Assembly: GCA_001600175.1 (NCBI GenBank)
Contig: BCJC01000003.1
Location: 992,001-1,056,000 of the forward strand
Reading direction: 5' to 3'
DNA from: Erythrobasidium yunnanense
Taxonomy: Eukaryota; Basidiomycota; Cystobasidiomycetes; Erythrobasidiales; Erythrobasidiaceae
Length of the DNA stretch: 64,000 bases
The notes under the pieces are model-generated. The model did no database searches. It was not told the DNA's origin and was given only the letters and a program-made list of their open reading frames with translations. The position numbers were made by a program, and so were the translations under genes. Below are positions 1 through 64,000 of this stretch, in pieces (the first letter of the stretch is position 1; every line of letters starts with the position of its first letter).

Positions 1-438
1 CAGTGGCTTTGGCTGAGCATCGATTGATGCTTGATTAACCTGCGGATAGGCTATGCCGCCTGTTCCTGATAGCTCTGCGTGGAAGGAGCATCCGACGCTG
101 TAGACGAAGCCTTTCAAGCCATGCTGTAGCAATCCTTCTTTGAATAAAATGAAGTGCAGGCCAGGTTGAGAGACCGGCAGCGTCTAGATGCAGAGTTGCT
201 CAAAAATTGCTCCAACTCAACTGAATCTTGATGATTAATCGTATGACTCGCATCAGCTGGCTCCCGGGTTTCTGGTCTGTCTTCCCGGCAGTCACAATAT
301 CGGAAATGAGGTCTTAATGGTCAGCAGTTGCCCAATGCTGGGCAAGAGACGTATAAGTAATGTCAGATATGTGTATAGAACGCGGTATACCCACTTTCCC
401 GAAGAACTTCGGTATACGAAGCAAGTCCTCCCAGCTCT
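1..438. other. intergenic, no gene seen
   Basis: Only short overlapping open frames without family resemblance occur here. The stretch lies downstream of the minus-strand arrestin gene, so it should hold that gene's 3' end and possibly the edge of a gene outside the window. Confidence 0.5.
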
Positions 439-1927
439 TCAAGTGGTACTATGGTCGGTCTGGCCAGCGACATCACCATCGACTTTATCCATCCACAGAG
501 GACGTCGATCTCTTTCTCCTGTAGTGCCGTAGTGGTCCTCATGCAGCATGCCGCTAGACGCCCCTGCATACAGGGTCTCCAAGTTGTTGTCGGCCGGCCG
601 ATGACACAGACACTTCTTGCGCCAGTCATGTATTGTTCTGTTCTTCCGCAACGACGAGTCGCTTTCGGAGTGTTCGGAGTAGCTTGGCAACCTGTATTCA
701 AGAATCCGATCAGCTGGAAATTTCTCTTGAGGACTTTTTGCGGACTTACTGCAATGTCTCGATTGAGCAGACACACGATGCAATGTTGGCAGGGTAAGAG
801 CATTTGATCTCCCGCATAGCTCTGTCCTGACCTTCCAGAGGCGTAAAGCGGATTGTAACCCGAATCGAGTGTTCCATACGTATGCCGGTATCGCTGAAAT
901 GGCTCGTTGACGGACGTACCACGCATTCTTCTGTTGCAATGGCTGAGGTCGTACCAGCTAAGCGCAGGTGTCGAAGAATTTCGAGGTTCTTCCCGGCCGC
1001 CAGAGTGAGCGGTGCAGCTCCCTCACCTTTCATGGCCCAGAGTAAGATATGTGTGCTTTTCTGATCAGAGAGATCGGAGCGAGACATGGACTTGAGTAGG
1101 GTGTCTTGCTTGAGAACGACTTGTATGTCATCGATTCTGACAGGCTTGTTCATGCTGGCCATCGAAAGGGAAAGTCGGAGATAGCCACCGCGAAGCATAT
1201 GTCTCGAGTAGAGATGCAAGCGGTACGGCCCTAAAAAGTCGGAAAGGCCTTCTGTAACTCTCTCGAAACCGTGTGCCAGCTGCCCATCTCCTGCATTATT
1301 GGCTACCAGATCTATTTCTTCACGGACGACGACATCCGACTTCCATGTACCGCATCCAAATGCAGTCGCTTTAATATAGTGCTGTGTTCTTCCCCAAGCA
1401 CAAAAGTCGAATGGCCTGTCGACAAATTCGGTTCGTCAGTCACCCATTCTGCTTGGCGAGACGGCCTTACACACGCAGTATTAGCAGGAATAGTGAAGGA
1501 GAATGCAAAGCGATGCTTTCCCGGCTGGAGCTCTCCGTATTGCTCGAACGGATGTAAGGTAAGCGATACCCTGATAGTTTCGTGATTGTAGTGCACGCCA
1601 GATAGCTGTATGTATTGCTTTCCGTACTAGCCAGAGCATCGTCCTTCAGTATTGACCTCGCGCGTGATATTGCTCTTCTTCCTCACGAATTCTACTAGGA
1701 TGCGCTGAACCGTTTTCGGACGTGATAGGGTCAAGACCAACTGGCCAGACAGTACAGAATCCTAAAGTATGCAGGGAGGGATGTCAGCGCGAATGAAGCG
1801 CGAGATCGATGGCGATCATTCGGAAAGCGAGCACTTTGGTGGGACCAGCGGCAGCGTTGGAAGGGTAGAGGAGGCACATATGATCCGCAAGCTCAATAGC
1901 CAGCGTCGTATCGCTGATGAAGACCAT
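439..1927 (-). CDS. alpha-arrestin-like protein, copy 1
   Basis: This is the only minus-strand member of the local arrestin family. Five exons can be followed by alignment with the other copies. Exon 1 (1835-1927) starts MVFISDTTLAIEL and has the same 93 nt as exon 1 of copy 2. Exon 2 reads DSVLSGQLVLTLSRP, the arrestin N strand. Exon 3 holds the YGELQPGKHRFAFSFTIPA turn. Exon 4 runs from PFDFCAWGRTQHY to SCVCSIETLQ, and exon 5 ends WMDKVDGDV...STT. The G-x-H-x-F-x-F and I-x-S-C-x-C-S features match arrestin N and C domains. Alpha-arrestins usually link membrane cargo to Rsp5-type ubiquitin ligases, but I see no PPxY motif, so that role is an inference. I see no break in the frame. The ATG at 1927 is supported by the matching N-terminus of the paralogues. 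Confidence 0.8.
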
Positions 1928-2228
1928 GTTCTGTCAGTCTGGTCGCTGTCAGAAGCAGGAGCGCAAGAAGCTGGAGTCGATATTCGATTACGAACGCTGA
2001 AGCGAGATCGTCTGCAATGAAGTGCACTGCACAGCAGTCTTGTCCACAATGTAGCGTGTCTAGTGCACCCGCATGTTGAGAGGCAAGACCGACTGAGCCT
2101 CTCGAGTTTCCTATTTCGCATCAGCACTGGACAGCTGTGATAATGATGCACGACTGAAGTGAATGATACATGTTTGAATCCCCATGGAAGCCGCCTGAAG
2201 ACTTTCAGGCTTGATGTCGTTTATTACC

Positions 2229-4183
2229 TTACCGCTTTCTTGCCTCCTTGTATTCCAGCCAGCGTCGACGCCCTTCTTCCAACAGTATATCGTTCCTTTC
2301 TGGCTCAGATCTGGTGACGTCCATCTGCCCTACAGCCGGATGGGCTCCCAAAGCCGTTGTTTGCATGATGCTAAGAGCCGGCGAGTCCTCTCCAGTCTCA
2401 GTCAATAAGCCTTCGTTCAGATCTGCTCGCAGTCTTGTAGGCCACCAGGATGCTTCAGGTGGCGCCAGCAAGATATCCGCATCTGTCTCTGCAGCGTCTG
2501 GGACAGCTTGAACTTGGATAAGGTAGGCCCGTCCACGTAGCCCTGGAGTACTTGCAGTAAGGTTGTGTATCGAGAAGGGTAGTGGTCCGTAGTTTCCTTG
2601 TCCCAAAGCGTACGAGAAAGCAGGGACAGCTTCGATGATCTCCCTGACTAGCGAATCGACTTCGTTCGCAACCAGCTCGACATCGCTCATGTCGGACGGA
2701 TCTATATCTCCTGCGTTACTGCTGACATCGACTTGCGACTGATCCCACAGATTGACCATTTCCCGGGAATATTCCTCCAGCGCGTGGCACAATTCGATGA
2801 TAAGGATTCGATTCCGTTCGCTTCGGCTGCCATGCTTGGCGAGGAATTGTCTACGTAGTGGGTAGAAGAGGTTTCCATGCTCCTGAATGCTATGTGTGCC
2901 AGCGTTGAAATCGCTGGTCATCGATGATAAGCGAGAGGTGCGTGCTCGTATGGGACGAAGGGGAGGCGCCAGATGACTGCCGTACATGCTCGTCTAACCA
3001 AGAGGCAGGCAGTCGTTAGCTACGGTCCGCCTTGACGATCATTGCACCTTACATTCTGGGAAGGATAGTCGCCAGGCTCCGGCACTGGCTCCAGGCGGTT
3101 CAAAACACTATCTCGGTAAGCTGTCGCCCAAGCCTCCCATCTCAGACTCCCTGCTGTGTCTCCAGGCAGTATATCGCCAGGCCCACCGGGCGCAATGCTT
3201 GCTGATCGACTATGGCTCACTGGGTATTCTCCAGCCAAGGATGCCAGAGAACCCCTTCTCAAGCTATTCCAGTCTGCTGAAGAGACTGAATAGCCTGATA
3301 TAGTAGATCTTCTGCGCAGACGCCGACCATCATCAAATGGATCTGACCATGCATAACTGGATTCAGAATGCCTCGGCTGATAAGTCGAAGTAGGTGTATG
3401 TCCTGAATGTGATGATGTTTGTCCGTTGTTGTTGTTTGTAGGCAGCAGAGACTTGGTCGATGCGGCACTTGCACGTTCGAGATAGCTGAGTGCCAATGTA
3501 GGCGGGCTGAGACTGCTGGCTAGACTTGTTTTGGAGGGGTTGGCTTTAGAGACCCTTCGTATACTGACGCCTACGCCAAGTGGATCATCATTCTCCAGCA
3601 TCTCAATCAAGGTGAAGTCGCTTTCTCCCTTGGTCATTATCCTATCCGCGTCACGCATTCCTACGACGCCATTCCCATCTCCTTGATGTGCGTCTGCTTG
3701 TGGCTCGATTGATAAGTTGTCGAAAGCTCTCTTTATAAATTCCGCATCTGCGGTTTCTTGCTGTACCTTGCTTCGCACGGACAGCGGATGGGAACCTCGA
3801 CGACTCAGATGTGGTCTTGGAAAGGAAGAGGATGATGTTGTTTGCGATGATGAAGATGTCGAAGGCCTGTTCTGCGGATTGCTACTTGCGCCCTCCAGGC
3901 CGAATGGCTGCCCTTGCTCATCGCGGCTGCTATAGCTGCTTCTCTCGAGCGCTGTCGCAACGGGCTGCTTTCCCTTATTATAGCTTGCACCTCTCAGTAC
4001 TGTTGTGAACTTTGGGCGCGCCGCAAGCAGGTGCGATGGATTCCGGCTAAGGAACGAAGCAGTCGAAGGCTGCGAAGACGACGATGAAGAGGGCGAAAGT
4101 ACTGGTTGCGTAGATGTAGCAGGGAAGGTATAGCCGGAAGCAGGCGTGCCAGACTCTGGTGCAAATTCGAAGTTGTGGTCCAT
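2229..4183 (-). CDS. Ser-rich conserved-type hypothetical protein
   Basis: The gene has two exons. Exon 1 starts MDHNFEFAPESG at 4183 and ends SQN near 3051. An intron of about 60 nt starting GTAAGG and ending TTGGTTAG removes a stop and joins in phase to TSMYGSHLAPP, giving about 620 residues. The first 390 residues are low complexity and rich in Ser, Thr and Pro, and look disordered. The C-terminal part is ordered: a helical stretch around LRRQFLAKHGSRSERNRILIIELCHALEEYSREM, here quoted in parts only (RNRILIIELC, HALEEYSREM), is followed by acidic and hydrophobic segments. It ends in a basic, charged tail (GRRRWLEYKEARKR). No catalytic motif or signal peptide is visible. I do not recognise the family. 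The C-terminal helical segment is the part most likely to be conserved. Confidence 0.65.
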
Positions 4184-4675
4184 ATCGTGCCGTCACAGGT
4201 TCGCGAAGACCGTCAATAATGGCGAGTACCGCAAGATCATCGAGTTGTAGACAGCTGAGCCAGCTTATGGATGGCCCTTCAACCACCCTTTGAACCCTAT
4301 TGACTTCTCCTGACGCTTATTGTTACGTAAAAATGCAGGCGGGGGAGTCCAGTTTCCCGTGAGAAGCTTGATGAGATGGATGTGACAGAAGAAGGTTGCT
4401 GCTCTCCTACAAGAACATTAACGTCCTCGCCGTTCTTTCGTGCTCAGGACATGCTGTCACTTCTGGATCGGTAATGACAAATGCTAAGACAGTGGAAAGC
4501 CAAGTAAGGCACGGCCCAAACAGGTGTGATCAAGTCTGCGCGAGGCATTGTACACTATTGCTTCGCTACACTGAGGAGGAAGTGAAGACTGATGGGGATT
4601 TGCTACATTTTGCAGGCTGAATTACTTATATACTGGGTCATATGCTCAGGCTGAAGACGCATCGCCCTGAATGCG
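4184..4675. other. intergenic, no gene seen
   Basis: This is the gap between the 5' end of the Ser-rich gene and the 3' end of the carrier gene, both on the minus strand. It should contain the Ser-rich gene's promoter. No coding family or RNA gene was recognised. Confidence 0.5.
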
Positions 4676-6025
4676 TTAAACTCTCTTTTTCTCCCATAGG
4701 TTCTGGAAGACCTTCCAGAGTACGCTGAACATGATGCCCTGTAAACCGTTTGCGAGAATGCGAGTGCCCAGGCCACGTCCGAAGAGGGCTAGCCAACCCT
4801 CTTCACGAATGACACGCTTAGCCGCTTGAGCTGATGAAGCATACGAAAGTCAGTTGATATCTCCTGGCATTATCGAGGGAACGGAAAAGCCTCACTGTAG
4901 CTGATCCGAGACTGATTGACTTGTCTATACGTCTTCAACACTCGCAAAGAGTTCGAGATGGTATCCGACACAACGCTTGCGACAAAACCAATGAATGCTT
5001 GACGAGCCAAACGTGGGAACAATGCATCTTGAGGTGGCATAATCTCCTGCAGCCAGTTGTACTGGAAGCAGGCGTTCGCATTATCAGCTGATGCCGTCTA
5101 TCGAGCAGTCCAAGGATGCTGCGTACTGTAGCGAACCAAGGGAAGCTGCCAACAAAGTTTGCAACAGCTGTCGCCCATGCTCCCCACCAGAGTGAGCCGA
5201 GACCATAGGCCTTCACACGGTCTCTAAGAATGCCCATGCCATGTTTGCCTTGCGTTTGCATCGTGGTCTAATACACGGTCCATGTGAGCATGTCATGTAT
5301 CTTTGTCGCAGCAAGATGAAGCGCACCTTGACAGTATCGATCGGGACAAGGATCATCCTAAAGAGGGCGCCGGCGACGCTTGCAAAGACGGTCTTGAGAG
5401 GACTAGGGAGCTTGTTGAGGAGTGGGTTGGATGCCAGCAGTGCCAGAATGCCGACATTTGCGAAAGTATCTCCGAATCTCGCGATCGGTCCTTGAATCAG
5501 AGCTGGCAACAGACCGTGGTAGTATCGCTTGAAGCCGCCATCGTGATACAACTTCTGTATACTGTTCTTCGTCGATCCGCCGTATCGATACTGATAGTTC
5601 ATAGTCGTGCGGAGCGGCATCAGAGCCAGGACCTAGCAAAGCATATCAGGGCAGTCGCAGGCGCAATCAAACGCCCGAATCACCTGTATGACCATAGCCG
5701 CTGCGCCAGAGACACCTCCTCCCAGCGCTTTGGTAAGTGAGCCTTTTAGATCCAGCTTCGCATCGCCCTTCTTTATAGCCAACACGACGAGCACAGTAGT
5801 CAATGTCCCAAAGGCAAGCCAGAAGGACAGCCATTTGAGAAGCGATTTGCGACGCTCTTCAGGCGATAATGCATCGTGTAATTCAGTCGGATCGACACGA
5901 CTTCCGGGCGGCAGCTTGGTCGGGACAGCCTGGTAGTCTTGCTGCTCATTGTCACGGCCTTCTCTGTGTGCAAGGAGCGGCTCTCGTTCACCCTCTACGC
6001 GAGTTTGCGAAGTCGAAGCTGCCAT
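4676..6025 (-). CDS. mitochondrial carrier family protein
   Basis: A spliced gene of roughly 380 residues. Exon 1 (MAASTSQTRVEGE...) has a polar N-terminal extension and a hydrophobic helix (WLSFWLAFGTLTTVLVVLAI). Later exons give NSIQKLYHDGGFKRYYHGLLP, then PIDTVK joined to TTMQTQGKHG. PIDTVK is the P-x-D-x-x-K signature of the carrier fold. The next repeat reads RVKAYGLGSLWWGAWATA, then SFPWFATYNWLQEI. The last repeat has DTISNSLRVLKTYRQV and EEGWLALFGRGLGTRI, ending WEKKRV. The Px[DE]xx[KR] motif is clear in one repeat and altered in another (DTISNSLRVLKT). Solute carriage across the inner mitochondrial membrane is the family role; the substrate cannot be told from sequence. The start at 6025 is the ATG before the predicted extension; an upstream in-frame ATG at 6154 region is less likely. 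Confidence 0.75.
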
Positions 6026-6192
6026 GATGTCGGTTGAACGACAAGGATGGCATTGTAGTAACATCATAGGATTATAGCTCTCACAACAGGGAACATCCCG
6101 TCTACGCGCATTGTCCCGTACGGCATGACAGGCTCTAATGCATCTTAATCTCATGACAGCACGTAGACAGGCTGTTTACGCGCATGTAGACT
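6026..6192. promoter_or_regulatory. short divergent promoter region
   Basis: Only about 167 nt separate the start of the carrier gene (minus) from the start of arrestin copy 2 (plus), so both promoters must share or overlap in this space. No specific factor site was identified. Confidence 0.4.
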
Positions 6193-7662
6193 ATGGCCAT
6201 CTTCAGCGAGACGGCGCTCGCCATCGAAGTTGGGCACTACCTATGCTACCTCTACCCTTCTGATCCTGCTGCTGGCCCTACAAGAGTGCTGCTGTTTACG
6301 CTGGTCGTGACTCGCAATTTGGCTCATGCTCTTCAAACACAGGATTCTGTGCTGTCTGGCCATCTGGTGTTGACTTTATCCCGTCCGAGGAAGGTCCAGC
6401 GCATCTTGGTTGAATTCGTAAGAAGTCAGGCTCTATGGCAGCAACTCTGGGTTTCTGAATCACGAAACATGCAGTATGGAAAGCAGCACATAAACCTATC
6501 TGGGATAGATCACGACTACGAAACGATACGACTATCACTCACCATCAACCCGTTCGAGCAATATGGTGAATTGCCATCGGGAGAGCATCGTTTCGCATTT
6601 GCCTTCGTCATTCCAGCCAATACAGCGTACGTAGAGCTATGTCCAAGCTCCGCAAAGCGACTGACACGTCAAATTGACGAGCAGACCTTTCGATTTCTGT
6701 GCATGGGGAAGAACGCAACATTATCTCGTGGCTACGGCTGTGGGGTGCGGTGCTTTCAGGTCGGATGTCGTTGCGAGCCAGGAAATCAGTCTCATGGCCA
6801 ATATGGCGCCCCCGGGTCAATCGGTTCCTGGTGGGTTTGACCAAATTAGCGAAGCAGTTCATGATACGCTTGGCCCGTATCGAGTGCATTTCTACTCCAA
6901 GTACTTGATGCGTGGGGGCTATCTTCGATTGGCACTGTCGATGCCAGCCATATTCAAGGCGGTGACACTGGTGGATATACAGATCGTGCTGAGGCAGAAG
7001 ACTGTCATCAGCTATCCTCCAAAGCCACACAAGCTAGAGCACAAGTCTACCGACATAGTTCTGTGGAGTTATAGGGAGGAGGAAGGCATGATGCCGCAGA
7101 TGCTGGCGGGTGGGCAGGAACTCAGCGTGATACGCCATGTGCGGCTCATTGGAGTTACAGACAGACACTGTGCCACTGAGCCGCAAGTCGTGCGACCAAC
7201 AACGAGTGCCTACAGCGAGACAGGCATTCGCATGCAGCACTCGGTCACGGTAAAAGTCCGCTTTACGCCCACGGAAACCGAATTGCAGGAGACACGCGAG
7301 GTCGAGATTACATTCCCAGCTACTATTGCTTCGTGTGCGTGCTCGATACAGAATGCACAGTAAGTTCAGCATACCTTGGCGGCATGTGAAAGCCTAGGCT
7401 GATGTTGGATCTGGGTAGATTACCCGGCTACTCTGCAAGCACAGAAGCCGAATCCTCCACGCAAGTCAGTGCGACGATACATGACTGGCGCAAGAGATGC
7501 TTGTGTCGGCGTCCGGCTGACAACGAACTGAAATCCTTGTATGGGGTGGATCCCAAAGGGATGTTCCTCGATGATCAATATGGTGTAGAGAGGGATCGAC
7601 GGCCACCTTGGATGGATAAAGCAGCTGAGGATGCAGCCGGAGATGCGGCAGACGGCGCCTGA
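6193..7662 (+). CDS. alpha-arrestin-like protein, copy 2
   Basis: Five exons were placed: 6193-6285, 6343-6417, 6475-6626, 6685-7359 and 7419-7662. They total 1239 nt, giving 412 residues with the frame kept throughout. N-terminal arrestin features are DSVLSGHLVLTLSRPRKVQRILVEF and YGELPSGEHRFAFAFVIPA. The C domain has GPYRVHFYSKYLMRGGYLRLALSMP and GIRMQHSVTVKVRF, closing with SCACSIQNAQLPGYS, where LPxY is typical of arrestin C ends. A family-specific tail follows: HDWRKRCLCRRPADNELKSLYG and then ERDRRPPWMDK. The first intron is exactly 57 nt and lacks in-frame stops, so an unspliced message would still read through. The function is inferred from the family: an adaptor for ubiquitin-dependent sorting of membrane proteins. 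No PPxY ligase-binding motif was found. Confidence 0.82.
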
Positions 7663-8147
7663 AACGCAGTCATAACTTCTGAGCCATTTAGATGTAGGCA
7701 TAGTGGGATATGATTTGCAGCATAGTAATGTGAATACTTGCGTTGAGATGTGAGACATGGGAGGCAGCCTTATCAACAGCATTCGAATAGGTTGTTGTCC
7801 AAGGCGTTCGCGAGACCTTCGCAGAGCGCGTAACGTCTACGCTGAGGCTCTGAATAACGGCAGCAGCACAGTGCTTCCATCTTAGACGGGCCTGCCTAGT
7901 CTTTTGTGCAATGGATGATGCTTTCGCTCGGGATCTTGGTGAACGTGCCTCCCGAAGGCTGACCACAGGATTTCTGTCTTTCGACGTCCTGAAGAAGTCA
8001 GACCTTTGCTTCCCGTCCAGGCAGCTCTGTGATGTGCAGTTCTTTACATTCTATACGGCCGGCGCCAGCGTGGTCCTCATATTCGGGTTGAGTCATATGT
8101 AGGATGTCGAATCCAGCTTGTTCTTCTTCCTATATCATCAAGTGCCA
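7663..8147. other. duplicated intergenic spacer
   Basis: This spacer is non-coding as far as I can see and is closely matched by 10290-10831. The best conserved block is around 7765-7900, which pairs with 10455-10590. The spacer carries the promoter of copy 3, so the promoter was duplicated with the gene. Confidence 0.65.
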
Positions 8148-9614
8148 ATGGTCCTTCTCAGCGACACGACGCTTTCCTTCGAATCCAGACATCCCCTACG
8201 CTTTCTCTATCCTTCTGATCCCAACGATGGCCCCACTAAGGTTCTCTATACTACTGAACGATCCGACAGGGTCTCGGCTAAGTCAAGGCATTCCAGGATA
8301 CTGTAGTTTCTGGCTACATCGTCTTGCACTTATCACGCCCGAAGAAAGTCAAGCGTATACTGATTGAACTGGTGAGAGGAGGGCAAGAAGCACATCTTCC
8401 TCTGACTAAGCGATGCAACAGTACGGAAGACAATACATACAACTGCATAGCGTCCATCAGGACTACGAGACATTCAAGAAATCATTGACGATGAACCTTT
8501 TCGAGCAGTATGGCGAGCTACCCGCAGGAGACCACCGATTCGCCTTCTTCTTCCCGGTCTCAGCTAATACTGCGTGCGTCGTTCTGATGAACTAGTCGTA
8601 TACTGACTTAATCTAATAAGCTGTTGGCAGGCCATTCGACTTCTGCGCGTGGGGACGGACGCAGCACTATTTGAAAGCTACAGCCGTCGATTGCGGATCA
8701 TGGAAGTCAGATGTTGTCGCACATCAAGAAGTAGACCTGGTAGCCAACACAGCGCCTTCCGGCCAGCTGGCTCCGGGATTCGATAAGATTACAGAATCCT
8801 TCCAGGAGACTATCGGCCCATATCGATTGCACCTGTATTCGAAACACATGCTACGCGGCGGCTATCTTCGCTTGGCACTATCTATGCCATCGGTCTCGAA
8901 GCCAGTCCGGATAGAGAATATACAAGTCATGCTGAAGCAAGACGGCCTGATTCAGTGCATGCCTCGGCCAGAGCTTTCCGAGCAGAAGGTTGTCAACATA
9001 GTCCTTTGGAGTCTCAAAGATGAAGGCATGGCTCCACTCACGTTGGCTGTCGGGCAAGATTTCAACATTATTCGCCAGCTACGACTGATCGGGGAAACTG
9101 CCAGGCGGAATGCGACCGAGGAGCGCGTAGTACGGCCATCTACAAGCCCCTGGAGCGAGACCGGCATCCGAATAGAGCACTCCATCATCACTACAATCCG
9201 CTTCACGACCCTAGAGCCCGAAGACGAGATGCGCGAAATCAAGCTTACGTCCGCTACAACCATTGCATCTTGTGCATGCTCGATTGAGAACCTGCAGTAA
9301 GCTTGCTTCCCAGCATCTTAGCTCAGGGCTGTGGTAGCTAACGGCGACCGTCCAGACTACCAGGATATGCCGAAAGTTCAGCCCACGCCCAGTCTGCCTC
9401 GCAAGTGAGCAAGAAGAGTACCCATGAATGGCGCACAGAGTGCTTGTGCCATCGGCCAGCGGACAACGAACTGGAACAGCTCTATGGCGCGTCGAAAGCC
9501 ATGATGTTCGATGATCAATTTGGCGCTGAGCGAGACAGGCGACCTTTCTGGATGGACAAAGTAGATGATGAGCGAGCTGGAGATGAAATCATAGGTGATT
9601 TGATGCGGAGATAG
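8148..9614 (+). CDS. alpha-arrestin-like protein, copy 3
   Basis: This copy has the same five-exon plan as copy 2. Exon 1 reads MVLLSDTTLSFESRHPLRFLYPSDP and ends GPTK. Intron 1 is 56 nt, so the raw frame breaks and only splicing restores DTVVSGYIVLHLSRP. Intron 2 separates LIEL from YGRQYIQLH. Exon 3 has YGELPAGDHRFAFFFPVSANTA. Exon 4 starts PFDFCAWGRTQHYLKATAVDCG and ends SCACSIENLQ. The last exon contributes LPGYAESS, HEWRTECLCHRPADNELEQLYG and ERDRRPFWMDKVDDE, ending LMRR. The whole reading is intact. It is the closest relative of copy 5. The predicted role as an arrestin-type trafficking adaptor comes from the fold, and I see no PPxY motif. Confidence 0.8.
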
Positions 9615-9650
9615 CGCGTCGCATGGTTTCTAGATGTCAAGCGTACAGAC

Positions 9651-10284
9651 TGCAAATCGTAATGGGGCAGAAGACTGTCAGTAGCTAGACACCAAAGCCA
9701 CACAAGGTGGAGCACAAGTCTACCGATATAGTTCTGTGAAGTCATAGGGAGGAGGAAGGCATGATGCCGCAGGTGCTGGTGCATGGGCAGGAAGTCAGCG
9801 AGATACGCCATGTGCGGCTCATTGGAGTAAAGGACAGACACGGTGCCACTGAGCCGTAAGTCGTGCGACCAACCACGAGTGCCTACAGCGAAACAAGCAT
9901 TCAGATGCGACCCTCGGTCAATATAAAAGTCCGCTTTACGCACACGGAAATTGAAGTGCAGGAGACGCGCGAGATCGAGATATCATTCCCAGCTACTATT
10001 GCTTCGTGTGCGTGCTCGATACAGAATGCACAGTAAGTTCCGCATCTTTTGGCGGCATGCGAAAGCCTAGGCTGATGTTGGATCTGGGTAGACTACCCGG
10101 CTACTCTGCAAGCACAGAAGCCGAATCTTCCACGCAAGTCAGTGCAACAATACATGACTGGCGCAAGAGATGCTTGTGTCGGCGTCCGGCTGACAACGAA
10201 CTGAAATCGTTGTATGGGGTGGATCCGAAAGGGATGTTCCTTGATGATCATTATGGTGTAAAGAGGGATCGACGGCCACCTTGA
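9651..10284 (+). pseudogene. decayed arrestin fragment, copy 4
   Basis: This fragment matches the last part of copy 2, from about 6985 to 7625: the end of exon 4, intron 4 and the exon 5 tail (HDWRKRCLCRRPADNELKSLYG). The N-terminal half of the gene is absent. The exon 4 part carries several in-frame stops (for example near 9690 and 9740), and the tail ends early because TGG of the PPWMDK motif has become TGA. It is therefore a relic. Its left edge abuts the 3' flank of copy 3, which marks the duplication joint. Confidence 0.8.
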
Positions 10285-10831
10285 ATGGATAAAGCAGCTG
10301 AGGAGGCAGCCGGAGATGCGGTAAACGGCACCTGAAACACAGTCCTAATGTCGGAGTCGTCTAGATGTAGGCATAGCATGGCATATAGATCGCAGCATAG
10401 TGATGTGATGAGCATTGCTATACTGCCATCGAGATGTTGCGATACGGGAGGCAGCCTTATCAACAGCATTCGAATAGGTTGTTGTCGTCCAGGGAGTTCG
10501 CCGGACGTTCGCAGAGCGCGTAACGTCTACGCTGAGGCTCTGAATAACGGCAGCAGCACAGTGCTTCGATGCTAGACGGGCCTGCCTAGTCTCTTGTGCG
10601 ATGGGCGATGCTTTCGCTCAGGCTGTCGGTGAAACGTGCTTGCAGCGCTGATCCAGGCTTCAGTCCTGTCTTCCAACGTTCTAAGTTACCAGACCTTTGC
10701 TTCCCTTCCAGACAGGTCTGAGCAGTGAACGGTTAGGAATGTTCGGCCGCCGGTAAGGTGCTTGAATTCAGGTTGAGTCATACGTACATGTCGAATCCAG
10801 CTTGATCTTCTCCCTATATTATCGAGTGACA

Positions 10832-12306
10832 ATGGTCCTCCTCAGCGACACGACGCTTTCCTTCGAGTTTGGACATCCCTTATGCTTTCTCTACCCATCT
10901 GATCCGGACGCTGGCCCAACAAGAGTGCTTTGCCTAAATGAACGATCCAGCTTGAACTTCCGCTGATTCGAAGACTTCCAGGACACTGTCGTTTCTGGCT
11001 ACCTCGTCTTGCACTTATCGCGCCCGAAGAAAGTCAAGCGCATCCTGATAGACCTGGTGAGAGAAGAGCAAGAAGCAACCCCATTTTCTTCATGACTAAG
11101 CGATGCGATAGTACGGAAAACAATACATACAACTGCATGGTGTCTATCAAGACTACGAGACCTTCAGGAAATCCTTGACTATTAATCCTTTCGAGCAGTA
11201 TGGCGAGCTACCCGCAGGAGACCATCGCTTCGCCTTTTCTTTCGTGGTTTCTGCTAATACCGCGTGCGTATTTTTCATGCACTAGTCATATATCCATCTA
11301 ATAGATTATCCGCAGACCATTCGACTTCTGCGCCTGGGGACGGACGCAGCACTACATGAAAGCTACAGCTGTTGGCTGCGGATCATGGAACTCAGATGTG
11401 GTAGCACGGCAAGAAGTAGATCTGGTAGCCAACACCGCTCCTTCGGGCCAGCTAGCGCCGGGCTTCGACAAGATCACAGAATCCTTTCACGAGACTTTCG
11501 GCCCATATCGACTACATTTGTATTCGAAATACATGCTGCGCGGTGGCTATCTTCGATTAGCACTGTCCATGCCATCAGTCTCTAGGCCGGTCCGAATCGA
11601 GAATATCCAAGTTACTCTGAAGCAGGACACGCTCATCAGGTGCACGCCTCGTCCAGAAATATCCGAACAAAAGGTTGCCAACATAGTCTTGTGGAGCTTG
11701 AATCACGAAGGTATTGCGCCGCTCACTTTGGCCGCTGGGAAGGATTTCAATATTATTCGCCAGCTTCGCCTTATCGGAGCTACCGCGCAACGCAACACTA
11801 CCGAAGAACGAGTCGTGCGTCCGTCAACAAGCCCTTTCAGCGAAACCGGCATTCGTATAGAGCACTCTATCATTACCACAATCCGCTTCACGACTTTAGG
11901 CGAACCCGAAGAAGAAATGCGCGAAATAAAGCTGTCTTCCGCTACGACAATCGCATCTTGTGCGTGCTCGATCGAGAATTTACAGTAAGCCTCAGTTAGA
12001 GAATGATCAGCTTGGCGAGATTCAGCTAACACTAGAGATTCTTGCAGACTACCAGGCTACTCCGAGACCTTTGCACCGGCTGGCTCTTCTTCGCGAGCGA
12101 GCAACAAGACCATACACGAATGGAGGAAAGACTGTCTATGTCATCGACCAGCGGATAACGAGTTGGAAGAGCTGTACGGCGCGCAGAAAAGTATGATGTT
12201 TGATGATCAGTTCGGGGCGGAGAGGGACCGCCGTCCTTTCTGGATGGATAAAGTAGATGATGAGGCAGCTGGAGATGCAGTCATTGGCGATTTGATGCGG
12301 AGATAG
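10832..12306 (+). CDS. alpha-arrestin-like protein, copy 5
   Basis: Exon 1 is MVLLSDTTLSFEFGHPLCFLYPSDP, ending GPTR. Intron 1 is 57 nt and contains an in-frame TGA, so splicing is required for a full-length product. Later exons read DTVVSGYLVLHLSRPKKVKRI, YGKQYIQLHGVYQDYETFR and YGELPAGDHRFAFSFVVSANTA. Exon 4 runs PFDFCAWGRTQHYMKATAVGCG to SCACSIENLQ, then LPGYSETFAPAGSS. The tail is HEWRKDCLCHRPADNELEELYG and ERDRRPFWMDKVDDEAAGD, ending LMRR. The reading is intact. Near identity to copy 3 along both coding and flanking DNA indicates a recent tandem duplication or gene conversion. Function is inferred from the arrestin fold only. Confidence 0.8.
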
Positions 12307-12799
12307 CATAGCATATAAGTATCTAGATGTCGCGTACAGACTGTTGTTGAGATACCAAGTAAAGCTTCGCTGGCTTTACTAATTTCCTCAAACTGCCTTT
12401 CAAGCCTGTCGTGTTATCTTTGCTATACCTACTCCGCGTCGATATGTTGAAGAAGCAGAAAGTTTTGGCCAAGGTCGCCTTGCCTTCTACGCACTGAAAG
12501 CCTGGAGCCATGAAGGAAAGCCAAGGCATAAGAACGAGCTGATATGCAATGTCAATAAGATTCAAGAGAACCAAGACACAATGCCTCGTTTACGCGTTCT
12601 TCGAGGCATGCGATCCGGGCATGCCTCTGTTTACATGACAAGGTGAACTGCGGCTCAGGGAAAAACACAAGAAACAACCGGCAATGCGTGTGCAGTGTCT
12701 GCATCATTGCTTCTAACACCTAACACAAGTGTCTGTCTCTCTGTCCGTACCACCCACGCTCATTTCAAGCAACCCACCTGATCCGACGATCAACGAACC
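12307..12799. other. intergenic, chitinase promoter region
   Basis: No gene is seen here. The last 80 nt before the chitinase ATG are C/T rich, as is common for fungal leader regions. Confidence 0.5.
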
Positions 12800-14516
12800 A
12801 TGCTGGCTTTCGCCTTCACGCTCTTTTCTGTCTTTCTCTTCATTTCCCCTTCTTCTGCTGGTGTTTTTCGCAAGAATCAAGCTCAATACGCTCGAAATGC
12901 GCGCCATCATAGCCTAGCTACTCGCAACACTCCGCGAGTTCTAGGTGCCTACTTCAACGACTGGTCCGACACCGACCTGTCTACCATCCCTTATTCCAAC
13001 TTCACGGAACTCGACTACTTCGTGGCCGTTACGACGCCATCCGTCAACGAAGTGGTCTTCACCGGCCGATGGAACGAAGAACCATACATTCGCGAGTTTG
13101 TCGATAGAGCGCACGCTGCAGGCTCCACGGCAATCGTGACTGTCGGTGGATGGACTGGATCCGTCTACTTCAGCAAACTCGTCGAAACACCTGCAAATCG
13201 GACTGCTTTCGCCAAAACGCTCGCTCAGCTGGTCTGGGACTACAACTTCGACGGCATCGATTTTGACTGGGAATACCCCAATAATTTCGGGGCAGGAAAT
13301 TACTATGCCGCCGAGGACACAGACAATTTCCTCAGCTTGCTGCAGGTGCGTCGAGCGCTGTTCGATGTTTGGCGCGAGACTAAGGCCGTTGGCAGGAGCT
13401 ACGTGGCCTACTTGGGAATGGTAAACGCATCGTAGCAGACGTGGCTACTGTGAGTGCAGGTACAGCTATTCAGCAAACTCGCATTCTGATTCTGGCTTGC
13501 AGTCTGGATTTATCGGAGGCAGCGGCGTGCAGATCGGCGATGCTAGCGCATTTGCTCAAGTCCTAGACTACGTACTTGTTATGGGTGCGTCTCTGTCCGT
13601 ACCGACATAGTCTAGAATCAAGCTGATGTTGCCCTCCAGCCTACGACAATAGCGGTTCGTGGACTGCCGAAACAGGACCAAATGCGCCGCTATATAGCAC
13701 AGCTGCTCCTCCTGATCAATGGAGCTCCGTCGAGAAAGCTGTATGTCTTGTACTGCTCACCGCGTCGTAACAATAGCTGAGCCGCCATCCATAGTTTCAA
13801 TACTGGACTTCTGCCGGCTTCCCTGCACAGAAGATCATCCTTGTACGTCGTCACCAGTGCTTCAGTAGAGTATAGGGACTGAAGCTGAATTTGTGTCAGG
13901 GCGTCCCATCCTACGCAAAGAGCTTCTACCTCACCTCTCGTACCCTCCAAAAGACGATCTACAACGGAGTGACCTCTTTCGCATATCAGACATACGCAAC
14001 GACAGACGGCGATGGTGGGCTATTCTTTAGGACATCTCGAGTGTATCCAGGCTAATCTCGCTCTGCTGTCTCCAGCTACCATGCCATATGCACAATTAGT
14101 TCAGCAAGGCGTGCGTACACAACACATCTATGCTGTCCCAACCAATGCTTTTCCCTGCAGTTCGTCAACGCTACTGGCTCGGTTGTGAAAGGCAATGGCT
14201 TCCAGCGCTACTGGGACAGTCCGAGCATGACGCCCTTCCTGTTCAACCCGTCAACGAAGCAGTACATCACTTACGATGACCCTCACTCAGTAAGACTGAA
14301 TACACGGGCAGCCCGTCGGCAGCTAGCTGACACTCTTGCGCAGATCGCTGCGAAAGCACAATACGTTGTCAGCAAGGGTATGGGAGGAGTAAGTGTGCAG
14401 CACCTCGCTAAAGTTTGACAATCTGACGCGGTAACGCTCTACAGATCAAGTTCTATGACTATCAAGGATTGACCGGGGAGCTGTACGAGGCCGTCAAATC
14501 CGTTTTCAAGTCGTAA
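12800..14516 (+). CDS. GH18 family chitinase
   Basis: The gene starts with a signal peptide (MLAFAFTLFSVFLFISPSSAG). The GH18 barrel follows: RVLGAYFNDWS at strand 1, IVTVGGWTGS at strand 3, and the catalytic DGIDFDWEYP (D-x-x-D-x-D-x-E, acid Glu near residue 156). Exon 1 is 12800-13345. A 50-nt intron (13346-13395, GTGCGT...GACTAAG...TTGGCAG) joins LLQ to ELRGLLGNGKRIVADVAT. Later exons give SGFIGGSGVQ, VLDYVLVMAYDNSGSW, VPSYAKSF and MGGIKFYDYQGLTGELYEAV, ending FKS. VLVMAYD corresponds to the conserved M-x-Y-D segment. It should hydrolyse beta-1,4-GlcNAc chains in the wall or outside the cell. No chitin-binding module or GPI signal is evident. The inner exon edges were fixed by hand. Confidence 0.85.
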
Positions 14517-15313
14517 AGTAGTTGCAGGATGTAGACTTAGGCAGTGCCGTGTTGGTGTAACGGATAAACGGGCTTGCAATGACGACTCATCTGCTTTGAT
14601 TTTCCAGATAAATGCTTCTAATGCTCTGCCCAAACGCTTTTACATACTGTAGACCAAACATCAGTGCCCATCTTGGCCACGGAAAGGCACGACATCGTTG
14701 CAGGGGGCCGGCCGCCGGCTTAGAATGTGCGCAATACCTCAAACCCACGCTAAGGTGAAGGATCTGCTGAGTCGTGACTGTGCAGGATAGGCCAAGGTGC
14801 TCTGGACACAATACTGAGTTGACAAGTAACATCACAGCAAATGAGCTTTGCTCCAATGCCTAGCCTTGAGGCGATTCACGGCCTCTAGGCAACTCCAGCG
14901 CCAGAGTCAGATAGTCAAGGTGACTATCAGTACAGCATTTGTCTCACTCCTGTGTCGATATCGGGTGTCTGATCATCCAGTCCGTACGCGTAAAGGGCGT
15001 AGCTTGGGTTTTCCAATGCGGAAAGAGAGTCTGTCATATTAGCAATCGCAATGTGTTGCTTTGCAGTATAGATGTTGTAGCATGCACGCTTCTTTCGAAA
15101 GAATGCCTGATCTCTCTGGAGATTCGTCAACGCCGTTCGACAGTACCCTAGCATTCGGTAGGCATCTAAGCAGCATACGGCCGCTGGAGATGCATTGCCA
15201 AAGATTGCTGAATAAGATTTTGCTGAATCGGAGTGCCATGAATCAGACACTGCCTGGCCTAGTAGACATCTGCTCTTTGATCTTTCGACGTTTCGCGATA
15301 GTGCCAGGTCGAG
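14517..15313. other. intergenic, no gene seen
   Basis: About 800 nt without a convincing coding frame. A stretch near 14545-14600 vaguely resembles a tRNA 5' half but lacks a matching acceptor and T arm. Confidence 0.5.
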
Positions 15314-18300
15314 ATGCGCTCGCTAACAATTCTGTCCAGTAACGCCCAGATCGTGAAAGGCAAGAAGCCCGAAGCTCGATATACAGGCCTGGCTATCCGT
15401 CCAGAGCAGACTTTCGACACGACAAACGACGAAACGCTGTATCTTGCAGCTGAAAAGCAGCTCGCAGATGGAGGAGTCGAGATTCAGATCTTCCTAGCCA
15501 ACAGTGCCAGCGGGCGCTACACCTCTGTCAGTCTCGAGTTGGAAAGACGAAGAAAGAGCTTCAAAAATCCTGATTATGCCGGTCGTTCTGATTGCAGCCT
15601 CTAGCAAGCTTCCAAGCTCCACCTGAACCACCTTTCGCGCTCCCTGATGGGAAGCATGTCGTGTCCTCCCGCTACCTGGCTGAAGCCAATGCGCTGGTCG
15701 TTATACTGGCTGGAGGTGACATAGTCGTGATATCTCTGGAGGAAGAGCTTTCGCCGGATCAGGAGAAGGTAAGGCTTCATGTCTATACGCTCTGTATTGC
15801 TGCGCTCACGTTGATCGCAGGTCGAAGTGGTAGGCTCTGTAGAATCTGGCATCAAAGCGGCAGACTGGTCGCCAGATGAAGAGCTACTGGTCCTTATTAC
15901 AGGTAGGTTATTCGCCACGATATAATCTCTGTAGCTGACTCTATTTGCAGGCGAAGACAACCTTGTCGAAATGACTAAGAGCTTCGACGTTCTTACCGAA
16001 CTTCCACTCAAAACAGCTGAGTTTGGCGAAGGTACGGACTTCCTCCTGATCAAAGCAGTTCATACAACGCTCATACATCCGACCATGAACAGAAAAGCCA
16101 GTTGACGTTGGCTGGGGCGCCCAAAGTACCCAATTTCACGGATCTATCGGCAAAACCGGCAGAGATGCTGTTGCCGGTCTGCCTGCTGCTACACGCCTCA
16201 CTGCTCCTGTAGCGTCAAGCTCCTCCGCAGCTCCCCCAGAGGCTGAAGACACGACGTTCCGGATATCCTGGCGCGGCGATGGAGCTTTCTTCGCCGTGTC
16301 TACTCTTTTCGATACATCTACCTCTACTGTAGCAGAGCGACGCATACGTTTCTACTCGCGGACAGCCGTCTTACAATCTACATCAGAGCCAACGCCTTTC
16401 TTGGAAGGCAGCCTGGCCTGGCAACCTTCCGGAAGCATCATAGCTTCAACCGCCAACAATAGCTCTGAAGTGGTCTTCTTCGAGCGCAACGGTTTGAGAA
16501 GATATGAGTTCGCTCTCAAGGAGGAGAGGCCGGAATACGATAGTCGTGTCAGGCAGCTAGCCTGGAATACAGACTCCACCATTCTTGCAGTATGGATTGA
16601 GCGGAGAGCCTTAGCCAACGGGAATGGTCGTACAAGTCATGTCGTCCAGCTTTGGCGCAGAAACAACTAGTGCGTTTTATGCTTGTATAAAATTGGGCTT
16701 ACTGACGCCTCTCTCCAGTCATTGGTACCTCAAGCAGTCGATACGGCCGCAGCTCTCCGAACATAGTATTCTGGAGCGCATATATTGGAATGCAGAACAT
16801 CCACTTGCTCTGTATCTCGTCTCTTCGGATGGCTGTCAGAGACAGTCTTTGGCTTGGCAGACATTCGCTTCGAGAAGATCACTCCCTAACGACTCTGGCG
16901 CAGTCGCTGTTGTCGATGGCTGTCGACTGCTTCTCACACCTTTCAGATATCAGAATATACCGCCGCCCATGTCCTCCTTAGTTTTGGCAGACTCGCAAGA
17001 TCAGACACCAGTCCATATCGCCTTTTCCAACGAGGACGATGCGATAGCTGCCCTCATGCCAGACGGTGCTATCAACATATGGAGCTGGACCTTCAGCAAG
17101 GGAAACCGATCGGAAGTTGTACATAAAGGTCGACTCAGCCTATCGGGATCATCGACGCATAGCCGACAGATAGCAATATCATCAACATCAAATACCCACC
17201 CATCGGAGTTCACAGTCTGGCTTCTTGCGGACCACCGTTCGCAGGGTCTGCAGCGGTTGCGACTGACAAGCCATAAAGCGGAGCTGCAGCGCCTCGAGTC
17301 GGAAAACGTGTCCATCCTAGATGAGGACCTCCGGAGCATTCAGACGCTCGGTTCGACCGCCTTTGTACAGTCGAAGCAGGGCAGTCTCTTTTTAGTAGAT
17401 GCAACAAAGATCAACGCTACCGCCACTTTCAAAGAGTTCTGCTCTGAATGGGCGCCTCTCTCTAATACAAGCTTTATCGGCTTGTCGGAAGCTGGACGGC
17501 TCTACGTAAACAGCAGACTCTTGGCTTCAAGCGTTTCTTCGTTTGCTCTCGGCGGCGAATTCTTAGTATACACTACGCTACAACATGAAGCCCGCTTCAT
17601 CCTGCTAGAGCATCTGGATCCGAAGAGCGAAGATTCTCTACAGGAGTCAGACATGTTTGCGCAACCTATCCGGCAAGAGCGTGGGAACGAGCCGCAGAAG
17701 CCAGAGAAAGATACTCCGTACAGTAGGCGGGTGGAGCGTGGAGCGCGGATCGTCACTGTAGTCCCATCATCAATGAGCGTGGTACTGCAAATGCCGCGGG
17801 GAAATCTCGAGACCATCTCTCCTCGGCCGCTAGTCTTGCAAGTAGTCAGACGGCACCTAGATGCCAAGGCCTACAGAGAAGCTTTCCTCATATGCCGACG
17901 CCATCGGATCGACCTGAACTTCCTCTGCGACCACAACCCGCAAGCCTTCGACGCGGAGTTGGACCTGTTCGTAGACGAAATAGGCGATATCGACCATCTC
18001 AACCTGTTTGTATCTGGTCTAAAGTAAGCTGACTCTTCCTACTCGCCCCACTTAGTTTAACGCGGTATCTGCAGAAATGTTGATGTGACACGCACTATCT
18101 ACCGATCTTTGACCAGACAGACGGATGATGCACCCGAATATCCGTAAGTCGGCCTAGTCGAAACGTACGCGTGGCTCACAAGCATCCCTTCTATTTTAGC
18201 GACATCGACAACAAGACCAGCAATATATGCACGAAGCTTCGGGAAGTGCTGGAAGCGAAAGATCTCAAAACCTTCGCCAACACAATTCTCACCACGTACA

Positions 18301-20103
18301 TATGTCAACAGCCAGCGGATTTGGAGTCTGCCCTCCGGCTTATCACCCGCTTAAAAGGCAAGGATGCCATGACAGATATTCAGCGTGATAGCACACTGAC
18401 GAGTCTAGTGTAGCGCTGAAGAGAGAAGCAGCGGAAGATGCTGTCAAATACATAATCTTCCTTGCGGACTCGAATCAGTTATATGATATCGCTCTGGGAA
18501 TGTACGACTTCGAATTGGTTCTTGCGGTTGCGCAGAATAGCCAGCGGGTGAGTAGGCCGATTGCAGGTCATCGGATCCTCATTAAAGTCTTGTTATTCTT
18601 GTTTAGGATCCGAAAGAATACATACCCTTTCTGCGGGAGCTACGCGGGTACGACAAGTACTACCAGCGCTTCAAGATCGACGATCACTTGCGGAAATACA
18701 AGCAAGCATTGCACAATCTGTCACAAGCCGGGGATGAATATGATCAAGCAGTGATTGACTATATGCATCTGCATGAGCTATACGACACTGCAGTCGAGGC
18801 ATATTCGAACAGGCCCTCTGACTTGCGAAAGATCCTTGATTTGCGAGGAGATTGGCTTATGAAAGACGATCGCTGCCATGAAGCTGCCTTATGTGAGTCG
18901 CCCTTCAGTCAACGAAATAATGTACTAAACTCCTCAACCGTAGCGTATACATTGGCGAAGCAGCCAAGGAAGGCGATGATAGCACATCAGAGAGCACTCA
19001 CCTGGCAAGAGCTCTTCGAAATTGCCATGACACAACAGCTCAATGCACAAGAGATAGGTCAGCTGGCCCAGAACGTAGCTAGCGCTCTGCGTACAAAAGG
19101 CCGTCATGCAGAAGCAGGGCGAGTTCTAGTCGAGTACGGAAGAGACGTAAAAGAAGCGGTGGTCGTGCTTAGCGAGGGTAACGAATTTTCAGAGGCCATC
19201 AGAATTGTGAGTGGTGCGCGACTCAGGTATGTGATACCGCTGAGCCTGATCTACAGGCATCATTGTACTCCTCCACGGCTCTTTTATCCTCCGTTATCGT
19301 GCCTGCGCTGCTTGAAGCTGTCGAGCGCCTTATAGAAGAGTCAGATGAGATCCGAGAGCAGGTCGGCAAGCAAGTTGCACGTCTAGCGGTACTTCGAGAC
19401 AAACGTATCAACGACTCTGCCAACTTCTACGGAAACCTCCTACCGCAGGACGGGGACGATGCTCTAGACAATGTCGACGTGCAGACCGATGCCGCTTCGA
19501 CAGTAGCCACAACGCAGTTCACCCGTTACACAGCTGCAGCAGTCTCGACACGTGCAGGCACTGTCAAGACGGGGCGGAGCAGAGCATCATCAAAACAAAC
19601 CAAGAAAGCCTTGAAGAAGGCAATCACTGGCGCCAAGGGGTCAATATACGAAGAGTCATACCTTTTGGGCAGTTTGTCTAGGCTAGTCGCCGAAGGAGGC
19701 AGACTTGCTCTGCTTGTCGGTAAGTGCTGCTGAGCTTGATGAGTACGCACGTAAGCTAACATGACTGTCTCAAGCTGCTGCGGCATCGATCACTCGTGTC
19801 CTCGCCAGACTCTCCGTCAACGAGACAGCTCAACCCGACTCTCATGCGCCAATGGATTTGCTCGTCACTGCGAAGCGGCTCGAAACAGCTGCGGCAAAGG
19901 CTGTGGAATATGCGAAGGAATCGATTGACGATGTCTGGAGAGCTCTTGGAGATACCAAACTGCATGATTTAGAAACAGCACTGCTTGCAGATGCCGATCC
20001 ACGTGCTGCTGCCGACCTGGAGCTACTGAAGAGGCCGGAGAAACCAAAGTTTGCAACCCTTGGGCACTGGAAGATAGAACTTGTATCGTTGTTACACCCT
20101 TAG
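15314..20103 (+). CDS. ELP1: Elongator complex subunit 1
   Basis: This is a multi-exon gene of about 1,300 codons. The N-terminus MRSLTILSSNAQIV, followed by IKI3-type WD propeller sequence (SWRGDGAFFAVST, LAWQPSGSIIASTAN, LAWNTDSTILAVW), is typical of Elp1. The second half has the TPR-like solenoid: VKYIIFLADSNQLYDIALGMYDFELVLAVAQNSQ and YIPFLRELRGYDKYYQRFKIDDHL, quoted here as recognised landmarks. Near the C-terminus a basic patch (SKQTKKALKKAI) precedes GSIYEESYLLGSL, as in Elp1 orthologues. The protein ends GHWKIELVSLLHP. Elp1 scaffolds the Elongator complex, which modifies wobble uridines of tRNAs in the cytoplasm. I could not place every intron; clear ones lie near 15770, 15905, 18025 and 18885. 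Confidence 0.88.
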
Positions 20104-20349
20104 CATGTAGCCCTTCTAGCTGCTGTCTGATCTATTGAGAAAATGATAGGCTAGCCCTGTTTCTACAATTACTCACTACGTCTAGTACCGACAGCTAAAT
20201 TATACAATCTATGATACTCCGCCAGACCTTTCATTGCGATGCTTATCTTCGTCACTCTCCTCATGCGAAACTTTGATGCCAGGACGTGTCTAAGTGTCAT
20301 CCTCTGACATGAAATGAAGCGCCATCCGGTTGGTCAAGAGAATACAGTT

Positions 20350-23300
20350 CTACATGTCCGACGACATGCCATACCCAGACATTTGTCCAGCCTGTGGAGG
20401 TTGTATTTGACCGCCTTCCACAGCGCAGAGCCAGATTCTTGTTTTATATAGTCGGAACAAGTCTTTGACCAGATTCCGGAAGTCGATTCTTCGGTCCGCA
20501 ATGTAGAAGAAGGTGAGTCGTCGGCGGTCACTGCATACTTGCATGAGTATATCGCATGTTGGTGAAGATAGTAAGTCAACTCACAACTGGAACTCGGCAT
20601 CGGTGACCTCCATAGGCAGCTGATGCTGTACTACCTTGGCACGGCATACATTCAAAGCTTTGGCTTCGTCCTGCGCTTTCACCGCCAGTAGAGCTACATC
20701 GGCTGGACTGGCGCGACCGTAGATCTTCTTAGGGTGTATCTCCTTCGTCATTCTAGCGATCACGGCAGCCGTCGGCTGCTGGCCTGGAGGTAACGGAACT
20801 GGCGTAACTCCTCCAATAGTTGGGCCGCCGCCTGCATTGGCAGCCAATTGTCCGAGAGCAGACTCTACTTGGTGCATCTGGAATTCTCGAACTTCGTCCA
20901 GCGTGCACGAGGTGAGACACTTGCCTAGGTCTTTGCCGCGATCCGCTTCAACGACGACGAGATCACCTTTCTGGAGAACGAGGTGGTTGGGATCATCGAT
21001 GTAAAACAAGTCGGTCCGTCCAGCTTTAAACTCGATGATATACAGAGGCTGGAATGAATGTGTCAGTAGATACCGGTGAAAATCAAGGTAAATAAGCTTA
21101 CTCCGCCTGAAGGCAAGGCGTGTAGCGGAACTCCTCTGCCTAGATCGTTCAAGCTGGGCTGTGGTGCGATAGGCGCAACGTAGTATGGCTGTGCGTGTGC
21201 ATTCAGATGTGAGATTGTTTGCGTAGGACCGGAGTGATGGTATTGCTGTGCATTCATGCCAGAGAAGCCTGCAAACGGGGGCATCGGTCCAGTCCTAGCA
21301 GGGGCTATCTGTGTCTGATTGAGGGAGAAGTGCGCTGGGTGATTAGCCTGGTGCTGGACTTGACCCAGACCAGGTGCTGTTGATGGGTTACCGTAAGGCA
21401 TCTCCTGATGATTGAAGCCAAATGGCTGCGCGGACGGATTGAAGGTGGACGGTAGATGGGTGTTGGTAGGTTTCGAATTGGCAGCTTGCAGTATGCCTGA
21501 ACTGCTGCCGTAATTTGCCAAGTACTCGGGAGGAGGCAACGTTCCGCTTCTAGCGTAGGGAGAGCCTTCCGAGAATAGTCCCGCTGCCTGTTGAGGCCAC
21601 ATGTTAGGTGAAGCGGCTCGCTGACTTTCGCTTTGACCCATTTGTTGCTGGGTATGCTGTAGTTGAGCAACTTGTTGTGGTTGCAGAGGCGGCGGCTGTA
21701 CATGGTGCGCGGTAGCCAAGAATCTAGCTGCACTGGCAGAGGGAGAATACGGATCACCGGAGGTAGAGCTTGCTCTCTGAGTTCTTGTCCGAGGCGGCGA
21801 CGTTGACATTACGCCTCCTTGGTGCGCTGATACGCCTTGTTGAGATGCCCTGTTACCTCCAATAGCCATACTGGAGCTTGAGTAGGGCGAAGAGCCGGAA
21901 GAATCTTGAGGAAAGGTGTTCGATGAGTGTATAGGCAGAGAGCTAGCCTGGCTTTGCAGTCCGCTGAGAGCTATACGAGGGGGTAACATTTCATTCTGTG
22001 CTGATCTGTCTTTCGCAGCTTGCGCATCCAGATTCAGCTGAAGAGCATTGCTGAGATCCGTAGCTAGGAGATCCTCATCGTCCAGCCTAGACGATCCACC
22101 TTCGCCTAGATGACTGGCGAAAGTCGAGCTAGCGGATCTACCATGACTGAAAGCTTGATTCGGATTGCGTCGCGCGGTACTGCTACTCGACATAGTGAGG
22201 GCATCGCCGGGTAGATGAAAGCCAATTTGTGACCTAGGAGGAGGAGACGAAAGACCAGTAAGGGAGGTGAGGGTGGAAGATGAGGTGAAAGCAGCAACCG
22301 AGTGTCGTCGACTGGTCGCTCCTGATCTTGTAGGCGGGGCATAATCTTCGTCTTCATCGTCTTCGCTAAAAGAGGTTGCCATGTTACTTCCGAAACCCTC
22401 GCGGCCAATTGCAGTAAAGTCTAGGTACTCATCGCCTTCCCGCAGCGATCGTTCACTTCCCCAGTAGCTATCTCGTCGCCGTCTTCCGCTCCCTACAGCA
22501 CCTAGCGAGAAATCGCCCATACCAAACGGTTTCTCAATCGCATAATTGGGTCGTCCCGTCAAGCCTCTCGATTGAGGGAAGAAGTCTCTCGATGCTGTAT
22601 AGCTTGCAGAGTACTGCCCTGCGGCTATGCTTCCGCTCTGCCTTCCGCCTGGCCTCTCGGATTGTCCTAGCATAGAGCCCGTATTCTGGCGACTTGCGGT
22701 AGATGCAGCGCCTGGACCGATACTGGCAAGATTCCTTCCTGTATTCATTGGGTTGGCTGTATTGGGTGCAACGAAGGGCAGCTGATTGACGTCTCGAACG
22801 AACGGACTCATGTTCGACGCAGCAATGCCTGCCGAATGGCCAGCAAGATCGCTTCGCCCTGACGCTATGCTCAAGGAGCGAGATAGACTGCCTGATCCTT
22901 CCGTATTTCCTGGAGAGCTTCCTTTACTGGCTGGCCCAGCAATCGAGGACGCAAGCAGATTTCTTGTCCTAGACCGACCTTCTCGAGCAGTATCCAAGCC
23001 CGTCAAAGAGTCATCCGCGTTGCTTTGTAAAGAGTCCGGCCAGCCAGACGCCGATCCCGTTGCTCTGGACAAGGACTCGCTTCTTGAGGCATTACCGCTC
23101 ATGCTGAGGTGCCGCGAGAGAAGGTTTCGCGGAGCATTCGTTGAAATGGATGATGTTGCTGCAGTAGTAGGAGACGATGCCAGGGCTGCTGGTTTCTCGT
23201 GAAGCCATATGCTGGAATTGGGAAAGGAGGAGGAGAAGGCATTGGCAGTCGCCGTCGAAGGAGTGGTGTTGCCTCGTTCATACAGTCGTTGCTCCCTGGG

Positions 23301-23894
23301 TGATCCGGAGCCTATAGGATCAGGATAGGCGAGGGACGAAGATCGAATAGCTATCGAGCCCGACGGCGTGCTTCCTGTACTGTTGCTAGCATTGGTCCCT
23401 ATTGCTATGCTCATACTGCCGTCGGGAACTAGACTTCCAGAGCGTCCTTTGTTGCCTGTCCCTTCTCCCTGTTGAGTCGCATTTCCCGAATTGAAGAAGC
23501 TGTGAGAGCTCCTTGGGCTTGAAGATATTGAGAGAGAGTCTGAATCATGACCTAGTAGGTCTGCATTGCTGCCATTGTTGTGGTTGCCTATCCTGATCCT
23601 GGAGGTTCCTAGCCCTGCTGATTCGGACAGACCAGTAATGTTGAGCGCAGTCGCAGATGGAATAGTCGGCAGAGTACCAAATGCAATCCCAGCAGGAGAT
23701 GCTACTCTTCTCGAGCCAAATTGGGGAGATGCTGAAGGAGAGCGTGACCGCGACCGGTTGAACTGCGAGTTGTTTCCCGACGTCGACGGGCCTCCTACGC
23801 CTGCTACATTGATTCTAGCTGAAGTTATCCCTGCTTGCGGTCTTTGAGGGCTGTCGGATCCAGCAGCTGGCTCACTGCCCGACTTGGGAGGCAT
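20350..23894 (-). CDS. PSP1 C-terminal domain protein
   Basis: A long Ser/Gly/Asn-rich N-terminal exon ([14 protein letters not shown]..., about 930 residues) looks disordered. It ends at LPSGG, where an intron starts GTAAGCTTA. The second exon reads [19 protein letters not shown] and [20 protein letters not shown], then [14 protein letters not shown] last intron (GTGAGTT...TATGCAG) joins EFQF to [20 protein letters not shown] and [13 protein letters not shown]. These are the hallmarks of the PSP1 C-terminal domain. The tail is [11 protein letters not shown]. Yeast Psp1 was found as a suppressor of DNA polymerase alpha mutants and is linked to mRNA metabolism; its biochemical activity is not settled. 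The C-terminal domain assignment is firm and the function is open. Confidence 0.85.
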
Positions 23895-24265
23895 TGGTGT
23901 GCGCCCGTCGCGAGCAGATTCGACGGACTCAGAACTTCACGACTTGTGTGACGATAGGTAGCTGATCTTATAGCGTGTTGACAGTTGCAATAACGGACAG
24001 CGAGGTCTCCAGACTTGACAGCTTGGCCCTAGAGCCGCGAGGAACTTGGATTATCGCGACGATGTAGGACAGCCTTGTAGTCCTCGTTATTGCGGCTCTC
24101 TTGACTGTCCAGTGCGTCCAGTCTTCTTTAGCTTTCTTACTCAACAATTGGTCTGCGAACGACCTCGTCCCTTGGCTTCGCATTCATTCGAAGGTCAGAA
24201 AGTAGAAGATCTGATCTTTCGTAGCAATACGAAGCATCAAGAACCAAGCCCGTCAACTTCCTACC
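23895..24265. promoter_or_regulatory. divergent promoter region
   Basis: The PSP1-domain gene (minus) and VPS28 (plus) start on either side of this 371-nt gap, so it should hold both promoters. No known element was identified. Confidence 0.45.
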
Positions 24266-25242
24266 ATGCTCAATCTCGACGAGGTGAACGCGCGAGGTCT
24301 TTACTGCGCCAACAAGCTCGCCTGGATCTGATGCGCTCGACCAGGAACTACGTCTGTACACTTCCATAGCAGAACGCGAACGGATAGAGAACATGGCGAC
24401 TCTGTACGGCATCATCGTGTCCTTGGATCACCTGGAAAGAGCCTATGTCCGAGATACCATTCGCAGCCAGGCGCAAGTGCTGCGCATCTAGATCTATATG
24501 CTCACCTGATCCTTAACTTCCACCAGCTATACCCCTGAATGCTCAAAGCTGCTCGCGCAGTACAAGACGACTTTGAAGCTGCTCGGTGACGCTGTGCCAA
24601 GCCTAGATGCTTTCGTCGCAGAGTACAGAGTATGCAGCCTATCTTATTCCTCAGTACCAATTTCTGACTTGTGTATACTTACAAGCTGGACTGCTCGGCT
24701 GCTGTTCCAAGGTTGAAAATCGGTATACCTGCAACAGTAGAACACAGCGCAGAGCAAGGCGTAGACTCTGCTAAATGGATCGCAGAGACGACGCAGGTAG
24801 GTCAGATCAAGATGCGAATGAAACATTGTGTCTAATCAGTCGAGCGAACAGAACTTCATTACGCTTATGGACGCCCTAAAGCTCAAGCTCAGGGCAAAAG
24901 ATCAGCTACATCCTATCCTGTCGGAGCTTATGAGCTCGTACTCACGCTTCAAAAATTCGAGTGAATGGCAAGGCAGACCCAAGATCTTGCAATGGTCAGT
25001 CTAACCGGCCCTTCCGTGCGAAAGCGCAAGAAGTGATTCTTTCTTCCTTTCAGGCTTATTACGCTCAATCAGATGCGCGCTAGTGACGAGATCACCGAAG
25101 AACAGTCCAGGCAAATGTTCTTTGAGATGGAACAAGTGCGCTTTAGCTCATGCTGCTTGACTATAATGTTCTGACGCTTGAGACCGTTCCTCAGGCATAT
25201 GCAGAGTTCTTCAGATCACTCTCGTCGGGATCGCAGACTTGA
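24266..25242 (+). CDS. VPS28: ESCRT-I subunit VPS28
   Basis: Exon 1 encodes only MLNLDE. An intron beginning GTGAACGCG then joins it to ELRLYTSIAERERIENMATLYG, giving the classic Vps28 N-terminus. Next come VSLDHLERAYVRD and the spliced segments YTPECSKLLAQYKTTLKLLG and FVAEYRLDCSAAVPRLKIG. The C-terminal four-helix domain shows QNFITLMDALKLKLRAKDQL, LSELMSSYSRF and ILQWLITLNQMRASDEITEE, ending MEQAYAEFFRSLSSGSQT. Vps28 binds Vps23 through its N-terminal part and ESCRT-II through its C-terminal domain, in sorting of ubiquitinated cargo to multivesicular endosomes. The overall order and length of about 230 residues fit the family. Confidence 0.88.
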
Positions 25243-25821
25243 GGGTGGCGCTCGACTTGAACCCACCTTAAGTTGCACGCTTTTGAGCGGTATGAGGACC
25301 GCTCCTAGAGTCAGCCGAAGTCTAGCACTGGCATCGCCTAACGGACACGAACAACGCATCGAGTGCGCACCTCTGTAGCTCTTTGCCCAGGCAGACACGC
25401 ATATCGATCACGAGGACGAGCCAGGCCGCTGAATATTCTGGATCACATCCTGACCAGCTTCGAAGTTCGTAGGGCAGTTATTAGCAGGACTCATTTACAC
25501 ATATAAGGTGGAGACCTCGGAAGACAGATGATGGAAGGACCCGTCTGCTCGCATTCTGTGTTGATGGGCAGCAGCGCTTAGCCATCATCCAGTCCAGCTT
25601 ATTAGGGCGGCACGTCGTAACGATACGCAGAGAGTCAGTAGAAAGCTGTCATGTCTCAGACCTCTCATGATTGGTGATCATGTGACTGATTGTCTCCGGC
25701 CTGTGTTCTCCGCTCTGCTTGCAGTTGCTGCTTCTTGGCTTTCTCGGGCTCGCAAGTTTCTACTTCGCACTGTCACGGCAAAGACACCTTTCCAATCCCC
25801 TACTTCAACTTCTGTTCCTTC
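25243..25821. other. intergenic, no gene seen
   Basis: About 580 nt with only short unrelated frames. It carries the 3' end of VPS28 and the promoter of the hydrolase gene. Confidence 0.5.
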
Positions 25822-26902
25822 ATGGCTACCGAAAAGTCCCCAATCACGATTGTCTGGGTTCCCGGTGCTGTGAGAAGCTTCAGCCTTCAGACACCGGCAT
25901 TGCATATAGCTGATTGTGTATTCCCAGTGGCATACTTCTGAAGCCTTCCGCAAAGTTGGCGACATTCTAAGCTCATCCGGCTATAAGAACGTCTATGTAG
26001 ACCACCCCTCCGTTGGCCCGCCTAAAGCTGCAGAAGATCCTGCAGTAGACGTCAAGCATCTTCGAAAGACTCTCATCGAAGTCATCGAAGGCGGTAGCGA
26101 TGCCGTCGTGGTCTGCCATTCATACGGAGGAATGGTTACAAGCTGCGCGACTGAAGGCCTTGGCAAGAAGGACAGACTGTCGAAAGGCGAAAAGCATGGA
26201 GTAGTCAATGTTCTATACATGTGTGTAAGTCTGAATGCGCTTACGGCTTGCGGAGTTGTCAAGAAGAGCTTCATGCTAATCTGCCTTTATACTCGCTTTG
26301 CAGGCTTTCGCACTTCCTCAAGGTGTTTCCTTGATGAACGCGTTGAATAATACGCCTCTACCCTGGTTCGACATGAGAGACGTAAGTCAAAGCCGTGCGA
26401 ACATCATGAGGTTTCCCAGCCTGACTTTGGAGGTCTATCTTTCGCTAGGACGGCTTTGTTGGCTGCAAGGAATCGGAGAAAATCTTCTATGCCGACTGCT
26501 CACCTGAAGATCAGAAGCATTACATCAGCCAGCTTAAGCCGCACTCTTACAGGTAGGAAACAGCGGACTTCAAGGTTGAAGAGCAGAGCTGAGATGCGGA
26601 TGGAACACAGGACCTTCAACCTGCAGGTCTCTTACGAAGCCTACAAGCATATTCCCTCTTCGTACCTGATCTGCGACGAAGATCAAGCGATTCCTCAACA
26701 GGCTCAAGTAAGGTATCTCCTCTTTTCTCGAGCAAGTCAGGCGCTGATGCTGCTCGTAACGCAGGAGGGTATGGTAGCACAGGCTGGGAATGGTGCCTTC
26801 CAGATCGTCGAACACCTCAAGGCTTCGCACTCGCCGTTCATCTCGATGCCTAAGGAGACAGCGGCCTTTATTGAGAAGGTCGCAAAGCAGTCGTTAGCAT
26901 AG
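25822..26902 (+). CDS. alpha/beta-hydrolase fold protein
   Basis: The reading begins MATEKSPITIVWVPGA. A 58-nt intron (25870-25927) joins this to WHTSEAFRKVGDILSSSGY, giving the G-x-W-H oxyanion strand of small esterase-like hydrolases. The nucleophile elbow is CHSYGGM (G/C-x-S-x-G, Ser as nucleophile). Later exons give AFALPQGVSLMNALNNTPLPWFDMRD, DGFVGCKESEKIFYADCSPEDQ and HIPSSYLICDEDQAIP, where an acid residue is expected. EGMVAQAG and KASHSPFISMPKE provide the catalytic His. The end is VAKQSLA at 26902. The pattern fits the AB_hydrolase_6/methylesterase-like group; the substrate is unknown. No signal peptide or membrane segment is present, so it is probably cytosolic. Confidence 0.8.
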
Positions 26903-27209
26903 TATACACAAGTACAGCCCAATTGGGAACAAAAAAGTTGTAAGACAGGGCACTTTATCCGTGTCTTAGTATTTTCAAGCTTGCAAGACAGCGTGTAAGC
27001 GGCACCAATGCAGTCTATGTAGTACTCGCCAGTGGATTCTCACACAATCCAATAGCTCTCGCTTGTATCTTTGCACTCAACCGGGCGGGAAAACCGTGCC
27101 TTGTCCCCGGCTAGCTGTCATAGCCGGCACTGAGGGTGAAATCGCGACAAAGTTTGTGCGACTTCTGGCTCTTCGTTCTTTCACCAATCCATCTGCTTCA
27201 ACCTTGAAG
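26903..27209. other. intergenic, FOX2 promoter region
   Basis: No gene is seen in these 307 nt between the hydrolase and FOX2. Confidence 0.5.
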
Positions 27210-30428
<3,219 letters not shown>

Positions 30429-30986
30429 ACTACCTCACACTCCCCGGTGATTACAGCACACATATATAGCGCTTTCAATCAATGTTCGGTAATCAGTTGA
30501 TCAGGTTTCAGTCACTGCCGGGCCCTCCATCTACCTTCCACTTCACATCCTTCATACAGTGCAACCTCCCGCGTACAGTAGAGTGTGCAATGCAATGTAA
30601 CAGTTTTCCTATACACTGGTTGTTAGAATGCCTTCTTTGTTTCTTTGCATTCCGATCCAATACCATTTTGCGAATGCGCTCGAGAAAGCGTCGATCTGAG
30701 CGAACCCTTGTGGTATCAAGCCTTTTGGATATCAAGGTGGTGCGCTCTGCTAAATATTGCGACAATGCATCAATCCGTAGCTTTTTTGACATTTGACCAA
30801 CTTGTACTTTGTACACATGTGGAACAAAATAGGACCAGGAAGAGTAATTACGGGGAAGATGCAGTCACAGTAAGAGAAATTACGAGAAGCATCGCTGCCT
30901 CTTTGCTAGAGAAATGACCTTAAACAAACCAGAATCGAGAGAAAGGATGAAGGACTCCCGAGAAGATGAAGTATCTCCGCGATACT
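30429..30986. other. intergenic between convergent genes
   Basis: FOX2 (plus) and the transporter gene (minus) converge here. Nothing else was recognised; the 560 nt should hold both 3' ends. Confidence 0.5.
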
Positions 30987-32319
30987 CTAGTTCTTTGGTC
31001 CGAGAGGGAGGATAGGGACCATGAAGAACGAAGTCTCAGGGGTAAGCAGACCGGCAAGGGCGGTGTACCAAGCTGCGAAAGCAGTGATGATACCGAATGC
31101 ACCTCCAGCAACTCCTAGAACAGCTTTTCCAGTGAAGAAGTGGGCAGCCAAGAGGATGAAGGTGATGGTGAGGAAGAAGAAGACGGAGATAAGAGCGGCT
31201 GAGGAGCGCAGGCATGCAATGAGGAAGATGAATCTGAAGATTATTCGATCAGCGACTGCAACACCTCAATGTGCGTGAAATCACAGCTCACGTCACGACA
31301 AACCAGGCAATGAGGTAGAACCCTAATGCCTGATCCAGCTGAGCTGCATTCTCTCCGGTGTAGACAGAGGTGGTAATTCCTGATCCGGGCCAGAAGATAA
31401 GTCCGAACGAGATCCAGAATCCACCATAACTGCTGAATGCAGTGGCACCGAATCTGCACAATCGCGATACCGTGTCAGCAGACCATCGGCTGCCATCTAG
31501 AAAAAGAGTTTCTTACGTGTTACCGGCTGCAAACTCCCACATTCCCGCTAGAAGCTGGACAAGACCTCCATAACCAAAGCTAGATGATTATACTATCAGT
31601 ATACATCTATAAAGACCGAGAAAACGTACTCACGCCATGCAGAGGATGAAATTTGGCTCGGTGATGCCTCGGGCGCCGGTGTTGAAGAAGGACAGGATGA
31701 AAGTGGTCGTCGCAAAGGCCATCAAACCAAGAGGAGCAGGATTTGCGAACTTTCTATGGAACACAGGGAAACCTGGCTGGGTTGGGCTGTTTTCGTGCAA
31801 GCATCAGCGTTTGCTTTCGGGGCCCTTGGAGGCTTTCAGGCCCTTTGAAGACTTTCGGGCCCTGGAAAGGCTTTCGGGCCATTGAGAGTATGTACTCACT
31901 CCATGGGGTGTCCTGATGTCCATCAGAGTATTAGGTAAGATTGACAGCGGCATCAAAGTCAGCGAGTTGCCGGATTTTGGTGGCGGAAATGACAGCAAGC
32001 GTCATAGAGCAATGCAAGCTAAGACTAACCTCCAGGAGTGACTGTGAGGATGCAGCGTCAGTATCGCAATAGGTGTTTCGGGCGAAGCTTGCGACTCACC
32101 TGCTCGTCCTGGTGCAGCTCCGCCATTGTAGTGAGCAGCTTCGACTGGAAGGAAAGGAGAAGAATGTGAGATAGGGTTGTAGCGATAATCCAGCGACGTC
32201 GTCGAAGCTACCTTTGACGCCGTTGTGGGCAGTGACAGTTTGCTAGAGAGAGCATGCATAGTCAGGACTGGGGACTGCCAGCTGTACTGGTTGTTCTTGC
32301 TTACTCCGTTCTGAGCCAT
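30987..32319 (-). CDS. GPR1/FUN34/YaaH family transporter
   Basis: The gene has several small N-terminal exons: MAQNG, then QTVTAHNGVK, VEAAHYNGGAAPGRA and a short linker. After a long intron it resumes at QPGFPVFHRKFANPAPLGLM. NPAPLGL is the N-P-x-x-L-G-L signature of this family. Six hydrophobic helices follow: AFATTTFILSFFN, FGYGGLVQLLAGMWEFA, FGATAFSSYGGFWISFGLIF, FYLIAWF, FIFLIACL / ISVFFFLTITFILLAAHFF and GVAGGAFGIITAFAAWYTAL. The end is PILPLGPKN. Family members in yeasts act in acetate uptake (Ady2/Ato1) or ammonium export at the plasma membrane, so an acetate or ammonium role is an inference. The exon with EMNAAQLDQALGF is preceded by a 5' splice site near 31300. Confidence 0.85.
31813..31888. 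repeat. 19-nt minisatellite, four units
   Basis: Four tandem 19-nt units (31813-31831, 31832-31850, 31851-31869, 31870-31888) follow the pattern gctttcgggcccttggaag with a few substitutions each. They lie inside the long intron of the transporter gene. Confidence 0.8.
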
Positions 32320-32924
32320 GTCTGCTTCGAAGTTTGACTGATTGGAGTTAAGACTGGATTGTATTGTCAAGAAGGAAAGAGAAGAAAGGAGAGAGACAAA
32401 TGATTCAAGAGTCAAGGAAAGCGAAACAGGAAACTCGCCGATCTTGCTCCAAGTCTACTTTGAGCTAAGAATATCCCTCGCTCCAGCTGCAATCCCTCGT
32501 TCTCCGGCTAGCCCCATAAGCAATCCAATCAAACAAGATCTCAGCTCCAATTGCAAGGTAATCTAAACAACCAGCCCGCTACGCAAGAGAAAGGGCAGTC
32601 GTAACATCGAAAGCTAGATTTGCTGTGGAAGAAACCGACAACATGGCTCTTGCGCGATTCTGGTTCAGTCAATCTACTCGTACATGCATCGTAATGCTCT
32701 AAAGAGTAAAAATCCCCATCTCCTGCCTCAAACCTGCCAACCAAAAGTCCATTACGTCACGGAAGAAACCGCTGAAAGTAGGCCTCCCTGCACCCTCGTC
32801 GCTCCTGGATGTCGTCCAGATCCCTCGATGCTGCTTGCTGCAGCGTGCTTTCACCGTGCTGCTCGCTCCGCGCAACGATTTGACATGCTCTTGCTATTCC
32901 TGGAGGACCACGCTTATAAATAGC
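32320..32924. other. intergenic, no gene seen
   Basis: This gap holds the promoter of the transporter gene. No convincing coding frame was seen. Confidence 0.45.
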
Positions 32925-33386
32925 TCAAGAAGAAGTTTGGCGCGGAAGATCAACTGGTCCTCCGCATCGTCCGTAGACACGTAGAGCATCAGCAACACCA
33001 TCAGGACTGTCGCGTCGCATTGCTGGTCCTCCGCTGTGCGTTGAGAAGAAGAGATTAGCAACAAGGCCCCACTTCTGGACCGCAAGACGACTTAGCTGGA
33101 CTCGGCGCTTTGTTTCTGCCTGTGTTTGCGTACTGTGCAGTTTGCGTTGCTGCTGAACTTGTTCGCTTTCAGCTCTCATTGTCTCCTGCTCTTCCTCTAT
33201 CTGCTCCTCCTCCATAAGACGTCCATATGCTTTCTGACTCGTCTCGTTCCTCCTCTTCAAGCTCATACTCACTGCCTGAAGCTGCCTTCTACTGGCCTCC
33301 TTCCCATTTCCCTTTCCCTTTGCCTCGCCAGCTCGAATGCGCGTAGTAATTTGTCTGAGGTGTGTGCTCTGCTGGTGTACCGGCAT
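32925..33386 (-). CDS. possible coiled-coil hypothetical protein
   Basis: An open minus-strand frame encodes HEMPVHQQSTHLRQITTRIR, a basic Lys/Gly stretch (GEAKGKGNGKEASRR) and a Glu/Gln-rich segment (MEEEQIEEEQETMRAESEQVQQQRK in part) likely to form a coiled coil. The end is GGPVDLPRQTSS. The frame opens without a strong ATG. The first in-frame ATG is at 33386. A possible upstream exon exists: a GTATGT donor near 33470 and a CTTCAG acceptor near 33394 would join EVTAPAKELGLADRRRR to it, but that exon also lacks an ATG. I do not recognise the family. It may be a real orphan gene or chance. Confidence 0.3.
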   Translation of the reverse strand: MPVHQQSTHLRQITTRIRAGEAKGKGNGKEASRRQLQAVSMSLKRRNETSQKAYGRLMEEEQIEEEQETMRAESEQVQQQRKLHSTQTQAETKRRVQLSRLAVQKWGLVANLFFSTHSGGPAMRRDSPDGVADALRVYGRCGGPVDLPRQTSS

Positions 33387-33588
33387 CTCGTGATCTGAAG
33401 CCAATGCTTCCTCTTCTGCGAGCTCGTCTCTCTACTCTTCCTCTTCGACTGACTCTATCTCAGTCTCACATACATCGTCGTCGACGGTCTGCCAGGCCTA
33501 ACTCTTTCGCAGGCGCAGTGACTTCGGGAGACTCCCTGAAGAAAAAGCGTATAGCTAGACCACTAATATGCGACGTTCGCGAGCTGGC

Positions 33589-34375
33589 TCATCCTAGATT
33601 TGATGACCTGATCCTTGAGCCCGATGCGCGCGAAAACAGCAGACGTTGTTGGCTGTCGTGAGCCTGCCTTCTCAGTGCCCCGAAGGGTGTCTGGATGCGG
33701 CGCACATAGGAATCTGCGACAATTGCCGCGGGCACATAGGTATCTCTGAGCTTCGACCAAGAAGATAGACCTCCCAATTCTAGTATAGTGAGCTGGACAA
33801 GGTTGAAGATGCTGGCTGTCTCGATAAATTCGAGGGACAATTTCTCACGAATGCCTAATGTGTCGAGATGTGCGCCATATTTCCTGATGAGCTCAAGTAA
33901 ACCTGTTCCATCTCGAGATGTAGAGTCTAGAACCTCCGGCCCAGTATAGACCTCCAGACTCTTGAGGGAGGGTATTGCTCTCGTAATGTAGTCTGTAAGG
34001 TCTGCACTCAACGGGGTCTCCCAGCAATCCAGTTCACTGAGCCCAGCGTAGTGTGTCGCGCATAGAGCGCATCATGCTGTCCAGACGATGCATCTCTGTG
34101 ACTAAGCCGCTATCGCCACTCACTCGAAGCAATGCTGATACCATTATACGCCAGGCAAGGGCTCCCCTTGGTCAAGTTAAAGCTGTATCGGCTGTAAGCG
34201 GTCGCACGGGAACTCGAGACTGAGCCGTGCGATGTCGCCTGCTCCTAAGTAGTGCGTAATAACTGAGGGAACCTCTTCTGGTAATCCTAGGAAGGCGCTT
34301 CGGCCAGGTGTATACACAGCCGCAATCAGTGCTCGTGTTGCTGCCGAGCAGATGCCAAGCCCTCCCCTGTTGGCT
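33589..34375 (-). pseudogene. decayed F-box/LRR-like gene
   Basis: Pieces in different minus-strand frames look like one old gene. The upstream piece reads FLGLPEEVPSVITHYLGAGD IARLSLEFP, an F-box-like L-P-x-E-V...L-x-x-x-D...L-x-L pattern, and stops soon after (near 34173). A second piece (MHRLDSMMRSMRDT) shifts frame by one base near 34060 into YAGLSELDCWETPLSADLTDY and SLKSLEVYTG, then LLELIRKYGAHLDTLGIREK and NLVQLTILELG, which resemble LRR strands of F-box proteins. The frame ends at 33589. Stops and shifts make a working product unlikely unless unrecognised introns remove them. Confidence 0.5.
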
Positions 34376-34390
34376 CATTGTAGCGAGAGT

Positions 34391-35797
34391 GTCTTGGATG
34401 CGGCGGAACTATCATGTGTTGTGTCAGCTTTGTATCTTGAAAGATGACTCGCTATATCCGGTATTTGTTTGCTCAGGTGCGGCGTTCTGTTGCTGAGACA
34501 GGTCCCATGCAGTTTGAAGGTCATCTTCAGACTACTCCTGATAACAGGCCTTGAACTCGTCCTCGTCCTGAATGAGGTGAATGCCCAGTGTTAGCAAGAG
34601 TCAAAATCTGTTCAAGTCCATCATTGGCTTACTGTGGCCACTGGAACATTGGCGACAGGTTCAGCAGCGTTTGTCTCGCAGCGAGGACTGAAGCGACATG
34701 TTGTCGAGCTTATCTCGAAAACTACCCAATTGAAAGCATTAGGTCCACTGTCTTTCAAGCTGACGACACTGTATTTCGCGAGTCTGCTGGATCGGGGCAG
34801 CTGATTATCCAGCTAACCTTGTGTCGTGGGATCACTGCCAGACCGTATATCCACCTCTGAGATGAGGTACCGGATCGTCCTCCTAGGGAGGTTGGTGCTC
34901 TTTGCATTCCAGATACCTTGCGCGGCTTCCATCCATAGCCCGATGTGCTAGGTTTAATTGCAGAGCCCCTGTAGATGTAGCGATAGGTCGAAAGGTAATG
35001 CCAGCGCCCGCAGAATTCGGTTTATGTGATTGCCTCAGTGTCCATTATCTTAGTCTAGGTGTTTAGTGATGATGGTCAAACTATGATGAATGTTGATGAA
35101 TGGTTGTGGAATAGCTTTATGCAGGATGAAGAAGCAGAGCTTAGATGAAATGGAAGAGAAGGTGAAGTGAACCAATCAATGTTGAATGAAGTGATGAAAA
35201 GAAAGACAAGAAGCAGCAGGCCAGAAAGCAGGCCTTTTATAGGCTGCAACCTGGAAGATTGGCTAGCGTCGATCATGTAGTTCTTCCATTGTCACGGAAT
35301 TGGAAGAAGTAGTCGACGCGTAAGCATGAAGATGCCTGGAAGGTCGGTCGAACAGCGGGGCTTTCGTAGTCTTCCAGCGGTTTTACCAGGTGTCGGGGAG
35401 AAGAAAGAGCTGCATCGAGTCGGTGAGAGCAGCGAGGACAGACAAGACTCTGGTAAACTCAAAAACTTGAGAAGGATGCGTTATATGAATCGAAACTGCA
35501 GCTCAGTAGGCGCACCCCGGAGCAGGCGACGGTGAGGTTTCATTGCGAAGTGGAAGATCGCTTGTTTGAGGTGCAGTTGTGGAGGGTTCGATTGTGGAGG
35601 GTGCAATGTACTCTGGGAAAGAATGTTCGAAGCTATCGTGAAGCTGGCCAGCATGCTTCGGGAATTGGTAGACTGAAACGTCGTCTCGAAGGCCGTGTTA
35701 GCTGTCGCCATATTGCATGTTCGAGGTCTTCACGAGTATACTTAAGCATGTCTAAAGCACTTCTGGCATTCGTCTGCTTTCACTAGCTATTCCCTTT
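34391..35797. other. long intergenic stretch
   Basis: About 1.4 kb without a supported gene. The part nearest the F-box-like relic may hold further decayed coding sequence that I cannot assign. No tRNA or repeat family was recognised. Confidence 0.45.
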
Positions 35798-36463
35798 CTA
35801 CTTTGAAGCCTTGGCGAGATCAGCGAGGCCCTCCTTGCGCTTGTATCGGGCGTCCTGCAAGTCACCATGTCAGCTTATATCACTGAAGGCACTGCAGACC
35901 GCTCACCTGAATAGCCGCGGCATCGGCATCACCGCTGAAAGTAGCGCTCCATTCTACGAAGGTGCTGTTTTCGTGCTGACCAGAGGTGACAGCGTATACT
36001 CTGATGGTGGAGTACACAGAGGAGAATGAGAGAGCTGGCTCGGCGCTGACTACAGAGTAGGTGATGTAGTGATGAAGGGAGCTGTGCCTGCGTCATCGGA
36101 CAAATCTCGTTAAGGACAGTCTAGAGGGCTGATAGAGAGGGTATAACGCACTCTTCCTGCTTGAACTCAACGACGCTCTTGTCCTTGAAGGTGATCTTGT
36201 AGAGGTCTACCTCGTTTGAAGAATCACGAACGCTGTCGACCTTGTCTACGATGGACCACCATGAAGCGAACTGATATCATCCATACACACATCAGCATAC
36301 TCGTTTATCCATGCCAGTATTGGGTGTTCCCTTTCATCAAGGGCCCTCGTCATGGCTGCCAACTTACGTCCTGGATCTTGATCTTGTGCCAGACCTTGCT
36401 CAGGGGAGCGTCGATGACTGCAGACTCGACGATGGAGGTGGATGTAGGGATTGTGCTAGACAT
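35798..36463 (-). CDS. SRPBCC (START/Bet v1-like) protein
   Basis: A small spliced gene of about 150 residues. Exon 1 starts MSSTIPTSTSIVESAVIDAP and ends LSKVWHKIKIQD. After an intron (GTAAGTTGG...GATATCAG) comes FASWWSIVDKVDSVRDSSNE and VDLYKITFKDKSVVEFKQEE. The next exon gives HSSLHHYITYSVVSAEPALS and STFVEWSATFSGDADAAAIQ, then DARYKRKEGLADLAKASK. The E-S-x-x-I-x-A-P-x-x-x-V-W start, the W-x-x-x-V-D-x-V segment and the STFVEWSATF strand are typical of the SRPBCC fold, a hydrophobic-ligand cavity seen in polyketide cyclase-like and START proteins. The ligand is unknown. No signal peptide is present. Confidence 0.75.
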
Positions 36464-36728
36464 GGTGGACTGTCTTGGGTAGGTTTGGGTGCAAGCAAGG
36501 CCTGCCCTTGGATGCGGGGCCTGGCAGACGATGAATGATGAAAGGGCTTCCGAAAGACTCTACTACGCTACAGCTTTTCGAAGTACCAGACTGGCAGTAA
36601 GTGCAACTGTCGGCGATCTTCTTGGACAACGCAGTCTATCAAAAGGCTCCCCACCTTTATCCTCTCTGCAGGTATCTGGATTAGGCACAAAGCCAGCATT
36701 CCATCAGGAAAGTATCAGCTCGCGGCCC

Positions 36729-37813
36729 TTAGGTGGTGCCTCGGGCGAGCTTGGCTTTCTTGCTCTTTTCTTCAGCGCATTCCTCCTCGCGGCTACCAGC
36801 CCAGATCTTACATTCCTCCTTGTGACAAACAGCCCAGTCTTTACGTTGGCATTCTTTACTACAGCTATGAGCAAAAATGCGGCGCGCTCCGTCAGCGCTC
36901 GGTCTTGACACCTGATAAACCGCTGACAGAACTCACTACCAAGCGATGAAAGAATGCGCGTGGTCAGCTTCCTCCCCCCCTCCTGGCTTTCCTAGACAGA
37001 GTCAGCAATATACTTACTACCAGGCGGTACCGCATAGTGAACATCTAAGTCGTCGTCCAGGGTACCAGAATTTGCCACGCCTACTCTCAGGCAATATGCA
37101 CAGATGAACATGAATTGGCTATACGTGCCATCAGGATGGGCCAGATTTTTTCGTTCGTTTAATCTGAGTGATGGAATGAAGGAGAACAAAGGTGCTGGGC
37201 TGAGGACGGTCGCCGAGAGCCGACCTTCGTAAGGGAACAGGTAAGAGAGAAGTCTTGCAGTGGTCTGGTCATAGACCAGGATTGTATGGGGCGCTAAGGG
37301 CGTCTCGGGTGCCGCTTTCTCATGGGGATGGACTACCTCCTCTACACCACGTGCGGGCTGGCCAGAGAAGTTGTTGCTGACCTCTTTCATGAGCGATTTG
37401 CCAAACGTAGACAATATGGCCACCACAATGGCGGTGCAGAGATCCTCCCATGCCTCAGTACCACGGGGACTATTGATGTTTGCTAGGTCTCGCGGCCTGT
37501 CCTCTTCTGGATGGGCTTCTCTTCTGGATAATCTTAGCCTTCCCCAGCTGGACATGCGGTGACGATCGCAGGCAGCTGCCGGTTGGTGGCTGTCTGGGTC
37601 CCATAGTGTGAAGTTTGTACATGCACGATACTGCTTTCCTTGTTTTCTAGATGGAAGGGAAGCCTGAAAGGCTTGGTCGAGCGGCGCTATACCTAATTCC
37701 AGCAGCCAGACGTTCGGCTTGCCGTCTGGAAGTACGGCAGGCTTTGATAGACGACCATACATCTCCAACAAGGCTTGGACACGTGGGGGTACTTCGTAAG
37801 CTTCTTCGACCAT
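36729..37813 (-). pseudogene. MYND-finger gene, copy 1, frame broken
   Basis: The main exon encodes MVEEAYEVPPRVQALLEMYG and LPDGKPNVWLLELGIAPLD, followed by FTLWDPDSH and LAPHTILVYDQTTARLLSYL. The MYND start is FICAYCLRVGVANSGTLDDD. Beyond that the frame runs into VHYAVPPG and stops, although CSLCGTAWY lies in the next frame. Alignment with copy 2 shows a gap of about 13 nt between GACTT and AGATG, just before the second Cys pair (near 37050). Downstream of an intron the finger continues as YCSKECQRKDWAVCHKEEC and ends KAKLARGTT. All metal ligands are thus encoded but not in one frame. The copy is probably non-functional, or makes a 273-residue protein without a complete finger. Confidence 0.65.
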
Positions 37814-38484
37814 GTTGTTTCGATGAAGGTGGAAAGAAGAGAGTTGGAGTAGAGGTGAGTTGCGAATCAGACAGTCGGACAGAACAAGGGTGTGATGGAA
37901 GCTTTATTTGAGCATCAAAGCCCGAAGGAAGCATGGCCGTTGCGAGGAGCCGGAGGTTCAGAAGTAGGCCAGCTGCCAGCCGGAACAGCCGTATCATCGA
38001 ATCTTCATGCTAATTCACCGGTGCAACTGGCCTCTGGCGGCTCTTCTGCCTCTGGTCAGGCTTCACGTCCGTTCATGCTGAGGTGCCTCGACGGCCACCC
38101 ACTTGTGCGCCGTGAAGTCTTCGGGACAGCAGACCGCATGTTAGACATCAGAGGTCGAAGCAGAGATGGTGCTGTCATTTCCATTTGCCATTTGCTGAAT
38201 AGGTAGGAGAGAGAGGGAGAGACGCGTGCCTGTTCTTTCGGGGCCTCAAGTGTGCAATGCAACTAAAGTAGGTTCTGCAACTAATTACGATCCAACAGCA
38301 CTGATTATAGCAATATTTGCCCTGGACTTCCTAGATCTTGCTTGTTCAGAAAACGAGAAAGTCCTCCATCTGAAAGAATCCGCTGCTACGATGACAGAGA
38401 AACGAAGATACTTCTATTATGGATACTGGTCCTCCTTGCGCTGCATTCATTTATTTGAACTGCGCTTGGCTTCTACCCGATCCT
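37814..38484. other. intergenic, partly duplicated flank
   Basis: The DNA just upstream of MYND copy 1 (about 37905-37945) resembles that upstream of MYND copy 2 (about 39440-39480), including an atggccgttg block. This shows that 5' flanks were copied with the genes. No separate gene is seen. Confidence 0.45.
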
Positions 38485-39386
38485 TTATTTGCGGAGCTTG
38501 ACTTCTTTCCCTTTCCCTTCTGCACAGTCCCACTTGTGCTCATCTGCCCAATTCATGCGCTGACACCATCTACTACAGCTATGAAACGACCAAGCGCCAA
38601 GATCAGCACTTCCATGCCTGTCCAACCCGAAAGAGGGGCAGCTTGTACTCACTACCACGCCGTACCGCACAACGAGCATCTCCAAAGCATGCTGAAGTCA
38701 TCATCCAACTTCCCCGAGTTACCCACGCCCAACATCCTGCAATGTGCACAAATGACCGGCATCTGGCTGTTTGTCCCATGGTACTTGAGAAGATCGGCTA
38801 GACATCTGTCGTGTACGAGAGTGGTGTGCGGTGCAACAGGAGAATAATGCGAAGGAGACGTAGACGCAACGGGAGAGGATGTCGATTGACGTCTGCTCGA
38901 GCTTGGCGATGTAGTGAAATAGCCAGGTATGGAAGCGTCTGCAAATGTCGATATGATGGCTGTGGGAATTGCGAATCCTAGATCGAATGATTTGGAAGCT
39001 TCGGAAAGCAGCTTGCTTTCTTGTGGGGTAGTGGCTTTGGGAGATCTTGGATTTGTAGGTGGAGCCAAGGTCATGGGTCCATAGCCGTTCAAGCGATGGG
39101 TGTAGTGCGTTTCTGCTGATGTGTTGGTCTTTGCATCCCACAGCGTAAATTCTGCAAATACTGTGTATTCTCCTCCCTTTCCCGGAGGATCCGATTGAGC
39201 TGGCCCGGTCCCTAGCTCGAGTAGCCAGGTACTGGGCTTTCCGCAGGGCAGAGTGGCAGGATTTGGTAGGAGATTGTACAGATCACAGGCGAAACGGAAG
39301 GAAGATGTGCGGTAGTCTGAACGAGCGTGTTGCATGATAACACTGGGAGAAGAATGGCAGGGAGAAGAGAGAGGAAACAGTGACAT
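38485..39386 (-). CDS. MYND-type zinc-finger protein, copy 2
   Basis: Two exons. The first starts MSLFPLSSPCHSSPSV (an alternative start is the ATG at 39335, MQHARSDY). It continues NLLPNPATLPCGKPSTWLLE, YTVFAEFTLWDAKTN and VAPHTTLVHDRCLADLLKYH. The MYND finger begins VICAHCRMLGVGNSGKLDDD, with a second pair RCSLCGTAWY. An intron (GTGAGTACAAG...GTTTCATAG) joins this to CSRWCQRMNWADEHKWDC. The complete set C-x2-C, C-x2-C, C-x3-C, H-x3-C fits the MYND zinc-binding pattern. The protein ends GKGKEVKLRK. MYND fingers generally bind proline-rich peptides of partner proteins. The role here is unknown. It is the intact partner of the broken copy at 36729-37813. Confidence 0.75.
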
Positions 39387-40295
39387 AGATCAGTGTACAT
39401 TGTTACCGCAGAAGAGGGTCAGAGCATGCTAGAATTCAGTTGAGCGTCAGTGCACCAAGGAAGGAATGGCCGTTGGAAGGAAGGTATCAGTTGCGGGAGT
39501 CGAAGGGAGTGTCAGCTTGTAGATTTCAAGGAGGAGCAGCCGTTGCATTGCATCACGCACAATCTGCGAAGAGAAGGGAGAGCTTCTCCTGGGGTTTATT
39601 CTGGCTTCCCCTATTTTCGATCACCCTTTGCTGGATGGAATTTTTCGCCCGGTTTGAGGAGGGGCTTCTCTCCTCTTCAGAATCAGGTAGGATCTTCAAG
39701 TAAACCTCGAGGACGTGAGTCCTACATACATCTTACATTCATATCTACATCATAACAGCATAGCTTACGCCTTTCTCTTGTCCTTTTCCAGGCATTTCTA
39801 GGTGAGCTGAGAGAAGATACGAGCAAGCGAGCGATAGCGAAGACGCTGCAGGCTAGGGAGTGTCGAGAGAAGTATCATGACGCTGACTGTGTTATCCTCC
39901 TTTTCCCATCTCCCTATCCACTCGAACGACTTCAATCTGGTCTTCGACAATTATCGACAACTCTCGCATCAAACGACATGAACGACAACTTTACGCATGC
40001 TATTCCGCGCGCATCAATGAAAACACAATGATTTCGACTGCGGTATATCCTGCGTCTCGACTGCCTTGGAATCCTCAACTCACCTCGACTTCAACCTGGC
40101 ATCATACAATTATCGACAATGCTCGTGTTGGACGACATCGATAACGTATTTACGCATCCTACGATATACACATCAATAATACACACAACTGTCCCGGCTC
40201 GGCCCCACTTTGACATCTGGCTACCTTCGCATGCTCGACTCACCTCGACTGCTCGACCTACAATCACCTGCAACTACAATTCGGATAGCAGCAGA
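39387..40295. promoter_or_regulatory. eL15 upstream region, later copied
   Basis: This gap contains the eL15 promoter and leader. From about 39789 onward the sequence is recognisable in inverted orientation at 46640-46975, so the upstream region is part of the eL15 partial duplication. No other gene is supported. Confidence 0.5.
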
Positions 40296-40550
40296 ATGGG
40301 GGCCTATGCATACGTAGCAGGTGCGGAACACGCTTTTATGCTGGATGCTGCGGGATCTTGGCATTCTCCCCGTCCTGTCGACGAATCATGGCTGACCGAT
40401 GCTCTTGTGACCTCTTGCAGAGATCGCAAAGCGAAAGCAGTCTGATATCCTCAGGTTCCTGCTTCGAGTCCGATGCTGGCATCTACGACAGCTCAACGTC
40501 ATCCACCGCGTTTCCCGACCTTCCCGACCCGACAAGGCTAGACGACTAGG
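39789..40550 (+). repeat. source segment of inverted eL15 duplication
   Basis: This stretch covers the promoter, exon 1, intron 1 and the first part of exon 2 of eL15. It is present again in reverse orientation at about 46351-46975. The intron is kept in the copy, so the copying was at DNA level and not through mRNA. Confidence 0.75.
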
Positions 40551-41063
40551 CTACAAGGCCAAGCAAGGCTACGTTGTGTATGCCGTGCGTGTCCGCAGGG
40601 GTAACAGGAAGAAGCAAGTCGCCAAGGGCGCCACCTTTGGTAAACCCACCAACCAAGGTGTGAACCAGCTCAAGTTCCAGCGCTCGCTCAGATCAGTAGC
40701 AGAGGAGAGAGTAGCGAGGAGATGTGGTGGATTGAGAGTTCTAAACTCGTACTGGATCAACCAGGATGGTGTCTACAAGTACTTTGAAGTCATCCTCGTA
40801 GACCCCGCACACAAGGCTATCCGAAGAGACGCACGAATCAACTGGATCTGCAACGCCGTACACAAGCGAAGAGAAATCAGAGGTCTCACCTCCGCTGGAA
40901 AGCAGGTCAGTCGCACTCGTTCGCTCTTCAATATATTACATTATGCTAAACTCGAAATCTCGCACAGTCCCGCGGTATCGCAAAGGGTCACAGATACAAC
41001 CACTCTCCTCAGTACGCTACATGGAAGAAGCACAACACCCTCCGTCTGCGCAGATACCGATAA
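40296..41063 (+). CDS. RPL15: 60S ribosomal protein eL15
   Basis: Three exons (40296-40320, 40421-40905, 40968-41063) add up to 606 nt, giving 201 residues, close to the usual 203-204. Exon 1 encodes MGAYAYVA; splicing gives [20 protein letters not shown]. The core reads [20 protein letters not shown] and [20 protein letters not shown], then [20 protein letters not shown] and [10 protein letters not shown]. The last exon joins SAGKQ to [20 protein letters not shown] and ends NTLRLRRYR. All are hallmarks of eL15, a component of the large ribosomal subunit. Intron 1 uses a GTGCGG donor directly after a GCAG, and its end CTCTTGCAG is canonical. Confidence 0.95.
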
Positions 41064-41414
41064 ACGGAACACCTATGGGAGGGGAGTATCCATCAGCCTG
41101 GCCCGACCTTTCACCTTTTCAGCATCTTCACTTTTCAGTATCCAAGAGCGAGGAAAGCAGGAACGGAGGGTTTGTGCAAGCTTGGGCTATCCCTCTACAG
41201 TGTTCTCATGTTTCTTTTGCAAAGTCGTTTGGTTCTTCCTCACCCTATCCTACCCTGTTTTGTCATTCGGCAAAAAACAAAAATCGATGGCTCTTCGTTC
41301 CATCATCAACCACAATATCGCTGTCTGTGCTCTTTTGCTTGCACTTGCCTGATCTTGCTGCTACAACAACTGACTTTGACGGAAGTACTGCTGTCAGAAG
41401 GCGCGCTGGTGTGA
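41064..41414. other. intergenic between convergent genes
   Basis: eL15 (plus) and the UPF0132-like gene (minus) converge. A T/C-rich stretch near 41205-41260 is probably eL15 3' UTR. No gene is seen. Confidence 0.5.
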
Positions 41415-42260
41415 CTACTCCTCTTCCACCCACTGCGCCGCTAACTCTCCTATTCGCGGTAGGTAGTATCGCTGTAACGTATCTGAATCCAGGAACGCTC
41501 GGTACCTGTCGTTTGTCATGCTCGTCAGCATTAACCTAAATGTGCTCTTTACGGTTGACTCACGCTAATTGGCCATACGCTGCTAGATCGAAGAGAACGA
41601 GTATCCAAGTGAAGAAGCGGGACCAGAGGAATAAGAGGTGAAGCACAGCTAAGCCGCAGCCTAGAAGTAGGGACTGCCAAGCGTGAAAGCGGCTGTTAGA
41701 TCAACAGTGCCTCATTAGTAAATACTCTCCTATGTTACGAATGAGACGTATGATCTTGCTCACACATAGTCATTCTTCGTTTCAATGATAAGGAGAAGTA
41801 TAGCGAGAATAGGGCCCAGAAAGTACGCAGCTGCCGCTTCGATGTCGATCCTGAGACCATAGCACGTCTCATATTCATTATGGGGATTACTTGAAGACGA
41901 GCTTGAAGCCGTTGGGTATGTATTGCCCATCCCGCTCTCCGCGTCCCAGAGCACGTTACCTCCTCCTCCACTTGCTGCGTTGTTCGCATACGAAGTACTT
42001 GCAGATGACGAGGAGATAGCAGTAGAAGAGTTCATATCGCTCGTACGTGCGCCAGACTGATGGGACCCGACGCTGAACCAGGGTGATTTAGGACGGCTCG
42101 AGCTGCTAGTAGCATTTGCGGCTGCTGATGATGAGGAAGAAGCGAATGGAGATTTGGGAATACGAGAGGCTGATGAGCTGGCGGCAGCGTTATTGCTACT
42201 GCGTGCATCGGGCGGAGGCTCGTACGGCGCGAAGTTGATTGCGTTGCGCGAGGAGGACAT
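41415..42260 (-). CDS. UPF0132/DUF4870-type membrane protein
   Basis: The N-terminal 130 residues (MSSSRNAINFAPYEPPP...) are rich in Ser and Ala and look disordered. The conserved part starts ETCYGLRIDIEAAAAYFLGP, with a first helix ILAILLLIIETKNDYV. An intron (GTGAGCAAG...CTAACAG) joins this to RFHAWQSLLLGCGLAVLHLL, which carries the R-F-H-A-W-Q-S signature of UPF0132 proteins, and FLWSRFFTWILVLFDLAAYG. A second intron leads to AYRAFLDSDTLQRYYLPRIG and the end AAQWVEEE. Three hydrophobic helices are expected. Family function is not known. The ATG at 42260 is chosen as the first in the open frame. Confidence 0.8.
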
Positions 42261-42762
42261 AGTCAATATAGATGTAAATCCAGATGCTAGATGTATAGTA
42301 TGGCCCTGCTATTGCGCTGTCATTTGTGTCTGAGTTCACGATATATGCAGGTACAGAGCCAACCAACACGTCAACCAAGGCTAATAAATGCATTGATTGC
42401 ACAGACTGATGTTAAGACCAAGAATTGAGCTTTGAATAACACCCTCCTCTGCTATGCTGCTACCCATAAAAGCACACAATTCAGATGCGAAATTCGGGCT
42501 GGCTCTCGGAACCTCTGACGGATCAGGCCTTCTACGATACGATTGGAACCGTCTACAGCCATCGGAGCAATTGCATCGAGCGTGCACACTCTCAAGTCTA
42601 AACTTACTGATGCGCAGACATTCTGAGAGAGCGAGACGCCGACGCTAGGGAAGAACCATTGATTTACTCCGAAGACCTTGCTGCGGCGATGTGTGCTTCA
42701 AGAGGCTGTAGGTTGATGTCGTTCCTTACTTCTGCATTCCACACCTCCACACTTTCTATAAC
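42261..42762. promoter_or_regulatory. divergent promoter region
   Basis: The UPF0132 gene (minus) and the carboxylesterase (plus) start on either side of these 502 nt. No specific site was identified. Confidence 0.4.
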
Positions 42763-45027
42763 ATGGCTAAGACTACCCTGCTCACTGCGGGACTCCTCTT
42801 TGGTCTCCATCATTCTGCAAATGCTCTCAGCAACTCGAAGACATCGCTGCGCTTCCTGTATCAGAACAACCTCAACTTCACCGACGATGTCAACCATATC
42901 GGAAGTATCCTGCTCGATCCCATGTCCAATAGCCAAGCCTCTGGAGCTTGCGCAAACCTGAATGAAGGGCTCCTATCCATCTCCGCCATCAAGGCACATG
43001 AGCAAGACTTCATACATCTCCTTGGATACGAAGCATATGCCGGACGTGTGGAGGCCGACCAATGCTACTTGGTCGCGAATGGCACCATCCAATACACCAA
43101 CTCGAGTGGCTCTGGACAGATCACATACAAGCCAAACGAGTACTTGGACGAGTCACTCCCTGTACTCTGCAGCCAGACGGCGAAAGGCAACATGCCCAAC
43201 GTTACCGCCACCACCCAGAGTCTAGTCACCGTGGCCTCGAACGACAATACATTTGTCGGGTACAGGAATCAGAAGTCTTTCCGCTTCTCTGGTATTCCTT
43301 TTGCCGATCAGCCAGAGCGATTCACCTATTCGTCCCTGTACTCCGAGACGGGTCAGACCATCAATGCGACGGTCTACGGACCTCGATGTCTCCAGCCTTC
43401 AAGCCCCGACAGTAGAGAGGACTGCTTGTTCCTCAACATCCAGACGCCATACATCCCTAAAGCCGGAGACAAGTCCAAACTGCGACCAACCTACTTCTGG
43501 ATCCATGTAAGCTCGTCAGCTTCATTGGATATTTACTGTCGCGCTGACGTTTGTATCGTGATCATAGGGAGGAGGCTTCGTCAGTAAGTCTTCTGTTTCT
43601 ATGACCTCAAACACGAAGCCCTACTAAAAGCTATTATATTCCTCAGCCGGCTCTGCCCAAGATGCAGGTGCAGACGGAGGCCAGATGACGTCCAGAGAAG
43701 ACGTCGTCGTAGTGCAGATCCAATATCGCCTCTCGACCCTTGGCTTCCTCGCGATACCTGGCACCAATATCACTGGCAATTTTGGCATTGCAGACCAGAT
43801 CGTTGCCCTTGACTGGGTCAAGAAGAACATAGCTTCATTCGGCGGCGACCCAGACAACATCACGATAGGCGGTGCATCAGCGGGAGCTGGTTCTGTGCGC
43901 ACGCTTCTGGGCTCGCCTAAAGCCATCGGAAAATTCCAGGGTTCTATCGCAGCTTCCAACCTTGGAGGTGGTGTAGCCCTTGGGCTAAGCGGAGACTATG
44001 CAACGACGTACAGCTCATACCTCACCGTCGCTCAGTCTTATGCGCTAGCCGGGCAGCAGATCTTCAACGGCACAAACTGTACCCAAACTTCTCTGCAGAG
44101 TCAGATCAGCTGCTTGAGATCAGCAAACGCTTCAGCTATCACCAATCTCGACACATTGGCCCGCTTTGTAGTTCAAGACGGTACATACGTCGATACAGAA
44201 CGACTTATCGTTACACAGAAGAACGGCTCAGCTGCAAACATCCATACAATGTGGGGAATCCTAGCGGACGATGGGGGTTCTTTCGCCAATTACCCTCCGG
44301 CATACGTCACCAGTCTCTCGGCGGCTCTCCAGTACGGATTGACTATCAATGCTTCTGCTGCTCAGAGCATCATCGACTCTGGCCTCTTCCCGTTCTACGA
44401 TAGCGGTAACTTCACACTCGATGCTTTCAACGTCACCACCCGTGTCTCGACAGATCTGCAATTCAGATGTATCGATCAAGCTACCATTTACACTGGTGTA
44501 CAGTCCGGCGCCTTCAAGTCAAGTTACTTCTATCAGATCCAGCGCGCAAACGGAGGATACAACCCTGAGAGAGTGCCCGCAAATGGCCCAATCTCTGCTG
44601 AGTACCCACTTGGCAACCCAAATGCACCGTACTTCAAGCTGCACGGCAACGATCAGGTCACTTTCTTCGTAAGTTGTTGCTTCCACCTTGTGGTAGCGCT
44701 ACAATTATCTGACAAATTGGCATATAGGGTGTCTTGAACAGCATTCGTGACAAGAAGGATCTCATCAACGCTCAACTCACGGCTGGCTACGTTGGAAGCT
44801 TCGTCAGGTCGTCCTCGCCGAACGCCCCCGCCGAATATCTCAAAGTACGAGGATACACAACAGAGATCGCCGCAGTCGCTGCAAGCGGACCTTGGGAGCC
44901 TGTCACTAGCGCAGAGGGCCCACTCAAGCTGCTTGATGCTACCAGCGTCACAGCACCGTTCCAGGACCAGGCCCAGTGCTCTTTCTTGGGATATGGCATC
45001 CAATACTACGCAAACGGCGGGATTTGA
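42763..45027 (+). CDS. type-B carboxylesterase/lipase, secreted
   Basis: Four exons (42763-43506, 43568-43583, 43647-44668, 44728-45027) total 2082 nt, giving 693 residues. A signal peptide (MAKTTLLTAGLLFGLHHSAN AL) starts the protein. The carboxylesterase domain shows FRFSGIPFADQPERF and EDCLFLNIQTP. The spliced WIHGGGFVTGS is the oxyanion hole, built across a 16-nt exon. NFGIADQIVALDWVKKNIAS is followed by GGASAGAGS, the G-x-S-x-G nucleophile elbow. The acid residue is expected near ILADDGGSF and the His in FKLHGNDQVTFFG. Several N-x-S/T sites fit secretion. The N-terminal 150 residues before the esterase core are longer than in short family members. Substrate is unknown; secreted esterases of this type act on lipids or other esters outside the cell. 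Confidence 0.88.
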
Positions 45028-45462
45028 GGGAAGGCGCTCGAGCGTAATACAAGGATGAACATAAACGACTGTTAGCGAATAACACTGTATCATCTCACGA
45101 CTCTGCTACCTGCGTAGTGCTACTCCTACGCATATCAAGAATGTCAAACACATCATCTGGGTAATGCTTGTGGTTGATGCGCTTACACGTCTCCACACAC
45201 CTTCTTTGAACACTTTCACAGGCTCGACAGACAGATCCGCTGTACCCTAGGTGAAAGGCAGGCTAGCTCCAGCAGCTCAGCAGCACCAGCGAGCGACGTC
45301 TGTAGCGGTCTGCCAAGCCGGCTGGAACGTGCTCGTCTTGAAAGGGAATGTATAAGCTGGAACGTGCGACTGACTGTCTGACAAACGACAAGGGGACACC
45401 AGAGTGCACTGGACGTACTGAGCAGACGGTAGTGCTCATATCACCAGGGTATAAAATCGCTG
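45028..45462. other. intergenic, no gene seen
   Basis: No coding frame was recognised. The region ends in the promoter of the small zinc-ribbon gene. Confidence 0.45.
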
Positions 45463-45843
45463 ATGAAATTGCTCACTGCTCTTGCTCTCCTTCACGCCAC
45501 TCTCCTAGCTCACACGCACACAACAGACCTTCCCGCTCAAAGCCATCTAAGAAACCACCCAACCATTCACAGGCCAGTTTATAGCATGCCTCCGCACACT
45601 CGACGCATCGCTGCACCCAGTGGCTCCAGCCCATCCAACCACGGTCGCTCTGCACAACAATCTATGGGCAAGGACAAGTCTAAAAAGCCAAGAAAGATGT
45701 GCCCGGAATGCGGCCAAGATGGCTGGCACAAGGAGCTGTATGAACCAGAGGACGATGATGCATACTACTATTACTGGTGCGACCTCTGCCGTTATAGCCT
45801 CAAGAAGTACGTTAAGAGCTTATTGTCAGGACGAAGGCACTAG
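45463..45843 (+). CDS. small Cys4 zinc-ribbon-like protein
   Basis: An uninterrupted frame of 126 residues begins MKLLTALALLHATLLAHTHT, which resembles a signal peptide. The middle is basic and Ser/Pro rich. The C-terminal part holds KMCPECGQDGWHKELYEPED, an acidic run and then YYYYWCDLCRYSLKKYVKSL. Two C-x2-C knuckles about 26 residues apart suggest a zinc ribbon. The end is LSGRRH. If translation instead began at MPPHTRRI (codon 42) or MGKDKSKK (codon 68) there would be no signal-like N-terminus and the protein would be a small basic nuclear or cytosolic zinc protein. I do not recognise the family. Confidence 0.5.
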   Translation: MKLLTALALLHATLLAHTHTTDLPAQSHLRNHPTIHRPVYSMPPHTRRIAAPSGSSPSNHGRSAQQSMGKDKSKKPRKMCPECGQDGWHKELYEPEDDDAYYYYWCDLCRYSLKKYVKSLLSGRRH

Positions 45844-46350
45844 CGTTATACAGTGCAGCTTTCATATCTCCTACATCTCATCATGCATCTCCCTAAATCA
45901 CCTCCAACTACCGCATCCTTTACTGGAACGCCCCTCTTCGCTTCGCCCGCACTTCTTCCTACCTTGTCATCGTCTGTACTACCTATCTGTCCAGTTGCAG
46001 ACTATGACAGCGGGCATCGCTTGTGCTCGTGCTCATGCAACAAAGATGCTTCTGGTCCCGTTCATTCATGACCAGCTGCTGAAGGAATGGCTTGCTGTGG
46101 ATTGAGCGAGTATCACCTTCATCCGGAATGACCAGGCTTTGTCGCCAGACGCGGACCACAATTAAGCTAACGCCATCAGCTGAGAGTCCTTAATATCATC
46201 ACTGGCTGTTGACGATAGTAGAAAGCAGCGATCTCATTGAAAGACAAGAAGAACCCCATCTGCTACTTGTTTGACTTTAGGGTATCACAGTGCCATTGGA
46301 AGCGCATAGGTGATGTTCTAAGTACAATGTGTTTGCGAATGATGGAAAAC
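45844..46350. other. intergenic, no gene seen
   Basis: About 500 nt without supported coding sequence, running up to the edge of the inverted eL15 copy. Confidence 0.45.
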
Positions 46351-46975
46351 CTTGATGCCTGCCCTTAGAACCTAGTCGTCTAGCCTTGTCTGGTCGGGAA
46401 GGGCTTGAGACTCGGTGGATGACGTTGAGCTGTCGTAGATGCCAGCATCGGACTCTGAGCAGGAATCTGAGGATATCAGACTGCTTTCGCTTTGCGATCT
46501 CTGCAGAATATCACAAAACATCCGTCAGACATGATTCGCAAGCAGGACGAGGAGGATGCCAGGATCCCGCAGCGATCCAGCATAAGAGGGTGTTCCGCAC
46601 CTGCTACGTATGCATAGGCCCCCATTTTGCTGCTATTCCAGATCGTAGTTGCAGGTGATTGGAGGTCGAGCAGTCGAGGTGAGTCGAGCGTTCGAAGGGT
46701 AGCCAGATGTCAGAGTGCAGCCAAGCCGGGATAGTTGGGTGTGTAAGTGATGTGTATATCGTAGTATGCGTAAAGACGTTATCGATGTCGTCCGATACGA
46801 GTATTGTCGAGAATTGTGCGAAACCAGGTTGAAATCGATCGGATTGTAGAAATGTGGAAAAGGTAGGATAACACAGTCAGCATCCTGACACTTATCTGCC
46901 ACTTTCATAGCCTTCAGCACCTTGCTGGCGCTTGCTTGCTCGTACGCTATCTCATCTTACCTAGGAATGCCTGCA
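46351..46975 (-). pseudogene. inverted partial copy of the eL15 gene
   Basis: Read on the minus strand this stretch repeats the eL15 upstream region, exon 1 (MGAYAYVA), intron 1 with the same GTGCGG donor, and exon 2 from [20 protein letters not shown] to RPDKARRLG. The similarity ends near 46360, inside exon 2, so only the N-terminal 50 or so residues are encoded. Many scattered substitutions occur in the upstream part, fewer in exon 2, where one replaces Arg by Ser ([10 protein letters not shown]). Because the promoter copy is included the fragment may be transcribed. It lies directly downstream of the Rdx gene. Confidence 0.75.
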
Positions 46976-47160
46976 AAGCGATGGGATCAATCGACTCGGA
47001 CAGAGCGGCAGGGCCCTCGGCCGAGCAAGGTCGTCCCGGCAGTGGATTGCGGGCATGTTTTCCTTGCTTTAGAATCCTTGCGGAGAAAATTGTTCGAAGA
47101 GTCATGCCCTCTTTATCGCCACGCTTCGCCAAGTTTGACTTCGTGACAGCAGTGAATGCT

Positions 47161-47911
47161 TCAAGCAACTGTTTTGTTCTTTCCTGCCTTATCTGAATGG
47201 CCTAAACCCCTGTTCGGGTCGATATGCTCGCGTATTTTCTGTTTCTGTCGACAGTAGCGGTCGCGATCAGCAAGTGCAGCTTCAAAATAGCACAGCACCG
47301 GAAGCTTACAATGACCTTCATCTCTGCGAACCCACCCTCTATCTTTCTATCATGAATCAGAATAGGGTTGTTCACAACTGAATCGGCCTTGTACAGCCAA
47401 ACTCTGAAGCGCCCGGCTGTTGCTGGATCTGAGCGAGGCATTATTGTGATAGCCGAGATAGTGGAGGGTGAAGTGTCGGAAGTAGCTTCTGAATCGCCGT
47501 TGGGTGAGAAGGTGTTCAGAAGCTCCGTTTGGACCCAAGTCGCGCGTGCGTTCCTGCAAGTCGAGCAGCGTTAGTAGATGTAAAAGGTGCAGTATCAGTC
47601 TGTATGCCGACCATCGACTGCAAAATGCGAGAGTCAGCTTTGTCGAGCTAGCCGTCTTCAGGCTCGACTTACCACCGATTGCAGTATTCGATAACAACGT
47701 GCACTTCTTTCGAAAGATTAGGCAATGGGAACGTTGCTGGGTTCATCACATCTTCCTGGACAGCAGCGCGCCCGCCGGTTTCTGTAGCAGTAGATGTCCC
47801 GGACGAGCTCTCGTCATTCTTGGTCGCAAGTATTCGCGAGGAAGTAGGTTCTTCGCTTGATGGAACAGGCTGGCAGTCAATGCAGGCATCTTGAGGCTGT
47901 TCGGACGACAT
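47161..47911 (-). CDS. Rdx family (selenoprotein W-like) protein
   Basis: Four exons: 47673-47911 (239 nt), 47612-47617 (6 nt), 47310-47553 (244 nt) and 47161-47244 (84 nt). They total 573 nt, giving 190 residues. After a Ser/Thr-rich N-terminus the fold begins HVVIEYCNR. Splicing through the 6-nt exon gives CNRC-RW, then NARATWVQTELLNTF. The domain continues AITIMPRSDPATAGRFRVWL and HDRKIEGGFAEMKVI, ending KQKIREHIDPNRGLGHSDKA. GHSD and D-R-K-x-x-G-G-F are typical of the Rdx/SelW family. The CxxC motif takes the place of Cys-x-x-Sec in animal selenoproteins. These thioredoxin-like proteins are thought to act in thiol redox reactions. The stop lies just 72 nt downstream of no other gene on this strand, while the start lies 71 nt from the end of the ARM-type gene. 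Confidence 0.85.
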
Positions 47912-47982
47912 TGTTTGCGAAGCAGGAGAAGATAGCAGAAGAACAACGATAGATTTACGACGTTTCAGACCCAAAATTCCCC

Positions 47983-50900
47983 TCAGATGGCATTCTCCTT
48001 TTCTAACTCCTTCAGAATCTCCTTAGCTGCCTCGGGATAGTGAATACACTCTCCTTCCTCGGTCTCAGATGGCTGATCTGCCAGAGTCCTGAGCTTATCT
48101 CTGATCTGGCGGACTTCGTCTAGATGCCCGCATTCGAGATAGGTACCCTTGATGATCTCCAGAGCCTGGAAGGTATCGTAGCGCCCGCTCTCCGGAGGTA
48201 CGCTAGGACAAGTCGATCAGCGAATGCGTCGCTCGAACTCGTCAGCACCTCAACTCACGAAAGGTAGACGCCGAGCTTGGCGAGCAGATCCGGAGAATAC
48301 AAGGTGCTCTTCTTGAAGTATTGCGGGGCATCACTATCGCCTAGCCAGTTCAACAGCAACAATGGGTGCATCGATTCATCGGGATGATCCAGTAAATCAC
48401 GCAGAATTGGCACGAGACCATGTTTTGCGATCAGCTTCCACTGTTTACCACCCCACGTTCGAGTGTAGAATCCGTCGAACTCAGTGATGCCAGCCTTGAC
48501 CACTGCAGGTATAGGACTCCTGCGGAGGACATCTGTAAGTCGAGCTGTACATCGTGACTTCATAAATATACGTACGTGAGGATGTCTCGCATGATCTGTC
48601 CAGCCCAATTTTCAATGTCTGCTTTAGGATCGAGAACTGCGCCCCGAACAGCTAGCAGGAAAGCGTAAGCTGACTGAGGTAGCTTGTTGTCGATCTCAAG
48701 CTCCTCATCAGAGTCTGCATCCTCGTCTGAGTCGCTTCCGCTCTTGTCGGAAGTGCTGGCATCTTCAACTTCTTCGGGCTCTTCCTCTGCGCCGTTGCCT
48801 TCCTTTTCCTCTCCGGCCACGTCACTGGCTTCTCCGTCGACCTCACTCTTGCTCTTGGCGTCGTCATCTACTTCGTTCTTTTCCTCTTCTACAGCACCTG
48901 CTGCCTCATCAGCCTGACGGCCAGCCTCTTGCGCCTCCTCCGTCTCATCATCTCCTTTATCGTCTGCCTCGTCGTCACTCAAGATCGTAACTTCCATCTC
49001 TACTTCCTCTGCCTCTTCCTCGGGCGGTAGTTCCGGATCTCTCGGTACGGGATTAGGGTTGAAGGTCGGGAAATCGTTCTCGAAACTAGGCTCAGGCTCT
49101 TCCAGATCGGTAAAGATTGATGGAAGAAAGAGAGCTGCACCTGGTTCGAAGGCTTTCTTCCTTTCTGCGAGCCCGGGTCCCGGAGAGAAGAAGATAGAGA
49201 TGAGCGGTAAGGCGACGCCGACCAGTTCCGTCGAGTATTGGCTGAAGCATAGAGAGGTCAGCTGGAATATATGCATCAGACAGTATATTGAGCATACGTG
49301 AAAGGCACAAAGAGCGCATGCGCAAGTAGACGAAGAGGGTCTGCTGCTTCGTCGATGCTTGGCTTCGTTGCTTTAGGCTCAACGATCTCCTCTTCCTTTT
49401 CTGCAGCTGCTGCATCTATTTCTGCCAAGGCAGCTTTGACTGTCTCTCGTTGCGAGTCTGACAAGAGCTTGTAGGGCTGATCGTCCAGAAGAAGCTTGAC
49501 TGCCAGTCGACCAGCAGCTACGACCTCTTCATCGTGATAGCTGAACAGGTAACACGGTTCATCAGAGTGCTCACGTTCATTTCCGAGCTGAAGTGCCTTA
49601 CGTCAAGAGAGCTTGTACTGATTCGCCTAGCGACAGTTTCAGGGCATTCTCTTCTCCTTCCTCTCGCTTAAATTGCAGAGAAAGACCTTCAGGTTCCCGG
49701 AGTAAATATACGTCCGCAGCTGCGTTTGCTAACAAAGGGTATTCGCCGACAGGTCTTGACAGCATGTACCTGATGACGGGCAACACACCCAGATCTACGA
49801 AAGCAGATCTCCTTTCTTCTCTTTGTCCGTCTGAAAGACCAGGGAAGGTGATAATGCTCTTGAGTAGCTTCAAGCCTATGATGGGCCATTCCCAGCCTCC
49901 GCCAGCTTGACCAATAAACATACCGATAGGCGCGACTAGCATCGGATCCCATATATCTATACCATTATGTCCGTCATTGTCGAAGTCTGCGATGAGCAGA
50001 AGAGCTTTGGCCGTTGCTTCTGCGTGATCTCGATCTTGCAGATGATAGCGGAGAGGCATGAGACAGCCTCTTTCGAGACATGCTTTCCTGTTCTCCGGAG
50101 AAGATATGTACCTCAGGAAGAAGTTCATGAAAGCACTTCCGTCATTGATGTCTCCTCGATCGTATAGACTTCACCTGAAGAAAGTCGCATCAAGACCATC
50201 CCAAATCACGGCTTGGTCGGCTGATGTAGACTCCGAGAGATTGCTGAGAATATCGATAGCTTGAGGTCTTGGCCTATCGCCTAGGATGATGCTCTTCATG
50301 AGGGGAATGGCGCTGGCATCGATAATGCCTTTGCGACGATCCTCCAGCTTGAGCGCTTGTTCTGCATTGATGCCATTCGGAATAGTATCTCTGGGAGGAT
50401 AGAGTGATAGAAGGCGTAAGATGACGAGGCATTGAAGCTGAAGATCGGTGCGGCTGGGAAAGCGCTCTGTCAGTAAGAGTCGCAACAATACAGCAAAGGA
50501 GTGAGCACTCATCGTCGTTGTCGTAAGCCCTGATCTGCATGACCATGTTCTTGTAGAACTCGGGAATGGCGTGTATGGCATCCCAGACTCTGTCCGCTCC
50601 CTTCAATGACAGCTGGTATCCCCCTAAGTGGAAAGAGAAGACAGTAGCCGCAGCGTCTGCTACGTCGACTGGTGTCTTGAGGTCCGTAAGATAGCTTGCG
50701 AAGAATGGGATGCCACCATCTTCGACAAGGTAGCGGATGCCGCCCTCTTCGAAAGAACCTAGGAGGTATGGGAAGATATTCATGATTGCATCGATGTCTT
50801 TGCCGTTTTTTGAAGTTTGGATGCGTTCTTGTAAGATGCGGAAGATGCCACTGAGGAGGTTGCCCAGGTCCTTCTTGCGTTGAGCGAAAGGACCGCTTCC

Positions 50901-51353
50901 TTCTTCTTCCGAAGAAGCTTTCATGAACTCCTCATCCCATATGATAGAGACAGTCTCGTTGCTGTTCGAATACATCTTGCATAGTAGCTCCGTGGCGAGT
51001 GCTACCTCCTTGGCATTTGGAGAAGTCTTAATGAGGTCCACTAGGAAGTCTGCCTTGATGCCCGCGGCGAGGAGAGCAATGACAGCCGAAGAGGAAGGCC
51101 ATGCTCTTTCCACAGCTCGAAGCGTGGCAAAGCGGGTCTCATCGCCTTCTTGGGTCAAGAGCCGGGTGAGCACCTTGCGAATGACCGAAATCTGGGTTGG
51201 GACTACCGGAGCTGTAGGGTCATCCTCGTCTGGATAGCGAAGACGTTGATGATACTGTTCTACAGCCTCGCCGGTCTCCTTGATCAGGTCTTCGAGGTTG
51301 TTCAGGATCACTTTGACCCAAGCGGGGTCGCTGTCAGCTGGGATGCGGTCCAT
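47983..51353 (-). CDS. ARM/HEAT-like solenoid protein with acidic insert
   Basis: A large spliced gene of roughly 1,000 residues. It starts MDRIPADSDPAWVKVILNNL and contains repeated helical pairs typical of armadillo-like folds: ISVIRKVLTRLLTQEGDETR, ELLCKMYSNSNETVS, LQLQCLVILRLLSLYPPRDT, AIPLMKSIILGDRPRPQAID ILSNLSES, RGCLMPLRYHLQDRD and LGVLPVIRYMLSRPVGEYPL. A long acidic Glu/Asp/Ser segment (about 49050-48690) interrupts the solenoid, after which helices resume (LLAVRGAVLDPKADIENW and LIAKHGLVPILRDLLDHPD). It ends ILKELEKENAI. No enzymatic motif is visible. I do not recognise an orthologue with known function. Armadillo-type scaffolds usually mediate protein binding. Introns are short and near 50520, 50160, 49600, 49290 and 48580. 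Confidence 0.7.
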
Positions 51354-51776
51354 GCTGTCAACAGAACGAGATGGATTGGAGCAGAGGAAAGAGAAGTCGA
51401 AACCCCCTGGTAATTCAGCTTCTCCTTGTCCTGACCGGTGTCGCGAGTTGAGCGGGTCCGATCAGCCCATACAGACCCTGATGGCCTTGGCAGCGTCTAG
51501 ACTCTATGCATGATGGGATACGACGGCAGTGTCAACGCTATGTTGGACAGCCTGACCCGCGACAGGCGGGCCAGAGGTAGGGGAGGTCTGCGCATGCATG
51601 ATGGTCGAGAATCTGGACGGGCAGGGCATTCGACATTAAAGGCATCGCTGTCGTAAGAACGCTGCTGCTCGTTGGCTGCAGTTATGGACTGCTCTTCCCG
51701 ACGAGCAGTATCTGGACCTGTCGAAGCAAGACCAAGCGAATGACAACCATCCATGCTAAGGTTATTCCGACAACAT
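51354..51776. other. intergenic, no gene seen
   Basis: This is the promoter side of the ARM-type gene and the 3' side of the monooxygenase gene. Nothing coding was recognised. Confidence 0.5.
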
Positions 51777-53793
51777 TCACTCCTCCCATCCTGATATCTC
51801 CAACTCTAGCGGATGTCTATTATTCTCCTTCTCTAGCTTCGTCTGTTCCTCAATGACAAATCTACTGAGTTTCGCATACCCTTCCTCTCCACTGACTCCC
51901 TTGAGCAATTCCTTCGTTCTCCCTTCCTTCTCTAATCTATTCCAACCCCTCATGCATCTCCAGAACTGTACACGCACTTCCTCGCGCCATGGCTCGATAA
52001 TAAAGCCCGTTTTATCAATACTGGACCCCGCAGATATCCCGTGAGAAGCCAGGAAAGCTATGATACGACGCTGGTATACTTCACTTTCGCCAGCGTGAGG
52101 AGGACCCTGTCGATGTCCGACTTTCTCAACCACCCTGTTCAGAGCTAGAGTGCGAGCCTCGTCTTCTATTAACAATCGATACAGCTCATCTCGTGAGGGG
52201 AGAATGTCAGGCTTTGCGAGAAGCCAAGCTATGAGTGCGCTCTGAACGGCATTCGAGAAGCGGTAGCTTGTCGACATGATGTTCCCGCACCAGAACAGCG
52301 ATGCCGGACCATGATTGGATGCGAATGAAGCGGTATGCTCGAACAACGGACGGACTAGCACAGTAACAAACACTTAGATCCCTGCATTTGTTTTCTTGAT
52401 GCGATACATCGTGCTCACCATAGTAGTCTGTACTGACGAGACCTCCGAAATCTTCCTCTTCTATCTTCGGCAATGGCTTTCCAGGCCTTCTTTGCAGCAA
52501 ACCTCCTCGCTCAAGATACTCGTATCGAATGATGAAGCCTGTACCTAGATAGACAGTGTCGATGCTGTTCCAACTTTCATCAGCTATCGGGCATAGATGC
52601 ACCTAAGAACGGGTCGACTCACTCCGTGATCTCTGAACCATCGCTGAAGACAGCTGCATCGGCGGTGAAGTGCGAGAGACGCGCTCTTCGCTCGTACGGC
52701 CACTTCGGCGGCAGGATGACCGTAGGCGTCACCGCGTGGTATACCTGCAAAGCAGAGCTCTCAAAACTTTATAACAGTCATCACAAGACGAACTCTCACC
52801 TTCCTGGCCGTCTTGCCTATTTGCAACGATCCATCAAGACCCGAAGGCCCTGCTCCAACTACTAGCACAGTCTGGTCTTTGAACGCTTTCGGCCCCCTAT
52901 AGAAAGCAGAATGCATGATCTTCCTCCCAGGCCGGGCAGCTAGCCATTCTTCCTGCCCTTTAAAAGTCGGTATTGCAGGATGCACAAGATGGCCTGTCGC
53001 ATCAATGATGGCGTCGAATTCATCTTTAAACACTTCTTGCTGTCTGTCCGATGTGGATGAAGAGGAAGATGGAGGGAATGCTTTGCTGATGACTTTCCAA
53101 CGCCCGCCTTGGCCTGCTTCCGTCGATCCTTCCCATTTCGCTGAGTATAATTCCCGATTACACAGTATCCGCCTAGGTAGTTGGCGTCGAGCTTCGTCTG
53201 CGGGGGTGTTCGATGGCTGAAGGGGAATGTCTGCCTTGTAATTATGCCCATTTATTGAAGGTTCCGGCTGTCGATCCCAATCTTCTGGATCTGAGCTGTA
53301 TAACCCCCATTTCTGCGCGTAATCTTGTAAGTACTTGAGGATAACTTTCCAATGTGGAAATAGGTCGGTCTCGTCGGGAAAAGGGGTATGTGGATATGTC
53401 ACTGTGATTACCGAAAAGTCGAATCAGATTGGACTCGCACTCTTGCGCGACAAATCTGAGAGAAAGATGAGTGCTCACTCATATGTATCGGTGTATTGGT
53501 ACGTAAATCTGGGTACAAGCCAGTAAGCGCGACATGCGAAGCGGGGTCTTCGTCAGGAAGCCATTGTCCTCCTGGTATAGCAAGCGCCATGCATCAGTAT
53601 CATAGCTTCACTCAGATGCCCAGTTATAGCATGGGCTAAACCGAAAGAAACACTTTGTACCTAGAGCTTCTCTCCGCTCGAAGACAGTCACTCTCCAGCC
53701 TTCGCGGAGCTCTCTAGGAAGGTCTTGCAATGTCTTCAAGAGGCTTAATGTTGCGCTGCCATAGCCTACTATTGCTATATGCTTCGCCGGCAT
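51777..53793 (-). CDS. flavin-containing monooxygenase
   Basis: The start at 53793 gives MPAKHIAIVGYGSATLSLLK, the FAD-binding strand. The glycine motif is altered from G-x-G-x-x-G to G-Y-G-S-A-T. Splicing then yields VTVFERREALGGQWLPDEDP and GLYPDLRTNTPIHM, both typical of FMOs (GGxW and YxxLRTNxP). Next come TYPHTPFPDETDLFPHWKVI and KYLQDYAQKWGLYSS, then DAIIDATGHLVHPAIPTFKG. A second Rossmann motif, VLVVGAGPSGLDGSLQIGKT, should bind NADPH. The C-terminal half shows VYLGTGFIIRYEYLERGGLL and ASLFWCGNIMSTSYRF, ending HPLELEISGWEE. FMOs oxygenate soft nucleophiles such as N or S; the substrate here is unknown. Six or so short introns are needed to keep the frame. Confidence 0.85.
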
Positions 53794-54674
53794 GCCCGCT
53801 TCTTTTGCTCGCTTCAAGCCGGAAGATGGAGCAGAATGTCGAAGGGAGATGTACCGCGCTCTAGCAGCTCTGTTGAGACCCTAGATGACCTTTCGAATCG
53901 GTAAGAATTAGAAGGAAAGCCAGAGACGCCGTCCAGGAAGTCTGCGCTGCCAGCTTGCTAGAAGGCGCGACTCCACGTGCTTATTCAATTGTCTGAACAC
54001 CAAGAGGTAGACTTCGCATGAGGTATAGCGGGTAGTAGAGCTGATGGATGTCAATGGCTGTCTTCGTCTTGCCGGTGCGAACTTCTTTCATTGCTGAGGG
54101 AGTAAGTGAGGGTTGTCTTTCGGACGACTCGAGTATCGCTGTTTTATGAATGCATGACATTGCAGGAATGGCCTCAACCGACCATCTTGCAGTACCAGCT
54201 GGACCTTAGATTCTGGCTGAAACCTTTCTCGACGCTCCTGTCCGCGAAAGCAGAAAGTCAAGCACTTTCAGACACCTTCGGATCCGCAAATATGCCTGGA
54301 TCGCCTTACATGCTTGCTATCTATCTATGATAACGCGATTTGGCCTAGCCATGTTATCCGAGCTGCATCTCGTCTCGCCCGAACACCTCTGCAAGCCTGG
54401 CTATACCGACCTATTGATGTGAAAACCCGTCTTGGATGAGAGGCGATAACTGCGCGACACGTCATTACCCCTTATCAGAGTTTTCAATATGTCAAACGAA
54501 GAGCACTGCCTACTTTTTTCACTTGCCCTTGGAAACTCTTCAGCGTGTGTACATGTAGACTTGTTCTCTATTTCTCATATCGATCAAAATCTAAAGCCGG
54601 TACGCATTCACATCCTTACTGCAAGTGCTCCGCTGATACACCCCTTCGCCTAAAGCTGTAGAAAGGCAACAAGC
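53794..54674. promoter_or_regulatory. long divergent intergenic region
   Basis: About 880 nt lie between the start of the monooxygenase (minus) and of orphan-module gene 1 (plus). No coding sequence or known element was recognised. The upstream 27-nt block found before genes 2 and 3 of the family is not present here. Confidence 0.45.
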
Positions 54675-55275
54675 ATGCCTAAGACCGCGACCACATATGC
54701 AAGCAGCAGCTCAGCCTCGAATAGCAGTCTCCCATTGCATCCCAGATCGCTAGAAGTCGAGTCTGACCAAGCGCTCGTGCCTATTTCCCGTCGAAGCAAG
54801 ACTCGCTCGACTCCGAGCAAACAGCTAGCTACTCGTCCAGCCATACGTCAACGCAGATCCACTGGCGAAGAAGTTGTTCTGGAACCCAATCCTAAAAGAC
54901 GCGCTAAGATGGAGGTGCTAGGTCGCACGAAGATGAATACCAACCTCCTAATGGGTGTTTACAAGCCCTACAAGCAAATCACCTATACTGTGCACCGTGA
55001 CGGTAGTAGAGAAGTGAACGAACGTAAGCCTGACTTAACGGCTGGTCTTCAGCCTAGCTTACGTATCGCCCCTCCTCGCAGGAGTCCCCATAAAACGCAT
55101 CTACCAGCTTTCAGACATCAAGGAAGGAGTGGAAATTCCTAAAGCTGTCAAGTATGGCCGTATGTTCAATATGCTTCTTGGCGGCGGGGACATCAACAAG
55201 CACATTATGGACGACTCGGCCAGCTCTTCTTCATCTGGTGACGATTACCGTCGACATAGAAAGGGAGGACGTTAG
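54675..55275 (+). CDS. orphan-module protein 1 (one module)
   Basis: Two exons (54675-55023, 55082-55275) total 543 nt, giving 180 residues. The N-terminal 70 residues are rich in Ser, Arg and Lys (MPKTATTYASSSSASNSS). One copy of the family module follows: GEEVVLEPNPKRRAKMEVLG, RTKMNTNLLMGVYKPYKQIT and YTVHRDGSREVNE. The phase-1 intron falls here, and RVPIKRIYQLSDIKEGVEIP with KAVKYGRMFNMLL complete it. The tail is Ser- and basic-rich (DDYRRHRKGGR). No signal peptide, membrane helix or metal-binding motif is visible. I do not recognise this family. The basic ends suggest a nuclear or nucleic-acid-linked place, but that is a guess. It is the most diverged and only one-module member of the three-gene cluster. 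Confidence 0.65.
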
Positions 55276-55686
55276 CTGCGATTGAATGTGCTTATGCGAG
55301 GCTTTTGTTTCGAGCGCGATTTAGTTCGTGCGCAAGACCAAGGAAGCATATGAACTGACTCACCTGCTCGTGGCTTGAGCAGCGGGACGGCGTTCGGCAT
55401 ATTTATCAAAGAGCATGGACTGTGTCCTGATACGGACGTCTCGCGGTCGCTCACCTGCCCAAACCTCCCTGCCGTTCGATGAGCTTGTCATAAAAATTCG
55501 GTATAATGAAAATGCTGGTTGAGCCGAAGGACATGCTAGACTTCCGTGACTCGACGTGCACGACGGTAGGCACCGCCGCCTTATTTAACTCCCTCGAAAA
55601 ACCCTGCCGGGAGGAAGAGGCTTTCCATTTTCACTGCGACCACCAAGACAGCCTCACACTTCATCGACAACCTGAACAGTCCTAGT
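55276..55686. other. intergenic between orphan-module genes 1 and 2
   Basis: No gene is seen here. The right half (from about 55534) is closely matched upstream of gene 3. Confidence 0.55.
55534..55560. promoter_or_regulatory. 27-nt block upstream of orphan-module gene 2
   Basis: This 27-nt stretch is identical to 57088-57114, while flanking sequence has diverged. It lies about 127 nt before the ATG of gene 2, against about 139 nt for gene 3. It contains TGACTC, the core recognised by Gcn4/AP-1-type bZIP factors. Regulation through it is an inference. Confidence 0.5.
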
Positions 55687-56831
55687 ATGCCTAGAATCAC
55701 AGCTCAAGCCTCGGTTAGTGCCTCAAGCTCTCATCACAGTCTGTCACGGTCATCAGTAGCGCAAAAGCAGGAGCGGAATACAGAAACATCATCTTGTGGT
55801 CGTCGACAACAGAGCCACACACCTCAAAAACTCCCTCATATACCTCAGCGCACATACACAGGGGAGGAATATGTGCACACAGAATGTCCGATTCCACCCG
55901 AAGCCGACTTGCATGAAGTCATCGGCCGTTCAATCGATAATACACACTACCTCGTGGGAGTTCGCAAGGCCTTGTTTAGGAATAGGGTCATTGTGCACAG
56001 AAATGGCAAACGAGACGGCAGTGGCGGTATGTCTACTGGCTTGATTGTACGTTGTGCAGAGACTGACTCATGCGGGCTTCTCGTGGCAGGCTTCACTCCC
56101 TTCATGATCTCGCATGTTGAGCTGGGTGAGGTTCTTCCTCGTTCCGTAAAATACGGCCGAGTTCTCAATCTGGGTCGACGCGACAGCGATGGCACCGACG
56201 AATTGAGCGAATCCAAGATGAACGGTATAGGTCTCAAGTTGGAGTATCACTACGGAGCATCAGTCGATGGCAGTTACCCTTCGAAAGGCCCAGTCGACAG
56301 CAAATCTGGCTCAAGCCCCAAGCCCCGCCCTATGGTACACCCATCCATAATCATACGCAGCGCTGCCGACAAGGAAGTAGTGTTGATACCAGACTTGAGT
56401 GAGCCTGTCAAGACCAAAATCGTTGGCCGTTCAATCAGGAACACACATTACCTGCTGGGCGTTTCTTGACCCTACAACGAGGTGACATACAAGATACATA
56501 GCGACGGCAGTAGAGATCTCGACACAGGTGCGTCCAATTCGCCAGCAAGCTGTGCAACAAACGAAGCTAGCTTACTTCATCTGCGTCTGCAGGAGTGCCT
56601 ATTGTGCGAGTCTATAGACTTACGCACATCGAGGAAGGTGATATCATCCCGAACGCCGTCAAATACAAAAGAGTCATCCCGAAGCTTGATGTCCTGACTG
56701 CCCTCAATCCGAACAAAATGATAGAATCGCAACTTGGCAAAGTGATGGGAGGCGGAAATATTCGGAATAAACGACTGACAGGCTCCGAGTCTGCTGAGAA
56801 GAAGCATAAGCGAAATATTTTGGAAAAGTAG
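55687..56831 (+). CDS. orphan-module protein 2, in-frame TGA
   Basis: Three exons (55687-56026, 56090-56527, 56593-56831) total 1017 nt. Module A reads GEEYVHTECPIPPEADLHEV, IGRSIDNTHYLVGVRKALFR and VIVHRNGKRDGSGG, and after the intron GFTPFMISHVELGEVLPRSV with KYGRVLN. Module B begins KEVVLIPDLSEPVKTKIVGR SIRNTHYLLGVS. A TGA at 56467-56469 follows where gene 3 has a CGG Arg codon. The frame then stays open: PYNEVTYKIHSDGSRDLDTG, VPIVRVYRLTHIEEGDIIPN and AVKYKRVIPKL, ending KHKRNILEK. Stopping at TGA gives 239 residues with module B cut. Because the rest is preserved, the stop is recent, or is read through. Function is unknown. Confidence 0.6.
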
Positions 56832-57252
56832 TCAGGTTGACCGATATTTACTTCTACTTCCTGGTCTGACGCAACGCCTCTGTACCCGATGCGCTCGATA
56901 ATCACAACAACAACCCCTCGTATTCTACATCCTGATTTGAAAGTCGAAGTACTGCCTCTACTCAGCGCCCTCTAGTATACGACCTGTCCCTGTAACCAAA
57001 TTCAACAGTAATGCCCCGGCAACTTTCTTCACGGCCCATTCTACGAAAAATACGTCTATAATGAAGATCTGAGTGAACAGGAAGACGTGCTAGACTTCCG
57101 TGACTCGACGTGCAAGACTGCCAGCACCGCCGCCTTTTTCACCTGCCTCGAAAATCCTGAATGGATGGAACGATCCGCTCTCCGCTTCACTCGAAAGACT
57201 GCGACTATCACGCACAGACTCCCTTTCTCTGGTGTTTCAAGACACTGCTATT
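56832..57252. other. intergenic between orphan-module genes 2 and 3
   Basis: No gene is seen. The stretch 56935-57045 is repeated at 58460-58585 and the part from 57088 matches the upstream region of gene 2. Confidence 0.55.
57088..57114. promoter_or_regulatory. 27-nt block upstream of orphan-module gene 3
   Basis: Identical to 55534-55560, including the TGACTC core. The surrounding sequence shows substitutions and small gaps, so this block is more conserved than its neighbours. Confidence 0.5.
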
Positions 57253-58372
57253 ATGCCTGGAAGCGCAAATGAAACTTCAGATGGTAGCCGCATCCCTCAG
57301 CATGGTCTGCTACAACAAACCGTATTGACAAAGGACCAGGAAGTTCAGCATGGTGTCCATCACGGGCAAGGGCGTGCGAGCAAAAATTGCCTTATGTACC
57401 TCAGCGTAAGCATACTGGTCAAGAATTGGTCCATCGGTTTCGGATTGAGCCCGAATACAAACGCGAACTTCGTGAGAACATTGGTCGATCGCTCGACAAT
57501 ACGCACTACCTCGTAGGTGTTCGGTCAGCTGTTTCCAGCCAACAATATGTCGTGCATAGGAATGGCAAGAAAGATGTCGCGTGCGGTACGTAGATTGGAT
57601 TGCATCAAGGAACTCGCTTATGCAGATTTATTTCTGCAGGCGGCTCCTTCGCAGGCGGCGCCTCCTACTACTTCTCGCGTGTCGAAGTAGGAGAGATCCT
57701 GCCGAGATCCATCGAGTATCAGCGGATTCTCAACCCAGCTCTGAATCTAAATGATGATACTAGCGAGCTCATCAAGCGAGAGAGTGCAGATCCCCTGGCA
57801 GAAGGGGCTTATGGACGCCTGGCGGAAGCAAGCGTCACTCTGGCAGGCTCAATCTTCGGGGCGGATTCTGAGAGCTGGAAGTGCAGCCCTACTATACCTC
57901 CCTCCCTGGCCATATACAGTCGTGGTGCAACAGAAATCGTCTTGGTTCCCGATATGGCCGCGACCGTCAAGAAGGACATCATCGGCCGCTCACTCCAGAA
58001 TACACATTTTCTGCTAGGCTTTTCTCGGCTTTACAACAAGATCGCTTATACCGTCCATAAAGATGGCAGTAGAGATATCGATCGAAGTATGTACAAAGTC
58101 GTACGCACTTGGAGACCTTGCCTTACGCATCTATCGTTCCAGGCGTGCCCATTGAGCAGGAATACAGGCTGTCTCGCATTACGAGAGGCGAAGCTATACC
58201 GCGACCCGTGAAATATAAGCGGGTCCTGCCGAACCTGAATGCCTTCAATCCCAAGAAAATGATAGACTCGCAACTTGGCAAGGTTATACTGGCTGAAGAC
58301 ATACAAACTAAGCGATTGACAGGCTCTGGCTCTCGTCACAAAACACACCGACGAAACAGGTTAGAAGAGTAG
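57253..58372 (+). CDS. orphan-module protein 3 (two modules)
   Basis: The ATG at 57253 opens MPGSANETSDGSRIPQHGLL. At an A5 run near 57380 the frame must shift to reach QKLPYVPQRKHTGQELVHRF; either this is a one-base frameshift, or a 58-nt intron ending GAG is used. Module A: ENIGRSLDNTHYLVGVRSAV and YVVHRNGKKDVACG, then after the intron FSRVEVGEILPRSIEYQRIL. Module B: TEIVLVPDMAATVKKDIIGR, SLQNTHFLLGFSRLYNKIAY and TVHKDGSRDIDR, then after the phase-1 intron VPIEQEYRLSRITRGEAIPR with PVKYKRVLPNL. It ends HKTHRRNRLEE. Module B is intact, with CGG Arg where gene 2 has TGA. The last 40 residues are basic. The function is unknown. Confidence 0.6.
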
Positions 58373-58494
58373 CAAAGTTGTCTCTTCGTCCCTTAGATTT
58401 TCAGTCTGATGATACGCGTTTGCGCCCGAATGGAGTGACTAGCACAAGAGTTTCCAGTAATCTACATCCTTATCTGAAATTCGAAGTTCTATCA

Positions 58495-60489
58495 CTACTC
58501 AGCGCCCTCTAATATACGACCTGTCCGCGTGACCAAATTTAACGGTAAAGCTCTGGCAACTTTCTTGACAGCCCATTCCACGCCCGTCTTTTGTGAAGGA
58601 CAGTACACATTGCTATCCACTCGACTGTGCCATAAGAAAGTCCGTCTGAAGACTTTGTCTACGTATTCTTCTGTCTGGTTTTTGATGCAGGGCTTCAGGA
58701 GAGGCGGTGGAGTCCATGTTTCCTGAATCACAAGATCTTAGCTTTCGCATCTGATAAAATGATTGCGAGCTCACACTCTCCACGAAAGCTAGAGGGAAGA
58801 CAGCCAAGCCGCAATGCGTTTTGTGCTCGCATACGTTGAGGAGACCTGGATGAGGTATATTCAGCCTCACCAAATGCATGATTGAGACAGGAATACTCAC
58901 CATCGTTGGTTGTGCGTCCCGAGAAGGGCACAAAGCCATACTTAGTTGAGCTGAAAATGGCCTTAGAAAGCATATCGCCATTTACCAGTTAGTTTACTCA
59001 CTTCCACGCGTTCCGGTCGAAAGGTATTGTGCATAACGTATCAAGCATCTTGGAGGCTTGCGGGCTAGGGTGTTTGCCAACTGAAATTATGTGATTGTTG
59101 TAGTAGTGATTGCGATCGAAAGGCTTATCAAGGTGATTGTGATAAGCCGGTGCGAAAGGGCCGACACGAAGTAGCCTGCAGGAAGCTGCGTCAGCATATT
59201 CAGACAGTACATCATTTGACTGTGCTTACGAGGTCATATCGCGAATGAAGACGACATCGCTGTCCAGCCAGACACCTCCGTACTATTTCGAAACAATATC
59301 AGCCTTCGGAAGTAAATTAAAGTGGCTACAGCAGGACCCACCTTCGCTAGCAGCATCGTTCGTAACAGATTCGACACAGCTGCATTTCCCATATTTGCTC
59401 TTTGACGGTATTTCGAGCTTGTCCACTCTAGATTCCTCTCATAGCATGTTCCTTTCGCTATGGCTGCATGGTTGAGAGCTCTAAAGATGACTATCTTCGG
59501 CGCCAGCTCGGCATAGCGGTCTAAGACTTTCTTAGGCGGAGGTGTCGTTTTGCCATGCCAGAAGATCAGCCTATCGAACGACGCATATCAGCCACGGGCT
59601 CCTGATTACACTGTATCGAGCTGCAATGCTTCACCTGTGCCCGGCTGCCAAATTTTGAGTCGCTAGGAAAGAATCGATAGCGAGCTCGAAGGCATCTCCC
59701 CATCCGCCTGTGGACGTATTACGTCAGCTTCGTTGCACGATACCATCGCCCAGAAAGAGTCTGCTCACCTTCCCAATGCATATGGAAGAGGAAGCCGCCT
59801 TCGGGTATAGGGAATACCGGACAGCTAGAGTTCTTCGCATAGTTTGCATCCCAGTCTCTCAGCGGAGCTTCAGCATCCAGCAGCCCGGTTCGTTTCGCAT
59901 AGTCTACGATGCACTGTTGAGCATTCGAGCATAAGCAGATGTAGGAGAGGTTTATATAGGCAGAGCGGCGTACTGAAGGAGAGTTGAAAGTATCTCTCCA
60001 TGATGCCGGATACTGGAGAACGCCGCTGATCAGACATGATGCCGGGGTCAAGCAAGAGAGACCGCGCCGACTCACCACATTGTGCTTGAGGAAGAATTTA
60101 GAGTCATGTCGAGCTTCTTCAGGAAGAGATATTTGCAGAGTCGAGCTTGCGGCTGCAGCGGTCTCTACGGGTGCTGATGTGATCGTCTCGGTGACTGTCT
60201 GCACCGATAGAGCTTGTGTGATAGCATCTGTCTGTGGCAGAGCTACTGATGACGACGAATCGGATGTTGCTGTCCCTTTGCTGTGCTCCCGCGTATCAAG
60301 TTCGATAGCAGGCGGAGAGGGCTTGATCCTTCTTCCATGAAACAGGACCGGATACTCGGTTACGAGCGTTGGAGTGGATGATATACTGATGTATGGGTGG
60401 AAGAGATAAGCTGTGAAGAGTGCGCCCGTTGTCGTAGCCACGAGCAGTCGAAGGAGGGTCGACGGAGATGGTAGGCAATCGCCTGTCAT
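58495..60489 (-). CDS. type II membrane DXD glycosyltransferase
   Basis: The start MTGDCLPSPSTLLRLLVATT is followed by TGALFTAYLFHPYISI, a single signal-anchor helix, and a Ser/Thr-rich stem. The catalytic part is spread over several exons: APLRDWDANYAKNSSCPVFP, GGFLFHMHWEG, LIFWHGKTTPPPKKVLDRYA, then LLRTMLLAK spliced to YGGVWLDSDVVFIRDM. YGGVWLDSD is the DXD motif of the Gly_transf_sug/GT32-like group, which binds nucleotide-sugar through a metal ion. Later segments are VGPFAPAYHNHLDKPFDRNH and GDMLSKAIFSSTKYGFVPFS. The last exon reads VIQETWTPPPLLKPCIKNQT and ends RTGRILEGAE. It probably works in the Golgi on glycans; donor and acceptor are unknown. The upstream in-frame GTG at 60531 is not used as start. 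Confidence 0.78.
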
Positions 60490-60928
60490 GGTAGACGGGC
60501 CTGATCTTGTGTCATAGAATATCAATGACACCTATCGTGAGAAGGAGAAGATGTTCATGAGCCATCTTTGCGAAAAAGCTCTCTCGAAGCCAAGCTTCCG
60601 AGATGGACGCTCATTTGAACGGGCAGAAAATCTTTTAAGAAGGAGAGCATGGTCATCACGCTCTACTTCATCTGATAAGGTTTCGGACATAGCGACATGC
60701 TCTCAGCGACATGTCAGCCCCAGAAGATAGATGTTGAGCAGGCGGAGATGGCAGGGATCGACAGCAGCTTTCACGAAAAGTAGGAAGCAGCTTCTGTTTC
60801 TGTTCTTCTGAAGGTCTTGTGTGATAAAGCTGGTCCGCTGGCTCTGCTTCCGATGTGCTCTCTTCGTGGCCTTTTTCTCCCAACGACCGACTGCCAGTTT
60901 TCATGCTTCGACATCAAGCGTAATCTGC
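60490..60928. promoter_or_regulatory. divergent promoter region
   Basis: The glycosyltransferase (minus) and TRAF-type gene 1 (plus) start on either side. No specific element was recognised. Confidence 0.4.
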
Positions 60929-62209
60929 ATGGACTATTGGTCTTCCTATCGAACTGTGAAGCCCTTGGATCTCGTTGTTCGTGCTTCTGGCTGAGCACGA
61001 GCGCCTTTCCAGCTTCGATGAACCAGCCAGCAAGCTCGAGATTCTTAGCTGTAGCGAATGTCGTCTAGTGCTTCATCATCCAGTTTCACCTTGTCAGCAT
61101 CTGGTAATCTGTCAGATCCACCTCGAAGAAACAGTCGAAGATGTCCAGCTCGGCAAGACTATCGAGTGCTCAGAATGCAGGAAGAGCGCCTTCGAGAAAG
61201 CATACTGGGTGGATGAGAGGATCAAGTCTCTACGAATACGATGCCAGTATGAAGGCTGCACATTCAGCTCCGCCAAAATTGACGAACACAAGGCTATCGT
61301 CGGGCTTTCCATCTGTTATAAGACCAGGCTAAATGAGCATCTCGATTGGTGGACTCTGTTTCTATTCGCAGTGTCCTTTCGGTGTCACTCTTTGTCCGAA
61401 TGAAGGCTGCGTGGAGAAAGTCAGATTGACCGAAATCGACTTGCACGCTGCAAAATGTCCTTTCCAAACGATGCAGTGTGACAGACAAGGCTGCGACAGT
61501 ACCTTCATTCGCGTAAATAGCAAGAAGCACGATGATCTCTGCGACTTTTATAGGTAAAGTTGGATCTTCGAAGCGCAAGAAGATCTAGACTGATCCTCTC
61601 GACAGGTGCCCGTACTCAGATGTAGATGATTGTCCGCACATATCTACAAAAGCTCTGCTAGCTCCACACGTAACCTACTGCAAGAGACTACACGATAAAT
61701 TGGCTTTACTGGAATCACAAGTGGAGGAGACGCAGAATGAATTTGTACTCTTCAAGCATCAGCACGATAGAAGAACAGACTCCACGCAGAGCCGCTCAGC
61801 CGCAATTTTAGCTACGGTAGCTACTGTACTTGATAATACAAACACGTTGCCGAAGCCTAGCAAGCAGCAGCACATGGGAAGACCGGGCACGAAGGCTCAC
61901 CAGACGCAGCGCCGCGTCTCTATACACGGTAGTAGGAGTGGATCAACTATGGGCAACCTATTCAAGACACCAGCTACATCGAAACCTCATGGATCGACCG
62001 TTTCATTCGCTTCTACTCTACCAATCGAAAAAAACCAAAACGATCCCCTTCCATCGTTTCGTGGCACGAAGAGATCACATCCACCCACTCCGTTCGAAGA
62101 GGAGGACGAGCTTAACAGTTCGGAAGACATCGAATCGTTCTCTATCGACAGCCATCAGCCAACAAGTGTCGCGGGCCAAGCCAAGTTCATCAAAAGGGAC
62201 CTTCCATAG
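60929..62209 (+). CDS. TRAF-type zinc-finger protein, copy 1
   Basis: The certain part starts at an acceptor at 61013 and reads SFDEPASKLEILSCSECRLV, VSPCQHLVICQIHLEE and TIECSECRKSAFEKAYWVDE, a RING-like head. IRCQYEGCTFSSAKIDEHKAI joins through an intron (GTCGGG...TTCGCAG) to CPFGVTLCPNEGCVEKVRLT and EIDLHAAKCPFQTMQC, then STFIRVNSKKHDDLCDFYR. A further intron leads to CPYSDVDDCPHISTKALLAP and HVTYCKRL. These are C-x2-6-C-x11-H-x3-6-C type TRAF zinc fingers. A helix LALLESQVEETQNEFVLF follows, then a Ser-rich, basic tail ending FIKRDLP. Such proteins often work in ubiquitin signalling. Exon 1 is uncertain: an ATG at 60929 is only a candidate. Confidence 0.7.
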
Positions 62210-62467
62210 CCACAAAGTCGAAGAGGGTGAAGTAGCAGCAGTATAACCTGAGTTGCCAGTGTCGTATCGGAGTAAGGGCGGAGTCAAGTCTAGATTTAGG
62301 CTGTCCATAGTCAGATTTCAACAGCTACACCTATCTCTAGTAGTTGGTATTTTGTGTAGCTATATGAATAGTGAGAATGCTGCGAATAGTACTTCCTTCC
62401 TCAGAACTTCCTTACTCTTCCCTTGCGTCCGACTTATCATTTCGCTTTCAACATTCAATGACACACG

Positions 62468-63687
62468 ATGGGCTTCGCTTTCGAAATGTAGAAGACTTTT
62501 CTGCATCTTCATTTGCTCCTTCTGACTGCCACATCTCAGCTACGACGAGAGTCCAAGCAAGCTCGAGGTCCTGAGCTGCAGCATTTGTCTGCAAGTCCTC
62601 GACAATCCTATTTCACCATGTCCGCATCTCGTAATATGCCAAAGTCACATTGAAGATTCTCAGTTACAAGACTGTCAAGAATGTCAGCAGAGACCGCGCG
62701 AAAAGCCAATCAACGCGTGCTGGGTCGACCAGAAAGTCAAATCGCTAAGGAGACGATGCAAATATGATGGCTGTACATTCAGTACTCCGAAAATCGACGA
62801 ACATCAAGCGATCGTCAGGCGTCTTTCATTTCGGCGCGCATGCTATCGAGAAAGCTACTTGACTTCTACGTACCCCTCTGCAGTGCGAATATGGCATTAT
62901 ACCTTGTCCCAATGAAGGCTGTCATGCGCAGATCAGAAGACCGGACCTCCAGAATCACGCAGCCGCCTGCCCTTTCGCCTTGCTAAATTGCGCACGACCC
63001 CGCTGTACAGCGCTTTTCCAGCGTCAAGATGAAGACAAGCACGATGCAGAGTGTGCATCCTATTGGTACACCTGATCTATACCGCAGAAGAGGCCGAGAC
63101 TAACCGCTTGCACTAGCTGTCCCTACCAAATACGAGATGGCTGTCCATTCCTATCTACAAAAGCTACATTAGACGGACACATCATCTATTGCACTCGAAT
63201 GCACAATGAGATCGCGTCCCTCGAAGCTCGCCTAGATAACAAAGATAAAGATATAGCACAACTAGTGCGGCTGCACATGGATGAAGTTGCATCGAAAGAC
63301 GACACAATCGCCGAACAAAGAACGAATATAGACAGATTAAGAAAAGAGCGAAATCAAGTGAAGAAAGACAACCTTATTCTCAAAGACAAATATCGCATTG
63401 CGGTCCGAAGAGTCGAAGAAGCGGCCGTAGGATACCGAAGCACCAATGGAGATACAAGCTCTTCACATGGTACGACCTCGTCCCCTGCCTCGTCACGTTC
63501 ATCAAATCACCCTACCTCAGATGAGTCTCCTCCGCTTTATCGTACATCGAAGCGATCGCGTCCACCTACCCTCTCCGAAGAGAGTGATGAAGAGGTCGAA
63601 TTAGACTCGTTCGCCGTCAATGACTGGGTCGACATTAAGAAGGTCAAGAACGATAGGCCGGCAAAGAAGGACCATCCGCGACGATGA
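62468..63687 (+). CDS. TRAF-type zinc-finger protein, copy 2
   Basis: Exon 1 is short: MGFAFE, split within the next codon. A 52-nt intron (GTAGAAG...CATCTCAG) joins it to YDESPSKLEVLSCSICLQVL and ISPCPHLVICQSHIEDS, the RING-like head. RRCKYDGCTFSTPKIDEHQAI is spliced to CEYGIIPCPNEGCHAQIRRP and DLQNHAAACPFALLNC, then TALFQRQDEDKHDAECASY. After another intron come CPYQIRDGCPFLSTKATLDG and HIIYCTR. A long coiled coil follows (EIASLEARLDNKDKDIAQLV, NIDRLRKERNQVKKDNLIL). The end is Ser-rich and acidic, with KKVKNDRPAKKDHPRR. Introns sit at the same places as in copy 1. The head lacks some of the second Cys pairs seen in copy 1 and may not be a working RING. Confidence 0.72.
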
Positions 63688-64000
63688 ATACGACAAATTG
63701 TCGCTATGTCGGCTGGCTGCACATATGTTGTTGTAGACGTAAGAAGGATTATATGCCGCATCGCGGTCATGATGTTCAGTATGCATTGTCGGGCTAAAAT
63801 CGCAAGAAGGATCCGGAGGAGGTTTCGCTCAGGATGGTAGTTCAGACTGTGAGCATCATAAGAGGCCGAACTGAACCCGTTTGGTGCTTGCTGCTTGCTG
63901 CTTGCAAAATCGGTGCCTTGTTCAGAAACATTGCATATCATAGAGTGCCTCGAGGTTGGTTGTCTTCGTTCCGACTGACACTTTCCCGACTGACGCCTTT
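63688..64000. other. intergenic, window end
   Basis: No gene is seen. A short run of tgcttgc units lies near 63886-63905. Confidence 0.5.

What the first reader, a model, noticed from the sequence alone, without database searches (positions are those of the whole stretch)
54675..58372. Tandem family built from an unrecognised module of about 90 residues
Three adjacent genes carry five copies of one module: one in gene 1, two each in genes 2 and 3. The shared pattern is G-R-(ST)-x3-N-T-(HN)-x-L-(LV)-G-(VF), then a Y/V-x-(IV)-H-(RSK)-(DN)-G-(SK)-(RK)-(DE) strand, then Y-x-(LIV)-x3-(IV)-x3-E-x-(IL)-P-x-x-V-K-Y-x-R. I cannot match it to a known domain. In all five copies a phase-1 intron lies right after the H-x-(DN)-G-x-x-(DE) strand. 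So the module was doubled inside a gene with its intron before the gene itself was duplicated.
Basis: partly seen in the sequence, partly recalled or inferred. Interest (0 to 1): 0.75.

Follow-up and report, generated by a model that had tools for sequence, protein, structure and literature searches.

The report
Small orphan-like fungal gene family
A fungus-type genome carries a small family of basic proteins of unknown function, built from a roughly 100-residue module with no clear relative in the databases searched; it grew by ordinary duplication, one copy looks broken, and a sixth copy lies on another contig.

Summary
Five copies of one module, each split by a 54-65 nt phase-1 GT-AG intron at the same point, lie in three adjacent genes at 54675-58372. 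A sixth, single-module copy on another contig, with the same predicted intron, was found here. No significant match was found in Pfam, NCBIfam, PHROGs, PDB sequences, phages, plasmids, or pattern-based scans of viral and bacterial/archaeal contigs; fungal proteomes could not be searched. In 15 of 15 copy pairs synonymous differences exceed replacement ones, so this is constrained coding sequence. Corrections: gene 2 has an in-frame TGA inside its second module; gene 3's ATG and modules lie in different frames unless an extra 56-nt intron is spliced. The duplicated unit carried an upstream non-coding block and the presumed 3' end of a neighbouring glycosyltransferase-type gene. Two AlphaFold2 runs were too poor to name a fold. 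Best reading: a probably lineage-restricted family of small, basic, intracellular proteins, perhaps nuclear and nucleic-acid-binding (weak). Interest is modest.

The parts
54675..55276 (+). Gene 1: 180-aa basic protein with one module; intron 55024-55081
   Evidence: Spliced frame open from ATG to stop; pI 10.4, no hydrophobic stretch
55687..56831 (+). Gene 2: modules 2a and 2b; introns 56027-56089 and 56528-56592; in-frame TGA at 56467-56469 inside 2b
   Evidence: codons after the TGA still show pN 0.22-0.27 against pS 0.61-0.71
57253..58372 (+). Gene 3: modules 3a and 3b; introns 57586-57639 and 58087-58142; a further 56-nt candidate intron 57284-57339 would bring ATG and modules into one frame
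   Evidence: the candidate intron has GT..AG but lacks the branch motif seen in the other five
54819..55170 (+). Module of gene 1, intron included
   Evidence: alignment A2; tree (placed with the b modules, weakly)
55828..56211 (+). Module 2a, intron included (63-nt intron with no in-frame stop, so its retention would stay open)
56332..56684 (+). Module 2b, intron and TGA included
57384..57779 (+). Module 3a, intron included
57891..58240 (+). Module 3b, intron included
55515..55603 (.). Conserved non-coding block upstream of gene 2 (copy 1)
   Evidence: 72 of 89 identical to copy 2; pS 0.18-0.27 and pN 0.17-0.20 in the six frames, so no coding pattern; DNA search finds only these two places in the genome
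57069..57157 (.). Conserved non-coding block upstream of gene 3 (copy 2)
58495..58737 (-). Presumed last-exon reading frame of the convergent neighbour, a glycosyltransferase-type gene
   Evidence: open frame; no family match of its own; roughly joined upstream pieces of the gene match Caps_synth 3e-8 and Gly_transf_sug 1.3e-7
56920..57045 (-). Remnant of a second copy of that 3' end, between genes 2 and 3
   Evidence: 84% identical to 58457-58582; in that reading frame pS 0.40-0.43, pN 0.08-0.09

Best explanation
This is a real, protein-coding, probably lineage-restricted family of small basic proteins, with at least six module copies in this genome. Each module is about 100 residues and carries a phase-1 intron that predates the duplications. 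From sequence and tree: a one-module form was doubled inside a gene, intron included, and the two-module gene was then duplicated together with an upstream block and at least the 3' end of the convergent glycosyltransferase-type gene. Inferred: the middle copy of that neighbour was once longer and was lost except for its end; gene 2 as assembled is a recent truncation; gene 3 is intact only if an extra 5' intron is spliced. Inferred and weaker (about 0.3): the proteins stay in the cell, probably the nucleus, and the strand-rich module, with basic tails, binds nucleic acid or chromatin, the two-module forms giving two contact sites.
For: E of 1.8e-4 or better from gene 1 to each of the five other copies, genome-wide. 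The same phase-1 intron is predicted in 6 of 6 copies, and in the contig-C6 copy splicing it uncovers the matching second half, which had not been used to find it. pS exceeds pN in 15 of 15 module pairs. Tree supports and rejected alternatives. The 3' remnant of the neighbour is conserved most strongly in that gene's reading frame. pI is 9.5-10.4 for four predicted products (gene 2 up to its stop, gene 3 with the candidate intron), with no 19-residue hydropathy window above 0.95. Both weak structure models are nearly all strand in the first half.
Against: No RNA, protein or second-strain data. The nucleic-acid-binding step rests on charge and weak strand predictions; no fold was established. 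Lineage restriction is untested among fungi. Gene 1's grouping with the b modules is weak (69/67). The C6 copy is significant from gene 1 and back (4.8e-5, 1.0e-5) and to 2b (3.2e-4), but weaker from gene 3 (0.22) and 3b (0.038), and it is not listed from 2a/2b. Gene 3's extra intron lacks the branch motif of the others.
Confidence: 0.7

Rival explanations
1. The module is a very diverged member of a known domain family that sequence profiles miss.
For: Fast-evolving copies (a against b modules 21-27% identical) can outrun profiles; both structure models were too poor to compare.
Against: No match over cut-off in Pfam, none in NCBIfam up to E 10, none in PDB sequences with the six-copy profile up to E 10. 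The rows seen were DUF1236 at E 0.064, 13.5 bits against a cut-off of 32.4, two PHROGs at 0.029 and 0.063 in one member each, and two PDB sequences at 0.48 and 1.3.
Confidence: 0.45
2. The tandem genes are decaying relics and none of the three makes a working product.
For: In-frame TGA in gene 2 and a frame change in gene 3.
Against: Gene 1 and the contig-C6 gene are open from ATG to stop when spliced; codons after gene 2's TGA are as constrained as those before it, so any loss is recent.
Confidence: 0.15
3. Genes 2 and 3 are two ancient alleles of one locus under balancing selection, joined in tandem by unequal crossing-over, rather than ordinary duplicates.
For: Introns (61 of 109 identical) and linker (116 of 236) are far more diverged than the outer flanks (164 of 199; Fisher p 1.0e-6 and 2.5e-13).
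Against: The downstream flank is largely explained by coding constraint on the neighbour's 3' end, whose synonymous sites are also well diverged (pS 0.40, 9.0 of 22.5 sites); the upstream block can be a constrained promoter.
Confidence: 0.07

Closest known systems
Lineage-specific (orphan) tandem gene families of filamentous fungi (the kind is recalled, not compared by any search)
   Same: Small proteins without a known domain, tandem copies, divergence under purifying selection, a shared intron as mark of common descent
   Different: Two-module genes from internal doubling; a dispersed sixth copy; restriction to a lineage not tested here
Candidate effector families of barley powdery mildew (PMC3582587; seen only as a search listing and the start of the abstract; that members share an intron position is recalled)
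   Same: A family recognised partly by a conserved intron position
   Different: Those are secreted (recalled); here hydropathy shows no secretion signal or membrane span; no sequence comparison with them was made

Membership tests
Any Pfam-A domain family | Score over the curated cut-off | tested here: not met
   none over cut-off; one row, DUF1236, E 0.064, 13.5 bits against 32.4
Protein with a relative of solved structure | Significant sequence or profile match to a PDB chain | tested here: not met
   two rows, best E 0.48; 0 sequences up to E 10
Secreted effector-like proteins | Signal peptide or hydrophobic N-terminus | tested here: not met
   hydropathy windows only, no signal-peptide predictor: N-terminal 10-residue maxima from -0.19 to 0.98 in four products
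Lineage-restricted (orphan) family | No relatives outside the lineage | tested here: inconclusive
   Pattern-based scans confirmed none in viral contigs or bacterial/archaeal genomes; tblastn with gene 1: phages none, plasmids one row at E 0.8; fungal proteomes not available
Paralogous gene family with one ancestral intron | Same intron position and phase in all members | tested here: met
   6 of 6 copies, by sequence only

The most novel reading that the evidence does not exclude
A previously undescribed strand-rich protein module, with its own fold, acting as a small basic nuclear binding unit in one fungal lineage and growing by module doubling.
Probability: 0.2. Interest if true: 0.5.

Novelty: new member of a known kind. 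Interest (0 to 1): 0.3.

Why it matters
Short, fast-evolving, intron-split families like this are easily missed by gene prediction. This one is a clear case in which an intron inside a module dates the order of an internal doubling and a gene duplication, and it gives six seed sequences for a domain search in fungal proteomes. By itself it does not overturn anything.

Tried and rejected
That is too poor for a fold search, so none was run.

Balanced-allele idea: the better conserved flanks first suggested that the tandem arrangement is younger than the split of the genes. Codon analysis showed the downstream flank to behave as the coding 3' end of the neighbour, so the idea dropped to a minor rival.

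RIP (repeat-induced point mutation) as the source of the TGA in gene 2: TpA/ApT and (CpA+TpG)/(ApC+GpT) are 0.66 and 1.24 in gene 2, 0.75 and 1.28 in gene 3, 0.73 and 1.30 in the window, which gives no sign of RIP in genes 2 and 3. They are 1.06 and 1.06 in gene 1, and 0.95 and 0.93 in the 421 bases between genes 2 and 3; the latter would pass commonly used RIP cut-offs (recalled). Over the 11 segments, transitions and transversions sum to 299 and 268, so transitions hardly dominate. Not settled, not pursued.

Upstream-block core: the exact 20-base core occurs at two places, both with no mismatch, but the backward control pattern also gave two matches at up to 3 mismatches, so that search alone shows little; the 89-base DNA search is the better evidence.

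The contig-C8 hit (E 0.50) was set aside after reading its DNA by eye; not tested further.

Three literature searches listed nothing recognisable as this family; only listings and the starts of abstracts were seen, and no paper was opened.

Full report
The window is bases 992001-1056000 of contig C3 of an unnamed 20.9 Mb, 10-contig genome. Short GT-AG introns and the size suggest a filamentous fungus; that is inference, and the species was not determined.

Observation. Spliced at five GT-AG introns of 58, 63, 65, 54 and 56 nt, the modules align over 72 columns with 12 invariant positions. Extended upstream and with a sixth copy added, 11 columns are invariant across the six rows. Five of five introns are phase 1 and hold a CTNAY motif 21-27 nt from the acceptor. 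One of them (2a) is a multiple of three with no in-frame stop, so its retention would stay open; another (3a) is a multiple of three but holds a TAG.

New copy. Gene 1 as query finds contig C6:1502156-1502338 at E 4.8e-5. That gene, C6:1501940-1502558, is open from ATG to stop when one 55-nt phase-1 intron at the same point is removed, giving 187 residues. The part after the intron carries the matching VP...P-x-x-V-K pattern, which had not been used to find it. The reverse search returns gene 1 at E 1.0e-5, 2b at 3.2e-4, 3b at 0.028 and 2a at 0.91, and does not list 3a. From gene 3 the C6 copy is found only at 0.22 and from 3b at 0.038; from 2a/2b it is not listed. No seventh copy appeared in the five own-genome protein searches; these score only the best candidates, so six is a lower bound.

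Selection and order of events. In 15 of 15 module pairs the proportion of synonymous differences exceeds that of replacement differences. Synonymous sites are saturated or nearly so in most pairs, so dN/dS values are rough; the pair with the lowest dS, 2b/3b, has dN 0.33 and dS 1.41. The tree joins 2a with 3a and 2b with 3b and rejects the within-gene pairings. Gene 1 falls with the b modules, but weakly (69/67), and pairing gene 1 with C6 is not rejected (p-AU 0.29). The C6 branch is long.

Damage. Gene 2 has a TGA at 56467-56469. pN and pS between 2b and 3b are 0.30 and 0.57 before it, 0.27 and 0.71 after it within the module, and 0.22 and 0.61 in the tail, so constraint continued past the stop until recently; an assembly error cannot be excluded. 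Gene 3's ATG (aligned with gene 2's) is in another frame than its modules. A 56-nt GT..AG stretch at 57284-57339 would solve this as an intron, but it has no branch motif of the kind seen in the others, so a real frame break remains possible.

The duplicated unit. Between the units of genes 2 and 3, an 89-base block upstream (72 of 89 identical) and a 126-base block downstream (84%) stand out from introns (61 of 109 identical) and linker (116 of 236). The downstream block covers 28 codons and the 3' flank of an open frame that I take as the last exon of the convergent neighbour. That exon has no family match of its own, but roughly joined upstream pieces of the gene match Caps_synth and Gly_transf_sug. 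Synonymous changes exceed replacement ones most strongly in that gene's frame (pS 0.43, pN 0.09); two plus-strand frames show a milder excess (0.29 and 0.12; 0.24 and 0.14). I infer that both copies diverged as coding sequence and that the middle one was later lost except for its end. The upstream block shows no coding pattern in any of six frames and is found only at these two places in the genome; a shared promoter element is the simplest reading. The exact-core search found the same two places, with as many matches for its backward control.

Relatives elsewhere. No Pfam row over cut-off (DUF1236 at E 0.064; none), none in NCBIfam, two PDB sequences at E 0.48 and 1.3 with gene 3's modules and none with the profile. 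Two PHROGs rows each matched one of six members at E 0.029 and 0.063, taken as chance. Pattern-based scans gave 6 and 2 candidate stretches in viral contigs and 32 and 52 in bacterial and archaeal genomes, of which none was confirmed; such scans with single proteins reach close relatives only. Phages gave none, plasmids one row at E 0.8. No fungal collection was available, so 'orphan' means only this.

Mechanism. Four predicted products have pI 9.5-10.4 and no hydrophobic stretch (gene 2 up to its stop, gene 3 with the candidate intron). The reading frames of gene 1, gene 2 (past the stop), gene 3 and the C6 gene end in or near a basic cluster, by eye. Two low-confidence models predict mainly strands in the first half of the module. 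An intracellular, possibly nuclear, nucleic-acid-binding role is my most likely reading at about 0.3, and it is inference throughout.

Noticed in passing
L021:1285-1903 (contig C6:1501940-1502558): Sixth, single-module member of the family on another contig, with the same predicted phase-1 intron.
   Followed up: yes
54819-54833: Gene 1's N-terminal region reads KQLAT, the same five letters as in the histone H3 tail (H3 recalled, not searched); genes 2 and 3 lack it at the aligned place, so it may be chance.
   Followed up: no
55515-55603 and 57069-57157: Upstream block with a 27-base identical run shared by genes 2 and 3 only; possible promoter element.
   Followed up: partly
56920-57045: Remnant of the 3' end of a glycosyltransferase-type gene left between genes 2 and 3.
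   Followed up: yes
56832-57252: The stretch between genes 2 and 3 has dinucleotide ratios (0.95 and 0.93) that differ from the window's (0.73 and 1.30) in the direction of RIP.
   Followed up: no
52764-53423 (minus strand): Upstream neighbour matches flavin-binding monooxygenase (FMO-like, E 1.6e-11).
   Followed up: no
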